Assembly (NCBI GenBank): GCA_963669155.1 | Contig: OZ022583.1 | Location: forward strand, 3,401,357 to 3,465,356 | DNA: 64,000 nucleotides | From: Arbacia lixula | Taxonomy: Eukaryota > Echinodermata > Echinoidea > Arbacioida > Arbaciidae | Direction of reading: 5' to 3' | Shown: one piece after another, positions 1 to 64,000 of the stretch | How positions within the stretch are numbered: position 1 is the stretch's first letter | Layout: each line of letters starts with the position of its first letter | Translations under genes and position numbers: made by a program | The notes under the pieces: generated by a model | The model's input: only the letters and a program-made list of their open reading frames with translations | What the model was told of the DNA's origin: nothing | Database searches by the model: none

Positions 1-3000
1 GTGTGACTTTGAAAACCAACCCCAAAACGTGACTTGCCATGAACTCATTAGATAATTTCAGATATAAGCACTTTATTTCAATAACATGTATCGTTTATTG
101 TTAATGACATCACTATGTACATATTGGTTTGGCGGCCATCTTGGAAAGTGGCTCCCAAGACCAAATTCAGTGCCTCTCCATTTAGTTTTGCTTAATACAT
201 AATTCTAAACGTATGTACCAAATTTAGTGATCGTAGGTAATCGTAGGACACAAAAGAGCTAAATAAATTGATTTGGCAGCATTTTTGGACGCCATCTTGG
301 AAAATGGCGTCACAAGGACAATTTTTTAAGTGCCTCTATATCCAATTTTCTTATATATATTATTTTACACTATGTTTCAAATTAGGTGCCTGTAGACAAA
401 AGTGTACAATTAATCTGGACATATTTGTTGCTTAACCACCCCACTATTCATTCTCGTCATCTACCCTATTTTCTACATCCGTATTGTATGCAATAATATG
501 TGCCTTGATAAAGAAATCTTTCATCACATGTGTCTTATCCATTTACACATTGCATGAGCCTATGTTTAACAACAAATTGTGAAGTGTCTGTGATCTGAGA
601 ATGTCATATGAACATAGGTATATGTTCTTACCTGTAGAGTTTCTTCAATTCAATTGACATCTATAGTCTGTTCCAGACTGATCTGTATTTTTTAATTGAG
701 GATGAAAAACAAGTTTGATATTCACCTGTAGTGGTTCCATAAAACATTGTTCACCACAGGTAAATATGAGAGCAGACTGGACATTGATTTATTCAACGCT
801 TTATTAAACATGAGTAGCCAGATTGTGTACATCTGATCTGAATCGAAAAGTGCTTTTTAAAGTAAAATCTACGTCCTTTGTCCTAATCTGAATCAGAAAC
901 TAGGAATTCCAATCTGGCATTATCCAGATTCTTAATCTGCACTCTTCAGAGATAAGATTATCACAAAAAAACCTGTTTGGGGACGCTCAAACCACGTTCA
1001 CCAAAAATAGAGCTTTTCACAACTGGACTAATCAGGGATACTGATATGAAAACCTCACTGCACCTAAGGTAGGCCTCTAGCTGAGCCTGACATCACCTCG
1101 GAAACGTGTTTGGGCCTCCTCTTAAGACATTTTAATCCGGATCTATCCTTGTCCAGTGGATTTGTGAACGCATTCGTACCGTTCCCGATTTCGCCCCCCC
1201 CCCTCCTCTACCTCCCACAACGGTTTATTTTCAAAATGTATTTGCAGAAATTCGCAAAATTAAAACAAAAAGGTCGTTTTATGCTAGCGTTACTCGGATT
1301 TAAAAATAGGGTCTCGCTTTTGGGAATTATTAACATGTCTAGTTTGTTTGTGTCATTGAATTGATACAAAATTATCTTTTTTGTACAAGAAAACTAGAGA
1401 TGCAAAACATGAGTAGTTCCTTAGGGCTAATTTGCATTTGTTTATGTGTAAAATAGAAATACAATGCGTCACGAAAAATGTTCTTGAAAGGGCACTTATA
1501 ACCGAGGATGATTTATATATTAAGGGAAAATCAAAGCATATAAAGTGACACCTCGGGGATTTGCTTTCTTTGGAAGCTCAACTTTTGAACCAGTGGATTT
1601 CATTATCCAAGAATATTCGATATACAACGCAACTCCGCCATCATTGTGTGCAAAATTTGTTTAGAATGCTGACCCACTGGTCGTGAGGAATGCCAATCCT
1701 TTCAAAGTTGGTTTCTTCTTCGCATGTCTTTGATTTTTTTTCTTCGATGCGACGGTGTTTTTAAGGGTTTGCCTACACTGTGCGCATAGGGCATAACCTA
1801 TGCATTCAGATTGTTCGTTGACGTAGAGGAAGATATAGGAATTAGTTTAGTCCCTGGATCAGAGGGTCGAAAGCATATAGGACGACACTTTCTGCGTCAT
1901 TCCGATCACGGTTGCGTTTCTCAGTGTACAGGTGTATTGCTTGTAAAAGGTAAGGAATATTACATAGCATATCAATCTGCAAAAACATTATAACATCTAT
2001 TAATCTGTTAACAGCACTCTTGCACATTTAGACGCACTGTTTTAACGGAATTATTAATAAGAGAAAAGGGCGTTGTTGTTACCAGGATTGTGTCAACCTT
2101 TTGCATGAGGGTGTAGTTGTGTGTTATGATCACACTATGTAAACATCAATGAGACATGGAAAGTGTTCATATCACCATTATATCGTTGACACTAGTCTGT
2201 AGTAATTGACCGTTTGGGGTACTACTCGTGACTGTTGTTGTAGTTAATAATAATTGTCGTTCTTCATTCATATCTCGAATATTTACGCCAAGAATCAAAA
2301 TTGGGTCATGTTGTTACGAATGTGTTTATGAGATGATTTTGATCTCACTTCTCATACCTTTTTTCGTACAGTACCTGAAACCAGATTCCGTTCAGTAATT
2401 AACAGTATTCAAACACATCTTTATAAGCTATTGAATTGACGGATCCGTACAAAACATTTAATTTCTATGTACAGGGCTACAATTTTCAACTCTCAAAGAA
2501 TTAATTTTGATCTGATCTGTATTGTTTGTGAAGAATTTCCATCAAAGGAAAAAAAATGTATATGTTTAGCGTTTATGATCAACATTCTCCTTCACATGGA
2601 CATGAAGACACTTAATAGCTTGTAACCCTATAGTGTAGTGGCAACGTGTTCTTGACCGACTTTTCCAAAATACTGCTTTCAGCTTTTAGATGTGTGTGAT
2701 GTTCCTTCTTTCAATTGAAGCTTTTCTGCAGCATGGTCCAGTCAGTTGACATTCAGAACACATCTCTCTATATGACTGCTTCTCTTTGGTAATATTCCAG
2801 AATATTAACTTAAATCATTAAATGGGTTACCTTTGCACGGCCTCTGCGGTTATATTTGCTGTGAGAGAGCACTTGTATAGGTCAATACAATACTGAATAG
2901 GATTACAGAGCAGGCGAGTACACTCTAGTCATGCTGATTCAGATTTCAGGATATTTTTCACAATTTGCTGGGGCTATAGCCGTCTTTGCAGTGCAAGCTT

Positions 3001-3274
3001 CGTTTTCAAACTTCCTGGGGGGGGGGGGGGGGCAGGAAAAAGAAGGTAAAATCGTGCTATCAAATACCGCGCTTGACATGCTGGAGAAGACACCGCATGA
3101 TCATTCCATCTTACGTTTTGCGCCGACATCGCGAGTGAGACAGGCATGGCAATTCATGAACTAAGGGGACTAGTTTGTCAACACTTTTTTTGTTGATATT
3201 ACAGTATAAATAATTTAGTGTGCTAAAATCACCACTTCTTATTTTTTGTCAAGCTCAAACGACCCCCTTCAAGT
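1..3274. other. Non-coding region upstream of the GPCR gene
   Basis: No convincing coding exon was found here. The short open frames at 1110-1364, 1811-1993 and 2931-3164 show no recognisable domain. A donor-like AAAAG/GTAAGG lies at 1948-1956 and could end a 5' untranslated exon of the downstream GPCR, but nothing else supports that. The left end holds a diverged direct repeat (separate entry), and a G-homopolymer lies at about 3017-3032. Confidence 0.5.
131..390. repeat. Diverged direct repeat, unit about 158 bp, two copies
   Basis: The block starting near 131 (GGCGGCCATCTTGGAAAGTG) recurs near 289 (GGACGCCATCTTGGAAAATG). Shared landmarks follow at the same spacing: CAAG..CAA, AGTGCCTCT, then a poorly conserved AT-rich stretch, then ACCAAATTTAG versus TTCAAATTAG. 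The core GCCATCTTGGAAAATGGC is partly self-complementary. The copies are clearly diverged, so this looks like an old interspersed or satellite-type repeat rather than a recent duplication. Confidence 0.6.
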
Positions 3275-3529
3275 ATGGACGAAGACGGGATTCCGCCAGA
3301 GGAGTTCGGATATGCGGCTATATCAGCGGCTGTCACGGCATTGGCAGCCGTGATCAACCTCGTCACCATCGTCGTGATCATTGCCAGCAAGTCTTTGCGG
3401 CTGAAGAAGCGATATGTCTTCATCTTTAATCTGGCTTTGGCGGATGCGACCGCGTCGGCCGTACTGTTCACACAACACCTCCCAGTTTTGACGGGGGTAA
3501 GTGTGTTGTGTGCATGTGCGTGCGTGAGA

Positions 3530-3581
<52 letters not shown>

Positions 3582-4439
3582 GTGTGAACGTGAATACATA
3601 TTTATGTGTGTTGGTAATTATACCGGGTGTAGGTTCTTTTTCTAGACCGTAAATGGAAGCACTCACATATTCTAACTATCCGCCTTTATTTCTATTATTT
3701 CAATCCATCTCATTAGGTAGAATTCCCTAGGACATGGTGGCGGGAACCGCTCTTCAACGCGGCCCTCTTGATATCGATCATGAGTACCCTCTCTATCGCG
3801 GTACAACGATACATCTCTGTTCGCTTTGACCCGCTTGGCCAACGAAAGCTCGTCACTGCTGGCCGGTCCATCGCTGGCTGCCTAGCCATTTGGGTCATCT
3901 TCCTCAGCGCCTACCTTCTCGTAGCGTGGTACCTGGACTACTACTTCATCGGGTTCGTGATCACCCCGGCGATCGCCATCCCAGCCCTGCTGGTGACCAC
4001 GGTCTGCTACGCCTACCTCTACCGTCTCGTGTCGGCGAACCTGAAGGCTATTCCGGGGGAAGATACCGACACGTTGCTCCGCAAGCGCACAACTAGCCAC
4101 AAGACGATGTTGTCCACTTTCCTGCTCGTCATCTTCACGACCACCGTATGCTGGGTACCCATGTGCATCGTCCTCCTCGTCGAGTACTACGGACCCGAGT
4201 CGCTGTTCGAGACCGAATGGTTCGGCGCCATCTCTCTGACATGTTTCTTCCTCATCGCTCTCAGCGGGCTAATCAACCCCCTCATCTACTGGTTCGGCCT
4301 GCCAGAGCTCCGGCGCAAGTTGACCTGCTGCTGCTGCCGGCAAGACAATGACGCGGACTTCGACTCTGACGTGAGCATTAGGGCAGCGGCCTGTGGTGAT
4401 CTGGACCTAACCAAGATCGATGACGTAAAGGTCGCATAA
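3275..4439 (+). CDS. Rhodopsin-class (family A) G-protein-coupled receptor, 2 exons, 314 aa
   Basis: Exon 1 is 3275-3496 and exon 2 is 3717-4439. The intron is GT-AG (GTAAGT donor, CATTAG acceptor), phase 0, and contains a (TG)n tract. Seven hydrophobic segments can be traced. TM2 carries NLALADA. TM3 ends in QRYISVR where DRY is usual. TM6 contains CWVP. TM7 has NPLIY. The C-tail begins with a CCCC cluster, a likely palmitoylation site, followed by an acidic stretch. No cysteine precedes TM3 and the second extracellular loop is very short and cysteine-free, so the canonical disulfide is absent; lysophospholipid/cannabinoid/melanocortin-type (MECA) receptors share that trait. The ligand cannot be named. 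Base composition is clearly more GC-rich than the flanks. The ATG at 3275 is the first in-frame start of the exon; additional 5' exons are not excluded. Confidence 0.85.
3532..3579. repeat. (TG)n microsatellite inside the GPCR intron
   Basis: About 24 TG units lie just downstream of the donor site of the GPCR intron. The tract is intronic in the gene model, so the open frame that reads through it is not coding. Confidence 0.9.
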
Positions 4440-4554
4440 AACAGTGGCGTGTAATTTCATTATTGCCGAAAAATGTTGGTTTCCCTGCAAACACGGGGAG
4501 CTAGGAAAGGGGGATGTGTTTATGCTAACATAAAAGTTTGAGCTATCTAGTCCT

Positions 4555-4560
4555 AATAAA
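4555..4560 (+). terminator. Candidate poly(A) signal of the GPCR gene
   Basis: A canonical AATAAA lies 116 bases past the stop codon of the GPCR. It is the first such signal downstream and is positioned as expected for a short 3' UTR. Confidence 0.5.
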
Positions 4561-5387
4561 ATGGATAATGAGATTATACAATATACCGTACTTGACTTCA
4601 AAATGTTGTAGAGTGAAGCTTAAACAGAGCATCTGTAGAAAACACAACACTAAGACATCATCATAATGATTACAGATATTGTGAATCAAAGCTCAATGAG
4701 AGAGAAGGTGGAGGAGAATAAGTTCTATCTTCAATTTTGGGGTCTTGATTATTTTCATCTTTAATGAAAAACAGACATCGATACCCACCCAAACTTCACA
4801 ATTGTATTTTTCGAGGCTATAGTGTTGCAACATACCCTGACAAAAATATAGGTGAGCGCTGTATTCCACCCAACACGTCTCTACCAGCACCACCACCACT
4901 ACCACCAGCACCACCACCACCACCACACCCAAACTCTCCTTTGAAGTTACTTTTGTGAATTGCGACTCCGGTTGAAAATAATCCAAATGATAATGCAAGG
5001 TATGGGGCTCTCGTATTGTAATATGGTAGTATGGATGTTTAATACGAAACCTTATCTGTTAAACCTTTCATTTTTTTTTTATTTTTCTTCTGGTACTTGG
5101 AGCTAATGGGTCTAAGATTTTTTTTTTTAATGTATATGATAGTATAATGGTATCAATGGGTCCGAAAGATTTGTACATATTTTGCAAACGGACCCCCCCC
5201 CCCCCCGTAAAATTAGGGGTATACAATGGTATAACAGGATATCTTACTCGTGAATAATACGTAAGTGGCATTGCCTGCGACACGGACAGTAAATATACCA
5301 TTTTCGTTATGTATGCAAATTTCATTCACGTCGTTCAAACATTACGTTATTAGGGGTAACCCCCAACACTTGTCCGAGGTTTTTCCG

Positions 5388-5515
5388 AGTAGCAACAACT
5401 AATAGAATCAGAGGGCGTTCCATCTATTCAAACTGTATCACGAAATACAGGTGGGTGTAATAACGTGTCACCGGGCAGTTAGGGAGGAAGTTGTGAATAC
5501 ATTACGAAAATGGAT
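5388..5515 (-). mobile_element. Fragment of the foldback MITE family also present at 60344-60863
   Basis: This segment (GAGTAGCAACAACTAATAGA through GTTGTGAATACATTACGAAA) matches, in opposite orientation, the interior of the MITE at about 60530-60655. Identity is interrupted but continuous over about 120 bases. The terminal inverted repeats are not evident, so this is a partial or decayed copy. Confidence 0.65.
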
Positions 5516-6718
5516 TATTTTATCGCATTCGAGAGGCATTTTTGAGACTTGTACTGAGGACCAATGAAGTAAGCATGATTAACTGATTAAGGGAACTGAA
5601 TGAAGTCGTTGTCGTTATTGTCGGTTATGGAGATTTAGGGCGCGTCTCCAATCGAATAATACAATTGTGTACACGCCAGCAGTGTGGGATTATGTCTCAA
5701 TTCAACTTAAGCAGTTAAGAATACCCTCAGCCTTTTTTTTTTATCCTGTTCAAGGGAGTGGGACAAAATGGGGTGCTTGAAAGCCGCTCTCCTCTGATGA
5801 TTCGAGTATGGGACGCCATTTAAAAGCCAGCTCGCATAGGCTGGCGTGCACACACTCAACTGTACACAGAGTACCGAAGTGTGACGTCATTTGAGCATTA
5901 TTGTCAAGGCAACTGGTTCGGGTAGAGCAAGCAGAGGTGATCACATTGGGGACTGTAATTGGGAATGCCCAACACTAGCCCGCTAGACAATATCGGATCG
6001 CTAAACTTCTCACTGGAGTGAGTTTGTTTAGATCCACTTGTCTTGACAACATGCTCATAATTTGATTGAACTCTGAATTAATCTTTAGATATGGTGATTA
6101 ACTTGTTTCTGTATGGCAAATATAGCTGAAAACTTGTCCGTGCATAATTCCAACTCTGTAAACAGGGTAGAGGTCTCTTCCAATCTTTTGTTTTCCCTAG
6201 AGTATGGATCGATCTGAGTTTCCGTTTCTTTCTACTAGTTGTCTATATAAATTCATATAATGTACATGATCTAGTAAGCACTTTATTCCGAGATGGCTAC
6301 CTATCGTGTATCGCGCCATCGCTCGACTAGTTGCGCTCAGTTTCGTCCAAGAGATAATACTACGCTTTCCCTAATATCTCAATCGACCATGGTATCTCTT
6401 TTATTTCGTAGCACGCTATGTCCTCAAGTTCAGACTAATACCACGCGTCTAGAACCTAGATTACGTCCTCTTGGATGATACAAAAGGGTGTGCGGATTTT
6501 TTTTTTTAAATAAAAATATGCGCACTGAAAATCGTGTGGAAAAAAGAGTTAAGTGAATTGTCAAAGACAACAAGACAAACAACAAAATTATTAACAATAT
6601 GACCTCTAAACAGTATACTAAGCAAACAAACTAAATGTGCACAGGATCGTAGACTCCTCTCCGGAGAGCCAGTCACCAAGCTCCTTAGTGCAGACGTGTT
6701 AGCTGCACTCGACCCACT

Positions 6719-6803
6719 ACAATGCTGGCGTGTACATCACTACATAATCGGGTGTGATTGAACACGCGCCTAAAATCAACCAGCAGCAGCAACAACAACA
6801 ACA
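6719..6803 (+). repeat. Interspersed repeat, copy 1, with CAG/CAA tail
   Basis: The motif ACAATGCTGGCGTGTACAT, then CGGGTGTGATTG, ACACGCGCC and a CAGCAGCAACAACAA tail recurs at about 59986-60056 with a small internal length difference. The simple-sequence tail resembles a retroposed element, but no polymerase III promoter boxes were identified, so the class is unknown. The 13-base piece GCTGGCGTGTACA also occurs inverted near 5672-5684. Confidence 0.6.
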
Positions 6804-7338
6804 TCATAGTATTAGCTCCAGTTTAAGTCCTCTAAAAATTTCTCTTGTGCCTTCATAGTTGTGCAGTGAGTCGTGTATCACTACGATGAGGCCTCTAATG
6901 CGCTATTGTGAATGCCACTCGTCCGCAAACTCCACTAAAAATATAACTGCTGACAGTCAATACATTGCCGCCTACTCTCGGTGTCCGTATTGTGTTGCAA
7001 GGGGAGATCTTATTCCGTATAACGTGTTATTTACACAAATTGTCCTGCTCGTTAGATATACTGCACTGCATCTGAGCTTATTTTCACCGGATGTTCGCTA
7101 TTTCAGCAATATATATTTCTATCTAGATTCCGGGAACTATTCGTTCATGTTTCCCAAGCATTATTCTAACTGTATTGTAAAACATTTATTGTATTTAAAT
7201 TGACAACTTTGCAAATCTGTATTGTATGTATAATGTAATGTTGTTTATCAAAATCGTAATGACTTACAGAATACTTTGTCTTTTATATAAAGGTATTGAA
7301 CACTATATGGTATTCTTATATGTCAATGATATTCATAA

Positions 7339-7679
7339 TACTATCTTAAAATAAGGAGGAGAGAAAGACAATGAAAGAGAAAGAGAGAGAGAAAAGAGAT
7401 GGAGAGAAAGAGATATCTAAAGATAAGACAACAAATTGGTGAAACAGAGAGACGTAGTAAGGAAGGAAAGAGAGAGAGAGAGAGAGGGAGAGAGGGAGAG
7501 ACTGGAAAAGGGAGGGAGGTAGAGAGAGAGAGAGAGAGAGGGAAGAAGGGAGAGAGAGAGAAAGAGGGGGGGGGGGGAGGAAGAAAAAGGCGAAATACTT
7601 AAATGAAAGATGAAAAGACATAAAAAGGGGATTATACTTCCCTACCAACTATCTTAAAATAAGGAGGAGAGAAAGACAA

Positions 7680-7724
<45 letters not shown>

Positions 7725-7794
7725 AGGGAGAGAAAGAGATATATATCTAAAGATAAGACAACAAATTGGTGAGACAGAGAGATGTAGTAAGGAA

Positions 7795-7800
<6 letters not shown>
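7339..7800. repeat. Purine-rich direct duplication, unit about 310 bp
   Basis: The unique landmark CTATCTTAAAATAAGGAGGA occurs near 7342 and again near 7651. The landmark CTAAAGATAAGACAACAAAT plus the following GGTGA.ACAGAGAGA.GTAGT occurs near 7417 and again near 7748. Between them lie GA-rich runs of unequal length. This is a tandem duplication embedded in satellite. Confidence 0.75.
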
Positions 7801-7845
<45 letters not shown>

Positions 7846-7918
7846 GGGGAGAGAGAGAGGGAGGGAGGGAGAGAGAGAGCGGGAGAGAGAGAGAGAGAGC
7901 GAGGGAGAGAGAGAGGGA

Positions 7919-7969
<51 letters not shown>

Positions 7970-8046
7970 AGAGAGGGAGAGGGAGAGAGAGAGAGAGAGA
8001 GGGGGAGAGAGAGAGAGAGGGAGAGAGAGAGAGAGAGGGAGAGAGA

Positions 8047-8114
<68 letters not shown>

Positions 8115-8128
8115 GGGAGAGAGGAAGC
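7798..8128. repeat. Long (GA)n / GGGAGA satellite
   Basis: About 330 bases are almost pure purine on the + strand, with interspersed GGGAGA and GCGAGG variants. Open frames on either strand through this block encode only Arg-Glu or Ser-Leu low-complexity peptides and are not genes. Confidence 0.9.
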
Positions 8129-9696
8129 GATAAAATACGATACGGCCGCCATGCTTTTGCATGAGATACCGACGGACATGACCATGATGACTGATGCGCT
8201 CTCCGCTACACGGGAGAGCATCCAGCATCACATACTTTATTGTGTAGGACAGAAGGACGGACCAGCTTGTCACTGCAGATGAGGGATTGCTGGTAGGAAT
8301 GAGGAATTGAAGGGGGCAAGGGGGTTAACCCTTTCAGTGGCAATTAAAATTGCTGCTCTTTCGTCTATGAGATTTGTGTGTAATACACATGTTGACGTGC
8401 ACGGTAGACGAATACGAAGCCATTAAAAAATTAAACTGCACAAATGCAAATATGGGGTTTCTAAATCCGACATATTATTGACGTTTCCGTGTGATCATAG
8501 AAAGACCTTTACCGAAAATGACCACAAAAATATTAAATCAAAGATTGACGTTATTTCACTTTTGCCAAGAATGTAGAGTTTATGAATATTATTCAACATG
8601 ATTTTAATAACGCAGATTTGATAGCACGAATTCAATATGACAGCCTATCCTGTTTATTTTGTGTAAAAAAAAAGAAAGAAAAAAGAACCTTTGGTGAAAG
8701 ATCGAGCCTCATTTAATTTATTTATACTTCCAAAAGAGAAAAACTTGAATGTTATCATACAAAGACTCCAAACCTTTGTTGAGTGGAGTACGAGGATTGT
8801 CGGGGTAGTTAGCATAACTTTCATGATTAAACTCTTGCTGAATCGAGACTGAACTCGGAAAAATGTCGGTAGCAGGGAGGCCGTGTCTACCACCCCCCCC
8901 CCCCCCGACACACATCCAGTACACATTCTCTCCCCTGCTACCCCATCGCTTCGTAACTGAAGCTCGACCAGTCGTCATGGTAGTAACATATCTATACACA
9001 CAGATGCCATCTGACCCGCTACAGAGAGAACATTGATAGCTACACCGCCGACATACATGGCCCCTAATGCCATCGCAGGGGACACGACCCGACCATTACT
9101 GCACGACTCTGCGGCTCTGCGACTGGTCGAATTCCAGGACACGGTCATTAGATTTGTGCTAAAACGTGACGTTGTATGTTTAGTCGTAGGTCCTTACGCA
9201 CTGCAGAATCGTGGCAAAATCGTTCCGTCTGCGCCGGGCTTTAGACAGATAGCAGAAAGCCGAACACTGTCGGCTTGCCATTGATGCGGACTGAATGATG
9301 CGATGTGCATCTCAGGTGATGTTACTCTATCTCAGCGTTGATACCATATCCTCATTGGACGCATCCTGAGCGATGTATCGCAATTTGTATGGGTGAGTAT
9401 AGATAGCAAGGCCTATTGATTCACGGTCTGTCTTCTATCATGTGCAAATTCTTTAAAATTAAGCATGGACACAAACTGATATGATTGTTGCGACTGTACA
9501 TAAAGCATGCATGTTATCAGATCAAGAGGTCGAAGGATGTTCAAAGCGTTTATCGATTCAAAATCAGAACTGTAAGCATTATGTTGGTGGTGAATGTATG
9601 TCTACAAGCTTCGTTGCACTTAACATGGCAGTCTCCCTTTATTTCGTTTTTAACAATATCATGCCGTAGGCGGCCCAGTCCGCCCTATTTCTATTT

Positions 9697-10241
9697 AACT
9701 AAAGGGAAAGTCTACCGTGAAGGTAAGTCTGTTTTTGATAAAAGCAGAAACCTAAAAGAAACTATTTAATGATGGGTTTGACAAAAATCTGTCAAAGGAT
9801 AACAGAGTTATGACCTTCAATTTGATGCTTTAGGTTGTGACGTAACTTGCGACTTACTCTGCTGTACATTTTGTACAGGTTTTTTGAAAAGTTGCATTTT
9901 CTAAACAGGATATAATTTTATACCATTCCCCTCGTCGGTTCGATAATATATCAGTCATCATGGCAATAGACGCATTTTCATTTTTGCGCAACACAAACCT
10001 CTATGAAAAAGATTTACTCCTTCATCAAAAACTGAAAAAGGGCACTTCATGGAATCATACAGCGTACAACATATGAGCGAGAGAGAGAGAGACAGACAGA
10101 CAGAGCGAGAGAGAGAGGAGAGAGAGAGCCAAAAAAAGACGTCACAAAATGAAAACTTCACAAAGTCATAACTTTCTTTATGTTGCTTTTATTTTTCTGC
10201 CAATTAAAGCCGATGTAATTTCAAGGTAGATTGTCCTTTAA
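9697..10241 (+). mobile_element. MITE-like element, family B, copy 1
   Basis: The left end (ACTAAAGGGAAAGTCTACCG) and right end (GGTAGATTGTCCTTTAAG) are imperfect inverted repeats. Internal landmarks are shared in order with the copy at 53521-53946: GTCAAAGGATAA, GTTATGA, GTGACGT, TTGCATTTTCT, TCTATGAAAAAGAT, GGAAT.ATA, CATAACTTTCTT. It encodes no protein and is consistent with a non-autonomous DNA transposon. A GA tract near 10077-10128 has grown inside it. Confidence 0.65.
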
Positions 10242-11439
10242 GTTGATCTCAAACGTGTATGGAATAATTGTATAGATATATATTTGTTGATATACAGAAT
10301 ATCCTATTCAGCATTTTGAAATACATAAATATAAGCAAATGAATATTGCCACTTTGGTAAATGTTACATAATGGTAATAATGATAGCACTTAGACCAACA
10401 GATATACCAGTTACATGTACGTATATCACATCATGCGCAGCAAATACGATCATCAAGTCGGCAAATTCCCTTACGTGAATTTTATTAAGTGCTTGCCAGC
10501 TAGCTTCACCCCGAGCCCGTGGTGGACCAATGAAGGTATGCAGACGGAACGCACGTACGCATCGCTGCGTCGGAAAGATAAGCCATAAACAAACGGAGTA
10601 ACGAATTGCAGGTCAATACAGTTTCAATTATGTGACATTAAATACGAGCCAAAAAAATGAACCTGATTAGTACAATCTGGGAGCACTTCAACTATGGTTT
10701 CAAAAACTTATATCTCTATTCCAAGAGCGGAAAGTCACGGAGAAAAATGAAATTCAAATAAACAGACGGACTCACAATTTAAGACAAATAATATTTCGAA
10801 TTTGAGAATCGATAAATGATAATGATAGTAATAAAAAAGATAATAATGATTAAGAACAATTGTACAGCACATCAAAAGAACAGAAGACATGGTGCAATGG
10901 GTTCGTAGTTGTGACATTTACATAGAACGAAACTGATATGTTTTCAAATTACTGCTCTATTGTTTCTATGTTTCTGAGGTAATCCGGCAAGTTATTCCAA
11001 GGAATTATGCCTGCGTTAATTTGAAAATGACATTTCCCCGTAAAAATTGTTGTCATTTGTGGAATGAAAAAAAATACCTTGCACTAAAAAGAAGTTTGAA
11101 CAATTCATTGAGGTATTATGGAGCACTCTGGTGAAAACCTTGATGCATTAGTGGGGGGAAAACTTGAACTGGATACGGGACTGGATGGGGAGACATTTTT
11201 TTTTTTTTAGATTTGAGGTTGATACTGGACATGCTAGAGTTCACAGGACGCCCTCCTTAACCCGAGTAGGCTGACGAGCGATCAAAGTAGTCTAAAATCG
11301 ACTTTGAGTAATTATTCATATACGGCGTGTGCATACCAGGAGTAAAGCTTCCGTAGACATGGTAGACACGGTGTTTGTGTGTACACCTTGACCAAGCGGA
11401 GGGAATGGGGGAGGGGGGGGGGGGCGGATAAATTCCTTC

Positions 11440-12600
11440 TCTTCTCAGGTTCCTACATTGTAATACGGAGAGCAAAATGGCGGTCTGAGCCCCGGGCATT
11501 TTTATGTACTCCTATTCATGTCTGCGCCCTCATTGAATCCATCAGTGTTCATTAAGTTTCATTTTAAACTTCAGTACTAACATTAAGCTTCCTTTAACTT
11601 TTTGTTGGAACCATTCGTGATCGTTTATATAATGTATATCACACGTATGAATACAAGGACAAATCGCCGTGATGAACCTTGAGGGGAGCTCGATTTCATT
11701 TGTTCCAAGGTGTAGACAAAAAACAACAACGACAACAACAAACCTGTTGCAACCCTGGGCATTTGTATATACCCCCGGTTCATCCACCTGTCTTAAACCC
11801 CGCCAGTGGTCATGCATCATTACCTTACTCCCTTACACGTAAAGGCTAACATTAATATCAACTACCTTTAACATTTGGCTGGAGCCATTCATCATCAATA
11901 ACCCTGTACATGACACTGGTGGATTATTTTGCCATGAATACACACAAATGTCATATATCAGCATTTTTTCTGGCACACAAAGCGTTAATAGACATAAAGC
12001 ACATAATGTAGCTTGAAAAAAACAATGATGTACCTTGAGAGGAGCTCAATTTATTTTGTTCCAAGGCTCCTTACTTGTAATACGTAGACGAAAACTAGCG
12101 GTCGAAGCCCTGGGCATTTCTGTGTATTCATAGGCACTGTAGGTGTCTTAAAACCCGTCAGTGGTCATACATTCTTACGTTACCGCCCTACACTTCAAGA
12201 TTAACTACCTTTAACCACTTGGCTGGAGGTATTCGTCATCATTATTATAATGCATATTCTACGTATCAATGCAAGTGCATGATGTATCTTGAAAAAAAAA
12301 CCCACCAATGATGTACCATCAAGGGCCCTCAATTTCATGTGTTCCAAGGTTTTTTTTCTTTGTTGTAGACGAGAACCATCATAGCGGTCGGAGCCCTGGG
12401 CATTTCTGTGTATCCGTAGGCAATGGTAGGTGTCTTAAAACCCGTCAATGGTCATAAATTACATTACCACCTTGCACTTACAAGCTAACATAAGGATTAA
12501 CTACCTTTAACATTTGGCTCGAGTCATTTGTCATCATTATTATAATGTATATCCCACATATGTTTACAAGCACGTGATGTATATTGAAAAATCACTACAT
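11440..12600. repeat. Degenerate tandem array, about four units of 260-360 bp
   Basis: The landmark C(C/T)GGGCATTT occurs near 11490, 11754, 12110 and 12395. Each is followed at a similar distance by GTCTTAAA.CCCG.CA.TGGTCAT, then ACTACCTTTAAC, then TTGGCTGGAG/TTGGAACC with ATTCGTCATCA, then GATGTA.CTTGA..GGAGCTC and TTCCAAGG. The order is preserved in every unit, so this is a tandem array with diverged members rather than dispersed copies. No coding potential or transposon ends were seen. Confidence 0.75.
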
Positions 12601-15600
12601 GAGAGCAGGTCACATGGAATATTAGTTAACCTTTACGATGTGAAGTTTGTCTGGAGGACAATCATGACGTTTGCAAGTGGGTAACCTTTGACCTTTTGTG
12701 TACCAGACAAACTACTTCTCTAAGGGATGATGACTGATTGATGGTAAAAGAATACACAAGTGGCACGTTAACTCTTAAAGCTGGATCGACCAGGAACTCA
12801 AGAGGGCGTTGATCAAACTTAGTCCAGTACTTTAAGCCGTAATAATAACCTTATCTTCACTTCGAGCTTCTAAGTCAGCGAAAACAAAAATAACAATGTC
12901 TGAATACTTATTTCCTCATGTTCCAACAGGAAAACATAGGTAATTATGCAATTTTCGTGTTTTGACGCCAAAGAAAACCATGTCAAGCTCCTCTAACTCT
13001 ATAAATTACTATTTGTGACATGTGTGTATGTCTTTTTCACCAGCGATGCACGCATTTCGGCACAGAGAGAGAGAGAGAAAGAGAGAGAGAGAGGGGGGGG
13101 GGGGGGGGTGAGAGTTACATTACTGCCATGCACGTATGGACATGGATATGGATATGGATATGGATGTGGGTGGGTGAGAGAACATGAGACTGTACCTGAT
13201 GTGTTTATTGAGAACTACCCGGGAGTTTAGGCTAAAAGATGTGTTATCAAAACTTTGTCGACATTGACCTGATAGTCACTGATGTAAAAATTGTTATTTA
13301 CACAGGACCTTCCATTGATGTTATGATAGGTATGCGTTTTAATTAGAAATTGTTTGATAGTAGGGGCTTTCAATGAGAATAGACACATGATGAACGGAAT
13401 GCATAGCAAGAAACTCAAGAATGGAAATAAATGAGTAAGTACTTTCTTCGACACAACATTAAGTTCCATCATGATTTCCCCTAATTTGATATGAAATATT
13501 CGGAAAAAGCTGAATATGAAATTTGACGTCCCGTACCGCCACACGGAATCATAGTAAACTTACAGACCGACAGGCAAAGCATGCATACACACATATACAT
13601 AATTATCATGATTATAAACACATACACATACTTGCATGAAGCTAATTTACATTTCACGCATGCTTGTTGGCATGTGCAAACATTCTAAAGTAGAGTGTGA
13701 TGTGATCATGCAATTAATATTATCATTCCTAACACCCACACGCTCTTTGCTGATCATTCTCCCTTCCCTTGCACACCCACTTCTTTCTACAACCCCCACA
13801 TCTCACTCACAACATCAGACTGTGTGCCTCTCTTCCGTAAGACTCTACTTCAGCTGTCGAAATGAATTCTTGGCGTATTATATGACAGAGAGTCTATGAG
13901 TAGTCTCACGTCTAGACTGGAGGATTGTTCCTTTCAAAAGCTGAAAACATGTGACTATTATTCCTAGGAGACCAACTGATTATCGTTTATATGTAGACCT
14001 ATTTCCTTGGTGGCTCCCCATTAAATAGTTTTACCGGTGCTCAGCTTGCTTCCCATGGAGGCATACACGACGATTGTAGAGACGAATAATTGTAAATGAT
14101 GTTACAGCTACTTGAAGGATCAATTATTCCACAGCATGGAAACGAGACTAAACTTGTTAGTGCTATGTGCCGACCGCCCGCTCAAACGCCAAACACGCCG
14201 CATGGGGCCACAGCACGATGCGCTGCCATCAAGGGCAGTCTGAAATAATGATGTCAACGGATACCACAGCGATTGTTCTACATCTGACATGAATAGTATC
14301 ATGTATACCTAAACACCGTATGTGTCATTAGTGCATTAATGTTACATCAGCACACACCGACCACATAACCTACTTTGTCTGCTAACCTATTTGACGTCTT
14401 AACCCTTTTCCCGCTGTCCCTGGATCTTTGTACTGGTAGTTTACTCTTCTTTGATACATGATGCCATATGCAAGGCTGACATGTGGGATGTATGCACATT
14501 GCTGGTGACAATATACACACGTGATACATACAAAGTTAACCCTCTCATTTCCATTGACATGAATATACAACGAAGCAAATCTACCAGGGCTTGGTATACT
14601 GTTAAGTTGAATGCAAATCTCCTGAAGCCGGGACTGGCCACATATCTTCAGTAGATCGTGAGCGTGAGCACCTAGTTCTAACAGCAGAGGACGACATCCT
14701 TTTCCAAAAAAAAATCCTGAAATGAAGAGGAAATTACAATGTTACAGTGTATGCCTACCTCAACCAAAATATTCAATTCAAATAATGTACTGATATTTGT
14801 TTTCGTCTGGCATTAATAGATTCATGTAAATGGAAATTACGATGTCACTTTGTGCGGCCTCGTTGTATTAGCATTGTATGAAGATCACCCTGTGCCAATA
14901 GTTTAACCATGCCCGTAGCAGTCTATATGTGTATACTACATCATCAATATTTCTAATAAATTGGCAAAGGTTGTGGCTCAAGGATGGTATAAGATTCATG
15001 GGACAGGCTAGAGCACGCACATACGGACAATTCAATTTAATCTGATTTCCATAAAAAATAATATACAAAACTGCATTGATCTACTGTTTTTAGTATTAGC
15101 GGTGGAACCAACAAGAAGCACACATGCTTGCAGCAATTGCACCTTTCACACTTGTAAACACATTTTACCGGCAATTGATTATTAGGTCATAACAAAGTAA
15201 GTATAGATGGTGCACATACTATGATATTATTTTATTTGGTGTTATTGTTATTAATTCGAAAAACTTTATCTTTTACGTTTACTCATCTTAAAGGCTTACA
15301 TTTTCTTCGCTCATGTAATTATTACTCCATGTACACCAGCTTACATATAGATGTATTATGACCTAGCGCATTTACAACTTCTCTGCTGTCTCTCAGTTGT
15401 GCCATCTAGTTTTTATCGTAAATCGTAAATGTTTACCTTAACGCAATATTTATATTTGAGAGCAATCAATCAAACGTTAAAAGACTCTACCATGTCTACA
15501 CCAAAGCAACGAAACGCACAACCGTAGCATGGAGGCTCTGAAGAGTATTCATATGGTCATGAGGATGGGCCAAGATCACTCGCCGCCTGTTTAACTGAAT

Positions 15601-16075
15601 GGAATGTCGATCCCGGGCTCTTAATACAAATCATCTCCCCAGCGGCGGACGGGACAGAAAGCCAACCCCCCCCCCCACTACCCCACCCCGGGGGACCCTC
15701 TTCATCCTAATGTATGCCCTGTCGGGTAACATCGGTACCTGCTATATGAGTCTGGCTTCCAGGCGCTGCGTTCAAATATTTTTAACCCAAACTAAAATAT
15801 AGAGTCTAAAATTCTAAGACTAGTCACTATTGTCATTCGCTTGTTGTCCGAGCTGGAGAAGAAATCGAGAACGATTAGTCTACTGCACCCAGACCCATTT
15901 ATAGGATGGTTGTGATTTAAAAACGCTTAACAGCCTGGAAGCCAGGCTATGCTTTATGGGCAGTAAAGTACCCTGGATCATTCAAAGACAGTGTCTGGGC
16001 GCTTTGTACTACATGCATCAGGGGAGCAGGGAGACGGGGTGAGTGAGAGAGCGATGAAGTAAGGGAGAGAGGGGA

Positions 16076-16323
<248 letters not shown>

Positions 16324-16572
16324 CGGGGTAAATACAATCAAACAAAAGAAACGCTTTCCCCTTTCCTTAACTTATATTTGCTAATTAGGAATCCGGAAGA
16401 TTGATGCATAATCACTGTTATCTTTAGTGGATGTGAACATAACATACTGACATTGGACTAATAATTCCACGGTTGTCTCATGGAATTGTTTTGATGTAAA
16501 TGCATGTTTTCAAAATATCCACTTCAATCCAATACTTTTGTTGGGGTCACTGTCGCGCTTTTGCACCGGCAG

Positions 16573-16637
16573 TATACACACACACACACACACATACACA
16601 CACACACACATACACACACGCACACACACACACACAT
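16573..16637. repeat. (CA)n microsatellite
   Basis: An imperfect CA-dinucleotide tract interrupted by CATA and CACG variants. It is intergenic. Confidence 0.85.
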
Positions 16638-17957
16638 CGTAATACGGTGCAGCGTCTGGCCCACGACATCTAGCACACATGGGGATGATAGGCCTAGTAT
16701 GGGATAACTCTGTGTGACAAATTAATCAACTTCAGAGGAGGAGCTCGCCGATGCAAGTTTACTTTGCTATGCCATGTATGTGACAGGCGGCAGCCATTTT
16801 GAATTTCTCGACCCCAGTCTCTCACTGATATAGATCACGAGCCCGATACCTTATTCCCATTGCCACGATTTGGTAAAACAATAATTGGCTGTGCTATTTG
16901 AACACATCTTATTGCCCAATCACAGAACAGCACTGAACAAACATCGTCACAATTGATTAACGTTTAAAAGAATATAATGTTTCGATTGAGTCTATTAACT
17001 TCGGACTCAACGTATACGAGAAGATATGAACTGATCTATTGAAATATATTTCTTGGTGTTGCTACTTGCAGGGAGATAGAACTGCTGCGATTACATTATG
17101 GTAGTTACTCGTTTTCTTGTTAATTATTATCTGATATGACAATGCGTGTCTACTTTTCGTCAACTAAATGACCATTTGTATTCCTACATATTATTCCGCT
17201 ATATATGGAAGTATCAGAAGAACGAGGAAATTGAAGCACACGTTGTTAGTGTATGAGCGTGGGGAGAACGGAGGAGCAAGCGTTGAATTGAGGGCTTACA
17301 CATTGACCTGCAAGATTGATGAGACTGCTCATGGATGGGCGATTGGATGGAATCATAACAAACTGACAAACATCTGGACTACGATGTCAATGATTTATTC
17401 ATATCACAACAACCTCCATTCACGTTGTTGACTTTGTGTAGCTCCAGACATGCTAGATGTAGTACCATATCGGTATGTTTGCTGCAAGTATATTGATTCC
17501 AAGTTTCAGAACAAACAAAGTTATACATGTTCTTAGGGGCACTTGTGATAAGTTACACAGTAATCATGCCCATGTTGATGTTCTAATTGTGGGAATCCGA
17601 TTTCTCTTGTAATTCATACATGTTAAATGTGCTTCTCATACATGTCATATCCACGAGTGTCTTTAGGTTGTGTGTATATATATATATATGCGTGCATGTA
17701 CGGATGCGTACGTCAGTGCGTATGTGCGTGTGTGCGTATGTGCGTATGTGCGTAAGCTGTGAGTAGGTTTAGCTGTGCTTAAGTAGCTGAGGATAGCAAA
17801 CTGACACTTCAAATTTCAGTTTAGATTTGATTTCAATTTCATCATACACACTACCATTATAATATCAGCTATATACTGTTCCCGTTGTCTCCCATTCATT
17901 TAAGTCTTTCTTTGTCTGTATTTGTAGGTACATATAGACCCACGATATTGATAAACA

Positions 17958-20900
17958 ATGGCGTGTATTCCAGCAATCAACATCTCTGGCATTGACGACG
18001 AGCCTGCGAACCCAACAATTCCATGCATCACATTCGATTCATCCGATCAGGGCAGTGAATGCAGCTCCTCTTCGACGACGACGATCAACAATGAGGTGCA
18101 AACATCATTGACCACGGTACGAATCACGCCAGAGCCCCTGGATGTTGAACCACTACCCGGAGAACGAGGCCCACGACGACGGAAATCGGTGGTTGAGATC
18201 GAAAATACGACCATTACAGAGTCCTTTGCAATGGTGCCAAAGCCTTTGTTGGACGAAGGCGGTCTCATAGTCCCACCCGTATCGAATCGACGTCGGATCT
18301 CCGTGGCCCAGTGGAGGGACATCAACGCCTCCCTCTTCGATAAACGTATTCGGTTTGAAGACATCGCGAAGGAGGATGACGACAAGACCACCCTAAAGTG
18401 CAGCTTTCCGACTATCAGGAGAATAGAAGATACCTTCTGGCCGTCAAAGAGGGCGCTCATCCCGGACTACAGTTGCATGGAGGAGCTTGATCAACGTGCC
18501 ATAAACGTAAGAGTTTTATCCTCATTCAACATTTATTTCAATACATTTTCAAACCGAAACATACAAACGAATGATGGAATATGTGTTACAAGAAACTAGG
18601 AACATGAATATACATATATATCAATTATTAATAATTAAACTTGTGTAAAAAGTTGACTTGAACACAGAAAGCAGAAGAGTTTCCATGCTTGCCTCCCCCT
18701 AGTGGAAAGAAGATTAGTGGAAAGAAGAAGTGTTAAGTTGTCAAATTCCCCAGTTTATGTAAGCATGGTAAGTGAGTACACAATTTTCCAGATTCGAATG
18801 ATATGTGTTGTCCGTATTCATAACGATTGTCATACCACAGGAGTCGTATGTTAATCATTTTATACATTGAAATATTACATTTTGATTTTAAATGGCTGTT
18901 AAACGGCTCAGGACTATGAGCTTCATTACCATAATATAGGTTAGCAATGAGTTCTCGCTACACTAATGAATATTTTTTTTACGTTTACTTTTTCCGATTC
19001 CTTGCGTTCTGAATAGGGCCCCGGTGTACCAATAGATGACATCACATCATTAGTATCTGATCTTACATCTTCTGTTGACGGCGATCTTTCTAAGTTCAGG
19101 GTTCTTTTCCGCTGGATCTCGCACAATATTTCGTACGACACGAACTTCCTGGACACCGGTGAAAGGCCCGACCAATCGCCTTCGACGGTCTTACGAACTG
19201 GCGAGGCTGTTTGTGAAGGGTTCAGCCAGCTTCTCTGTGAGATGTGCAAGTAAGCATTAATTATGTTTTCATTTACCAATTGAGGCATTGTGTAACTTGC
19301 CAGAAATGTGTAAAATGAAGGAAATAAGGTTAACTATGTTTGACCATCTAATGTGATCTTCGTATGTCTTACACTTGGTAAATTTGAAACATCACACAAA
19401 CAACGTACACGGCCTTACCTTACGCGTTCTAAATGATTCTTTTTGAAATAAACAACAGCCCTTTACGTGTACTATTAATGATAAACATATAAGGAATTAC
19501 CAACCTCTCTCCTATTGTATCTACAGCTTGGCAGGCATCTTGTGTGAGTCCGTTGTCGGTGTGTCCAAAGCCATTGGCTTCTCTCCGGGGGCGACGGAAT
19601 ATTTGAGGGACCAAGGGCGCCACGCCTGGAACATGGTGCATATTGGAGACCAGTTGTTTCCTTGCGACTCCGCCTGGGCTGCAGGAATCTCAAGTAAGTT
19701 CGAATCTTACCTTCTTCACCCTGTTCTAGACCAGTTTCCACATGTTCTAGGCTACGGTGTCTACTGCTTTTGAATCACTTCTGCAGTTATAATTATTATG
19801 ACGAAGTATGGACATTTATGCTGATAATTCTCCTTCGACTTCCCTCCAAGATGCAAGGATGACAGGATGCACAATAAATTCTATGTGTCAAGACTTGCTT
19901 ATGATTGCAAAACTTTATGAATGTGGCAATGCATGCCGAAGCCTATGTCCACGCACTCCACAGCCTGGAGTCTAGACTGTATTAGGATTTTGATAATGGT
20001 AACTGTATTGTACAGTAAAGGGTTTTAATTGGTATTATGCAATGGCCAGTTTTTGGACTATTTTATGACAGTTTGCATTAAAGGGAATATACTGTATGGG
20101 AAGACAAAAATCTTTAAAAGGTGATCGTGAGCAATCTTCTTGCCAATTGTCTTAAATTCATGTATTGTCCATTTTAGAAACTGAAAATGATTCGCATTTA
20201 AATGATCTACATTTGGAGTGATAGGTAGTTAAATCACAAATCCTCAAATGTTCGGGCCGAACATTTTGAGCATTTGTGCTTTAATCAATGAGACTAATGA
20301 GTACTCCAAATGTGGATCCTTTGATGGCAAATAACTTTCAGCAAGTTTCTAAAATGGGCAATACATGCATTCAACACCATTAACAAGAAGATTGCTCATG
20401 ATCACCCTTTTGAAGGCTTTTTGTATTCCCAGTAGGCCTACAGTATATGCCCTTTAACAGATAGGAATTAATTTAGTTCCACTTATAGTATTTGCTTTAC
20501 GATTTCAGATCGTGGCACAGACGGGCATTACAAGTTTGAACGTCGATGGGGAGAGGGCTACTTCCTTGCCGATCCAGACCAGTTCTCTGCTTCCCATTTT
20601 CCGATGCCTGAGGGCGCTGAACCTGAGTTGGACACTTGGAGTAGCAGCATCCAGGTAGGACGTGCAGCCTTCCTGTTCGAGCTGACCTGTCTGTCCCACG
20701 AAACGGGCGTGATACACGTCAAGGACAACAGGGTTCTGATCAGGATCAAGAGCGCCTTCCCTCTCGACTCTTTCTGCTACTTGACGGAGGGAGATCATAC
20801 TGGGAGGAGGATTCCTCAGTGCGTGTTGCAGTGGTGGGATGGCAACGTATTGCACTGCGATATTAGCCTCCCGCAAGCCGGCAGATATGTCTTTGCAGCA

Positions 20901-22886
20901 TGCGGCATGCTTCCCAATGGTCAGGAGGCTCCCAGTGCTTCCAGTCTCGCGAGCGTTGTCTCGAACCTCTACGGGACCCGTCTGATGACATTCACTATCG
21001 TGGCAGAGGGAACGGAACCCCCAATAACGCCCTCAATCACCTCGTCGGACAACAACGAAGTGTGGGGAGTTGACCCTCGCTTCATACAGAGGGGGTTTTC
21101 CCCAATTTCTCATGTCGGACCATACGTTGATGCAACGGACGGAAGAGCCTCGTTGAGCTTTCAACAGATCGGGGACATCATACCGCTCATACCGCAGTTC
21201 TCACGTCTTGACGATCCCGATGTCAACTTAGAAGAGTACGTTTACATGGAAACAGTTGCACAGAGATTGGTCTGCCATCTCTCCTGTCCAACGGCAGGGA
21301 AGTACCTACTCAGCCTGAAGATGAAACAAAAGGATGCCAAGTATCACCGTGCCGCGGCTTACATCGTATCATCCGCTAGGGAATTCGAGGGTAAAGACGA
21401 TGCTCCCGTGGCGTTCCCGAAGGGTCACAGCGGAATATGGGGACCAAACGACACGTTTTTCGAAATGGGGTTAACTGTCCGCGGTCCAGACTCATCTACA
21501 ATCCTCGCAACCAATGGGGAGTGTTATTTTGTCATCCGGTGCGATAAGTCTCCTAATCTGGAAATGAATTTGACTCTGCAAAGTTCTGGTTCTAAAGAAG
21601 AACTCAGGAATGGTCATGCGTTCATCCAAAGTGCCAGAGGAAAGAACACGACGACAGCTTCTATCAGTCTTCGTCTTTCTGAAGCAGGTATGTATGAGTT
21701 AAAGGTCTTCGCTCGAATCAAGCCTGGCACGGAGAAAACCTATGTGGGTTCGTGGATGGTTGTGTGTGAGGTACCGTCATGGAAATCCCTCTTTCCTAAG
21801 GGATCTGTGATTTGCGGGCCTACTGAAGAGTTTTCCAATCATGGACTGGCGACTGATCAAGAAGCTTTAGTTGAAACGGATGCCGGGGAAAGTATGATCG
21901 AGATAACGTTGACTCAAGAAATCTTCCTTACGTTTTCTTTAAAGATCGGGGACACTGAGAAGGATACGCACCAAGGGAAAGTGTTTTCAGAGCTCATGAA
22001 GCGTGAGGGCACATCCCTTGCCATTTTCAACTTCCGGCTCCACGAAACAGGGCTCTTCGCGTTCCGCCTCTTTGTAAAGAAAACTCCCAAACAAGAGAAA
22101 GCAACTTACGTGGGCATGTGGCTTATCGATTGTCACGAAGTATCGAGCAAGGACCCATACCCTCCGCGAAGTGGTTTGTGGGGTCCAAACCAAGTGTTCC
22201 ACAGCGCAGGCATGACGCTGGTTGATTTGGACTCGAGCTACATTAAGTTGCATGATGGCACTGGGCAGCTCTCCATAAAGCACAGTTCGCAGAGATCTGC
22301 TAAGAAGATGACGTATCGGCTGGACAAGGACGGAAAGAAATACGACGCTACTCGGATCATCAACGCCGAAACGCGTTGGTCATCGACATCCTCAACGGAA
22401 GTGGTGACGACATTGCACTTCCGTTTCGACCAGCGCGGCATGTTCGCGCTTCTGCTCTTTGATGGATCGAAGCAGTCCAACGCATTTGCAGGACACTGGC
22501 TCATCGACTGCCGACAACCAACGGAGCTACCACCCTTTCCCGAGCACTCCGGCATGTGGGGGCCTTCCGAAAACTTCCAAAAGATGGGGATGCAAGCTGA
22601 GAACATGGAGAGTTCCATCATTGTCACCGACGAAGCGGGCGAGTGCCAGCTCGATATCTCGGGTTCACTCATCTTCACGGCCAGCTTCCATCTCTTCGAA
22701 GGGATCAAGTCCAACCGTCTCCCGAAGGATCACCTGACACTGAACTACACCAATAACGGCAGGCACACGGTGGAGTGTCGCGTCAAGTTGCCTCATTGTG
22801 GGGCGTTTGGACTGCAGTTCTACGCCGCAGAGAAAGGCAACAAGAAGCTCAATAGCTGTGGCATTTGGCTGATTATTTGGCGTTAG
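17958..22886 (+). CDS. Kyphoscoliosis-peptidase (KY)-like transglutaminase-core protein, 4 exons, 1108 aa
   Basis: Exons are 17958-18506, 19017-19249, 19527-19693 and 20509-22886. All introns are GT-AG and the phases close to exactly 1109 codons. Residues 1-183 are a low-complexity, basic/acidic leader. Residues about 184-345 form a transglutaminase-like (TGc) core with candidate triad Cys249 (in AVCEGF), His293 (RHAWN) and Asp308 (PCDSAW), in the order and spacing of KY-type proteins. Residues about 350-1108 hold repeated beta-rich units. Five begin with a WG(P/V)-type motif near 502, 627, 751 (CGP), 874 and 999, and several end in a G-WL/MIDC-type motif. No signal peptide or membrane segment is seen, so it is probably cytoplasmic. 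In vertebrates KY is a muscle sarcomere-associated protein; enzymatic activity in this family is not generally established, and substrate and tissue here are unknown. The start is the first ATG after an acceptor-like site. Confidence 0.88.
20078..20457. mobile_element. Foldback MITE, family A, in intron 3 of the KY-like gene
   Basis: The element is one near-continuous inverted repeat. It opens with TTAAAGGGAATATACTG and closes with CAGTATATGCCCTTTAA, and the two halves meet at the perfect palindrome TGTTCGGGCCGAACA (about 20247-20261). Both ends carry TTAA. It encodes no protein. A shorter sister copy lies at 23515-23811, just past the gene. Confidence 0.8.
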
Positions 22887-22949
22887 ACATTGACGTCCGG
22901 TATACGTCCTGAACGTCCTGAACTTGAGGGTGGCACGTGTGACCTGATT

Positions 22950-22955
22950 AATAAA
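22950..22955 (+). terminator. Candidate poly(A) signal of the KY-like gene
   Basis: An AATAAA hexamer lies 64 bases beyond the TAG stop of the KY-like gene. No nearer canonical signal is present. Confidence 0.45.
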
Positions 22956-23514
22956 AATTCCCATAGAACAAGAGTTTATGTGGCATAAAGGGTTAACAAT
23001 TAAGCTGAGAGTACTGCGTGTGAATTTGAGTTCAGTAGTTTCCACTTGTTAATAATATTTTACTCGCACTTTGTTCATTAAAACTTGTGAAATCCATCAC
23101 TGTATTGCAAGAAACCTTAAAGGTAGGGCAGGCGTGTAGATTCATGTTCATGTATATATGTGTGTATTTTTGTGCGGTCTGTGAGGGAGGCGCTGGAGGG
23201 GAGGGGTGTGGCTAACCTCCGAATTATGTAAGAAACAAAAATCAATTGGCATAATTGGGGAGAGTGCATCAATACCATTTTTAGATCGTACTGAATGAAA
23301 ACCTAAAAAGATACAGAATAGAGCTCACGGGTCTGTGATTGTCATTTCACTTTTATTAGTTTGTATAATTAAGTTTCAATTAAGTCAAACATTAAACTAT
23401 TACAGGTAAGGTGAAATATATTAAACGAGACACATTCTGATGCGAACATGTTCACCACCGTATATCCGGTGTAATTCAAAATATATAGGGGAATACACGT
23501 TCTTTAAACATGTT

Positions 23515-23811
23515 CAAGGGCATATACTGTACTGGGAAGACAAAAAAGCCTTCAAAAGGCAATCGTGAGTAACCTTCTTGTCAATGGTCTAAAATTTATG
23601 TATTGTTCATTTTAGAAACTTGCTGAAAGTTATTTGCCTTCAAATGATCCACATTTGGAGTAATTAGTGATTAAATCCCAAATATTCAAAATGTTCGGGC
23701 CGAACAATTTCAGGATTTGGGATTTAATCCCTAATCAGTCAAAATGTGGATCATTTTAGGGCAAATAACTTTCAGCAAGTTTGTCTTCCCAGTACAGTAT
23801 ATTCCCTTTAA
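23515..23811. mobile_element. Foldback MITE, family A, second copy with a deleted right arm
   Basis: It has the same ends (CAAGGGCATATACTG...CAGTATATTCCCTTTAAA) and the same central palindrome TGTTCGGGCCGAACA (about 23694-23708) as the copy in the KY intron. The right arm jumps from the TTTCAGCAAGTTT landmark directly to TGTCTTCCCAGTACAG, so about 80 bases present in the left arm are missing. Confidence 0.78.
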
Positions 23812-25309
23812 AACATAACCCCCCTTTACTACGTTTATAAGTAACATAGGGAATATAATGAATCTACAAAAAAATCTGATTTTGTACCATACCGAACACT
23901 TTCAAAAAAGATATCGCTACTCTGAGGCGGAATCTAATCAAGATAATACAACATGACATGATTATGACATTATGACATGAGAAGGGAATGGGAAGCGTGT
24001 CCGATATGGCATATCGGACGCAATTCGCGTATAACTTGGACGTAAACATGGTATAAGGTATTGAACCGATAATTTCCCATAGTCTGGATTAAGCCGTATT
24101 GTTTCTTGGTAAATAAATGCCTTAACCTCAGTCCTAAGTGGCATATCTCCTACCATCGAAAGGGTTAAATCAAGCATATCCCAAGGATAGGAAAGCACCT
24201 TAATAACAAGGCTTGACATGAAACTAAAATCAAATTTGATATTTTATGTGATGTATATAGGCTACTCTGCATGCCCACTTTTGATTCTTCCCACATGCAT
24301 CGTACTTGCATGGTATGTCGCAAAGGGATAGATTATAATGTATATATTTAATTTGTTACCCTTTCCACACAGAGTGTAAAACATGTCAATCATCAAATGA
24401 AGGAGTGAAATAAAGACGTGATTCATACAATCTGCGTTATGTTTCCTGTCATTGCAGTAGTCTTAATAATGTTTGATTCGGTACTAAAAAGAAATGCCAG
24501 CGGGGTTAGCCTAGTCTCTTCTCTGTCATGTCTCTCTTAACGAGATTCATGATCAATTCAGGCCACCACTGACAACACGATTTGCCACGATTCTGCAGTC
24601 GTCACGGCCTATACTAGTAACTAGAAATGTGACGTCATCTTCTTGCACGTAGTAATTTTAGACATGTTGTTGTCTTGACAACATGCTCATATGACGACAC
24701 CACTTCGGTAGCCTATGGCCGGTCCCACAATTCATCCAGTCGCAGAGTCATATAAAAGATCGGATCAGATCGTATTGTCTGTGGTCGCCTTCATTCTCTC
24801 AATCCCCTGTAATGTTATCGGTTATGGTGGTTATCACGCTTATTTGCGTTTGTTACCATGGATACTATCATGCATGGTTATTGCCACCCTGCTTCCGATT
24901 TCTTTATTCCCACTTCTTTCCAAAATTTTTCTTTTCCTCCTCACTTTTTCCTTCGACCTCCTCACTAAAAACAACCTCTACCCATTCACTTTTCTTTCAA
25001 CTTGTAATTTTTATGTTGTATTTCTATTCAAGCCTTTTATTAGTTTTCGCCCTTCCTTCATATTACCCATGTTGGAGTATCGAGTATCGAGTATCGAGTA
25101 TCGAGTATACAATACGTCTCAACCTTTTTCTTTCCTATCTCCCATCTTTTCTATTTCCGTTGTGACGTTTTTCTTTATTTTGTCGTCCGCCTACTGTTTC
25201 GTTTATTTTGTTTTGCTGATTCTGACTTTGCTACACATTTTCACGAACCAACCACTCCCTTTCTTTTGTTTGTCAGTTTATGTGTGACTGTACATGCTAT
25301 TCTCCACCC

Positions 25310-25423
25310 CTCCCTCTCTCTCTCCATTTCTGATATATGTCTGTCTGTCTTTCTCTCTGTGTCTTCCTCTTTCTCCCCCCCTCTCTCTTCCTCTCTTCCT
25401 CCCTCCCTCTCTCTGTCTTTCTC

Positions 25424-25487
<64 letters not shown>

Positions 25488-25662
25488 CCTCCTGTCTATC
25501 GCTATGTCTCCGTTTCTCCCTCTCTATGTTTCTCTCTCTTTCCCACTCTCTTCCTCTCTCTTTCTATGTATATGAAATGATCTATCTGTCTGTCTCTGTC
25601 TGTCTCTGTTTCTGTCTCTGTCTCTGTTTCTGTCTCTGTCTCTGTCTGTCTCTCTTTGCCTC

Positions 25663-25723
<61 letters not shown>

Positions 25724-25735
25724 GTCTCTGTCTCT
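25310..25735. repeat. CT-rich satellite with (TA)n and CTGT variants
   Basis: It consists of CT dinucleotide runs (about 25424-25468 and 25670-25720), a TA tract (about 25469-25488) and a CTGTCT/TTCTGTCTCTGT section (about 25585-25655). Open frames in it encode only Ser-Leu repeats. Confidence 0.9.
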
Positions 25736-27899
25736 CTCTGCCTGTCTCCCTCTCTCCTCGTCATTGCTGGCTTACAGGTTCCCAATTGTCATGATTGATC
25801 GTCTGATCAACTTTGAATAGAACTTGTCATAGAAGGTAAACACAAGCGCAATAGGCGCCGGGGCTTTGAAATCGCTCCCTTGTTCAGTCAGCTGAGTCCG
25901 CAAGTTTGGGACAAGCCTTCAGCGTGTTGGACATGTTGAACATAATATAAAGGAACACGGAACTGACTGTCAGTACTGCAGGCTGTATCAATTTGAGAGT
26001 TTCATTTGGACTAACCAACGACATGTTGCTGTCTGGTTCGCGACAATATAAAAAGTTGCTGGCGTCTTTAGAGAGTACACACATTGGTCGAACCGTTTCC
26101 ACCACTACAACAGTTCAACTTTACACGAACATGACGAAGGCTCTGTATGCATATTCTTGTACGCATCAACTCGAAGTATATCAGCCATTTTAACGCATGA
26201 GCGGTTGTGAAGAACGTCCTATGATATGACTGAAATTCTTGTTTGCTGAGAAAATCAGGTAGGTGTATATCTATATTGACATACGAGCTTCGACCATGTT
26301 TACACATTGTTCCTTACAGCTTGTTCCATGTACTTGGCCGTGTATGAGACCGCTATGCCTTAGCGTTTTACCAAGTTACATAATAGAATGGAATGTCGCA
26401 TGTAACCGGTATTGGAAAAGTGTATAATATTCACTGTAGGTTCGTAGTGAAAGATAAATTGTTAATTGATATAATGCATAATGTATTGTTTATAATTATA
26501 CTTCATGGCATTTCGGAGAAAGAGCTAGGAGAATCGGGAGAAGGAGGGGAGAATAAATAGATCACGGTATTCAATTCCATGGTATTGATCTATTAATTTG
26601 GTAGATGGAATCATGTACGAATGAATGGATTGGAATTGAGGAAGTAGGAAAGATAAATTGGTTAGTATTACAGCTCACCTACCCGAATGTATAGGACAAT
26701 GTTTGGTCAACCGTGTTTACACTGTACACTGGAGGAATAATAGCTCTTTCAATATTGATTTAAGCGTGGAATGTCTAAAAATATTGAAAAATCAGGATCG
26801 GTATCATCGCACATGTTTTGATACGCTTCCATTTACGATTTCCTACCGACCGCAGACTGAAGCACAGGTTTTTGTTACCACACTGCTATGATAAATATGC
26901 CATACAGGCCTTCTCACATATTGTTGTCCTTGCCTTTTTTCTTTCGTGGCACAAAGTAAGCAGGACAATTGTATGACACAACGTTAAATTAAATAAACCG
27001 ATTAGTAATGACTTCGCTTGAAATGTCACTGAATATACATTATCCATGTGAAAAGGGATAACCCCTTTTAAATGTAATTATTCGTTAATGAATAGATAAA
27101 AAAACCCGTATCTTTAGAAGCTGGATCAAACAACACAGTATTTCCCTCTTATTGGCATTGGGCAATTTTTAGACCAAAGAGATGAAGAACAAAATGTGTT
27201 CCTGAGAGAAGAGGTTTCAATTTGCCGAAAAATTATAATGTCGAGGATTTAATTTTTACAGCGGAAATGCAAGGTTCTATTATTACTAATACATCCGCGA
27301 TCTCCGATATTTCGTACAATTTGATTTGATGTGATGGAGCTGTGATGTTTCGAAGAGGGGGGGGGGGGGCACATTCTGCAATGCGGAAGTCAGACACCTT
27401 TTCCAATGCCATATTGACTGACATCTACGGAGGGAACTAAACTGTTAACCACAAGCCGGAATTATACAGTTATTTTACTACTCGGTACATACCATTGAGT
27501 CTTCCCAAATTACGATGGAAAAGTCATTTGAAGATGATGGGGAGTGACGTGTGTGTGTGTGTGGGGGGGGGGGGGGGGCTGGTGGCGGCGAACCTCCACC
27601 CCACCCCGTTACGTTTCCCTGTAATAAGAGGACCGTTTATCATCATCTCATTATCTTATCGTCTCATTTACAATTTCCTCATTTTCCTCATTTTCACAAT
27701 AAACGGTTATGGTTGCGGTGGTGGTGGTGGTTTGCCTGTAATAAAATTGCCATTTACATCATTACTCTATTCAGATTGGCAATGTTTAAATACGTTTGTT
27801 CTTTTGTCTCAATAAACAAAGAAGCGTCAGGTAGGGAAGGAGAGAGATAGGATGATGCAGTATACTAAGGACACAGTGACAATAAAAGAAAAAGATACA

Positions 27900-27958
27900 G
27901 AAAGAGGAGATATATATACATAGAACGAGAGAGAGAGAGAGATGAAGATAGAGAGTAG

Positions 27959-28013
<55 letters not shown>

Positions 28014-28288
28014 TGAGACAGGAATACACAAACAGGAAGATAAAGAAAGGAACAGAGAGACAGGAATACACAAACAGAAAGATAAAGAAAGGAACAGAAA
28101 GAAAGAAAGAGAACGAGAAAGAGAGAGAGAGGGAGGGAGAGAGAAAGAGAGAGAAAGAGAGAGAGAGGGAGAGAGAGAGAGAGCAAGATAGAGAGAGAGA
28201 GAAATAGACAGGCATAGAGGTAAAGAAAGAGAGAGAGAGGGAGGAGAAAGAGAGAGAGAAACAGACAGGCAGAGAGATAAAGAGAGAT

Positions 28289-28352
<64 letters not shown>
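27900..28352. repeat. (GA)n satellite with a short higher-order repeat
   Basis: GA-rich purine sequence. The phrase GACAGGAATACACAAACAG.AAGATAAAGAAAGGAACAGA occurs twice (about 28016 and 28059), showing a 43-bp tandem unit inside the satellite. A perfect GA tract runs about 28290-28348, followed by poly-G. Confidence 0.88.
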
Positions 28353-28355
<3 letters not shown>

Positions 28356-28641
28356 GGGGGGGGGGTAGATGAGTACGGCTGAGAGATCTAAAGTACGGAA
28401 GGAAGTTCTACTACTAATGACAAAGCGGAAATAAACAATATATAGATATTTAGTGTATCATCATTGATTATCCCGAAATATCACGATTCTTTGAATTCCA
28501 AATTCAACGTGACTGAGGTGCACGGTATATTCTGATTAGGTTTCCTTGTTTTGTTATATTGTGTGTTTTTTCCGTGTCTATCACTCAACTCAGATAATCA
28601 ATCAGCTCCGAACCTGACAATTCGCGGGAATATCCCCAACC

Positions 28642-30314
28642 ATGGACGTGAACGTCGACACGTCCTCTGTTGGTGAGTTTTGGTTAGGCATATCATCAAT
28701 AAGCCATTGCTAGTAGAAAATAACCTCAAGTTAATGGCACTACTCACAGAGGTAAATTGGACATTTATGAGATAGTTGACCAAATTTCAACTTATTATCA
28801 GATATGGCAACATCTATTCAGCTCTGAAAAGGTAGTGGAAGAACATTCCAACTTATGCACCTGCGTCTATTGTTGTTCAGGGCACGCTGTGAAATGTCTT
28901 TACATCCATCATGCATCACAGCTTCATGAACAAATCACAGCCTGCAGTCTTGTAATATTTACTTAGAGGATTGTTCGGTAAAACTACTAACTGGTCCATA
29001 TCTACCCATTGGAGAAAGATTAATCGATAATTAATCAACTTGATACGCCGATTAATTCATGACATTTGTATTCATTCATTCATTAAGTCATACATATATT
29101 TGTTACTGTATTCAAAATATATTTATTGAAAAAATTTTATCAATAACCTGATTGAGGAAATGAATACATAAATGAGCATAATGATTATGTATATACATTT
29201 ATATTATCGTGAAGGGTCGCCATATGCTTTCGTAGACAACGGATCGGAGCCGCCTGGCGGATCAGGAATTAGAGTGACCGTTGGTGCAACGGTGGGTGCC
29301 ATAGCAGCCGTTGTGGTGATCATCGTCAGCGTGGTGCTGTGTGTGCGGTGCAGGAGAAGAAGGGATGAAGGCGGTGTTGGAGGGTAAGAACAATAGGGAT
29401 CGGGTAGAAATAGAACAATGGTGTTGTCTAATAGACTCCGCATTAATATCATAGCTTGAAATGGCATGGGATAGGGGGACAGGGCCCAGGTAAAATTACG
29501 GTCTCCTTCTGTATAACGCCTCATATAAAAGAGACACTATTTATTAGTATTATCATCTTTTTTTTTATATATATTTATTTATGGGGGTGGGGGTATTTAA
29601 CCAATATTAAACTCCTTGATACTGTAAGAACCAAATTCTTCCCAAACAATCCTTACTTGTAAGATCATACAAGTCATGAGTCACACAGGTTATCACTGAT
29701 CAGGTCATGAAGCCAAGGAGAGAATAACCACACTCTTTCTCTCTCTGTTTCACTCTCATCCTCTCTCCCGCTCTCTCCTCCCTAGTGATTATCTTTCCTC
29801 TGTGGTTAGCTCCTTATAAACAATACTCCTTTCCTCCGAAATTCCTCCCATATAGATATTATATTCCTCCCTGGTATAAACTCCACACCCAGTCCAGAAT
29901 AAAGGACTCTGCTTCTATACCACCATCAGGTAAAGACGCATCTCTCTATAGCCGCCTCATGCAGGTTTAAAGTGCTATTTCACAGAGGGACCACAGCATC
30001 ATTTTAGCTATTACAACACAGCTACTTCTTTATATATATATATTCAACAGTTGTATTTCTCAACCATCGTGTACCATTGATATATGACTGTTCCAGATGT
30101 ACATCAATTAGATTCAGAGAATAAAGGATCGTGAACTTGTATATTCATCGTCTCTGCCTACATCTATCGTCGTCTTCATCATCTGTATTAGTTAAGAGTC
30201 TCACTGAAAGACCACGCTACCCATTTAATAAACATTAAACATCACCACAGTGCAGACATCTTACAATACGTTTAAAAATTAGCTCAGCAGCGCCTCGATA
30301 ACTGCATGTTTCTG

Positions 30315-30353
<39 letters not shown>

Positions 30354-32271
30354 TCCCTCATGAACAGACATTCCCCAAAGCACACTCCACGTGCATATTA
30401 AGTGAATTGACATTCGAAATGGATAGATAATTGCTTTGAAATAAGTTTCATTGTTCAACCATTTCGTTTCCTGGTTACGATTATTGACAAACACATTTAC
30501 AAACACGCACTTGATTTCGTAAAGTGTATATAGCAAATTAACACAGTACCGTGATATCTCAAATTGTGTATCCTTGTGACACGAGCATACCCAAACTGCA
30601 TAAACATGTGTTAAAGATAAACATTCACCCCGAGTCTGCACTTCAGTCGAACAAGGATCATATGACTTTCAAAGTATACATGTTGATATTGCTCTTCAAT
30701 AATTTATAATTCGGCAGGGGAACGGAAGCTAAGCGCCAGGCCGCAAGAGGTTCCAGTACCCTACGCTCAGGTATAAAGTCGCATTTAACATTTCACTTTT
30801 CAGTCATCGTTCTACTTCTAGAAAAAAAAAAGTAATATGAACATAGCGTCTTCTGATAGTTCTAGTAGTACATAAGTCGTCAGGAGTGGTATAATTAATA
30901 GCAATTTGAAGCAGCAGCTAAAACAGTAGTAGTTGTTATATCAATAGTAGTACACGTATTTACTATTAGTAGTATAATTTCTTAGGATATACATGTAGTT
31001 TCTGTCAGCGCAACTTGCAGTAAGGATGGTTGGGTAATAAATGCCACTAAAAACGCTGAAGCAAAATGAGAATGACGATAATAGAGAAGAATGCATTGAT
31101 AACAACCACCTGTGCAATATGATACCATATGCATTTTACATTGTTTATGTCGTCAGTAGAACCCTCCTGATAATGCCCGACTATCTTTTCTATCTCTCCA
31201 GATAAGAGCGACCATGACTACGAAAACCCAACACTCGTTCGGAAGATTGCTGGAGGCAACAATAACACTAATCAGCCCAAGAGACGCGAGTTAGAACAAC
31301 TAAAAGGTGATGAATATGAAACTTTAAGCGGCCACTCGCTGCCACATCATTACGAAGGTCTCGGGATCAAATCGGCAAAACTCGGCGTCAAATCGGCACA
31401 ACCCGGCACCGGATCGGACGAAATGGACGACTCATCATATGACGAACTGCAGGCCTCTACCAGAGGAAAAAACAGCAATGCGGGTTACTACTTCAGGTTA
31501 GAGCAGGAGAGAGAGAGATTAGATGAACCTGCTCCTGTCTCGGAGCAGAAAGCAGACGAAGACTATCCATATGATGTAGTTCAAGTTGGGAATACGAGCA
31601 ACAGCAACGCGAAGGCTCTTGACGAAAGTAAAGAGGACAATAAGAAGAAAGCAGACGAAGACTATCCATATGATGTAGTTGAAATTAGGAATACGAGCAA
31701 CAGCAACGCGAAGGCTCTTGACGAAAGTAAAGAGGACAATCCGTATTATTTTAAAGTGAACCAGTCTCTTCATCGAGGCGATACTAGCTATACAGTCAAG
31801 GCAGACAAAACTGAAAAAGGGAGTGCGGTATCTACGGAGAACGTTGGAGAAAAGAATGTCGGTGCTAAATCCTCGCCGTTAACAAAACCACCGGTGGCAA
31901 CAAAACCACCCGTTGCGACCAAACCGGTCGTAGCAGCAAAACCATCCCTTGCCAAGTCAACGAACGGCGCCATCTACGACAAGCTAGATCGCTCACCTTT
32001 GAGCCCGTTAACACCCGCCGCAGACATGGCAGACGACGCGATAAATCAAGGCAACGAGTACGATCGGTTATTGGTGCGTCCAGCTGCCTCTCAAATCCCT
32101 CGTCCCGCACGTTTGGCAGAGAGCGGTGAATACTCGTGTGTGAACGAGCCTTACGAAGAAAAGGCAGCCGATGTCGATGAGACGCAACCGGAGGAAGAGG
32201 CTGACTACAACAAACTCGATAGGGGAATCGAGAAGGAGATTGACAAATTGTATATTCCCGACGAGGAATAA
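28642..32271 (+). CDS. Single-pass membrane protein with long tyrosine-motif cytoplasmic tail, 4 exons, 440 aa
   Basis: Proposed coding exons are 28642-28672, 29215-29383, 30718-30770 and 31202-32271. Donors are GTGAGT, GTAAGA and GTATAA, acceptors are AG, and the phases close to exactly 441 codons with no internal stop. The ATG sits in CCAACCATGG with an in-frame TGA 27 bases upstream, which supports this start. The ectodomain is only about 28 residues. One hydrophobic span (about 31-54) is followed by RCRRRR, the expected stop-transfer. The rest is a cytoplasmic tail with at least ten Y-x-x-hydrophobic motifs (YETL, YDEL, YFRL, YDVV twice, YFKV, YDKL, YDRL, YSCV, YNKL), one YENP, and a Pro/Lys/Val-rich stretch (KPPVATKPPVA) able to bind SH3-type domains. 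This looks like a phosphotyrosine docking adaptor or receptor subunit; I do not recognise a family. The weak acceptor of exon 2 is the least certain point, and unseen upstream ectodomain exons are possible. Confidence 0.7.
31546..31740 (+). repeat. In-frame 99-bp tandem duplication in the tyrosine tail
   Basis: Two copies (about 31546-31640 and 31645-31740) differ at only a few bases. Each encodes KADEDYPYDVV followed by an Asn/Ser-rich linker and ALDESKEDN. The near identity at DNA level, including synonymous positions, points to a recent duplication that added a second YPYDVV site to the tail. Confidence 0.92.
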
Positions 32272-32845
32272 TCTCCACTGAGAATATCAGATCGGTGGTC
32301 ATAATATTACCCCCTACGTTCTTCATACAGGGACAAACGGTTGTCAGTGATTAAGTGAATGTGAAATTGTACAACGATAAAAGAACGTTTTACGACCGCA
32401 CAACAAGCATTTCAAGGTGCTATTTTTGAGAATATGGTACAAGTAAACCTGTACCGCACTATTCAAGAAAAATCTAATTCATAAACTCATTTATATCTAT
32501 AGAGAAGTCATATAAATTTATTGATAAGATGAACGTATGAACTAAGTTTGTTTATTGATGGAAATGGTGATGAATATGGGCGTGAGATGTTATTCGATAA
32601 TCGTATAAAAATACTACGGAAATAGCTTTTAATGCAATCAGATAAAATTTATTTTTTATATACATGAACTAATTGTACAAGAAAATTACATTTATTGATG
32701 TGCATGGAATTGTCAATTTAATTAACTTTCTCACTCAGTGTTTATTGTCGGAATTTGTTTGTTTTACCATCTCTTGTATTTTACATCATGCGAAAAAGAT
32801 ATGTGTAACACTTTCTCGTTATATCTTCCTTCTTGCTCCTCTGGC

Positions 32846-33256
32846 CATCAATTCTCCCTATCGCATATAGCCGATATCAAGCGATATCACCTCGCGATAC
32901 CGATATCTAATCGATTGCTCTTGGGACATATACTTCCGGTAAGAGTTTGTCGTCGGCAGAAAGTGAGCTAGAAATCACTTTTTTTGATGAATTAAGCAGC
33001 GAACATTTTGTATAAGTTTACGGTTAGGGTTAGGGTTAAATTTAGAATTAAGTTTAGGGTTAGTGTTAAGGTCAGGGTTAGGTTTAGGGTTAAAATTCAT
33101 AAAATTAGTTAGATACCCTGGTCCGTTATTGTAGTACGGGATTGCCGAATGTTCGTGGACCGGAAGTTCATATCCCAAGAATTAAAGGTAAAAATATTAG
33201 AGCGCCACACACGTTCAGATTCGGAGAGCTATATGCGATAGGGAGAATTGGTAATA
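32846..33256. mobile_element. Foldback element enclosing degenerate TTAGGG-like repeats
   Basis: The left arm (CAATTCTCCCTATCGCATAT, then CTTGGGACATATACTTCCGG) is matched in inverted order by the right arm (CCGGAAGTTCATATCCCAAG, then ATATGCGATAGGGAGAATTG). Between the arms, about 33020-33095, lies GGTTAGGGTTAGGGTTAAATTTAG-like sequence with GTTAGGG, GTTTAGGG and GTCAGGG variants. There is no coding content. It behaves like a MITE whose spacer has captured or grown a telomere-like microsatellite. Confidence 0.7.
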
Positions 33257-33595
33257 TACCCTCCTCCTCGATTCATCGTCATTGTCATCACCATCGTCGC
33301 CATATTCATTCAAAGAGACAATCAGCATCACTACCACCACATCATAATCGTCACTATTATCATGCTCGTACTCATTATCGCTTTCATAATTTCATTATGT
33401 TATTGACGACAGGTGTTACTTTGATTAACATGTGATTAATGCGGGCAGACCACTGTTTGTTTGACGATTTTGACCTCAAAACCCCAAGGTATTATTGCTT
33501 CTTGGACTTTTCTGGCGATTCGTTGTAGTCCCCAGGGATTTGGTTGGGGCAATTCTAGAGATTCATGGACGACAGCATCATCTATTTTAATTTAT

Positions 33596-33690
33596 TATTT
33601 AGCTATTTATTAAGTCTCTTTTTTAAACAGGGTAGCCCCGTCAGTGAGCTTGGCACTGTTCTCCCTGGAGGCCCTGTGTACAAATAAATA
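33596..33690 (-). mobile_element. 3' end fragment of a non-LTR retroposon
   Basis: Read on the minus strand this is CACAGGGCCTCCAGGGAG, an intervening stretch, then GGGGCTACCCTGTTTAAA. The same pattern (CAGGGCCCCTTGGGAGA, then GGGCTACCCTGTTGAAATAAA) forms the 3' end of the retroposon fragment at 51970-52905. The G-rich and C-rich halves can pair into a 3' hairpin, as is common in CR1/L2-type tails. Confidence 0.55.
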
Positions 33691-34423
33691 ACACAATTAT
33701 ACCGAGTAAAATGGACACAGATTACACAAACAAATGCTGTAAACCAAAATGCAACACAAATCAACTGATATGATGCTTCCACATGCAACACACAAGCAAA
33801 ACCTCATAAATTGGTGACTTAAAAGATGTGATTCGCAATCGCTCGGCATTTGCATATATAGAACTGTCAAATCATAATACTAACAGCAATCGGTCCACAT
33901 TGGACTCGGCTCCAATCATGATTTGTTTTAGGGGCCGTGTAAAGAAACCAAAAGTTGCACTAACAAATATTATGCCTATTCTGCCTATTACGGAAACATT
34001 AATATTGCTTTATTGGATAACCCTTAATTGAAAGCATTGCATAATCAGAAGCTCGCAGATGAACATAACAATATACCCATTAAAATAGAAATGTAATCGT
34101 ACTGAAGTTATGAGCTTGGTAATGTGGAAATAAAGCAATTAAAATGAATGCAAAATACTGTTCATATTTTGTTTCGTCATGCGTGAAATGGAATTCCAAT
34201 TAATTCGTATTTTTTTTTTGTAAAGCTGTAATGCCTAAAAGTCTACAAAGGTACGGCATATGATTGTAAAAAGCCACGTATGTCATATATGTTTATATAA
34301 TTTAGAAGTTGTACACTATACATATTTCGCGGTCTTGCTCATCTTGTGCATAAAGATGTCTAGTGTCATCTCGAGAGACAGAGATAGAAATTGAGAGACA
34401 GACAGACGGAACATATATTGCGG

Positions 34424-34427
<4 letters not shown>

Positions 34428-34462
<35 letters not shown>
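34428..34462. repeat. (TA)n tract bordering the minus-strand PLE
   Basis: A pure TA run sits directly against the terminal sequence of the minus-strand PLE (GTACAGTGCACATATG begins at about 34461). Confidence 0.9.
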
Positions 34463-34464
<2 letters not shown>

Positions 34465-34744
34465 AGTGCACATATGAAATAACAATAAATACATCAACAA
34501 AAAGAACATAAGTTATGAAGCGATAAACATATAGACGGCAGAAATATACAAAGTACAAGGTAGAAACGGTAGAAATCAATCGTATCATACTAATCAATAT
34601 ACAAAAATATACAAGAAATGGTCAATTACCTTCCCGATTTTGGTGTACGTATTGGAATTGTTGTGTGTCTCGTGTGCTTCAGCTATAGTGAAGTGATATG
34701 GCGTGTTTGGGGGTCAGTGTTTACTTAGGCGTGAAAATGGATGG

Positions 34745-35064
34745 TCATTGGTCTGCATTGATACCACGTGGTCTTAAGGTTTGTAGTTTGGATATCCAAT
34801 GAGAATCTCGTTTCATGATGGTGTCGTGGTGCTTTGTTTTGACTATTTCGATGCCAGTGATGTTGATGTTTTGAACTGAGTGCCCCGGGAGATTGAAGTG
34901 TATAGTGTATGGTAGAGTCTTGCTGTTTGGCTTGTTTTTGTTGTAGTTGGTAACTTCAGATCTAGTGTTATTTAGGCGTGTGTTTAGCGTTGTCTCTGTC
35001 TTTCCTACGTATTGCATATTGCATTTAGTGCATGTGAGAAGGTATATTGCCCAGGATGATTTGC
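34745..35064 (-). pseudogene. GIY-YIG endonuclease domain of PLE-1, cut off from its RT
   Basis: The minus-strand frame gives KSSWAIYLLTC, then CNMQYVGKTETTLNTRLNNT and a C-terminal RDSHWISKLQTLRPRGINADQ-type end. It aligns along its whole length with the PLE-2 C-terminus. The IYLLTC/QYVGKT pair is the GIY-YIG signature, R in TRLNN is the conserved arginine, and the Glu position before SHWIS is Asp (RDS) where PLE-2 has RES. It stops abruptly at the nested insertion, so it can no longer be made as part of the full protein. Confidence 0.85.
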
Positions 35065-36960
35065 CAAATAAAAAGAGCTGTGGAAAGGATGACATCGATA
35101 ATATTCTTCTCAAATATATCTCACCTCAAATAATAGATCCCTTGACACACATCTTTAACACTTCTCTTATAACAGGTACTTTTCCAAACGAAATGAAAAC
35201 AGCCAAAGTGATTCCAATACACAAAAATGGTAGCTCGACAAATGTTGAAAATTATAGACCAATTTCTCTTCTCACAGCTTTCTCCAAAATCCTCGAAAAG
35301 ATAATTTACACCAGGACAATCTCCTTTCTTGAACAAAACGATATACTAAGTGAATCACAATACGGATTTAGATCTAAACGTAACACCACACACGCAATTC
35401 TCAATCTCATTAATAACGTTACAAAGTCCCTTGACTCCCACTTACACACCGTAGGTATCTTTTTAGATTTTTCGAAAGCTTTCGACACTATTGACCATAA
35501 AATACTCTTGAACAAACTAGCACACTACGGAGTCAGAGGCATAACACTCAACTTATTTAAAGACTATTTGTCACGACGGAAACAGTATGTGTCGTTACAG
35601 GGCAACAATTCTTCTCTCAAAAATATTCAATGCGGCGTTCCCCAGGGATCTACATTTTAGATAACATAACAAAATTAATATCTAGGAATATTGGAATACT
35701 AAATAAAATGAAACAGTATTTCCCATATCAAACACTTCTCACATTATACTCATCCCTCATCCTACCGCACCTCAATTATGGAATTATAGCATGGGGTAAC
35801 TCCGGAAACACGCAATTAGACAAACTATACCTCCTCCAGAAAAAGGCAATGAGAATTATATTTGACACACATTTTCACGCGCATACTGACAAATTATTTT
35901 TTGAAAGTAACACACTAAAAATACATGACCTATATCTCTACAACTTAGCTCAATTAATGTTCCAACGTGAGCATAATGAATTACCAACAATCATAAATAG
36001 GTTATTTTCAATAAACAACACATATCACACATACCCCACCCGCCAGTCAACACTCTTCCATTTACCCCACACACGGACTCATCTTGCGAACAGATCATTC
36101 ATATATACTGGACCAAAATACTGGAACTCTCTCAGCCCCAACATAAGACAATCTCTCAGCCTAAACATATTCAAATCACAACTCAAAAAAGACATGTTAA
36201 AATCATATATTGAACAACAAGATCAACAGTAAAACTATATATGTCCATAACTGCACACAGATATTACATGATACGTGGTGACGTCTCCGCATAGCGTTCA
36301 TAATCTTCTCTTTTAATATCCAACAATCACAGGACTCACAATCACCTTCAAAACCAAACTCCTCTCCTTACCCCCCCCCCTTCCCCCTCCCTATCCCCTG
36401 TCCCTCCCCCCCCCTCTCTATCACTCTCTTTGTTTAAGCGGTGCTCTTAATGTATTTTTATTTGATTATTTTCTATATCTTTTATTACGACGACAACAAT
36501 CACAGCGATTTTTTCTTTTTTTTTTTCAAAATTCGACACTTAATATTTTATGGTTTAGCTGTAAACTTTAAGAGAAAAAATTGTGTAAATTAATCTTTTT
36601 CTTGTTGTTTGTTTCTTCTCCATGTTTACCATTATGTTGCGTTAAAGAAAAATGAATCTAATCATGTATCACGATAATTTCTTTTTTGTTTTGTCCGTTT
36701 GTTTGTTGTTGTTAAAGAAAAAAAAAAGGTTTTGCACATATTACATTATTTCTATTTATTTTCATTCGGGGGTCCAATACACACAAGCCCTGCTTCTTTT
36801 GGACCCCTCCACAAAAAAAAAAAATATATCTCTATAAATGAATTGTTTTTTTTTTATTATTATTTCTTGTTTTGTTATAATTGTATTTGAACTTTTTGCA
36901 TGTATAAATGGTTTGATGTCTTTTTTTTGTGGAAAAATAAAGTTGAATCTTGAATCTTGA
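35065..36960 (+). mobile_element. CR1/L2-type non-LTR retroposon nested in PLE-1, 5'-truncated and internally deleted
   Basis: The first frame (to about 35650) encodes the N-terminal half of a reverse transcriptase: FPNEMKTAKVIPIHKNG, NYRPISLL, SQYGFR, FLDFSKAFDTIDH and CGVPQGS. The second frame (about 35655-36232) encodes the C-terminal half, LTLYSSLILPHLNYGIIAWG to YWNSLSPNIR. The block that should join them, containing the catalytic YADD box, is missing, so the element is not functional. The 3' UTR ends in TTGAATC tandem repeats (about 36941-36960), typical of CR1/L2 tails. The junctions with PLE-1 show no obvious target-site duplication. Confidence 0.85.
35070..36232 (+). pseudogene. Non-LTR reverse transcriptase remnant, catalytic region deleted
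   Basis: The RT motifs described for the surrounding element occur in two overlapping frames. Translation of the first runs through PQGS and then out of homology at about 35660. The second resumes at ITKLISRNIGILNKMK, well past the palm active site. About 130-150 residues are absent compared with the usual spacing in this class. There is no endonuclease domain because the 5' end is truncated. Confidence 0.85.
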
Positions 36961-36961
36961 A

Positions 36962-39195
36962 TTGATGTGATCGCGTATTTTGAAATTCTGTCCCGTGGAG
37001 GTGCTTTTGAACGTGGTTGTATCTTGAATGTGTTGATGAAGTGAGCATTTTTTGGCGTTGCATTTGTAGAATCCTAGTTGTGCCGTGGAATTGTTTGTCT
37101 CAGCCAAAGGGGTGGTTGAGTTGTTGGCGTGGTTGTTGTTGCTGGTGGTTGTGTGGTTGTTGTTGTTTGCGTGATTGTTGTTGTTTGTCCCGATGTTCGG
37201 TGCTTTGGCGTTAACAAGTAGGTCGCGGAGTGATTTACTGCGGCGGAATGATGTCATGGGAGCTCTCGGGAAGATGGTCTGTAGTGTATGGCATTGTTGG
37301 ATAAGTTGATAGTGTTTGTGGATGATTTTGGGTACTGCTGATGTGCCGGGTGTAAATGTGATAGAGAAGTGCACATTATTGGAAGCCTTCTTCTCCTTTT
37401 TGGTGAGGAGTTGGTCTCGGGGTATGTTGGCGGCTTTGTGTAATTGTCGACTGACCATGTTTGTGTTGTATTGACGATGTGTGAGATGTGCTTCTAGTTT
37501 GTTGAGATGATGGGTTGCTCTGTCCTGATTCGAGCAAATTCGTCTGATGCGGGTGGCTTGACTAAAAGGGATACTGCGGAAAGTGTGTTTGGGGTGGCAG
37601 GATGTTGGGAGAAGATACGTATGTTTATCTGAAGGTTTGTTGTACAGTTCTGTTTGGAGTGTTCCTTCTTTAAGTTGAAGTAGTGTGTCAAGGAAGCTGA
37701 CTTCCGAGTTAGAGTAGTTGAAAGTGTATTTGATCGAGTGATGTTTTCTGTTGATGGTGTCTTGGAATTTTGAGAGGAGTCGGGGAGAGCCAGACCAAAT
37801 GAACTGAATATCATCTATGAAGCGTTTCCATGATCCTGCGATGATAGTATGGTGTCTCGAGTTAAGTATGTCCTTCTCAAGTTCGCCCATGAAAATGTTG
37901 GCATAAGAAGGTGCGACTGGTGTACCCATCGCAGTCCCTTCGATTTGTAAATAATGTTGGTTCTGGAACTGGAAGTTGTTAAGTGTAAGAACTAGTTCTA
38001 GAAGGCGCATGAGTTGATCTGTAGGTGGATGTTGTGTGTTTCTTGTGTTGAGTGCAGTTTTACATGCTGCCATGCCTTCCCCATGGGGGATATTTGTGTA
38101 AAGAGACGTGACGTCTGCCGTTACCAGTATGGTGCGTTCTGGGAAAGGGGCATGAGAGGTGTTTAGACTCTCCACATGATTGAGGAAGTCTGTTGTGTCT
38201 TGGAGGTAGGATGGGAGTTTTTCTACTAGCGGGTGGAGGTGGTAGTCTAGATATTTTGATATCTGTGCTGTTGGGCAGGAGCATCCTGACACTATGGGCC
38301 TTCCAGGGTTGTTAGGTTTGTGGATTTTAGGGAGGAAGTACATGTTGGGACAGGATACGCTGGAAGGGACCAAGGCTTGTTTGATTTTTTTGTCTTCGTC
38401 AAGTAGGTCAATTGCTTGCTTGACCTGGAGTAGGTGTTTTGGTGTCGGGTTCGAGTCAAGTTTTTTGTATATGGTTTCGTCGGAGAGTTGGCGTTCTCCT
38501 TCAGCAATATAGTCTTTGGAGGACATGACTACAACTGCTGATCCTTTGTCTGCGGGTTTTATGACAATGTTGGGGTTCTTTCTGAGTCCGTCAAGTGCTT
38601 TCCGTTCAGGGCGCGACAAGTTGTCTATGAAAGCGTTTCTTTCGTACTTGGCTACTGCATCTCTTGTGTCTTTCTCGACGTTTTCCAAGAATATTTGTAG
38701 GCGCGGGTTATTGATGGTGGGGATCCATTTACTTCTGACTGGACATGGGAACGCCTGTCTGCTTTGGCTGGATGTGCTTTCGACTTGTGTCGGTGTACTC
38801 TGGGAAAGAGGAGGATCTGGGATGTCGTTAGAGTCTTGTCTGAGACGGCTCGTGGTTGGGGTGGTTTGATCTGTCTGTGACTGTTTTGTTGAGAAGTGTG
38901 CCCTCACATACATTTTGCGTTTGAGTTCGGTGAAATCTGCTTGTAGTTGCGAGTGATCAGTCTGTGCTGGTGTAGGGCAGAAAGATAAGCCTTTTGAGAG
39001 GAGTGTGGTTTCTGCTTCCGATAGTTCATAGTCTGATAGGTTGACTACTATTGTCGGCTGGCGGTTGTTGTCTTCTGTTTCGGCCATTGATGGTTCAGTG
39101 GGTGTTGCATTCTTTTTTTGCGGTTCTTCGTCATATATGTGTGATCCGAAGAGGGGGGTTTGTGAAGAGGGCCGTTGCAAGACATTGTATACCAC
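36962..39195 (-). pseudogene. Reverse transcriptase region of PLE-1
   Basis: The minus-strand frame is open from about 39195 to the nested insertion. RT landmarks in order: NIVIKPADKGSAVVVM, MYFLPKIHKPNNPGRPIVSG, TADVTSLYTNIPHGEG, GTAMGTPVAPSYANIFMGEL, and RFIDDIQFIW (the catalytic box, with IDDI where the YxDD motif is usual). A Pro/Ser/Thr/Asn-rich region and an Asn-rich low-complexity linker flank the RT core. The first ~30 residues come from terminal-repeat sequence, so the natural start may be the MAETEDN at about 39090. After 36962 the frame continues into foreign insertion sequence and loses its endonuclease. Confidence 0.88.
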
Positions 39196-39204
39196 TAGTT
39201 ATAG

Positions 39205-39240
39205 GACCAAGCTTTCGGGCACCTGCCCTTCATCAGGATC
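39205..39240 (-). ncRNA. Hammerhead-ribozyme-like motif in the PLE-1 terminal repeat (minus-sense copy)
   Basis: On the minus strand: stem I strand GAUC, core CUGAUGA, stem II GGGC/GCCC with an AGGU loop, GAAA, a two-base GC in place of stem III, then UU and the stem I partner GGUC. It is identical in the folded part to the + strand copy at 39658-39693. Hammerhead motifs with minimal stem III are known in PLE pseudo-LTRs; self-cleavage here is inferred, not shown. Confidence 0.6.
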
Positions 39241-39657
39241 TGGAATCAATAACATTAACGACAGTACAGTACAGTACAGTGCACATATGAAATAAGAATA
39301 AATACATCAACAAAAAGAACATAAGTTATGAAACGATAAACATATAGACGGCAGAAAACGCCTAAGTAAACACTGACCCCCAAACACGCCATATCACTTC
39401 ACTATAGCTCAAGCACACGAGACACACAACAATTCCAATACGTACACCAAAATCGGGAAGGTAACTGACCATTTCTTGTATATTTTTGTATATTGATTAG
39501 TATGATACGATTTATTCCTACCGTTTCTATCTTATGCTTTGTATATTTCTGCCGTCTATATGTTTATCGTTTCATTACTTATGTTATTTTTGTTGATGTA
39601 TTTATTGTTATTTCATATGTGCACTGTACTGTACTGTCGTTAATTTTATTGATTCCA

Positions 39658-39693
39658 GATCCTGATGAAGGGCAGGTGCCCGAAAGCTTGGTC
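39658..39693 (+). ncRNA. Hammerhead-ribozyme-like motif in the PLE-1 terminal repeat (plus-sense copy)
   Basis: Stem I GATC (39658-39661) can pair with GGTC (39690-39693). The core CTGATGA is at 39662-39668. Stem II GGGC (39670-39673) pairs with GCCC (39678-39681). GAAA is at 39682-39685. Only GC separates it from the UU cleavage context. Stem I uses one G-U pair. This matches the minimal-stem-III, type-I-like layout described for PLE hammerheads. Confidence 0.62.
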
Positions 39694-39754
39694 CTATAAC
39701 TAGTGGTATACAATGTCTTTCAATGGCCCTCTTCAAAAACCCCCCTCTTCGGAT

Positions 39755-39764
<10 letters not shown>

Positions 39765-39800
<36 letters not shown>
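39765..39800. repeat. (CA)n-(TA)n tract between PLE segments
   Basis: A short CA run followed by a pure TA run separates the PLE-1 terminal repeat from the start of the PLE-3 endonuclease fragment. Confidence 0.9.
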
Positions 39801-39802
<2 letters not shown>

Positions 39803-40251
39803 CACTGCAGAATAATTGCCTCACCAGCAGCGTTGTGTACCAGGCGACTGTAACACGGCAAGACAATTCTAAGGCAGAAACTTACATCGGCCTCACAGAG
39901 AATACATTCAAAACGCGCTACAATGCCCACATCTCCAGCTTCAAAAATGAAACAAAACGGAACGCCACAACACTCAGCGAGTATATTTGGAGGCTAAAAG
40001 ACAACAATGTTCAGCACACCCTCAAATGGAAGATTATCGCAAATGCCAGAGCTTACACACCGACGAGTACAAGATGCGAACTTTGTCTGGAAGAAAAGTT
40101 CCTCATAATCCACAAGCCACTTTTGTCCACACTCAACAAAAGAAACGACCTCGCCAGCACATGCCGTCACAAAAGAAAGCACCTACTATGCAACTTCTCC
40201 AACAAACGATCACTTTATTGTAAACTGGGTCCTCACGAAACAGTTCTGTAA
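39801..40251 (+). pseudogene. GIY-YIG endonuclease end of a third Penelope-like element (PLE-3)
   Basis: The frame ending at 40251 gives CPLQNNCLTSSVVYQATV, then ETYIGLTENTFKTRYNAHIS, TLSEYIWRLK, CELCLEEKFLI and a C-terminal CRHKRKHL. The VVYQATV and TYIGLT pair is the GIY-YIG signature, and the flanking Cys residues match the zinc-binding positions typical of Penelope-type endonucleases. It differs strongly from the endonucleases of PLE-1 and PLE-2, so it belongs to a different PLE lineage. No RT is attached; the fragment is a 5'-truncated relic between two (TA)n tracts. Confidence 0.82.
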
Positions 40252-40282
40252 AACTTTATGTAGTAAGTTCCACCTATATTTA

Positions 40283-40286
<4 letters not shown>

Positions 40287-40324
<38 letters not shown>
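40287..40324. repeat. (TA)n tract bordering the left end of PLE-2
   Basis: A pure TA run directly abuts the outer end of the PLE-2 left inverted repeat. Confidence 0.92.
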
Positions 40325-40327
<3 letters not shown>

Positions 40328-41015
40328 GCGAAAAGAGAGTCTAGGAGCTGGGGCGTAGCTGGACCTTCCACGTTTAATTGAAAGCTTTCGGCTGTTAGGC
40401 CTTCTTCAGTCAAGTTCTGAAGTATAAACATTAACAAATACACTGTATAAGCAAACATATATGGCAATATCAATCAAATCAAATCAAATCAAATCAAGCA
40501 TCAAAAACATAGCAAAAATTAGGTATGAAAAATGTTTTAGAATAAATGGTTTAAAGTGTTTTACCTTGCCTGGCGGCGGTTGTCTGTGCTGTGGGTATGC
40601 TTGTTAGGATTTGTGTGTAGTGTGTTTGATGAGTGGTGTGCAGTGAAGTGTGGGTTGTTGACCTGTGACATGGGTGTTACTTGTAGTGTCATGACCTGTG
40701 TCTGTGGGGAGCATCGGTATACAAATACATTGTAGTGTGGTATATTTTCCACACATACGTACATAAGAACAAGTATATATATATATATAGATGATTTGTC
40801 ACGATTATCTTCATATGCACATGTGCATGAAGTATATATATATATATGTATATATATAATTTGACATGATTATGGTATTTTGCACGCATACTTGAAATAT
40901 ACATGTATACAATTTGGCATGAATCTGTTCTTATCCATACACATACACATACATCAGATATACACAATTTGACATGACTATGCACATCATATATATGTAA
41001 TAGTAATACTATTAC
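40322..41015 (-). repeat. Left inverted terminal repeat (pseudo-LTR) of PLE-2
   Basis: This is the reverse complement of about 45093-45774, with differences mainly in the TA-repeat lengths. It contains a (TCAAA)n microsatellite at about 40474-40495, a hammerhead-like core at 40378-40413 and AT-rich palindromic sequence near the ORF. Confidence 0.88.
40378..40413 (-). ncRNA. Hammerhead-ribozyme-like motif in the PLE-2 left arm
   Basis: On the minus strand: UUGA, CUGAAGA, stem II GGC/GCC with a CUAACA loop, GAAA, GC, UU, UCAA. The four-base stem I (UUGA with UCAA) differs in sequence from that of PLE-1 but keeps pairing. The seventh core base is A in place of U; this position is known to tolerate variation. 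Confidence 0.6.
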
Positions 41016-41037
41016 CAGAGCAACTATATCAACGATT

Positions 41038-43959
41038 ATGGCCACTATCAATGACAAACACAGCAACACTACGATCCACCAACTACGGAAATGCACCACG
41101 AAACTTGAACGCTATCGACTGCACGCCAAATACCTGAACCTATACAAGGACCTAGACATTGTCCCCAAAGGCCTGCTGATTAAGAAGCCATTCAGCTTTT
41201 CCAAAGATGAATCAACTGACAACAAGTGGACACTGGCACTGTGGAACGCCTCGCGCCAACTACGAGACATTACAATCCACGCCTTAGAACGCAGAACTGA
41301 AGATCTACTGACGCAGAGAGAGGAGCTTAAAAAGGAATTATACGAACTAAGTACAGCCATGTGCTACCACGAGACAATTAATAAAATCAACCAGGACTAC
41401 AAAGGGACTGAAAAAAGGCTCATCCTGACGAAAGAAGGAAAGCTGAAAAGGGATGTAATGAACTGTAAAGAGATTAAGAAACGTATAAGCAACATCCCCC
41501 ACTTAAACAACGACAAACCACCGAATGTACCACAAAAGAGAAAGCAATGCAGACGATTAAGGAAAAAACAATATAGCAAACGAAGATCACATTCTCCAGA
41601 CAAGAACAACAACAACGTACATGCAACTCCAGAAGTAGATAACAAACAAGCTGAAAAGAACACCAAAGTATCGGTAATTAACCTATCCAATTATCCTCTG
41701 TCACAAACAGAAACAAGCCTACTACAGAAAGGGCTGAAATTCTGCCCCACACCGCCCCAGGTAGATCCGCTAGAAATCAAAAGAAACTTAGAAGCCTTTG
41801 AAAGGCAAATGAAACTTAAAGTCCACTTCGCAGATAAATCACAAACGGGTAATAACCCAAGACCAACGCCAACGCCAACTCCAAGCCAAGCCACAACTCA
41901 AGAGGAGAAAAACACCCAGCCACCTATTATTAAACAGATAAACACATGGACACCGAGAGTCGATAACCCATATTTACAAATATTCCTTGAAAACGTAAAG
42001 AAAGACACAACAGCATGTACGGACAGCTACAACACAACAACACGCAGAGACAATCTAACAAAAGGAGAACGAAAAGCCCTCAAAACCCTAAAATCAAACG
42101 ATGATATTATCATAAAACCGGCGGACAAAGGGTCATCGGTAGTCATAATGTCCAGAGATGACTATGTATCAGAAGGTATACGGCAACTATCCGACAAAAA
42201 CACTTACCGAGAACTAACACAAGACCCCACTCTATTCCACCTGAACAAAGTTCAGAAAGTAGTCAAAGAACTCGACGTAGACCCACACATACAAAAAGGT
42301 CTCATACCCAAAACTATCGTCTGCCCCAACCTCTACTTTCTCCCAAAAATCCACAAGCCAAACAATCCAGGTCGACCAATTGTCTCAGGCTGCTCATGCC
42401 CCACAGCACAAATCTCAAAATACCTAGATTTCTACCTACGCCCCCTCACCGAAAAATTACCCTCTCACACAAAAGATACAACACACTTCCTAAACCACAT
42501 CGAAACAATAAACACACACTCTTACCCACTCTCCCCAAGAACAATACTGGCAACAGCAGACGTATCTTCCCTATACACAAACATACCCCACGGAGAAGGC
42601 ATTGAAGCCTGCCAGGAAGCCCTCAACACCAGAGATGAACAAAATCCACCCACAGACCAGTTAATCCGACTACTCGAACTAATTCTTAAACTTAACAACT
42701 TCCAGTTCAATGGAAAACATTACCTGCAAATTGAGGGTACAGCAATGGGAACACCGGTTGCCCCCACCTACGCAAATATATTCATGGGCCGCCTAGAGAA
42801 ACAAATACTGAACACAACACAATCACCCACCCTGGCAAACTCATGGAAACGGTACATAGACGACATCTTCTTCCTTTGGACAGGCTCACCCAGAACACTA
42901 TCCAAACTGCAAGAAAAAATGAACAACATACACCCAACTATCAAATTCACATTCGAGTCATCCAATGACAAGGCTCACTTCCTCGATGTCTCACTACAAC
43001 TATCCAACAATCGAATACACACAGAACTATACACCAAGCCAACAGACTCACACACATACCTCCTGCCATCCTCCTGCCACCCCAGCCACTCCCTCAAAAG
43101 CATACCATACAGCCAGGCACTACGAATCCGAAGAATCTGTTCAACACCTGATCGTGAAGACCACCACCTCAAACAACTACAACATAACTTTGAAGCCCGA
43201 AATTACCAACCACACACTGTCAGACAACAAATACAAAAAGCTAAAGAAAAGCCCAGAGAACAACTACTCAAATACACACCACATTCTGAAAAACACAACG
43301 ACACCGTCTTCTGCACAGTACCCTTCTCCCCCGCCACTGCCAAAATCCCAAGCATAATAAAAAAACACTTTCCCATCCTACAACAAGGAAACACAACCAA
43401 AACCATCTTCCCCAAACCCCCAACAACGTCGTACAGACGAGGACGCACGCTGCGGGACCTGCTCGTAAAGGCGGGACACCCATTCCCCCGCCAAAACGAA
43501 AACGAACACGAGTCGCCCATGCCCAATGGGTTCTTCCAATGTCCATCCCAAAGATGCATAATCCATAAACACATAACAAACACTTCCAATTTCAAAAGCA
43601 CAGTCACTAACCAAGAATACCCCATAACCTCACACATCACATGCAAATCCAGTTGGATAATATATCTCATCACCTGCACTCAATGCAACAAACAATATGT
43701 TGGCAAAACAGAAACCACACTTTACACACGCTTCAACAACACACGATCCGAAATAAAAAACTTCCACTCGACATCACAACACAAAACACTACCATACACA
43801 GTACATTTCAATCTTCCATCCCATTCAGTAGACAATGTCCGAATTACCGGTATCGATTCGATTCATAAGAAATCCCGCCAAACAATCCTCCACCGAGAAT
43901 CCTTCTGGATATCCAAACTCAAAACCCTACAGCCAGGTGGGATCAATGTCGACCAATAA
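41038..43959 (+). CDS. PLE-2 polyprotein: reverse transcriptase plus GIY-YIG endonuclease, 973 aa
   Basis: The ORF is open from ATG (41038) to TAA. Residues 1-200 are basic, with a Lys/Arg-rich patch near 155-190 (RKQCRRLRKKQYSKRR) suited to nucleic-acid binding or nuclear import. The RT core spans about 330-660: DDIIIKPADKGSSVVIM, LYFLPKIHKPNNPGRPIVSG, TADVSSLYTNIPHGEG (about 506), GTAMGTPVAP (about 568) and the catalytic YIDDIFFLW (about 606). The C-terminal 100 residues are the GIY-YIG endonuclease: IIYLITC, QYVGKTETTLYTR and the candidate catalytic Glu in HRESFWISKL. RT and endonuclease together are the hallmark of PLEs, which prime reverse transcription at the target site. No stop or frameshift was seen, so it may still be active. 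Confidence 0.92.
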   Translation: MATINDKHSNTTIHQLRKCTTKLERYRLHAKYLNLYKDLDIVPKGLLIKKPFSFSKDESTDNKWTLALWNASRQLRDITIHALERRTEDLLTQREELKKELYELSTAMCYHETINKINQDYKGTEKRLILTKEGKLKRDVMNCKEIKKRISNIPHLNNDKPPNVPQKRKQCRRLRKKQYSKRRSHSPDKNNNNVHATPEVDNKQAEKNTKVSVINLSNYPLSQTETSLLQKGLKFCPTPPQVDPLEIKRNLEAFERQMKLKVHFADKSQTGNNPRPTPTPTPSQATTQEEKNTQPPIIKQINTWTPRVDNPYLQIFLENVKKDTTACTDSYNTTTRRDNLTKGERKALKTLKSNDDIIIKPADKGSSVVIMSRDDYVSEGIRQLSDKNTYRELTQDPTLFHLNKVQKVVKELDVDPHIQKGLIPKTIVCPNLYFLPKIHKPNNPGRPIVSGCSCPTAQISKYLDFYLRPLTEKLPSHTKDTTHFLNHIETINTHSYPLSPRTILATADVSSLYTNIPHGEGIEACQEALNTRDEQNPPTDQLIRLLELILKLNNFQFNGKHYLQIEGTAMGTPVAPTYANIFMGRLEKQILNTTQSPTLANSWKRYIDDIFFLWTGSPRTLSKLQEKMNNIHPTIKFTFESSNDKAHFLDVSLQLSNNRIHTELYTKPTDSHTYLLPSSCHPSHSLKSIPYSQALRIRRICSTPDREDHHLKQLQHNFEARNYQPHTVRQQIQKAKEKPREQLLKYTPHSEKHNDTVFCTVPFSPATAKIPSIIKKHFPILQQGNTTKTIFPKPPTTSYRRGRTLRDLLVKAGHPFPRQNENEHESPMPNGFFQCPSQRCIIHKHITNTSNFKSTVTNQEYPITSHITCKSSWIIYLITCTQCNKQYVGKTETTLYTRFNNTRSEIKNFHSTSQHKTLPYTVHFNLPSHSVDNVRITGIDSIHKKSRQTILHRESFWISKLKTLQPGGINVDQ

Positions 43960-44028
43960 TAAAATCCACACACCAACACATCAGACACACTAAAACCTTT
44001 GTTCTACATACATATATTTAATGTGTCT

Positions 44029-45092
44029 GTAAAAATATAATAACAACAAATGACACATATATATCATGTGCATATTCATGTGAAATGTATATCTGATGTA
44101 TGTGTATGTATATGGATAAGAACAGATTCATGCCAAATTGTATACATGTATATTTCAAGTGTGCATAATATCATAATCATGCCAAATTATATATATATAC
44201 ATCTATACGTCATGTACATGTGTATATGAAGATAATCGTGACAAATCATCTATACATATATATATATATATATATGCACATGCTTTTTTTGTATGTATGT
44301 GTGGAAAATATATCACACTATTTATATACTGATGCCCTCCACAAACACAGGTCTTGACACTAAAAGTAACATCCGTGTCACTTTTAAATACCATATTATT
44401 ATTACTATTAAATATAATAACGACAAATGATACATATATATGATGTGCATATTCGGGTCAAATTGTGTATATCTGATGCATGTTAATGTGTATGGATAAG
44501 AACAGACTCATACCAAATTGTATACATGTATATTTCAAGTATGTGTGCATAATACCATAATCATACCAAATTATATATACCTACACTTCATGTACATGTG
44601 TATATGAAGATAATCGTGACAAATCATTTATACCTAAATATATACATACATATGTATATGTTTTTTTGTATGTGTGTGTGGACAATATATCACACTATTT
44701 GTATACTAATGCCCTCCACAAACACAGGTCATATTAGTATTACTATTACATATATATGATGTGCATAGTCATGTCAAATTGTGTATATCTGATGTATGTG
44801 TATATGTATGGATAAGAACAGATTCATGCCAAATTGTATACATGTATATTTCAAGTGTGCATAATATCATAATCATGCCAAATTATATATATACATCTAT
44901 ACGTCATGTACATGTGTATATGAAGATAATCGTGACAAATCATCTTTACATATATATATATATATATGCACATGCTTTTTTGTATGTATGTGTGGAAAAT
45001 ATATCACACTATTTATATACTGATGCCCTCCACAAACACAGGTCTTGACACTAAAAGTAACATCTGTGTCACTTTTAAATATTATATTAGTA
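44029..45092 (+). repeat. Three tandem partial pseudo-LTR units of about 335-370 bp
   Basis: Units begin near 44029, 44403 and 44738, and the fourth (about 45090) is the start of the right arm. Each contains GATGTGCATA, GTATGGATAAGAACAGA, TACATGTATATTTCAAGT, GAAGATAATCGTGACAAATC, GTGTGTGGA.AATATA.CACAC and GCCCTCCACAAACACAGGTC. Open frames inside simply translate the repeat and are not genes. Confidence 0.85.
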
Positions 45093-45774
45093 TTACTATT
45101 ACATATATATGATGTGCATAGTCATGTCAAATTGTGTATATCTGATGTATGTGTATGTGTATGGATAAGAACAGATTCATGCCAAATTGTATACATGTAT
45201 ATTTCAAGTATGCGTGCAAAATACCATAATCATGTCAAATTATATATATACATATATATATATACTTCATGCACATGTGCATATGAAGATAATCGTGACA
45301 AATCATCTATATATATATATATACTTGTTCTTATGTACGTATGTGTGGAAAATATACCACACTACAATGTATTTGTATACCGATGCTCCCCACAGACACA
45401 GGTCATGACACTACAAGTAACACCCATGTCACAGGTCAACAACCCACACTTCACTGCACACCACTCATCAAACACACTACACACAAATCCTAACAAGCAT
45501 ACCCACAGCACAGACAACCGCCGCCAGGCAAGGTAAAACACTTTAAACCATTTATTCTAAAACATTTTTCATACCTAATTTTTGCTATGTTTTTGATGCT
45601 TGATTTGATTTGATTTGATTTGATTGATATTGCCATATATGTTTGCTTATACAGTGTATTTGTTAATGTTTATACTTCAGAACTTGACTGAAGAAGGCCT
45701 AACAGCCGAAAGCTTTCAATTAAACGTGGAAGGTCCAGCTACGCCCCAGCTCCTAGACTCTCTTTTCGCATTTA
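45093..45774 (+). repeat. Right inverted terminal repeat (pseudo-LTR) of PLE-2
   Basis: Plus-sense counterpart of 40322-41015. It contains a TTTGA tandem repeat at about 45600-45624, the hammerhead-like core at 45684-45719, and the outer end TTTTCGCATTTATA. Confidence 0.88.
45684..45719 (+). ncRNA. Hammerhead-ribozyme-like motif in the PLE-2 right arm
   Basis: TTGA (45684-45687) pairs with TCAA (45716-45719). The core CTGAAGA is at 45688-45694. Stem II GGC (45696-45698) pairs with GCC (45705-45707). GAAA is at 45708-45711, then GC and TT. The layout is the same as at 39658-39693 with different stem sequences. Confidence 0.62.
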
Positions 45775-45827
45775 TATACTTCTGGAGCAACCGCACTTAT
45801 CATGTCTAAGTTGAGAACTATTGCACT

Positions 45828-45829
<2 letters not shown>

Positions 45830-45902
<73 letters not shown>

Positions 45903-45917
45903 GGGGGCAGAGATATA

Positions 45918-46014
<97 letters not shown>

Positions 46015-46016
46015 AG
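45830..46016. repeat. Compound microsatellite (TA)n-(GA)n-(TG)n-(GA)n
   Basis: TA run about 45831-45864, GA run about 45865-45896, poly-G, TG run about 45919-45970, GA run about 45971-46014. Frames through it are not coding. Confidence 0.92.
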
Positions 46017-46202
46017 AATCAAATGTATCTGACATCCACGTATTCTAAAGCATTCCAGTGATATGAGACACTGAATCATGGCCATAGATGGACAAAGTTG
46101 GTACGTAAAATATTAAAATTAAAGTTATCATCTCTGCAAAGCGACATGCGGAAATCAAATCAGGGTTTGAATTACGGCTGACTACTGCCCAATTAACTGT
46201 TA

Positions 46203-46790
46203 AATAATAATAATAATAACAGTAATGATAATAATAATAATAATCATAATAATAATAATGATCATAATAATGATAATCATCATCATCATCATCATCATAA
46301 TAATAATAATAACAACAATAATAAGTAAAACTTATATAGCGCATTTTAACGATAGAGGTTCTCTATTCGTTTTACATTAATATTTACAGAAATTACAAAA
46401 GGTATACTGTATATCTTACATTCTTACATTAATAGCATTGCATTAAAAAAAAACGAAACTAAGTAGTAAACAAGTAGGTCTTAAGTACAGCTTGAAAAAA
46501 AGATAATGATGATGCTTTCCGGATGTGCAGTGGGAGGTTGTTCCAGAGGTCTGGAGCAATAATTGAGAAAGATCTGTGTCCATATGTCTGTGTGTGAGTA
46601 CGAGGTATGTGAAGGAGGATTTGGTTCTGGGAATGAATTAGGGTTCGACGTGGAGTGTAAGAAACTAGAGAAGGAAGGTGCAAGTTCGTGAAGAGCTTTG
46701 TAGGTCATAAGAAGGATTTTGAACTGTATATGCTTGTCCATTGGTAGCCAGTGCAGGTTGTGAAGAATTTGTGAGATAGTGGATGTGCGT
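46203..46790 (-). mobile_element. 3' end of a CR1/L2-type retroposon (minus strand), frameshifted
   Basis: On the minus strand two overlapping frames give DKHIQFKILLMTYKALHELA, then (after a shift near 46640) YTPRRTL and a GHRSFSIIAPDLWNNLPLHI-type segment. These are the conserved C-terminal motifs of this RT class. The 3' end is CGCTATATAAGTTTTACTTA followed by an ATT/ATC trinucleotide tract (about 46203-46325). Only the last ~140 codons survive. Confidence 0.75.
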
Positions 46791-47238
46791 TTGACTCTTT
46801 ACGTCACCGTTAAGTCACCGTTAAGATGCCCCCTTGGGAGAAACTGCAGGTTTCAATAACTCTGTCTCTAAGCCTTTCCTCTTCTCGCTTATTTTTTCAT
46901 TAATTTACAGGATAGAGCAGGATAGTGTATTAATGTAATTTTGATGCATAGTACGTGCTCTAGCTTTCACAAACTTCATAGGATTGTTTTTCGTATATTT
47001 TTTCCCCCAATGAATTGTATCCAGTTTATAATGCGTTTTTTTAATCCCAGGCTGGCCTCTTTGATCATTTTGATATATCAGTCATTGGTACTGGAAGGAC
47101 GACCCTTGTTGCAATTTTGAACTTGAAATCGTGCAATCTGATGCATACTTAATGAGGTAAAATAACACACACAAGCGTGCACGCACACACATATACTCAT
47201 ACCCACACACCCACACACTACGCCTTGAATAAACATAG

Positions 47239-48254
47239 TGTTACGGTCCTCGAGTTCCCTTTATTCCCATGTTTATAGTAAGCCCATATTCTCCCAAACA
47301 CCCCCTCTTTCTTAGATAACCTCGAGTCCAAATCAACATTTACACTGACCAAGTTCTTGAACATTTAATAGTGACGTCATTATTGACCTCTGCTTTCTGC
47401 ATAAGCCCCTACTCTCTATTCGGAAAGGCATGAAACTGCGTATGACCTCTTCTACGTCACAGCTCTGGTCAAGCTTGTCCTTGGGTGCGGAGTACATTTT
47501 ATGACCCAGCAATAAACCATTTTCTCTCTTCTCCTAACACTCTTCTGACCGCTCAACACTATAGGGGTTGACATTTACGATTTGTTATGGGGGAAAGACC
47601 AAGGACTTCTTCCAGAGATGTAATTCTCGTTTCTTTGGAAACGAGATGCTTTTGGTAAAGTTCTTGTTTGAAGTTCATCGAGAGAAAGTTAAGACTTCAA
47701 GGAGAAGACTGACGTCAATACAATCAACTCCTTTCTGCTTAAACTATGATGTCCCTGCAAAACTGCATTACTTTGTACTTAGAAATCCTTCATGTCATGT
47801 ATTTCCTTTATGTGAATATAGTTGACAAGGTACACGAGCATGCATGTATAAATAGAGGCACTGTAGCTTTGGATATGATAGAGTAGGAGGAGAGACGGCG
47901 CTAACAGAACAGGTCAGGAGGAGACAAGCCAGTCTAGCTTTGAGGGTTGGAGTTCAACTCTAAGCCATGTTGTTGCGCTATGTTACGCCATCGAAATGAG
48001 TATCGAAATGACATTGGAATAACCATCGAAATGACTACCGAAATAAACGTCTGAAACTCCAACTCCTGTCGACATCGTGTATAATGTACGTCTATACGTC
48101 TCTAAATAGAGGAACCTGTGCTACAAAAGTAGCATCCGTAACAATACATACATCGACAAGATAGAGAAACCTGTGCTGTCGACATCGTGTATTATGTACG
48201 TCTATACGTCTCCAAAATAGAGAAACCTGTGCTACAACAGTAGCATCCGTAACA
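47239..48254 (+). mobile_element. Solo LTR-like element, + orientation
   Basis: It starts TGTTACGGTC and ends ATCCGTAACA, so it has TG..CA termini with an inverted repeat (TGTTACGG/CCGTAACA) as in LTR retrotransposons. A promoter-like TGTATAAATAGAGGCA lies about 47845-47860. The sister copy at 50251-50790 is inverted and lacks about 350 bases present here (about 47405-47740). The last ~110 bases, including the terminal CCGTAACAATACATAC, are tandemly duplicated (ends at 48143 and 48254). There is no internal gag/pol sequence and no clear target duplication. Ty3-type origin is only an inference. Confidence 0.68.
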
Positions 48255-48260
48255 ATACAT
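48062..48260. repeat. Tandem duplication of the LTR 3' end, unit about 111 bp
   Basis: GTCGACATCGTGTATAATGT (about 48067) recurs as GTCGACATCGTGTATTATGT (about 48178), each followed by ACGTCTATACGTCTC, a TAGAG.AACCTGTGCTACAA segment and GTAGCATCCGTAACAATAC. The intervening ATCGACAAGATAGAGAAACC looks like a partial third unit. Confidence 0.82.
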
Positions 48261-49361
48261 ACAAGATCTACACACCGTGGCATATGAATACAGATTAGAC
48301 TGACACATAGTGTTGCATATTAAACAACACTACGTATTGACAGTATCTATCTCTGTGAATTTTGCTAAAATAAGTACACTCAAGTATAGTCTTTGTTGTC
48401 TTGATATGGGTATGTGGTTATGAATGAACAGCCTTTGTGGCTATTTGTGAATAGAACACATAAATAACAAACAAATGACGATTAAACTTTATAAACAATA
48501 TGTCTGTTCATTATCGATTTTAGCCTCAGGTTTCAAGGTAATCGCTGCCTTTGCGACTTTGTGACAATTTGAAGCCTGGTGGCTCTCGAATCTGGGTGAT
48601 GCCTTTTTCCAGCTAGTTATAAAAGCCGATCGACTGAAACAAATGCTGGTTCTTTGTTCTTGGCCAATTTCAAGAGTCCGCGTGTTTCTACCTGTGCCCA
48701 GTAGAAACACAGTACCCGTTTCAGAGAGGGTTCGTAATGGATCCACGGGTAGCTTTGGTAACATTTGGTTGAAACCGAATTTTCTGCATTTTAGTTTCTA
48801 CTACGGGAAAGTGAGGGTGATTGGGGCTAACCCACTCCCTCATACCCCCGTTGTCTACGCCCCTGCTTACTTTTTGTATCACACGTGACCGAGTGTTGCA
48901 GCGCGGCGCACGAAACGTCGTGATTATTACAGGGGATCATCATGATCATTCTCGATTCATTGTTGACCTCACATTGCGAAACAAACGATATCACAAGCGA
49001 TTATCTCCGCAATGTGTAACATATCTAGCAATGACAACACAATTATGTTAGATAGCAGAACCTCACGCATTCCAACAACATCAGAAAGGAGAACACCAGG
49101 CATGCCAGGTAAACAGAAAGCCTCAACCATTCTAATAACAATCACACTCGTGCGCGTCGGTGATTAGTTCCAGTGTCCAATCCCTTCTTGTTGAGTGTAG
49201 AATGCGACCAAGTGTGCTTCCCGCCTTCTTCTTATTGATGAGGGAACCGGCAGTGGTCTCTATTCATTAATATCAAACTGTATTTTCCTAATTTAATACA
49301 TGCGACATACATATGACTGTATTTTACTGATGTGTTGATGTTGACAAGCTAATATACCACA

Positions 49362-52300
49362 ATGCCGGAGGTACCAGTCACACCACAAAGGAAGCGATGG
49401 TTCATTCTCGCAGGGGTCTTTGTAGTCATGTTTTTGGAGCTGGGAGTTCTGAAGTCTTACGGGGTTCTGGTCTACTCCATCGCCAGAGATCTGGGGACAT
49501 CACTCGGTATGGTGGGTCTAGCTACTGGAGTTTCACGTGGACTCATGTACCTGACTGGTAAATACAGTAAACGCTACAATTGCTAAATATATACTATGTG
49601 TTAAAGAAAATGTTGGCACTTTTTAAAAATGATAACAAATATGTCACAACTCCAATGAAGCTGAAATCTAAATATCAAAAAGTCAAATGATGTCATTTTT
49701 CTTAGAAGAAAGTTTCGGGACATATCATCAATCATTTCTTTTTAACATTCCTTGTGATATTTAATGAGATATTCACTTTTGGACAACTTATGAATAACAA
49801 AATTGTGTGCATCAGTTAATTGATCAAAAAAACAACAATGCCTATTGTACACCAGTGAATTCCCTAGCAATTGCCATTATAGTTTCTATAATAATTAATG
49901 ATGCTTCAGAAGAAAATACCTTGTGGGTGGACATGTGCGTTGCAAAATGGCGTTGTTATATTATCAATCAATTCTCTGATACATACATACTTTGAGGTTC
50001 AAAATTGTCCAAAAGTGGAAACCTCTTTCAATATGCTAAGTACGATTATTACAAGAACTAGCAAATGTACCCATATCACCAAATCGTGTGTAACTACATT
50101 GGAATATTGCTACAACTATAGCCAGGCTAAACATTTCACTTTTCCCGAAAGGCTTATAATAGACTGTTCTGGCGGCTGATGAATGAATAAGCCTGGTTTT
50201 GTCTTAAGTCACGTTATTGCAGTACATGTGCTCAAATATGGGTAAAATATTGTTTCGGGTTCTACTTTTGTAGTGCAGGTTTCTCTATTCGAAGATGTAT
50301 AGACATACATAGTACACGATATCGACAGGAGTTGTAGTTTCAGACGTTTTTGGGGGTACTCATTTAGATGGTCATTTCGATACTCATTTCGATGGCGTAA
50401 CAACATGGCTTAGAGTTGAACTCCAACCCTCGAAGCTTAGACTGGCTTCTCTCCTCCTGCTCTGTTCTGTTCTTCTATGTTCTTTCCTGTTCCTACTCCA
50501 TTCTATCCAAAGCTAGACTTCCTCTATTTATACATGCTGGTGTACCTTATCAACTATATTCACATAAAGGAAATACATGAAATGAAGGAGTTCTAAGTAC
50601 AAATTAATGCAGTTTTGTATGGTCTTATGCAGAAAGTATAGGTCAATAATGACGTCACCACTAAATGTCCAAGAACTTGGTCAATGTAAATTTTGACTTG
50701 AGCTCGAGGTTATCTAAGAAAGAGGGGGTGTTTGGGAGAATTTGGGCCTACTATAAACATAGGAATAAAGGGAACTCGGGGACCGTAGCAATGTCACGCG
50801 CAGTATGCGTTTAAGAAGGTATTAATAGTTTCAACTCGGGGGCCCGTGGTGGACTAATGAAGCCATATAGGCGAAACGCACATGTATTATTGTCTTCATT
50901 ATTATGGAAATTTTTGTCAGAATTCGTTCAAATACTGAGCTGACCAACTCTGCTCAGGACTTCGCACCGCGTACCGCAGTGTGCACTGGTGAGTAACACA
51001 GACATTCAACTCGTCACTGGGAGCATCCATTGTGACAAAATAAGGAGAATAGGTCGAGGTTTAAAATGACTTGGGGTAAACGTTATCTTTGCGGGATGGG
51101 TACATGTACCATGTGGCTTTTTTGTAATAAATAGATATATATATATATAAAAGTACTGTCCGGGGGTACTATAAAGTGTTTGACAGCCAAGCTGGAGTAA
51201 CCATTTTTGCTTGGATATTTCATAGTTCATTCTTTAGTTTATTGCAATGTGTATGGGGTTTTCCACCCAATTAAAGGAAATTTTCCTCTCTCTCTCTCAT
51301 TCGGTATTTATCATACAAATGATTACTATACAAAGTTATTGTATTCTGTATTTTTGTTTATTGGTTTTCACCCTCTCTTATCTTCACTCGTTTGAATCTC
51401 AATCATCATCCTGTCTCTTTCTGCGACCACTTATCATAAAATCACTCTCTTACCTTCCCAGATTCCTTTTCTTTTCTCAAAAGCAATATGCAAAACATAA
51501 CAAGGACAATTTCATTTGCATGTTTATGTCTTTTAATGAAACTCCTAGATGATACAAAACCAATAACAAACATTCAAACTATTGAAGATTGAATACATAT
51601 CGACCATTCAATATCAAGATGTTTAAAATGCATTTCAATGAGTACACAATTTTGAAATCAGCCAACATGGCAAGCATATTATTACAGAGTACATTATATA
51701 TATTGCTTAAGTACATAACATGAGAAATAAAAAGACATAGCTCCTGCAATGCATATAACTTTGTTGGAAACGAGTTGTTTCTTTGAATAATAACATTTAG
51801 CACAATAAATAAAGCGGCAAGTACATGTAGGCTATAGAAAAAATCTGTGGAAAAAGCTGTTGTTGAACAAATCAGCCACCTTCTTAATCGCGTAAATGAC
51901 ACTGATACCGTGCAGTTTTCCGTACTTTGCTATGTTTTGTTAGGTGCGCAGTAAACAATACACAGTAAACAAATTGTGCTGAAGCGCGAAGAGGATATTA
52001 TTGAACAGGTGAATCAATTTAAGTATTTAGGGGTCATACTTGATAACACTCTCAAGTTTGATAAACACATTGAATCGGTATGTGCTAAACTAGCTAAAAC
52101 TATTGGGTGTATTAGACAAATAAAGAAATATTTACCGAAACAAGTTTTGACTCTGCTATATAATGGTTTATTTCTCCCACACATTGATTATGGTTTGATT
52201 ATATGAGGAACCTCAGCTAAGTTTTTGATTTTGAAAGTACAGCGTCTTCAAAATCGTTATGCTCGCCTGATTCTGAATGCGGATTTTCTTACACCTCACC

Positions 52301-55300
52301 TGATAATGTTGAAACGGCTAAATTGGCAATCTGTTCTACAAAGAGTTAATTATTAATTTTGTTTGTATATGTTTAAAGTTATAAATGAACTTTCACCTCA
52401 ATATTTAACGGGTCTGGTCATTTTTAGAACTCCCAATATATTCACAAGATATGCTATCGATAATCCATTATATGTAATCAAGCCAAACAAAGACTATATG
52501 AAAAGGTCTTTTCAATGTACTGGTTCAAAAATCTGGAACAATCTCCCACTTTGCATTAGAAATATCAAATCAATTTATTCTTTTAAGAAGCAATGTAAAA
52601 TATTATCACTTACTGATCGCATCTAAGTCTCCAGTCAGAGCAAAGGTTTTTCGTTGTTTTGTTTTTGTTTTTGTTTGTTTTTATATTTTTTTTTTACGAA
52701 AGTAGTTGATAGATATCTCTGACATTGTTTTATGAACTAGTTCATGTATGCATTCGTTTTCGTTTGTATTTATCTCATATTTTGTTGTTGTGTTCAAAAT
52801 GTAAATTGTATTGTTTTTTATTGTGTGCAGGGCCCCTTGGGAGATCAGTTCTTTAACTGAAAGGGCTACCCTGTTGAAATAAAACGTTAATAATAATAAT
52901 AATAATAATGTATCCAAAAAACATTTTAAGTGTCACTGATTACATGTAGTGATGGGATAAACATGTTAATACGTTTGTTGTTTAAAATTTGATATGAAAA
53001 TCAATAAATCTAATTGCAAAGAGGACTTTGCTTCAGCGGCTGTTTCAAGCATGTCCTCTGTAAAACGCTTGATGGCAAATATACCTGGGGCAAAAAAATG
53101 AATTATTTCCAGAAAAGCGGGTAGTTTGCATCATTGTCGTTGATTGTAATCGGCACAAAAAATGCATTAGATGATGTCCATATGTTACCGTAATAATATA
53201 TTTAATTACGCTCCGGAACCCTTCCAAAAAAAAAGGGGGGGGGGGGGAACTTCTCAACGAGCCCTCATTTTTATAATAACGACCCCCCCCCCCTACCCGC
53301 CCTCTGACCTCAGCCCCAGTCGGTATATTCACCAATTAAATCCTTAGTATCATCTTTATGGTAGCCTATACACCGGCATATCTACTTTTGCAAAAGTTTT
53401 CTTCAATTTACACTTACAAATGATAATTAACGTCACCAGCTTTTCTACTAAAACACGGCGGGGGGGGGGGGGGGGGGGGGGGGGGGTTGGGGGTGGGGTG
53501 GGGGGGAGGCAGCCTTATCCTTAAAGGGAAAGTTCACCCTGATATTAATTTGGTTTCAATCAAAGCAGAACATTAAAAAAACATATTTGGTGAAGGTTTG
53601 AGGAAAATACGTCAAAGGATAAGAATGTTATGATCTCTTAAGTTTTTAATTTTGTGACGTCACACTTGTGTACAGATTTTTTTTTACAATTTGCATTTTC
53701 TCAGAAAGAAATACGTTCCTTTTACACACATACCTTTATGAAAAAAATAATTCCGTTGTCAAAACCAGAGAAGGAGGAATTTATGGAATGATATTACACA
53801 CAGCATATGGAAGAGCACCTCGCACGTGACGTCATAAAATTGAAATGTCATAAAATGATAACTTTCTTATCCTTTGACTATATGTTTCTTTCAGGTGTCT
53901 GCTTTTTTTGAAATAAACTTATCTTCAGGGCGAACTATCCCTTTATACACACACGCGCATACATGCACGATATGTGCGCCTCATTGCATGTTTTTTTGTT
54001 TACGAGTGGTGAACTTGGATTTTTGTAGGGGTGTGATAATCAAAGTTCGCTGATCCACAGTGAGGGCAAATACATAATCATACTCATCATCAATATATTT
54101 GTACTTCTCTTTTGCACCTAATTTTCTTAGTTTTATGATTAATTTTTGCAAGCCGGCGAAGCGAGCGAGCACTTCTAAAGAATATTCAATTATTAATTAT
54201 CATAGGCCTGCCTTCAATCAGGTGAATCATGGCATCAAGTGATGTGTGAACGTGTGTATGTTTGTACTTCTCTTTTGCACCTAATTTTCTTAATTTTATG
54301 ATTAATTTTGTGTGTGGGTGTGAGTATGTATGTGAAAATTGTATCACATAATGTCCACATATATACTCACACACATACACACACAGAGACACACATGTAC
54401 ACACTTTAGTTGATGTCATAATATACATGATTTAAGGTAGGCCTATAAAAGTATGTACCCATCTGCGATATATTATGTCATATCCTATCAATTCATCGAA
54501 GCACCTCTGACGTCAAAGTAACATTTACCGTTCCAAATGTCACTGGTGTACCAATTAAAAAGATACCTTTGTATAACATACGGTTTGATACCCGCGAATG
54601 AGCTGCCAAAAAATAAGTTTAAATGGTATTCCTCTCCACATTTTGTTTTCAGCATACGGCCTAATCATTTGGCAAGCAAGCGAAGCGAGCGAGCTGTAAT
54701 AAGTTAAAACCTTATTTGGTCGGCGTAGCGGATTTTGTTTTCAATAAAGGGCCCACTGTGTCGACAGAAGAGCCATTTTTATTTGAGTACTTCATTTGTG
54801 CCGACCAAAATGTCTCTTTCCGAGACTGAAAGGTGGTACAGCCAATCCCGTGCCAACCGTATAGCGGTTCTTGTATCTCCATTGGGTCGAAAATCACTGA
54901 GGAAAACTATTTCAGATATCCAGACGGACACACAACTTAAACATATTCAATCATGCTCTACACAATAGTTAATAGGATTAGGTTCGAGTTTTCACTGATT
55001 TTTCTGTGAAAGAAAAAAAAAATATGTCGGCGCCGAACATGCCTTGGGGCATCAAAGCATTGTCGTGATTGATGATTTTTGTTTACGTATTTCATAGATA
55101 TATTTCGTTTTAACGGTTTCCCGTCGTTCAATGAGTTATTTTTTACTTTGTATTACCTTGGCTACTCTTTCATGCCAACCATTGATAATGCTTTATCCAT
55201 CACACCGTACAATATTGTTCATATATATATGTCTATGAAAGAAAAAAAAAGTGTTGATGCTCAACATGGGACATGAAAGCATTTTCATGATTGTGAAATG

Positions 55301-58300
55301 TCGCTGACCTTCATTATCGCGCTTATATGTGGATGTGACATGGATGTGACAGCCTCTTGAACTTACAAGATGAGTATTGGCAAAAAGAAAATCACCAAAA
55401 CAGCATTATTTGTAGACCGTGGATTTCTTGATCATGTCGATAGCGGACTCTTTATTCCCTACTCCGGTCCCACGTCCCAAGTTCACACGCAATTGGAGGC
55501 CTTAATTGAACCGTTCTATGTGACTGCACACTTACCAGCACATTTATGTACTTTTCCTAGATGTAAAACATTTCTTGACTCAAGTTTGGTTGTATAATGA
55601 CCTGGCTTGGCTTGCACATTGCATAAAGGCTGTACATAACAAATCGTTACTGTGGCTACGGATAGACAAACATGTTGACAGACGAGACATCTATGAACTT
55701 GATTTGTCTGACGAACAATATTATGACATAACTTGTTTGACCCATGGCCAGGCCCAAACATATCTTTTTTTTGGCCAAGACCTGAAAAATACCTCAGTAA
55801 TGCGCTGAAGCAGGTAAGAAATACAATAAGGGGGATAATGAGGGAAGTCCATCTACGACTGGTATACCTTGTTATAATTGAACAGCATGATGATCTGTAT
55901 TTGAGTATATTTAATGCAATCATATAAACTGAATATTAAATGTATCATAAGACCATAGGTGCAAAAAAATAGTATACATGAATATACTAAAAAAATATTG
56001 ACTTCTGGCTGTTTATTAACTGCATGCTGCTACAGAGACGCTTGAGTTTCGCCTCCTTCCTCATACCTCTCTGCTTTCAGGAAATGGGCAGCCTGTAGTA
56101 ATGACGTATCCGTCCACGTCGGGACAGAGGCATAACGGAAGCTGAACATGCTAAAATGAAGGTGGAACGTGAAACTCAGCAATATACCCCCAATGATACC
56201 AAATATCTTACACAAATACCACTCATTGTCTTTCATTCAGCCCCGATCACCAAACGGTTGTTACGCCATTTCTCATGCCGACAAATGATGATGGTCGGTG
56301 GCTTGATCGGGAGTCTGGGCGTCATCACGTCGGCATTCTCGCAGTCAGCATCACATTTTATGATCACCAATATCGTGGCAGGTTAGTGTACAACTCTCCA
56401 CAGCCAGTATGGCTTTAAATGTTGTTGATGTATTCATCTACTATCCTGATGAGGTATATGGTATCATCATTCTTAAAAATCAATCATTGCTGTAGTTCTA
56501 TCTCTACCTTTATGAATAATACATGAAGGAAATCGATGTACATGTGTAGTTATTAATCATTATCTTACTACATGCATTAGCTAATTGTTGCTTACAGTAA
56601 TGATGTGACCACAAATCGTCCTTGAATCCAAAGTCAAATTTTCTCTAATAGTTACGTAATAATGTAATTCCACTGGAAATAGGCTTCATTCTGATCCAAA
56701 CGACAAATCAATCCAAAGAACCATGTGTTTCTCATCGTTCCAAGGTGGATCAATAATACTGTACTTGTAGTGCATATTGAATAGTTGATGGTGGTGTACT
56801 CTAGGTATTCAATCTCTGCGAGACAGAGATAAAATAATTCACAATAAGCATTAGGTGCCTAGTGTTTAGATACACCCAAGGCTAAAATCACCTGTTTCTA
56901 TATTTCTATTTCTCTTTAAGTTTTCACGGTAAGTGTTGTTGAGGTTTGTATTGCAATTTATATAGATGCTCCAACAAAATGAGCTCCACTTAAAGTGGGT
57001 TAAGGTTTTCAATTAGGCACATACAGTGTCAGGTGATATAATAAGTAGGTCGTTTGTAACCAGGATTTTGCAAATAATAAAACGCAATACTGGTACAAAT
57101 TTCTGGTTTGGACACTCTATGAGTACGCAAGTGCTACCCCAAACCGTGGAACAATAATTCAAATGGAAAAGGATGTACATGATGAAGGGGGCATACAGCA
57201 AGCACAGAAGCTATTAAAACAAGCAAGCTTTGATCTTTTTAACATACGTCCGTATGACCTAATTGGCATACGATGTATGTAGCGACCAGATAACATAACA
57301 TGTTATTGAATGGTCTGAGGAATTTGTATTTTTATTTGTAGACATTGCTCCAGGATAACGCCCAATATGTACATTTTATGCATTTTTTAAAGCTCGTGAT
57401 TTTCATGTTAGATTTCCAGTTCTTGGGTTTTCAACTTTCTTTTCTGCCCATAACCATTACTGTACTTATCTGGGTAGTAATTTGCAACTATTGGTTTCAT
57501 AATGTAAATTCTTTTAGTATGACTTTTGACATTAATCAAAAGTAGCCTATTTCCTTTACACAACAAAGCCGTGTAGTCAGCGTATCAAGCTGTTTTTTTT
57601 ATGACAGCAATTTTTATTCTTGTAAATAATCATATTACTGCCTGTACCGATTGAAAGTGATCGTAGAAAGTCAGAGGGGAAATTTGATTTCATAAAATAA
57701 TCATTAATAGAGTTTGAGAGCCTGTCGAAAAGAAAAAAATATCTAAAGCACATTTCTGTACACAAGACCACCGTCTACTCATCAATACATTCCAACAAAA
57801 GAGATCTGTAATTTTCCAATAAACCATACACCTCCCCCCCCCCCCCCCAATCTAGCGTATCTGGTTTCATATTATTATAAGCAAGTTTCACCCACAATAT
57901 AATTTATGATTGTCCTTTTTACAGTATTCAGTTATCAATTTCTTTCTGTGAGAAAAAGATTTATCATCAGGATCACGTTGTAGTCAAAAGGGATTGCAAC
58001 TTCCACACGATTCTTCAGTCTCATAGACAGGTGATATTACAATTTGGTAATGATGCTCTTTGTTCTTGTATAATAAGACAGATGGGTAGTAATCCTGTAA
58101 TGCTATTGTGTTCCAGGTTGTGGATTCAGCATGCTGAGCCTCCCTGCGATGGCCTGCCCAGCGGAGTACTTCCCAGATAAGGTTCGAGTAGCAACGAGCA
58201 TCGCCTTCACGGGAGGGGGTGTCGGGATGCTACTGCTGCCACTCTTCGCTGAGAGGCTGGTGATGGCCTACGGCTGGCGGGGCGCCTTGGCCATCCTTGG

Positions 58301-59761
58301 AGGCCTGAGTCTTCACACAGTCGTCTGCGGCGCCTTGTTAGAATACCAGCCCATGCGTTCGCCACCAGGAAACGGTCAGTGCGAAGAGTCCACTTCAACA
58401 GACAGTCGCCATCATCAGCAGTGCAGTAGGGAAGCGGACTACGGTGATGGGGTGTCAACGGGTTGTCCGGATGAGGTTGACCACGCGGAAACCGTTCAGA
58501 GGATGCAACGTCTTTCCAGAACACCCTCTTCGGACTCACCGTGCACAACATCTCAGCAGTGCATGCTAACGTCAGTGAACATGAAAAAATCCGGCAAGCT
58601 CACAAACTCTGATCTAGAGCAATGTACAGAAGATAGTTCATGCGAAAAATCATCACCGACCTCCTTATCAAAGAAAGTGTGGCGTCTTTTTGGAGAGTTG
58701 CTTTCTTGGGACGTATTACAGAAAGATCCCTTTCTCATAACGATTGCGACGTCTTTTTTTCTGTACGCATTTGCCTATAACGGATGGATAGTCTTTGTGG
58801 TACCAAATGCGATAGCGAAGGGACATCCACCGGATCAGGCTGTCCTCCTAGCTACCGTTGGTGGCGTCGCAAATATCTTTGCTCGTTTAAGTGGCGGGTT
58901 CTTTCTGCGGAAAGGGTACATTTCCAGCAATGCCACCTTTGCGATTGTCTCCGTTCTGTCTGCGGCAGCATTCATAGTCAATATATATGTGACGTCATTT
59001 GCGGCCCTAGGAGTGCTTTCCTTCACGAATGGAGCCGCAATTGGGGCTCGGACAATAATTATTAGCATTATATCAAGCGAAACAGCACCTAGTGGGGATG
59101 TTACGAGCGTGATATCTTTGATGCTGGTTGCCGTTGGTCTGGGTGAACCTTTTGGAGGAGTGGTGACAGGTAGGGCCTATGTTAACTGCTGAGAATGTCT
59201 CATATGAATATTTCCAACGTATTTAAGATACACCCTTATACATATACTTCTTGAATATGACCCCCTTTTCCAAAATCCTGGATCCGCCCCTGATTTGTAT
59301 TATAGATTATGTATTCAGTGTGTATTGAAACGTATGTAAACCATGTTAAAGGTCATCACACTTTACCACCCATCGGCTTTCTGGTGATAACTTGAATTCA
59401 TTGTGCATGAAAATTGTTTATTTCGTTTGTTAAATGTATAAAAAAATGAATTGAATTAACATATAATTTGTTACTGCGGGAGGGGAGAGAGGCAGCTGCA
59501 TTCGTACTGGCCTTAATAATAGCCTGCGTTCTCCCTTTTTTCCTCCACATTTCATCAGGTTTTTTGTACGACGTGGGCCAGTCATTTGACACGTCATTTA
59601 TTTTCCTGGGTGCTACAGAGGTGACAGCAGCTGTCATCATCCTAGTACCTCTTGCGCGTCACTACTACCATGACTACATCAACCATTCGGACAGATCGAC
59701 GGAGGAACATGCCTTGGTACCGTTAGACAGCGGTTACGGCACTGGGACACTTGAACCCTGA
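49362..59761 (+). CDS. Monocarboxylate-transporter-like (SLC16/MFS) protein, 4 exons, 530 aa
   Basis: Exons are 49362-49557, 56241-56381, 58117-59169 and 59559-59761. All introns are GT-AG and phase 1, and the total is exactly 531 codons. Exon 1 carries TM1-2 (RKRWFILAGVFVVMFLELGV), with Lys31 in the LKSYG position typical of MCT TM1. Exon 2 carries about TM3-4. Exon 3 carries TM5-6 with the MCT signature-like EYFPDKVRVATSIA, a long hydrophilic loop (about residues 190-300, Ser/Thr/Gln-rich), and TM7-11. Exon 4 carries TM12 and a short acidic tail. The family moves lactate, pyruvate or other small monocarboxylates across the plasma membrane; the substrate here is unknown. In TM8 the sequence is NIFAR: the conserved Arg (369) is present, but the residue four before it is Asn365 where MCT1 has Asp302. 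The usual DGGWGW-type leader before TM1 is not seen. Confidence 0.87.
50251..50790 (-). mobile_element. Solo LTR-like element, minus orientation
   Basis: Read on the minus strand it starts TGCTACGGTCCCCGAGTTCC and ends CCCGAAACA. It follows the + copy at 47239-48254 through landmarks such as CAAACACCCCCTCTTTCTTA, TGACGTCATTATTGACCT, CTTTATGTGAATATAGTTGA, TATAAATAGAGGAA and GAACTACAACTCCTGTCGA-like sequence, but lacks an internal ~350 bp and the terminal duplication. It sits inside intron 1 of the MCT-like gene. Confidence 0.7.
50838..50875 (+). repeat. Decayed hammerhead/PLE-tail-like segment
   Basis: The segment GTGGTGGACTAATGAAGCCA continues with TATAGGCGAAACGCAC. Stem II (GCC/GGC) and GAAA are present, but the core reads CUAAUGA instead of CUGAUGA. 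A related, more degenerate segment lies at about 10518-10556 (CCCGTGGTGGACCAATGAAG, later GGAACGCAC). Both look like relics of a PLE terminal repeat. Confidence 0.4.
51970..52905 (+). mobile_element. 5'-truncated, dead non-LTR retroposon in the MCT intron
   Basis: The reading frame from about 51976 gives NQFKYLGVILDNTLKFDKHI, LPKQVLTLLYNGLFLPHIDY, then an in-frame TGA (about 52204), QRLQNRYARLI, an in-frame TAA (about 52353), FKVINELSPQY and SKIWNNLPLCIRNIKS. These are C-terminal RT and downstream motifs of a jockey/CR1-like element. The 3' UTR has the GGGCCCCTTGGGAGA / GGGCTACCCTG hairpin, AATAAA and a (TAA)n tail (about 52889-52908). The two stops and the missing 5' half make it a pseudogene. 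Confidence 0.85.
53458..53510. repeat. Long poly-G tract
   Basis: About 28 consecutive G followed by TTGGGGGTGGGGTGGGGGG. It lies immediately upstream of a family-B MITE and is capable of G-quadruplex formation. Confidence 0.9.
53521..53946 (+). mobile_element. MITE-like element, family B, copy 2
   Basis: The ends TTAAAGGGAAAGTTCACCCT and GGGCGAACTATCCCTTTAT are inverted repeats, better preserved than in the copy at 9697-10241. Internal landmarks (GTCAAAGGATAAGAATGTTA, TGTGACGTCAC, TTGCATTTTCT, TGATAACTTTCTTATCCTTT) show that the two halves are also partly inverted. There is no coding capacity. Confidence 0.78.
54085..54700. repeat. Short dispersed repeats including GCGAAGCGAGCGAGC
   Basis: GTACTTCTCTTTTGCACCTA with the following AATTTTCTTA.TTTTATGATT occurs near 54099 and again near 54267. 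CGGCGAAGCGAGCGAGC (about 54155-54171) recurs as AAGCGAAGCGAGCGAGC (about 54676-54692). No gene is seen here. Confidence 0.7.
56382..58116. other. Intron 2 of the MCT-like gene
   Basis: It is bounded by GGCAG/GTTAGT and GTTCCAG/GTTG. AT-rich, with a poly-C tract near 57834-57848. No exon or element was recognised. Confidence 0.8.
59343..59460 (+). repeat. Interspersed repeat with AT-rich tail, copy 1
   Basis: The segment TAAAGGT.ATCACAC...CATCGGCTTTCTGGTGAT, then ATTCATTGT.CATGAAA, TTGTTTATTT, GTTTGTTAAATG, ATAAA.AA recurs at 62922-63023 in the same orientation. This copy is in the last intron of the MCT-like gene. Confidence 0.7.
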
Positions 59762-59985
59762 ACTCACTCATAAAGTTTTGAAATGAAAAAAAAAGAGAGA
59801 CAGGGATCCCGTCTCTTTCTTTCTTCTGTTTGGGGGAAGTTAATAGAGACTCCTGTTAGTGTTTGGGATAGGTAGATCCTAAGCCGGATTGATGAAGAAA
59901 AAGAAAGATAGAAGTATGGAAAGAGATCTAAGATTGGTGAAAGTAGAAGAAAGGTATAAAAGGGTGGACAGACACTAGATACAGT

Positions 59986-60056
59986 ACAATGCTGGCGTGT
60001 ACATAAACGGGTGTGATTGGACACGCGCCCAGCAGCAACAACAACAACAACAACAG
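59986..60056 (+). repeat. Interspersed repeat, copy 2, with CAG/CAA tail
   Basis: Matches 6719-6803: ACAATGCTGGCGTGTACAT, CGGGTGTGATTGGACACGCG, then CAGCAGCAACAACAACAACA. It lacks about 8 bases between the first two blocks. Confidence 0.6.
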
Positions 60057-60343
60057 AGGAAAATGAGTGACGATCCGATTGGTGAAATTAGGTAGCATCG
60101 AAAGCGCTGATTGTATATCATTTGAACCAGCTCTCTCAAGATGTTGTTACGTGAGAACTATTGACTAGGAAAGAAAACACCATCTCACTCATCCCCTACT
60201 TCCCTTTATATTACCAACATTGTTTCAATCTCTCTCACATTAGAACTAGCATGTAGATGTGTAATAAGCTAATGGGTTTTGTAAGGGTTAAGTTCCAACC
60301 ACAATTGCTTATGTACTATTACCTACATGGTTCCAATCTTAAA

Positions 60344-60863
60344 GGGTTACTTAATTCGAAAAATAAGTTGCCCCTAATCTATGTAACATTATCCACTTAA
60401 AACGAATTTCACATTCGTTTGCTGCAATAAAGTCTCACTTTGACGAAAATTCGAAAAAACGCACGCCTCCAGTGACGTATGAGAAGTCAAAATTACACAG
60501 ATTGTGCGGAAGTTAACAATAGAAAATTTTCGTAATGTATTCACAACTTTCCCCCTAACTGCGTAGTAACGCGTTATTGCATTCACCTGTATTTTGTCAT
60601 TCAGATTCAATGGATGGAATGCACTTTGAATCTTTTAGTTGTTGCTACTCAGACAAATGGCGTGAATAAAATATTTTATTTACGCTGTTGGCATTTATGG
60701 CATTTTGACTTCTCATACGTCACTGGAGGCGTGCGTTTTTTCAAATTTTCGTCGAAATGAGACTTTATTGCGGCGAACGAATGTGATATTCTAATATTCT
60801 AATAATTCTAATAAATTCTAATGATAGATTAGTGGGAACTTATTTCTTTTAATTTAGTTACCC
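60344..60863. mobile_element. Foldback MITE with ~90-bp or longer inverted repeats
   Basis: The left arm GGGTTACTTAATTCGAAAAA...ACATTCGTTTGCTGCAATAA...GCACGCCTCCAGTGACGTAT is mirrored by ATACGTCACTGGAGGCGTGC...TTATTGCGGCGAACGAATGT...TTTAATTTAGTTACCC. The spacer (about 60500-60690) is the part also found inverted at 5388-5515. It encodes nothing and looks like a non-autonomous DNA transposon. Confidence 0.82.
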
Positions 60864-61140
60864 ATTAATTCTCTCGTTACCATTGGCATGTAGAAGGGTT
60901 TTAAGTCCCAACCACAATTGCTTCTGAACCGCACCTCTTCCATTGTCCGGGCATAACACTGATGCTGTTTTACATACAACCAATGTATGTAAACCAGTGT
61001 CAGAGGCCCATCAGTGTCGTCTGCAGCAAATCAATTTACATTGCTGTTACGAAGGGGCGATCCGCAGCTCGGTAGCATCTCAAGTCCACAATTTTAATAA
61101 ATGAATTATTGCCGTGGTAACTAATAATAACCAATTTGCA

Positions 61141-61230
61141 GCGCTTTTGGATACCGTTAGACAGCGGTTACGGCATTGGAACAACTGAACCCTGAACCCA
61201 CTTATAAAGTTTTAAAATAAAATAAAAAAA
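61141..61230 (+). pseudogene. Duplicated 3' end of the MCT-like gene
   Basis: CCGTTAGACAGCGGTTACGG and the following codons to ACTGAACCCTGA, plus CTTATAAAGTTTT.AAAT, repeat the last ~14 codons and start of the 3' UTR found at 59718-59790, with scattered substitutions and small indels just upstream. It lies 1.4 kb beyond the real stop, and an AG acceptor-like TTTGCAG precedes it (about 61134-61140). It is most simply a local duplication relic; use as an alternative last exon cannot be excluded. Confidence 0.75.
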
Positions 61231-62000
61231 TCAAAGAAAACGCTTTCGATTGTGTACGTCAATGTCGATTCCCAATAAAATAGTTTGTTTCAATTCAATT
61301 GTCTTTTATTTTCAATCTTTTAGCTTTTTTTCATAGTCATATTCTGAATATAAACCAAAAAGATGGATTACCTAAAGATACTTTTAAAATATTTACTTTC
61401 TAATGTTTGTTTTCAACAAGGTTACGTCATTTTCAGTTGAAAACCTTTTATAGAACTATTAGGGCTAAAAAGCCACTTTGATCGACCTCGATTTATGCAT
61501 CTTTTGTTCACTTGTTACCGAAACAATTTAATATTTACTGTGGGAATGCCCTTTTATTCACCGTTTCCTATTAAAATTTCAAAAGAAAGACAATCAATAA
61601 TGCAATCAATTTCTTAATGAATAATCATTTTTTTGGCCTTGAAGCTGGGAATTTCTTATTCGTAATGTCGTTATTTAATATGCACAATACTATATATTGA
61701 TTTGTAAATGTTAACAGGTGCAACTGGTTACAGAAAGAATTGAGATATCATTATATGACATACCAAACCCTACTTTATTCCAAACATAAGGTCGTGCGTT
61801 TTTTGAGACACACGAGAAAAGACATGTGCAACTTCCTTTCCTACCTTTTCCCCGCCATAAAATAATGTATTATTACGTTGTATCACCTTGTACAGTTTTC
61901 ATATTGATAATTGATAACACGTTATAAATAAGTACTATACAATATACATTTTGTATACTATTGTTATATGTTTTGCTGTGAGAAGTAATCTTTCTAGGCA

Positions 62001-62224
62001 TGGGCGGAAATCCCGGGGGGGGGGGGGGGACGGGGGGGGGGGGGGGGGACGCGTCCCCCCCCCCACCATTTCGAAGGGGGGGGGGACATAATATCAAATG
62101 TCCCCCCCATTATTTTCGGTCCTGTACCTCTAAAATATCATCATCACCCCCCCCCCCCCGCTCAGCGACTTCTTGATGAAAAACATGTCCCCCCCCCCCA
62201 CGTTCGGGGAGCGATTTCCGCCCT
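62001..62224. repeat. G/C-homopolymer foldback
   Basis: GGGCGGAAATCCCGGGGG (about 62003) and GGGGAGCGATTTCCGCCC (about 62206-62223) are inverted repeats around alternating poly-G and poly-C blocks, with ACGCGTCCC and GAAGGGGGGG between. Frames reading through it are not coding. Confidence 0.8.
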
Positions 62225-62814
62225 TGTTTCTAGGAAAGAAATAAATAGGAAGATACCCTAATGGTGGAGAAGCTGGAGGTGCGATGTTATCTATCACAGT
62301 GGTATTGTTTACTGGCATGTTAAGTGAGTTATTTTCATATTGTATCAAGAGAGATATGGACACGGAGTTTGCTTACATGATGGGTGTAAGGTGACAATAA
62401 GGAGAGCTACGTGACATTAGTTCATCTAGCTTGCAAGGTGCCAACATTGGTCACGGGCTTGATGTGTTGCGATTGGCTGATAGAGATCAGTCTTTAACTT
62501 CAAACCATTTTGTGTCAATGGATATTTGGAAATAAAGGGTAAAGATACGTATACCTCGAAGGGACTGGTTCTTTACTGCTGTAGTATAATACATTTACTT
62601 ATGACTGGTAAATTTACATTTCCGAATATGGAGTAGCGAATGGCATTGGACCCCCATAGCAAGCTATCCAGTACAAGGAAGGCTCTTGGCTTCACTTACC
62701 TGGCCTTGGTTTTCTCCAACTTTAGACTATAATAATCGTGATAAAGAAAAAACATGACGATTACCTCTGTCAGTAGAGCATGTTCACTCTCACTTCTTGC
62801 ACAGCAGGCCTGTG

Positions 62815-62861
<47 letters not shown>

Positions 62862-62874
62862 CAGACACACACAC
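62815..62874. repeat. (CA)n microsatellite
   Basis: CA dinucleotide tract interrupted once by GGACAGA. Confidence 0.9.
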
Positions 62875-62921
62875 ACTTCTTCTTTCTCTTAGCAGCTCTC
62901 TACCTTTATAACTTAAAGGTT

Positions 62922-63023
62922 ATCACACCTCACAAGCCATCGGCTTTCTGGTGATCCCTTATATTCATTGTTCATGAAAGTTGTTTATTTTTGTTTGTTA
63001 AATGAATAAAGAATTTAAATTAA
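62922..63023 (+). repeat. Interspersed repeat with AT-rich tail, copy 2
   Basis: Same orientation and landmark order as 59343-59460: TTAAAGGTTATCACAC, CATCGGCTTTCTGGTGAT, TTCATGAAAGTTGTTTATTT, TGTTTGTTAAATGAATAAAG. Confidence 0.7.
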
Positions 63024-63610
63024 GATAACTGATACTTCACGTGTAACCTTAACAGAGCAATGTAAATTGGGTAATGGAAATTGGATATTTTGGTAACTTA
63101 AATATGCATATTCCGTCAGAGCAAATAGATATCCGATAGCAGGAATTATATATTATATTTAGTAAAGTTGACTTGCTAATATGCTAGACAAATATGTTCT
63201 GCATTTGATATCTTTCAAGGCATTTAAAGACAGGGTAGCCCATTTGCAAAAGTCATGAAACTCGACGGAAATCGGCAGTTTACCCGAACCATAACGTGCA
63301 TGAAATTTCACAAATATAGCATCACGAAACTTGTCAGGAAGCGTGGAATACTATTTCCATTTGCGTTTGGATCGTTGTGACCATGGTCTACTTTCATACA
63401 CGGCGGTGTGCCGCTTGCCTCAATCAGTTAGCTGTGCCATGCGCGAAGACGTGATGTGCGTATTGCGTATTGCAGTCTCCGGTCTGTACGTAGGCTATCG
63501 TAGCTTCGAACGACCCGTCCAAAACCTACTGGAAATCCAGCAATCAATGTAATTTTGCTCAAAGTCAATTTGCAGTTCTATAATTTGGAGATAAGTTCTT
63601 ATGTAAACAT

Positions 63611-63735
63611 CAAACCTTGTTCAATGGGATGGATATCCATTTCTTTAAACATCCTTCGTCACATGTGACATTTTGGCCAGTTTGCGCAAGGATGTTTAGG
63701 TAGATGGATATCCATCCCTTTGAACAAGGTTTGAT
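63611..63735. repeat. Long imperfect hairpin
   Basis: TCAAACCTTGTTCAATGGGA with TGGATATCCATTTCTTTAAA and ACATCCTT is mirrored by AAGGATGTTTAGGTAGATGG, ATATCCATCCC and TTTGAACAAGGTTTGA. The loop contains TCACATGTGACA, itself a palindrome. The left flank carries an extra ACATCAAACC. It could be a small foldback element. Confidence 0.78.
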
Positions 63736-64000
63736 CAAGGTGTGACTAGCTGCTCTCAACAATATGATGCATACGCGATTGCGCCACGCACCTGGATTTT
63801 ATTTAAGGTCATACACTCATACACTTATTTCTATTTCATCCTTCCGACTCAGATCACCTTAAAGTCTTCTAAACATTGTTTCACCAAATCCATTGAGGTT
63901 GCCACTTTTTTGCCCTAGAATCATTATTAGAATCATGATTCAAAACACGTTTCTGTAGAATCACGATTGCGTTCAGACGAAATTGAATATAAAAGTGATT

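Follow-up and report, generated by a model that had tools for sequence, protein, structure and literature searches.

The four hammerhead-like sites found in the window (that is, the whole 64-kb stretch analysed here, C8:3401357-3465356 of a 607 Mb genome) are putative minimal type I hammerheads of two PLE families, PLE-1 and PLE-2, and belong to a known kind. The reading of these sites as minimal hammerheads and a snap-back origin of the inverted arms on which they lie are considered, together, the best explanation, and a probable one. In addition, a tail on one of the two inverted pLTRs is close to a rule in this genome, and the resulting pattern of one long and one short end, seen in many young foldbacks at (TA)n, must be explained by any model of PLE insertion. 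The steps that complete such insertion have been called not yet validated (PMC11167929), and the role of the hammerhead in PLEs has been called a mystery (PMC7761336). Articles with PMC numbers are cited here from the available parts of their text.

Four hammerhead-like sites in two PLEs

The sites listed in a preliminary description of this DNA are present, letter for letter, at the positions and on the strands given in Table 1. All four contain the core (CUGANGA and GAAA, with U16.1 and H17) and the other parts said to be shared, namely a stem II hairpin, a GC dinucleotide and UU. Stem I is open towards both ends and reads, as had been claimed, GAUC/GGUC in PLE-1 and UUGA/UCAA in PLE-2, while stem II is GGGC/GCCC in the PLE-1 sites and GGC/GCC in those of PLE-2. 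Ahead of stem II, right after CUGANGA, all four have one additional unpaired A, which the preliminary description had missed.

Four such structured sites are beyond chance. A scan of the 64 kb for CUGANGA, a stem II of at least three pairs, GAAA, U-H and a stem I of at least four pairs gave 4 matches, whereas 150 dinucleotide shuffles gave 0.013 on average (148 without any match and two with one, the maximum). The search with a custom minimal-stem-III model that had been suggested as a check recovers the same four sites and nothing else up to an E value of 1, the covariance model being partly circular, as its ten family sequences include one PLE-1 and one PLE-2 copy from the window. The Rfam hammerhead models, suggested together with it, do not match the window: there were 0 Rfam matches at the gathering cut-off over its whole length, and no hammerhead family was listed for positions 39100-39800 and 45650-45760 up to E=10, nor was any listed in a scan of six further loci. 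Genome-wide, the bare core is near chance, since a loose core pattern gave 580 matches against 496 in the control. Family-specific patterns are informative, with 161 matches for a tight pattern (the first 100 of them listed), 86 for exact PLE-1 cores and 201 for a 26-base PLE-2 flank beyond the hammerhead (up to three mismatches), in each case against 0 in the control.

The assignment of both elements to PLEs is borne out by their reading frames. The PLE-2 ORF carries RVT_1 (E 5.5e-10) and GIY-YIG (E 3e-05) domains, both above the curated cut-off; in the PLE-1 ORF, whose 3' side is interrupted by a LINE-like insertion, RVT_1 was found and GIY-YIG was not. The hallmarks of PLEs (pLTRs, a tail and inverted pLTRs) are also present. 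The arms of PLE-2 are inverted repeats with 100% identity between 40319-40856 and 45241-45778 and 99% between 40835-41014 and 45085-45264, and the hammerheads do lie, as had been proposed, in both terminal arms of this element. The same claim does not hold for PLE-1, in which both hammerheads are in a foldback on the 5' side of the ORF. By comparison with relatives (L014, L086), PLE-1 spans from 39785 leftwards to about 34451, with the LINE-like insertion (about 35063-36959) splitting it; on the left, at its 3' end, it breaks off some 20 nt short of where its own hammerhead would be. PLE-1 arms are older, those of the window copy being 94.5% alike.

Several other features of the window were observed. 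The LINE-like insertion (35063-36959) ends in TTGAATC repeats. The region from the PLE-2 stop codon to the right arm (44086-45264) holds several diverged tandem repeats with a spacing of about 300-350 bp. Finally, positions 48872-49030 hold a decayed sequence related to L049-L051, with a hammerhead core that has degenerated; it is probably the remnant of another PLE family.

Table 1. Coordinates of hammerhead-like motifs, PLE parts and (TA)n tracts; positions are those of the window unless a locus is named
Feature	Position	Strand	Basis or remark
PLE-1 3' part	34451..35062	-	beyond LINE-like insertion; truncated before its hammerhead; adjoins (TA)n
PLE-1 ORF, reverse transcriptase part	36960..39198	-	RVT_1 E 2.5e-10; open frame runs on to 36832
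PLE-1 hammerhead, 5' side of PLE-1 ORF	39205..39240	-	pattern and covariance model
PLE-1 inverted arm	39358..39785	+	'short' outer end against (TA)n
PLE-1 hammerhead in inverted (foldback) arm	39658..39693	+	pattern and covariance model
(TA)n at outer end of PLE-1 arm	39766..39800	.	
PLE-2 left inverted arm	40319..41014	-	'short' outer end at 40319 against (TA)n
PLE-2 hammerhead in inverted left arm	40378..40413	-	pattern and covariance model
PLE-2 ORF, reverse transcriptase and GIY-YIG endonuclease	41038..43959	+	from first ATG; frame open from 40978
PLE-2 right arm	45085..45834	+	includes tail 45779-45834; 'long' outer end against (TA)n
PLE-2 hammerhead in 3' arm	45684..45719	+	sense to ORF; pattern and covariance model
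(TA)n at outer end of PLE-2 long arm	45829..45865	.	
PLE-3 hammerhead-like motif	L029 861	-	
PLE-3 hammerhead-like motif	L030 857	-	
PLE-3 hammerhead-like motif	L031 4341	+	
PLE-3 hammerhead-like motifs	L032 948 and 4461	+	
PLE-3 hammerhead-like motif	L033 854	-	
Five 362-bp tandem units, each with PLE-2 hammerhead	L039 641-2484		C7:20512140-20513983

Pairing and conservation of the motif

Pairing was assessed in an alignment of ten sequences (PLE-1, two forms of PLE-2, PLE-3, L049, L051, two sites of L052 and two older PLE-2 relatives), which amount to about five independent families. The L049, L051 and L052 rows were picked by eye among the first 100 of the 580 loose-pattern matches; as the loose pattern fixes the core and not stem I, their cores were selected and their stem I was not. 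That the pairing of stem I is kept while its sequence changes, as the preliminary description had claimed, is upheld across families: the inner two pairs form in all ten sequences, with five and four pair types, and the outer two in eight and four of the ten. Over stem I and the first pair of stem II, 84% of the cells are paired, compared with 54% after shuffling and 3-49% when the partner is slid by one to three columns. Cells changed on both sides number 16 against 5.8 in the shuffles, none of 500 shuffles reaching as many, and the number of pairs with a two-sided change (4 against 3.3) is not above chance in these ten sequences. The extra A before stem II is present in all ten, including the four rows picked by eye; the canonical hammerhead core, in which stem II follows A9 directly, is not known to have this base.

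Stem III is absent within a single molecule, where there is just an A15.1-U16.1 pair with two bases between. The resulting A-NN-U tetranucleotide, also missed previously, is self-complementary in nine of the ten sequences (AGCU in the window elements, AAUU or ACGU in other families, and not a palindrome in one of the two L052 sites), which fits a possible action as a dimer. The lack of helix III has been described for the PLE subtype of the hammerhead (PMC7761336), and minimal hammerheads are indeed known from the pLTRs of PLEs (PMC7761336, PMC6155905), as had been stated. As far as the letters go, the conserved core, the covarying stem I, stem II, U16.1 and the absence of G at position 17 in the copies compared all argue for the hammerhead reading. 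Fold predictions are mixed: both stems form in the isolated 36-mers (in PLE-2, with three of the four pairs of stem I), the minimum-energy fold of 161 nt of their own sequence is in neither case the hammerhead, and the predicted two-molecule fold differs from a dimer hammerhead.

Conservation was examined among the copies in this genome. For PLE-2, 98 sites chosen by the flank were read, from 60 small loci taken from the first 100 matches listed and from 16 sources first found through the motif; 20 were dropped (truncated, shifted or unalignable) and 78 compared, the five units of the L039 array being counted five times. The core is intact in 69 of these 78 alignable sites, among the matches listed. 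Over 23 haplotypes, position 17 is T in 13, C in 7, A in 3 and never G, and non-majority letters make up 5.6% of the core, 10.4% of the spacer and 27% of the 5' strand of stem I. The core with U16.1 differs from the spacer (13 of 253 against 36 of 345 cells non-majority, p 0.02), as does the core with U16.1 and stem II (p 0.0009), with both p values treating as independent cells that are not. The tetranucleotide is AGCU in 20 haplotypes and AACU, which is not palindromic, in 3. The core variant CAGAAGA occurs in L122 and L130. Loss of stem I pairing in other copies, which had been named as evidence against the ribozyme, gives a mixed picture. GAUC/GGUC is kept in 54 of the 55 PLE-1 sites read, the exception being in L063, but a 7-nt deletion disrupting stem I is common to three PLE-1 sites, that one in L063 and two in L012; in PLE-2, all four pairs are kept in just 13 of 23 haplotypes, although the inner two are kept in 19.

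A third family, PLE-3, has about 35% protein identity to PLE-2 and carries a related motif some 50 nt inside its short end (ATTC UUGAUAA A GGUC UAU GACC GAAA AU UC GAAU), with 6 matches in 5 loci; L022 has a related one. This motif retains stem I, stem II, the extra A and a palindromic A-AU-U, and C3-G8 is jointly replaced by U3-A8. Because the PLE-3 copies are 98.5-99.9% alike, the exchange may be a single event. A 2007 paper is said, from its entry in a reference list, to have the exchange of the hammerhead C3-G8 core pair as its subject, and the PLE-3 family amounts to a natural test of this pair. We found no hammerhead with U3-A8 in the available texts of the nine articles named in the next section, a coverage that does not extend to the main PLE hammerhead papers.

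Geometry and origin of the foldbacks

Many of the matches listed for the tight pattern form minus-then-plus site pairs. In PLE-1 and PLE-2, the outer ends of such insertions are of two types, 'short' (about 63-72 nt beyond the hammerhead cut) and 'long' (about 119 nt beyond it), while those of PLE-3 are found about 50 and 82 nt past the cut position, also at (TA)n. Nearly all outer ends abut (TA)n, the exceptions being two long ends, at C9:38613 (AT 17/26) and at C8:26616837, which is at an N run. The (TA)n matches the bases of the start site well for PLE-2 and for the PLE-1 short end, and weakly for the PLE-1 long and PLE-3 short ends. In a first set of 34 two-ended insertions, 32 have one short and one long end (15 PLE-1, 15 PLE-2 and 2 PLE-3); the other two, the window PLE-1, whose other arm runs into the ORF, and one decayed copy, cannot be classified. 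A second set was read after the rule had been fixed, and nine of its ten minus-then-plus pairs, among the matches listed, are again short and long (including the decayed C1:50560735, whose short end was classed at an earlier base); the remaining pair is long and long, with an N run at one end. Overall, 41 of the 44 scored foldbacks, in three PLE families, follow the rule, one is long and long, and two are unclassifiable, one-ended insertions (32 of the 40 PLE-1 loci L059-L098) and a same-strand pair in L086 having been left out of the scoring. The rule also holds for all seven foldbacks with missing hammerheads, namely five with a hammerhead in one arm alone (L071, L075, L082, L089, L090) and two small ones without any whole hammerhead (L115, L162). 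We found no count of long against short ends in the available texts of PMC11167929, PMC7761336, PMC3846280, PMC6155905, PMC7229834, PMC12910113, PMC11722881, PMC8969392 and PMC10085705, which do not include the main PLE hammerhead papers.

The (TA)n of PLE-1 short ends is followed by the same sequence (AAGTAAATATAGGT...) in L060, L064, L070, L077, L080, L085, L088 and others. The AAGTAAATATAGGT sequence also lies beside PLE-2 in the window, at about 40250-40290, and could reflect a shared composite or a preferred target.

Two observations bear on how the inverted arms arise. Within one PLE-2 copy, the arms differ at 10 of 4914 compared positions (11 copies), all 10 differences being private to that copy; between copies, the arms differ by 0-4.5% from the right arm of the window, mostly by 1-2.5%. 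Moreover, near-perfect palindromes with at most 30 unpaired central bases and arms of 35-1514 nt were found at 11 of the 24 loci scanned. It is because of these near-identical arms and tight palindromes that two independent primings were given up as the favoured origin, and both favour a single priming followed by snap-back. In the mechanism that we propose, the structure of the copies suggests that the (TA)n target DNA would prime reverse transcription at the internal 'long' site; the cDNA would then pass the uncut hammerhead, fold back on itself and copy the arm outwards, and, at the nearer 'short' site, this outward copy would be linked to the (TA)n end on the other side. As the near site would be met first on outward copying, each insertion would receive one long and one short end, and a fold beyond the hammerhead would give an insertion with a hammerhead in each arm. 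A hammerhead-bearing arm was copied from RNA that was uncut, or rejoined, at the hammerhead. Furthermore, because foldbacks without a hammerhead keep the end rule, the hammerhead is not needed in cis for insertion; the anole PLE hammerhead is likewise dispensable for insertion in vitro, and it cuts only with protein (PMC11167929). Run-off at the cleavage site was considered as a source of the inner junctions and rejected, the inner edges in L071, L075, L082 and L089 not being at the hammerhead cut.

A less likely origin is two-sided priming, in which both cut (TA)n 3' ends would prime on two dimer-held PLE RNAs, at the short site of one and the long site of the other, and the cDNAs would then be joined. 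In the anole PLE, the enzyme acts on both strands, cutting and extending each, and a dimeric form is predicted for it (PMC11167929). The two ends of a (TA)n target are alike because (TA)n is its own complement, and two RNAs from one source copy could also give identical arms. Some insertions even seem to point to two templates, at least sometimes: at U4, the arms of a single insertion (L130 and L131) carry different letters, each of which also occurs elsewhere, and the left arm of the L039 array on C7 is not contained in, and so was not templated by, its 362-bp units. However, independent and equal use of the two sites should give about half same-type pairs, and as just 1 of the 42 classified foldbacks is of this kind, strict coordination of the two primings would be needed. 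A difference in start site between the strands is, in addition, not reported in vitro in the available text of PMC11167929, and palindromes with small centres would require the two cDNAs to end at almost the same point, a few bases apart at most.

As for the hammerheads themselves, cleavage would need two of them pairing their A-NN-U tetranucleotides, probably helped by PLE protein, because the intramolecular stem III is reduced to an A-U pair plus two bases; it would cut read-through or tandem PLE transcripts, with position 17 as the expected place of the cut. We consider it improbable that the motifs are relics, no longer ribozymes, that are conserved for their part in a protein signal or a priming signal close to the start sites. 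It is true that losses in stem I or in the core recur (the deletion in L012 and L063, CAGAAGA in L122 and L130), that folding alone does not favour the hammerhead in its context, and that the anole ribozyme is dispensable in vitro, with no RNA-seq ends at its cut site (PMC11167929). By contrast, stem I and A-NN-U covary across families, and a position 17 that varies without ever being G in 23 haplotypes fits a ribozyme constraint. Far more doubtful still is a role of the inverted hammerheads in processing the RNA of both strands of the locus. The preliminary description had suggested that both strands could yield a self-cleaving RNA, and the sense hammerhead is present in the letters of both; bidirectional PLE promoters have also been proposed (PMC3846280). 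A transcript of both arms would, however, pair the ribozyme with its antisense: in a predicted fold of PLE-2 (200-nt pieces of each arm with a 200-nt piece of the ORF between), all 36 hammerhead nucleotides are paired with the antisense arm. The seven foldbacks with one or no whole hammerhead, which keep the end rule all the same, also argue against this use. We therefore read the antisense hammerhead as a by-product of copying, with no purpose of its own as a second ribozyme; judged by the near-identical arms and tight palindromes, the second arm seems to duplicate the first and not to maintain a ribozyme independently. Nor is the inverted placement new, inverted pLTRs having already been described (PMC3846280, PMC8969392); as these and the PLE hammerheads are both published, their sum is not a new function.

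In L039, the first four tandem units are identical over their full length and the fifth runs into the (TA)n end, the whole being a PLE-2 that has lost a large internal part and is bounded by outer ends of PLE-2. This array appears retrozyme-like. A rolling-circle source is possible, but tandem growth in place is as likely, because its junction has 5 matches, all at that one locus. The four window sites are not in a tandem array. Shorter units of 101-102 bp with a PLE-1 hammerhead (three copies at 684-988 and two at 1806-2006 of L040) lie in or beside foldback insertions.

We tentatively put forward, as one possible proposal, that insertion has a fixed geometry (priming at the far site, fold-back and closure at the near site, whatever the cargo) and that the hammerhead tolerates a natural C3-G8 to U3-A8 exchange in a young PLE family.

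Comparison with known systems

The closest known motifs are the minimal type I hammerheads of PLE pLTRs (Cervera and de la Pena 2014; Lunse et al. 2017), compared here via PMC7761336, PMC6155905 and PMC7229834. The type I layout, the near-absent helix III, the location in pLTRs and the expected action as a dimer are shared with them, whereas PLE-3 differs in having U3-A8 for C3-G8. In PAc, a Poseidon PLE of the green anole (PMC11167929), the hammerhead also lies just upstream of two internal start sites of reverse transcription, the target is AT-rich, both of its strands are used and an optional 'tail' lies between the two start sites. PAc, however, is described as tandem repeats, with a hammerhead that overlaps the start codon. 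Here, foldbacks at (TA)n are numerous (44 were scored), and about 240 nt separate the hammerhead cut from the PLE-2 ATG beyond it, as measured in the L039 units.

Inverted pLTRs, an optional tail on one of them and palindromes at the inverted junction are also found in the Penelope families of Adineta vaga, for which self-priming has been proposed (PMC3846280); the word hammerhead does not appear in the available text of that article, and the one-tail pattern has been counted here. Finally, the L039 array resembles the metazoan non-LTR retrozymes (PMC7229834) in its short tandem units with type I hammerheads, expression as circular RNA being a further hallmark of such retrozymes. The units of the array differ in being deleted PLE-2 copies inside PLE-2 ends.
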